DNA of 8,794 nucleotides from Candidatus Sumerlaeota bacterium. GTDB lineage: Bacteria > CG03 > SLGR01. Location: the NCBI GenBank assembly GCA_007136585.1, contig SLGR01000170.1, forward strand, positions 1 through 8,794, written 5' to 3'. The notes under the pieces were generated by a model, which was not told the origin of the DNA, searched no databases, and saw nothing but the letters and a program-made list of their open reading frames with translations. Of this stretch, positions 1 to 8,794 are shown piece after piece. The position numbers and the translations under genes are program-made. Position 1 is the first letter of the stretch. Every line of letters starts with the position of its first letter.

Positions 1-3000
1 GCGGCCCCGGTGGAGGTCAGGCCGATACTTATACCTGGCCGGCCCCTGTCACAACCTCCGGGGAGCTTACAGCAACCGTCACAATAGACGGGGCGGTTGA
101 AACCGGTCTCTTCACCGTGGACTCCTCTGCCGCAATTGGGTGTGTCCCCTCTGTTGAGGACATAACCGCGGGGGAGAGCCCCGAGATCCGGATTTATGAT
201 GCGCAGGACGCTTACGGGAATCTTCTCGAAGGGGAGTACTCGGCAACCTTAACTATTGACGGGACAATCAAAACTCCTGATCTTAATTTCACCGGCGGAG
301 AAGCTACTTTCGAATGGGATTCGATGACGGCAGCCGGAGGATATGAGTTAGAAGCGGTCATAGACGGAATACCGGATTTTGCCCTTTTCACTGTAATGCC
401 CTCATCCGCAGTTGATTTCATAGTATCTGTGGATAACATAACAGCGGGAGAAAGCCCCCAGATCCATATATTCGGCGCGCATGACACGTATGGAAACCTT
501 CTTGAAGGAGAGTACCAGTCATCTATAAATATTATCTTTGAAACAAAAACTCCTGATCTTAATTTCACCGGCGGAGCAGCTACTTTCGAGTGGGATCCGA
601 TGACGACGCCCGACACGCCAAACGCGGAAGTGAGTATAGACGGTGTAGCCAGATCAGATTTCTTTGAAATAAGCCACGGGCCACCCGATTATTTACTGGT
701 GTATTCGTCTCCCGATGGGATAATAGCCGGTAACACGCAAAGCTTCTTCTCAGACGCGTTTGACGAGTACGGTAACAATATAGGCTTCGTCACGGATGAG
801 ACGGTCTGGTCAATAGAACCGGAAGCTGGTGGGAGCTGGGATGATAACATATATACTTCCGAGTTCTCCGGAGACTGGACGGTGACCGGCACATACGACG
901 GGGACATCACAGGGACAGCCTCTCTAAGCGTCAGGAGCGCAGGTGTTGTTGAGTTCAACCTTTCTGTTTCTGATATAACAGCGGGGGAGAGCCCCCGGGT
1001 ACAGATAAGCGAAGCCCGGGACGGGTTCGGGAACCTTCTTGGCGGGGAGTACCAGGCACTTATAACTATTGACGGGATACAGCAGGATCCTGATCTTACT
1101 TTCACCGGCGGATCCGCTTCTTTTGATTGGGATCCTATAGAAACCGCCTTCATATATGATGCGGAAGTGAGTATAGGCCCTGTAACTGAGACCGACTCAT
1201 TTAACGTAAGCCCCGGAGCGCCCGCTCTTTTAGATGTGCTTCCGAATACCGCTGAGATAACAGCCGGGGAGACCCGGGAATACTACGCGGACGCGTTTGA
1301 CGAGCACGGTAACAGTATAGGCGACGTCACGGCTGTGACGGTCTGGACAATAGAACCGGGAGCGGGGGGGAGCTGGGATGATAACATATACACTTCCGAG
1401 TTTTCCGGAGATTGGACGGTGACCGGAACCTACGGGGAAATCACAGGGACAGCCTCTCTTGGTGTCGGGAGCGCGGGCGTCTCGGAGTTTAACCTTTCTG
1501 TTGATGATATAAGCGCGGGAGAAAGCCCCCGGATTCAGATAAGCGAAGTCCGGGACGGGTTCGGGAACCTTTTCGAAGGGAACCAGACAGTAAATATAAC
1601 GGTATATAGAAATTTTATTCCGGACGGGAATCAATGGCCTACTCTGAATTTCGAAAGCGGAGCCGCTTCTCACGATTGGTGGCTTACAACGACCCCGGGC
1701 GAATATGAAGCAGAAGTGAGTATAGGGAGTGTGCTGAGGACAGATTCATTCCACGTAAGCCCCGGACCACCAGCTGTTTTAGTTGTCTACCCGAATACAG
1801 CTGAGATAACAGCCGGGGAGACCCGGGAATACTACGCAGAAGTCTTTGACGAGTACGAAAACCCGGTAGGAACCGTTACAAATGAGACTGACTGGTCAAT
1901 AGAACCGGGAGCGGGGGGGAGCTGGAATGAGTACATATACACTTCCCGGTTCTCCGGAGACTGGACGGTGACCGGCACCTATGAGGGAATCACAGGAACA
2001 GCATCTTTGAGAGTCAACTCTGCCGCACCTGCTGACCTTAGCGTTGAAACGCAGCCCGGCGACACGGGCGCTGGTGAAGAGATTCCCGGTCCTCCCGAGG
2101 CCAGAGTCGCTGACGAGTTCGGAAACCCGGTTCCCGGGGTCGGGGTTACGGTAAGTATCCAGGGTGGGGGAGATTTTGACGGCGGTGACGATACCGCCGT
2201 AACAAACGCTGCCGGTATAGCGAGTTTTACTGACCTGGTCATAAATAGCATGGGTTCATACAACCTGGTTTTTAATTCAGACGGACTGGACCCTGCAGTC
2301 TCTGATGATTTTAATATAACCTCAGCGGCGGCCTACAGCCTCGCCTTCGTGCAGCATCCTTCTGATGCGGCTGCCGGAGAGACGATAACCCCTGCTGTAA
2401 GTGTACGGGTTAAGGATGCTTACGGTAATTTTGCCGAAACAGCTGATAATATGATCACACTGTCGATAGATAACGATCCTTCGGAGGGGGCTGTCCTGAA
2501 AGGGACAGTTGAGAGAGCTGCGGTAGACGGGGCAGCAGAGTTCAGCGATATTAATATTGAGATCGCGGCTTCGGGGTACACCCTCTCGGCGTCAGCGGCA
2601 GGGCTTGAGGGAGCAGAATCCGATAGTTTCAATATAACCGCCGCATCTCCCGCAGTATTGAGCGTTGAAACGCAGCCCGGAGATACGACCGCCGGCCAGG
2701 CTATAGCCGGTCCGCCGGAGGTTAAAGCCGTAGATGAATTTGGAAACCCTGTTCCCGGAGCGGAAGTCGAGGTATCCATAAAGGGGGGCGGGGATTTTGC
2801 CGCCGGTCTCTTAACGGCAGATACAGGCCCTGACGGAATCGCGGATTTCACCGGACTGGTTATTGCCAGGCCGGGGGATTACCAGCTGGTCTTCAGCGCC
2901 GCCGGAGCGGCTGATGCGGAATCGTCGGTCTTTACAGTAAATGATATAGAAATAGAGGTAACAGGGGTTGAAGCTCATAGCGCGGTCATAAGAGTACTTG

Positions 3001-3965
3001 ACGCAGATAAGCTCACTGCGCTTAAATCACAGCCCTTTAAATTCATTGCAAGTACCTCTACAGCGTTTGACAGCCCCGTTGAAACCGGGTGGTTTGAGGA
3101 AGATGAAGGGAAAGTATCCGGGCTTAAGACCGGAACTACCTACTGGTTCAAAGCCGTTATAAGGTTTGAATCCGGATACGAGGTAAAGACCGCGACAGCG
3201 TCTGCCGCGACAGTATTGGTTGAGACAGCCACCGGAGGGTTCAGCGAAACAAAGGACGACGATGACGGTAAAACAACTATTTCAGTCCCCTCAACCAACT
3301 TCCCGGTCTATGCTTTACTGGGCGCTCCTGAGCCTGATGATGAAACATTAATTGATGAAGCGAACAATAAGCTGAATAATGAAAATTTCAATACCGGTAT
3401 CATTTCCCCGATTAGCTTCTCATTGAAAGACGATAAGGGAGAGGACGTGGATTATTCCACAGCTTTCTCTGATCCGGATGCCAGGATAGTTTTGAGGCTC
3501 TACTACGAGGAGGACCTGACCGCTAAAGAGCTTGACGGGCTCCGTATGGCAAGGCTTAACAGGAATACTTCGGAATGGGAACTGATAGATCGTGACCTTG
3601 TAACTGTTAACCATAGTGAAAAATGGGTTGAGGCAAGGCTTGAGAGCCTTTCCATATACTCTCTGGTTATTGAGCCCGCGTCCGCAGTCGCGGACCTCTC
3701 GGATGTCTTTGTATACCCAAACCCGTATAAACCTTCACAGGGGCACGCGTGGATCAAATTCGACAACCTTGGCGGGGAGACAAAGATTCAGATAATGACA
3801 ATATCCGGAGACCTGGTATTTGAAGCTAAAGGGATAACCGGGTCCGAATTTGAGTGGAACGCAAGGAACGATTCGGGCAGGGAGGTGGCCAGCGGAGTTT
3901 ATATAGCCCTTATTACCAATGAAGAAGGTGAGAGCAAAGTGTTGCGTCTGGCGGTGCTGAGATGA
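1..3965 (+). CDS. Giant Ig-repeat surface protein with FlgD-like C-terminal sorting-type domain (5' partial)
   Basis: The reading frame (codons from base 3) is open to the left edge, so the N-terminus is missing; 1320 residues are visible. The GTG at 117 could be read as a start, but the 38 codons before it encode the end of another Ig-like repeat. From GTG=1 the layout is: A repeats at about 10-102, 103-197, 282-377 and 460-560; B repeats at 198-281, 378-459 and 561-640; C repeats at 641-742, 743-847 and 848-943. Almost every repeat has an AGE or AGx motif followed by D-x-x-GN. An FN3-like segment (944-1039), a conserved pre-terminal domain (about 1041-1187) and a C-terminal FlgD/type IX-like domain (1193-1282: YPNP, then W-x-n-G, SGVY, ending in a basic strand) follow. 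I infer a secreted, surface-displayed adhesin or stalk protein. The stop overlaps the next gene by ATGA, which suggests coupled translation with its likely secretion partner. No enzymatic domain is visible. Confidence 0.88.
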   Translation, partial: GPGGGQADTYTWPAPVTTSGELTATVTIDGAVETGLFTVDSSAAIGCVPSVEDITAGESPEIRIYDAQDAYGNLLEGEYSATLTIDGTIKTPDLNFTGGEATFEWDSMTAAGGYELEAVIDGIPDFALFTVMPSSAVDFIVSVDNITAGESPQIHIFGAHDTYGNLLEGEYQSSINIIFETKTPDLNFTGGAATFEWDPMTTPDTPNAEVSIDGVARSDFFEISHGPPDYLLVYSSPDGIIAGNTQSFFSDAFDEYGNNIGFVTDETVWSIEPEAGGSWDDNIYTSEFSGDWTVTGTYDGDITGTASLSVRSAGVVEFNLSVSDITAGESPRVQISEARDGFGNLLGGEYQALITIDGIQQDPDLTFTGGSASFDWDPIETAFIYDAEVSIGPVTETDSFNVSPGAPALLDVLPNTAEITAGETREYYADAFDEHGNSIGDVTAVTVWTIEPGAGGSWDDNIYTSEFSGDWTVTGTYGEITGTASLGVGSAGVSEFNLSVDDISAGESPRIQISEVRDGFGNLFEGNQTVNITVYRNFIPDGNQWPTLNFESGAASHDWWLTTTPGEYEAEVSIGSVLRTDSFHVSPGPPAVLVVYPNTAEITAGETREYYAEVFDEYENPVGTVTNETDWSIEPGAGGSWNEYIYTSRFSGDWTVTGTYEGITGTASLRVNSAAPADLSVETQPGDTGAGEEIPGPPEARVADEFGNPVPGVGVTVSIQGGGDFDGGDDTAVTNAAGIASFTDLVINSMGSYNLVFNSDGLDPAVSDDFNITSAAAYSLAFVQHPSDAAAGETITPAVSVRVKDAYGNFAETADNMITLSIDNDPSEGAVLKGTVERAAVDGAAEFSDINIEIAASGYTLSASAAGLEGAESDSFNITAASPAVLSVETQPGDTTAGQAIAGPPEVKAVDEFGNPVPGAEVEVSIKGGGDFAAGLLTADTGPDGIADFTGLVIARPGDYQLVFSAAGAADAESSVFTVNDIEIEVTGVEAHSAVIRVLDADKLTALKSQPFKFIASTSTAFDSPVETGWFEEDEGKVSGLKTGTTYWFKAVIRFESGYEVKTATASAATVLVETATGGFSETKDDDDGKTTISVPSTNFPVYALLGAPEPDDETLIDEANNKLNNENFNTGIISPISFSLKDDKGEDVDYSTAFSDPDARIVLRLYYEEDLTAKELDGLRMARLNRNTSEWELIDRDLVTVNHSEKWVEARLESLSIYSLVIEPASAVADLSDVFVYPNPYKPSQGHAWIKFDNLGGETKIQIMTISGDLVFEAKGITGSEFEWNARNDSGREVASGVYIALITNEEGESKVLRLAVLR
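270..596 (+). repeat. Near-identical 51-nt blocks in adjacent A repeats (270-320 and 546-596)
   Basis: The two blocks are offset by 276 bp (92 codons). They share their first 31 nt exactly and differ at only two positions over 51 nt, while the flanking parts of the two repeats are clearly diverged. Both encode the TPDLNFTGG and TFEWD portion of the A unit. The local homogeneity suggests gene conversion or selection on this strand pair. Confidence 0.8.
423..2036 (+). repeat. Three tandem A-B Ig-like modules inside the giant surface protein gene
   Basis: Modules at about 423-959, 960-1493 and 1494-2036 each encode an A unit (SV-x-D/N-I-x-AGESP, D-x-x-GNL, then D/E-W) followed by a B unit (AG-x-T, FDE-x-x-N, W-x-IEP, GGSW, YTS-x-FSGDWTVTGTY). 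Lengths are close to 537, 534 and 543 bp. The B-unit stretch around GGSW to GTASL is nearly identical at the DNA level at about 831, 1368 and 1917, with many third positions unchanged, which points to recent duplication or gene conversion. A further A unit precedes the array, and the remnant of another repeat lies at the left edge. Confidence 0.85.
2037..2945 (+). repeat. Three C-type Ig-like repeats
   Basis: Units start near 2037, 2343 and 2658. The first and third are most alike: both begin LSVETQPGDT, with 20 identical nucleotides from 2040 and 2661, and both carry GPPE, DEFGNPVPG, VSI-x-GGGDF and a late LVF strand. The middle unit has a diverged form (QHPSDAAAGE, DAYGN). This pattern is typical of tandem bacterial Ig-like domains in surface proteins. 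The C1/C3 similarity across C2 suggests that a two-domain block was duplicated and one copy later diverged or was lost. Confidence 0.75.
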
Positions 3966-5248
3966 TGAGAAAACTTCTTTTATTATCAGTTCTTGTACTG
4001 CTTTTTTCCGGGCGTGTGACTCAGGCTACGGATAAAAGGGCGGGTACATCCGCCTTTCAGTTCCTCAACATTGTCCCGGGAGCGAGAGAGGCTTCTATGG
4101 GCGGGGCCCTGTCGCATTCAAATAACGCGAATAATATCTTCCATAACCCCGCCGGGATGGCCCGGATAGATGGGGTGGAGCTCGGTCTCAGCTATAACAG
4201 ATGGATTTCTGATACCACTCAGCAGACGGTATCCGGGGTGTACCCGACAGCATACGGGAATTTCGGTCTCGGCATACTGTACCTCCACGTAGGGGAAATA
4301 AAGGGATACGATGTAGATGTGCTAGGGGATCCTGTGAGAATCTCAGATTTCTCACCCTATGATCTTCTTATAGCAGGCAGTTATTCAAAAGTATTTCCGT
4401 GGTTCTCGGCCGGTGTAAACGTTAAGTTCTTCCGTGAGGAGATAGAGGATGTCAAGGCGGAAGGATTAGCCTTTGATTTTGGAATAAGAAGGGATTTCGC
4501 CGACAGGTTAAGCTTGGGGGTCACGGTTAATAACGCAGGCTCCGGCGTCAAGTTTATTGAAGAAGAAGAGTCGCTTCCGCTTAGCCTGAGGGTAGGAGCC
4601 GCCTATGGGATTACAGACAGCCTGTTTGCCGCAGCTGATCTTCTGGTCCGGAATGATAACACTCCAGAAGCAGGTTTCGGAGCAGAGTACTCAATTATTA
4701 AAAACCTGGCCGCCCTTAGGGCCGGTTATAAGTACGCGAATGACCTTAGCAGAAATTTTTCTGCCGGTGCCGGTATAACCGTCTCCGGATGGAGCCTGGA
4801 TTATGCTTTTGTGCCTTTTGAAGACCTGAGAGATAATCACAGGGTTTCTCTCTTATACAGGTTCGGAAAACCGCTTGAAGAGATACTGCGCGAGCCGGTT
4901 GATCTGATAGATGAAGCAGTTGAAAAGGTTGAAGAAAAACCGGAACTTCCGGAAGAGCCGGAACCATACGAACCGGAAGAACCGGAACCGTACGAGCCGG
5001 AAGAGCCGGAGCCTGTAATCATTCACGAGGAAGACCCTGTTGAGTATGAGGAAGAAGAAGTATTAATTGAGAAACCTGTTAAGGAGAGCACGCAGGTTGA
5101 AGAGGGCGAGAGCCTCTGGACGATAGCTGAAAGAGTATACGGAGATCCGTCCAGGTGGGTTGAAATTTTTGAGGCAAACAGAGATATAATAGAAGACCCC
5201 GACCTCATATTACCCGGGATGAGCCTGAGTATTCCGGAGAACCGCTAA
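3962..5248 (+). CDS. PorV/PorQ-family-like outer-membrane barrel fused to a C-terminal LysM domain
   Basis: 428 residues. Residues 1-22 form a signal peptide (MMRK, hydrophobic core, likely cut after VTQA). Residues 25-302 match the PorV/PorQ (UPF0164-like) barrel style: the early GAREASMGGA motif, the HNPAGMA motif at 61-67, then alternating beta strands ending LLYRFG. Residues 303-377 are an acidic Pro/Glu linker including EEPEPYEP repeats. Residues 378-425 are a LysM domain (GESLWTIAERVYGDP, W399, IFEANRD, PGM-x-L-x-IP). In known type IX systems PorV binds the C-terminal domain of cargo at the outer membrane, whereas LysM binds peptidoglycan. With both barrel ends in the periplasm, the LysM domain could anchor the barrel to the wall (inference). 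The start ATG overlaps the upstream stop and there is no strong Shine-Dalgarno, so translation probably depends on coupling; a second ATG directly follows. The usual family protein lacks the linker and LysM. Confidence 0.85.
   Translation: MMRKLLLLSVLVLLFSGRVTQATDKRAGTSAFQFLNIVPGAREASMGGALSHSNNANNIFHNPAGMARIDGVELGLSYNRWISDTTQQTVSGVYPTAYGNFGLGILYLHVGEIKGYDVDVLGDPVRISDFSPYDLLIAGSYSKVFPWFSAGVNVKFFREEIEDVKAEGLAFDFGIRRDFADRLSLGVTVNNAGSGVKFIEEEESLPLSLRVGAAYGITDSLFAAADLLVRNDNTPEAGFGAEYSIIKNLAALRAGYKYANDLSRNFSAGAGITVSGWSLDYAFVPFEDLRDNHRVSLLYRFGKPLEEILREPVDLIDEAVEKVEEKPELPEEPEPYEPEEPEPYEPEEPEPVIIHEEDPVEYEEEEVLIEKPVKESTQVEEGESLWTIAERVYGDPSRWVEIFEANRDIIEDPDLILPGMSLSIPENR
4952..5014 (+). repeat. EEPEPYEP tandem linker repeat
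   Basis: Two full 24-nt units and a partial third encode EEPEPYEP, EEPEPYEP and EEPEP (residues 331-351 of the barrel-LysM protein). Copies differ at several synonymous positions, so the peptide pattern is maintained rather than freshly copied. It is probably a stiff, acidic periplasmic spacer between barrel and LysM domain. Confidence 0.85.
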
Positions 5249-5265
5249 ATCCAAAACAAAACTTT

Positions 5266-5291
5266 AAGCGGGGGCAGGCAGGAGTTCGCTT
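5266..5291. terminator. Weak candidate bidirectional terminator between convergent genes
   Basis: Inverted arms AAGCG (5266-5270) and CGCTT (5287-5291) enclose a 16-nt loop. On the plus strand the arm is followed by TTATTT; on the minus strand it is followed by AAAGTTTTGTTTT. The position, between the ends of two converging transcription units, is right. The stem is only 5 bp and the loop is long, so support is weak. Confidence 0.25.
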
Positions 5292-6118
5292 TATTTAGCT
5301 CCCGGGCGCCCGGGGAGTGAGCGCAAAAGAATAAGGGTGCTGATTATGCTCCCCGCGCCGATTAAAACCCAGAGAAAGAGCTGTGAAAGATCATCGATTG
5401 CGCCCCTTGAGTATCCCGTAATTGTTGCAGCTGAGAGCGCTGCCATATAAACCGACCCCTTAATGGCCCATATCCCGGAAAGGATATATCCCCATTCCCG
5501 TTTCCGCCATAGCCATATTCCGGAAATGAGCCCGAATGATACGACGAGCCACAAATCAAGTATAGCCGTGATATTGGTAGGATGTTCAACCGCTGTCACC
5601 ATCTCGGGTAACCGCCCTGTCCATATGTAATCTGCGGAAACCGATATCCAGAAAATTCCGAGGAACAGCGATACCGTAATGATGAAGAGACCGGCTGCTC
5701 TGTGGGCCCTGCCAATTAAGGGTGGGTGAATAAGCCCCTTTGTTCCGGGGGCTGTAAGTCCCTTAATGAGCCCGATGGTGGAAAGCACTAGAATTGCGAC
5801 ATACAATAGAAAGAGCCGGTTAAAGGAGGCCCCGAAAGCATAAAAGGCGTAGTTATAGAAGGTGTAGGCCAGCATCCCCAGCCAGAGAAGGGTCCCGCGA
5901 GGAGAGTTATTACGGTGGAGCAGATACCCTATGGTTAAGAGCGGAATGCCTATCAGGAGCGTTACCAGGTCAGTGCCGAACCAGGCGGAGCGGACCAGAA
6001 GGTTATCCCGGTAGATATCCGGGCCGAAGAAACCCCATCCGGATGCGATACCCGTGAAAAGAATCAGCGAAACAGAGAGCGGATCTTGTCTCCGGCGGGG
6101 AGTCGCAGGAAGGTTCAT
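5291..6118 (-). CDS. Polytopic (about 8-TM) membrane protein of unknown function, flavin operon
   Basis: 275 residues. Hydrophobic segments lie at about 13-31, 48-68, 75-95, 100-120, 141-161, 184-204, 209-233 and 245-266. The charge pattern (RRR at 8-10, basic loops 69-74, 119-140 and 205-208, basic C-terminus) fits cytoplasmic N- and C-termini with eight spans. I do not recognise a characterised family. The WFGTDLVTLL-type second helix and the aromatic YNYAFYAFG at 88-96 look like a conserved family signature. His68, His131, His139 and His179 exist, but no clear paired heme-ligand helix is evident. The ATG overlaps the stop of the FMN-binding gene (ATGA at 6118-6115), with AAGG upstream as a modest ribosome site, so the two are probably co-translated. 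I infer a membrane partner of the flavinylated protein, perhaps carrying electrons or anchoring the complex; a transporter is the alternative. Confidence 0.85.
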   Translation of the reverse strand: MNLPATPRRRQDPLSVSLILFTGIASGWGFFGPDIYRDNLLVRSAWFGTDLVTLLIGIPLLTIGYLLHRNNSPRGTLLWLGMLAYTFYNYAFYAFGASFNRLFLLYVAILVLSTIGLIKGLTAPGTKGLIHPPLIGRAHRAAGLFIITVSLFLGIFWISVSADYIWTGRLPEMVTAVEHPTNITAILDLWLVVSFGLISGIWLWRKREWGYILSGIWAIKGSVYMAALSAATITGYSRGAIDDLSQLFLWVLIGAGSIISTLILLRSLPGRPGAK

Positions 6119-6504
6119 TCGGTAAGCGCCTTATAAACTGCGATCATTATACTCTTACTGCTTACGGTTGCGCCGGATACCGCATCAACGGCGGGGGACT
6201 GGGCCTGAATGATCCTTTGCAAAGTTTCATGGGCCTCATATCCTTTCCCGCTTTTCTGATTTATGATTTCAATGTTTGTAATCTGATTTTCAGATACGGT
6301 TACCCTGAGGTCTACGGAGACCAGGAACTCTCCGAAAGAACCTTCATAGATGCCGTCGCTCAGCGCGGTAAGATCAATATCTGAAATAGAGGCGTAGGTT
6401 TCATCTATCGTATTTTCCATCTGTTCTGCGCGGCGGAATAGAAATAAGGCGGCTATGAGAATAGCCGGGAGTATTGCCAGGAGCAGTCTCAGGGGCTTCT
6501 TCAC
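6115..6504 (-). CDS. Membrane-anchored FMN-binding domain protein with SGAT flavinylation motif
   Basis: 129 residues. An N-terminal basic KK and a hydrophobic helix at about 5-23 anchor it with the rest outside the cytoplasm. Residues 50-127 match a minimal FMN_bind domain like those of NqrC and RnfG: DGIYEGSFGEF opening, a V-x-V strand pair, then D107-A-V-S-G-A-T113 near the end. In this family ApbE attaches FMN by a phosphoester bond to the Thr of the S/T-GAT motif, here Thr113. The protein is probably a one-electron/two-electron flavin carrier on the outer face of the inner membrane. The start codon is GTG, 13 nt after the flavodoxin stop, with a weak ribosome site. It is much shorter than NqrC or RnfG and no other Nqr/Rnf subunit is near, so it is not part of a standard Rnf complex. 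No ApbE gene lies in the window. Confidence 0.88.
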   Translation of the reverse strand: MKKPLRLLLAILPAILIAALFLFRRAEQMENTIDETYASISDIDLTALSDGIYEGSFGEFLVSVDLRVTVSENQITNIEIINQKSGKGYEAHETLQRIIQAQSPAVDAVSGATVSSKSIMIAVYKALTE

Positions 6505-6517
6505 TGGAATCTGTTAC

Positions 6518-6991
6518 TTAAAGCTGCTCTACGGCTGCCGAGGAGGCGTTTTCGATAGATTTTTTAAAGTTGCGGAAAAGCATCGGCGCGATTGCTCCTG
6601 TCCGGAGAATCGCTCCTTTCTGGTTCATATGCTTGTTCATATCCCTTATAGCGGAGGTTCCTCCCATGAAAGGGAAGGGAAACCCCATGGTCACAAAGGG
6701 GAGGGCTATCTTGCCGGATATATTTTGGAGTGACTCTATAGCGTTTATTACAACCGGCGAGGCGGAGAAAGCCCAGACAGGGCTGCCTACCAGGATAGCA
6801 TCGTAATCGGCGCAGTCGGGGAGGTTGGTGATGGTAAAATCATTTTTCTGCTTCCCGGATTTTACAGGTTTGTCGGTCTTAAGTTCTCTCAGGGTGACGC
6901 TATGATTTCTTTCAATAAGTTTAGATTCTATCTTTTGGGCAAGGGCGCGGGTGTTGCCGGTAGAGGAATGAAAAATGATGCCGATATTCAA
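6518..6991 (-). CDS. Flavodoxin family protein
   Basis: 157 residues, usual size for a short-chain flavodoxin-like protein. The first strand IGIIFHS leads into the FMN-phosphate loop S9-S-T-G-N-T14. A second conserved element, VGSPVWAFSASP (68-79), matches the flavodoxin strand-loop that contacts the isoalloxazine ring, with Trp73 in the expected place, and a third strand FVTMGFPFPFMGG (99-111) follows. It is cytoplasmic (no signal) and should carry electrons at low potential. The start is TTG, chosen because AAGGAG (7004-6999) sits 7 nt upstream and the next residues MNIGIIF begin the fold immediately. It is the first gene of the minus-strand operon and lies 13 nt before the FMN-binding gene. 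A flavodoxin-like NAD(P)H:quinone oxidoreductase or an iron-uptake flavoprotein are less likely alternatives given the operon. Confidence 0.9.
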   Translation of the reverse strand: MNIGIIFHSSTGNTRALAQKIESKLIERNHSVTLRELKTDKPVKSGKQKNDFTITNLPDCADYDAILVGSPVWAFSASPVVINAIESLQNISGKIALPFVTMGFPFPFMGGTSAIRDMNKHMNQKGAILRTGAIAPMLFRNFKKSIENASSAAVEQL

Positions 6992-6998
6992 GGTTAAA

Positions 6999-7004
6999 CT
7001 CCTT
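6999..7004 (-). promoter_or_regulatory. Shine-Dalgarno AAGGAG for the TTG-started flavodoxin
   Basis: AAGGAG lies 7 nt before the TTG at 6991-6989. The site decides the start, because there is no ATG in frame that would keep the first beta strand of the flavodoxin fold. Confidence 0.75.
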
Positions 7005-7066
7005 TTTTCTTTTCCGTTTAGTTATTTATAATTGCGACTCTTCCAGAATCTGTAATTTTGAAAATA

Positions 7067-7095
7067 AGTATATAACTGCTATTTAATAAAGTCAA
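7067..7095 (-). promoter_or_regulatory. Sigma70-like promoter of the flavodoxin operon
   Basis: Read on the minus strand, TTGACT (7095-7090) is followed by a 17-nt spacer and TATACT (7072-7067). Both boxes match consensus at five of six positions and the spacing is ideal. Transcription would begin near 7060, leaving a leader of about 70 nt before the flavodoxin start. A perfect 6-bp inverted repeat lies just upstream. Confidence 0.7.
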
Positions 7096-7100
7096 TCATC

Positions 7101-7115
7101 TCTCATTTTATGAGA
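7101..7115. promoter_or_regulatory. 15-bp dyad (TCTCAT-TTT-ATGAGA), candidate operator
   Basis: Perfect 6-bp inverted arms separated by TTT, starting 6 bp upstream of the -35 box of the flavodoxin-operon promoter and within the divergent region. The size suits a dimeric regulator, acting as activator for the minus promoter or affecting both directions. No known operator consensus is matched, and a single small dyad in AT-rich DNA can occur by chance. Confidence 0.35.
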
Positions 7116-7203
7116 AGAGCAAGAGAAAGCTTACCCCCGGTTTCCCCGCAGAATCGATTTTTTTTACGGGTTTAAGGCCGGGAAAATCAGGTTTAAATAT
7201 AAT

Positions 7204-7233
7204 TTGACGGGTTAAGAGCAAGTTTGTTACCCT
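7204..7233 (+). promoter_or_regulatory. Weak candidate promoter for the single-pass membrane protein gene
   Basis: TTGACG (7204-7209), an 18-nt spacer and TACCCT (7228-7233) lie about 45 bp before the start codon at 7276. The -35 box is good and the -10 box is poor. A perfect TATAAT sits directly before it at 7198-7203 but has no good -35 partner; either could serve. A small leader dyad (TTACC at 7228 and GGTAA at 7246) follows. Confidence 0.3.
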
Positions 7234-7275
7234 AACAGTAATTAAGGTAAGTGAAGGATAGGCAGGAGGTTAAAA

Positions 7276-8268
7276 ATGTCAGAGCAGAACCAGGCAGAGA
7301 ATAAAGAGAAAGTAAGCAGGGATACAGCCCCGGAAAAGGGCGGAAAAAGAAAAAAAGGGTGTCTTGCCGGATGCCTGATAATAATTGCTGTTTTTGCAGT
7401 AATCCTTGCAGGGGTATCAATTTTCGGATATCTTAACAGGCACAGGCTCCTTCCGGCGGCAATGAGCTTATTCAATGTTAAGGCATCTACGGTTATTGAA
7501 TCAATGGGTACCCCAATAGAGGAGGGAGTTCCTTCTGCTTACCTTGAGAGGGCATATGAGATCAATCTTCCTCATCAGGATACCCCGGTAAAGCTGGCAG
7601 TCTCTGATACGCCGGTTTATGATAAATATGATGAGTATATCAGTCATTTCAGGGAAGAGGGCTGGAGCGTCTCGGAGCAGGCTGAAGTCCTGAGAGGGGT
7701 TCCGGAGGAGCTTGAGCATTTTTCTTCTCATATTGAAGAGCTGAAACTCGCAAAACTTGAAAGAAACGGAGAGGGGATCAATGTGGCTGTTACAAGATAC
7801 GGCGGAGAGACGGTGGCAGCGGTCTGGGGCAAAGCGGAGGCGCCGCGTGAGGCTGCCGCGCCCACGGAGAGGGAGCCCCGGGCAGCTGAGCCGGATATCG
7901 CGCCCGAGGAGGTCACCGGAGAAGATCCGGAAGATATCGCGCCCGAGGAGGTCACCGGAGAAGATCCGGAAGATATCGCGCTTTATCCCGGTTCGGTCAG
8001 GGTGGAGTACAGATCGGCAATTGACGGTGAGACACATTACTTTGAAGCGACCTACGCCGCAGAAGCCGGAGTGGATGAGCTGCTGAGTTTTTACGAAAAT
8101 GAGATAGAAGAAACCCGGTGGGATATCGCAGCCAGGGAGAGTTCGCAGGAAGAGCATGCCATTCAGATCGTTAAGGATAACAAACAGGCGTATTTATCCT
8201 TTAGGCCAAGCAGGAATTACGGCGGTTATTCGGAAGTGGATATAGGGATTATAACCTATGGGGAGTAA
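7276..8268 (+). CDS. Single-pass membrane protein with two related extracytoplasmic segments, function unknown
   Basis: 330 residues. A hydrophilic N-terminus ends in KRKK (24-27 region) before one membrane helix at about 29-52, so the positive-inside rule puts the remaining 280 residues outside the cytoplasm. Two alpha/beta segments, about 88-186 and 236-330, look like diverged copies: each has a helix with aromatic/acidic residues ending in GW130 or RW282, then a closing strand pattern (NVAVTRYGGETVAAVWG, and the IQIV...YGGYSEVDIGI region). Between them lies a Pro/Glu/Ala-rich linker with an exact two-copy repeat of DIAPEEVTGEDPE (207-232). I do not recognise a named family. AGGAGG (7264-7269) six bases before the ATG supports the start. 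It is transcribed divergently from the flavodoxin operon and is 75 bp upstream of the rubrerythrin-type gene, which has its own promoter candidate. A role at the cell surface or envelope is all that can be inferred. Confidence 0.85.
   Translation: MSEQNQAENKEKVSRDTAPEKGGKRKKGCLAGCLIIIAVFAVILAGVSIFGYLNRHRLLPAAMSLFNVKASTVIESMGTPIEEGVPSAYLERAYEINLPHQDTPVKLAVSDTPVYDKYDEYISHFREEGWSVSEQAEVLRGVPEELEHFSSHIEELKLAKLERNGEGINVAVTRYGGETVAAVWGKAEAPREAAAPTEREPRAAEPDIAPEEVTGEDPEDIAPEEVTGEDPEDIALYPGSVRVEYRSAIDGETHYFEATYAAEAGVDELLSFYENEIEETRWDIAARESSQEEHAIQIVKDNKQAYLSFRPSRNYGGYSEVDIGIITYGE
7894..7980 (+). repeat. Perfect 39-bp tandem duplication in the linker of the membrane protein gene
   Basis: Two identical 39-bp units (7894-7932 and 7933-7971) are followed by the first 9 bp of a third. 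Each unit encodes DIAPEEVTGEDPE. Identity extends through all third positions, so the duplication is recent. As 39 is a multiple of three, gain or loss of units keeps the frame and changes only linker length. Confidence 0.95.
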
Positions 8269-8277
8269 AATCCGGAG

Positions 8278-8306
8278 TTGCCCGAAAGATTAAAATTATA
8301 TATAAG
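8278..8306 (+). promoter_or_regulatory. Candidate promoter of the rubrerythrin-type gene
   Basis: TTGCCC (8278-8283), a 17-nt spacer and TATAAG (8301-8306) lie in the 75-bp gap, giving a predicted start near 8313. The -10 box matches five of six positions; the -35 box matches the TTG. The AT-rich stretch 8290-8305 over the -10 box loosely resembles a PerR box (TTAAAAT then TATATAA, with a 2-nt rather than 1-nt spacer), but is low-complexity. Confidence 0.5.
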
Positions 8307-8343
8307 AATACAGCTGATGTAATTTTAAAAGGAGGATCTTATT

Positions 8344-8794
8344 ATGGTTAAATTATTCAGATGTGAGATATGCGGCGACCCTTATATAGGAGCATCTGCG
8401 CCCGAGAACTGCCCTTTCTGCGGCGCGCATATCAGGTATATCAAGGAATTTTCTTCGGCTGTAGCGGAATTTGATGTTGAGCTTAATGACCTGGACAGGG
8501 CCAACGCCAAGCGCGCCCTGGAAGTGGAGCTCAGTAATGCCGCCTTTTATTTCTGCGCCTCCGGTTCATCGGAAGAAACTGAGATGAAACTGCTCTTCAA
8601 GGCTCTCGGTAAAGTAGAGGCCGAGCATGCGAGCATATGGAGGAAAATCCTTAAACTTACAGAAGTTCCGGAAGTAAAAGAGGAGTGTCACTCAAGTAAG
8701 GCTGAAAATCTCAAGGAATCCCACGACAGGGAAACGCGGGCCATAGAGTTTTACAGGAAAGCGGCCGGGGAAGCTGCTGATCCAAGGGTAAAAC
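8344..8794 (+). CDS. Rubrerythrin-type protein with N-terminal rubredoxin-like domain (3' partial)
   Basis: 150 codons are visible with no stop before the right edge. Residues 6-28 form a short rubredoxin-like iron site: C7-x2-C10, then C23-x2-C26 in a CPFCG turn. A four-helix ferritin-like domain follows: E62 seven residues before Y69, E92-A-E-H95 as the first E-x-x-H, and E130 seven residues before Y137; the last E-x-x-H would lie beyond the window. These are the positions expected for diiron ligands, so the protein probably reduces hydrogen peroxide in the cytoplasm, taking electrons through the rubredoxin site. The N-terminal order of rubredoxin then diiron domain matches 'reverse' rubrerythrins of anaerobes. 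The ATG has a strong GGAGG (8331-8335) 8 nt upstream. A simple ferritin-like protein without peroxidase activity remains possible. Confidence 0.85.
   Translation, partial: MVKLFRCEICGDPYIGASAPENCPFCGAHIRYIKEFSSAVAEFDVELNDLDRANAKRALEVELSNAAFYFCASGSSEETEMKLLFKALGKVEAEHASIWRKILKLTEVPEVKEECHSSKAENLKESHDRETRAIEFYRKAAGEAADPRVK

Follow-up and report, generated by a model that had tools for sequence, protein, structure and literature searches.

Does each surface protein of this bacterium that carries a type IX sorting domain have its own outer-membrane partner, or is one partner shared by all? Published work holds that all type A sorting domains (CTDs) go via the PorV shuttle and that only the FCB group has genes of the type IX secretion system, T9SS (PMC12618676, PMC11285876). 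The window, i.e. the whole 8,794-nt stretch of DNA analysed here, contains a large cargo gene ending in such a domain and, overlapping its stop codon, a gene for a PorV/PorQ-family barrel. The following features were located, all on the + strand.

3..3965 (+), cargo, a large surface protein of Ig-like/Big_1/CarboxypepD_reg repeats and then a pre-CTD domain, 5′-truncated at the contig end
3696..3962 (+), type A T9SS sorting domain (CTD), nearest to the retained CTD of PorZ, from profile matches and a fold model
3962..3965 (+), ATGA overlap of cargo stop and barrel start, cTGAGATGATGAG
3962..5248 (+), PorV/PorQ-family barrel gene, ending in a LysM domain
3962..4027 (+), barrel signal peptide, MMRKLLLLSVLVLLFSGRVTQA, judged by eye
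4028..4870 (+), PorV/PorQ-family outer-membrane barrel, from NF033709 and a 13-barrel profile against 6h3i
4871..5090 (+), Pro/Glu-rich linker, which from its sequence probably crosses the periplasm
5091..5245 (+), C-terminal LysM domain of the barrel protein, peptidoglycan-binding, from a domain match

The window is the entire contig C151 of a fragmented MAG (1.88 Mb, 88% complete, 257 contigs). The cargo frame is 5′-open, with 1320 aa present and the real start and signal peptide beyond the contig edge; the start at GTG 117 and the length of 1282 aa given in the first-pass annotation were thus artificial numbering. Direct repeats ~540 nt apart in the cargo gene corresponded to repeated Ig-like units, with matches to Big_1 and CarboxypepD_reg, and the region immediately before the CTD was weakly similar to that of the closest named relative (L106, described below). 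Elsewhere in the MAG, the ends of contigs C147 and C86 (L105:1-129 and L045:1-259) were overlapping parts of one CTD gene, indicating that its fragmentation falls within such genes. Convergent to the cargo/barrel pair (6115-6991, − strand) were an FMN-binding-domain protein and a flavodoxin-like protein side by side, and with these lay a gene for a 275-aa membrane protein (5291-6118) with no family matches. A 330-aa protein (7276-8268, + strand), also without family matches, appeared to have a single membrane segment and contained the direct repeat APEEVTGEDPEDI; its gene was followed by a rubrerythrin-like gene.

The C-terminal domain of the cargo, earlier described as FlgD/type IX-like, is real. 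It matched the T9SS_PorZ CTD model at 8e-19, and TIGR04183, which scored 22.9 bits on the whole cargo (cut-off 23), gave 28.2 bits when the 92-aa domain was scanned alone, exceeding the cut-off. An AlphaFold model of this domain, built from two sequences, contained seven strands with pLDDT mostly 65-84; its best fold match was PorZ (5m11, E 8e-7), and the CTDs of RemZ and RemA were also matched. Among 26 aligned CTDs, the type A model TIGR04183 matched all 26, the PorZ model 20 and the type B model TIGR04131 two. A profile of these domains searched against the PDB retrieved, in order, the CTDs of PorZ and PorU, FlgD, and the substrate CTDs of SprA-PorV structures. PorU and PorZ are T9SS proteins that keep their CTD uncleaved (PMC11285876).

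The downstream product had been called a PorV/PorQ-like barrel, and its PorV_fam (NF033709) score of 166 bits, where the cut-off is 90, bore this out. With the PorV equivalog model NF033710 it scored 70.7 bits, under the cut-off of 250; PorQ was its best equivalog match, the PorV and PorQ equivalog models both being far below their cut-offs. All 13 of 13 barrels compared were PorV_fam members, and a profile made from them found as its top PDB match the PorV of SprA-PorV structure 6h3i (E 4e-30). No match to the PorP/SprF family was found among the barrels by profile search. A structure model of the barrel from two sequences (pLDDT 32) was discarded. Weak Toluene_X and FlgD matches would suit ordinary FadL/TodX-like transporters lying next to a FlgD-like domain that is merely a structural Ig, with no link to secretion; given that PorV_fam was far over its cut-off and TodX far weaker, that TIGR04183 matched 26/26 CTDs, and that the genes are paired as described below, we regard this reading as extremely improbable.

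The LysM domain ending the window barrel, absent from the first-pass annotation, was one of several kinds of tail. Extensions of at least 45 aa were present in 44 of 106 barrels and carried TPRs in at least 29, OmpA in four, CsgG in four, and LysM in the window. A barrel at L040:4532-6316 was fused to an FlgD-like Ig domain and an OmpA wall-binding domain. At L056:7323-10039, two barrels stood in tandem with no CTD gene, and the second of them carried TPRs. A wall linkage of PorP/type B pairs through PorE has been proposed for Bacteroidota, PorE being a lipoprotein with TPR, propeller, Ig and OmpA-type wall-binding domains (PMC9143113, PMC12204202); here similar domains are fused onto the barrel itself.

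The host contigs contained 33 barrel ORFs and 37 CTD ORFs; genome profile searches gave 31 places with NF033709 and 38 with CTD alignment A1. A barrel followed a CTD gene directly and on the same strand for 26 of the 33 barrels, against 0.6 expected by chance. Two further pairs had one small ORF of 75 or 124 codons in between (L046:3334-3561 and L052:3203-3577, encoding 75 and 124 aa). As genome organisation, the proposal of one partner per cargo instead of one shared PorV was therefore strongly supported, here and phylum-wide. The cargos had also been called giant: the largest, a 3888-aa CTD protein at L061:1-11911 whose immediate downstream neighbour is a barrel truncated at the contig edge, fits that word, but many complete paired cargos were only 190 to 1000 aa.

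Pairing was incomplete in the host genome, where at least five cargos lacked an adjacent barrel and five barrels lacked a cargo. Two tandem cargos with 99% identical CTDs preceded a single barrel (L049:3-3955). Five orphan cargos, one of them near a contig end, had CTDs 43-59% identical to paired CTDs and may, judging from this similarity, share the barrels of paired cargos; orphans sharing a partner are known among the type B cargos of F. johnsoniae (PMC12618676). Three orphan cargos differed in their C terminus and formed a subfamily of their own. Large proteins of a CTD-like subfamily, which end in RD or SR and have no adjoining barrels (L100:1-7043 and L103:75-4301), may not be T9SS cargo.

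In the window the cargo stop TGA (3963-3965) overlaps the barrel start ATG at 3962, confirming the ATGA overlap noted before, and the two genes are predicted to be translationally coupled. Such a 4-base stop-start overlap was found in 50 of 84 pairs (60%), drawn from four genomes and one named relative, versus 34 of 167 other same-strand neighbours (20%) on the contigs of the window's own genome (Fisher p 1e-9; own genome alone, p 0.002).

Both families were present in 16/16 genomes of the phylum examined, with 394 CTDs and 369 barrels in all and a per-genome correlation of r 0.89. From coordinates only, a CTD lay just upstream of at least 22 of 32 barrels in G001, at least 23 of 33 in G003 and at least 12 of 23 in G008; these counts are lower bounds, as the CTD matches listed for these genomes reach down to E ~7e-10. 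The neighbourhood was thus conserved in relatives. An out-group genome outside the phylum, G018, had 127 CTDs and 17 barrel matches, with five of 15 barrels paired among the matches listed, numbers nearer the established arrangement in which a single carrier serves many cargos.

The two members of a pair also diverged together. CTD and barrel divergence were correlated over 81 pairs (Mantel r 0.63) and within each genome (0.55-0.82), and 0 of 5000 permutations per genome reached the observed value. Between genomes, 40 barrels were reciprocal best matches, and for 29 of these the accompanying CTD was the best CTD match as well. Co-divergence alone is no proof of contact, because adjacent genes co-diverge by linkage. 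The closest named relative of the window, contig JAQICQ010000157.1 from ‘Elusimicrobia bacterium isolate GH52’ (L106, outside Bacteroidota), kept the ATGA overlap, with 47% identity in the barrel and 49% in the CTD, while its ectodomain matched that of the window only at E = 2 and most of the remaining cargo was unrelated. CTD and barrel thus behave as one module taking different passengers. A search of viral contigs found no relatives.

These data bear on the idea that a single ancestral CTD-barrel operon (e.g. porU-porV or porZ-porQ) was duplicated and left the pairs as relics, with interchangeable barrels and an adjacency without functional meaning. All the CTDs are homologous to one another, as are all the barrels; linkage by itself predicts the co-divergence; and on contig C34 of G018 a pair consisting of a C25-CTD protein and then a barrel resembles porU-porV. 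Relics would hardly behave as these pairs do, many of which have diverged far yet were never separated, or have swapped passengers while CTD and barrel stayed together; nor would relics account for an ATGA overlap three times background or for CTD and barrel numbers that track each other across genomes. We consider this explanation improbable.

The pairing invites the further question of whether a cargo and its barrel are sufficient for secretion. A single 1727-aa ORF on contig C230 matched the SprA model TIGR04189 (E 1e-53) and SprA in the PDB (6h3i, E 1e-10); at 182 bits, below the curated equivalog cut-off of 200, it appears by sequence to be a distant member of the SprA family. SprA homologues turned up in 15 of the 16 phylum members, the exception being a 63%-complete genome. 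With one SprA homologue in each genome, the translocon is by implication shared, and the suggestion of the first-pass annotation that the pair could be a self-contained secretion unit was not supported. It is most unlikely that each barrel is instead the pore of its own cargo, making SprA unneeded, as in two-partner secretion: the operons, cargo then barrel with one barrel per cargo, may recall that layout, but SprA was so widely present, the barrel profile points to PorV, SprA forms the pore of the solved system (PMC10994853), and in the window barrel protein only a signal peptide precedes the barrel, with no extra N-terminal domain. We think it very unlikely, too, that the barrel is both translocator and anchor, which would give ~30 independent two-gene secretion units made of T9SS parts and leave the SprA homologue with some other role. 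GldM was found in none of 21 genomes; this is uninformative, since it was likewise unfound in G016 and G018, which have canonical SprA, and the model may be too narrow.

The reading we favour, and hold to be likely, is that each barrel is the dedicated carrier and the non-covalent anchor of its own cargo after passage through a shared SprA pore, with the CTD retained and a LysM tether to the wall. The cargo would reach the periplasm via Sec and cross the outer membrane via the single shared SprA homologue. Its type A CTD would then be recognised by the PorV-family barrel translated from the coupled message that both share, and this barrel would take the cargo off the pore. The uncleaved CTD would remain bound to the barrel, which would make the barrel the outer-membrane anchor of the cargo. 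The window barrel would also grip the wall via its periplasmic LysM tail, fixing the display unit. The binding of cargo to barrel, the carrier role, the retention of the CTD and the wall tether are all what we infer from these comparisons. Producing a barrel for every cargo, both from a single message, suits a used-up anchor better than a recycled carrier, an argument already made for type B pairs (PMC12618676). Each genome encodes ~30 secreted surface proteins, each immediately ahead of its own barrel, which probably exports the protein and keeps it on the cell.

Whether the CTD is retained or removed bears on the sortase. A search of the eight genomes in the window's order for a C25 sortase found none. 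The full PorU model was tried as evidence for a sortase in the window's own genome and rejected, its matches being to CTD regions only. In family f5, five of seven genomes (G008, G009, G010, G012 and G014) had one C25 protein each, and in G009 its frame also encodes a CTD; such proteins could be true PorU or gingipain-like cargo. Family f5 also has pairs, and because G008 combines pairing with a C25 protein, sortase loss by itself cannot explain the pairing; a link between the two is only suggestive.

The f5 proteins also matter for a simpler scheme, in which the barrel is a dedicated carrier only, taking its own cargo from SprA and then releasing it or handing it to another attachment step, with no lasting anchor. 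In its favour, the PorV of Bacteroidota is believed to be recycled once it has delivered type A cargo (PMC12618676), and the f5 genomes mostly retain one C25 protein each. A recycled carrier, however, need not be one per cargo, the CTDs are of the PorZ/PorU-like kind that is kept, no C25 sortase was found in the window's order (eight genomes), and the LysM, OmpA and TPR tails suggest fixed complexes. A carrier without a lasting anchor is accordingly rather unlikely.

Dedicated carriers that stay as anchors would have a close precedent. In Bacteroidota, type B CTDs are served by cognate PorP/SprF-like barrels, e.g. SprB-SprF, Fjoh_3952-Fjoh_3951 and PG1035-PorP (PMC12618676, PMC9143113); published AlphaFold complex predictions picked out the SprF pairs (PMC12618676). 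As there, the barrel gene here lies directly downstream of its cargo, the pore is SprA and some cargos are orphans; for some of the known pairs, attachment to the wall through PorE-type TPR/OmpA parts has been proposed. In the known system the barrel is the cognate carrier and surface anchor, roles that the barrels described here would share. Unlike those pairs, the present ones have type A CTDs (26/26) and PorV/PorQ-family barrels with no PorP-family match, number ~26 per genome against nine adjacent pairs in F. johnsoniae, carry wall-binding or TPR parts fused to the barrel, and have a named relative outside Bacteroidota. By analogy, the pairs may work like the type B/PorP-SprF family without belonging to it.

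The same CTD class and barrel family occur in the PorV shuttle of F. johnsoniae and P. gingivalis, but there one PorV, thought to be recycled, serves all type A cargos, whereas here the barrels are about as many as the cargos and paired with them. In the PorU-PorV/PorZ-PorQ attachment complex the CTD is kept, and the window CTD is nearest to that of PorZ and the best equivalog of its barrel is PorQ; the window cargo, however, is an Ig-repeat surface protein and not a sortase or LPS-delivery protein, and no C25 domain was found in its order. Two-partner secretion (type Vb) likewise has one co-encoded outer-membrane barrel per cargo, but there was no TpsA/TpsB family match, the barrel is PorV-like, the signal is C-terminal and not N-terminal, and SprA is present.

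The layout and the probable mechanism are therefore already known for type B CTD/SprF pairs. Genome-wide pairs of type A CTDs and PorV-family barrels, with fused wall-binding tails and in a phylum whose named relative lies outside Bacteroidota, appear undescribed in the literature searched, a search that mostly left subscription papers outside. In this phylum, with a named relative filed under Elusimicrobia, type A cargos and PorV-family barrels go one to one, with no C25 in the window's order. PorV-type carriers may thus be able to serve as permanent anchors. The ~84 natural CTD/barrel pairs are a source for reading the code by which CTDs are recognised, and gene order lets the cargos and partners of uncultured bacteria be matched.
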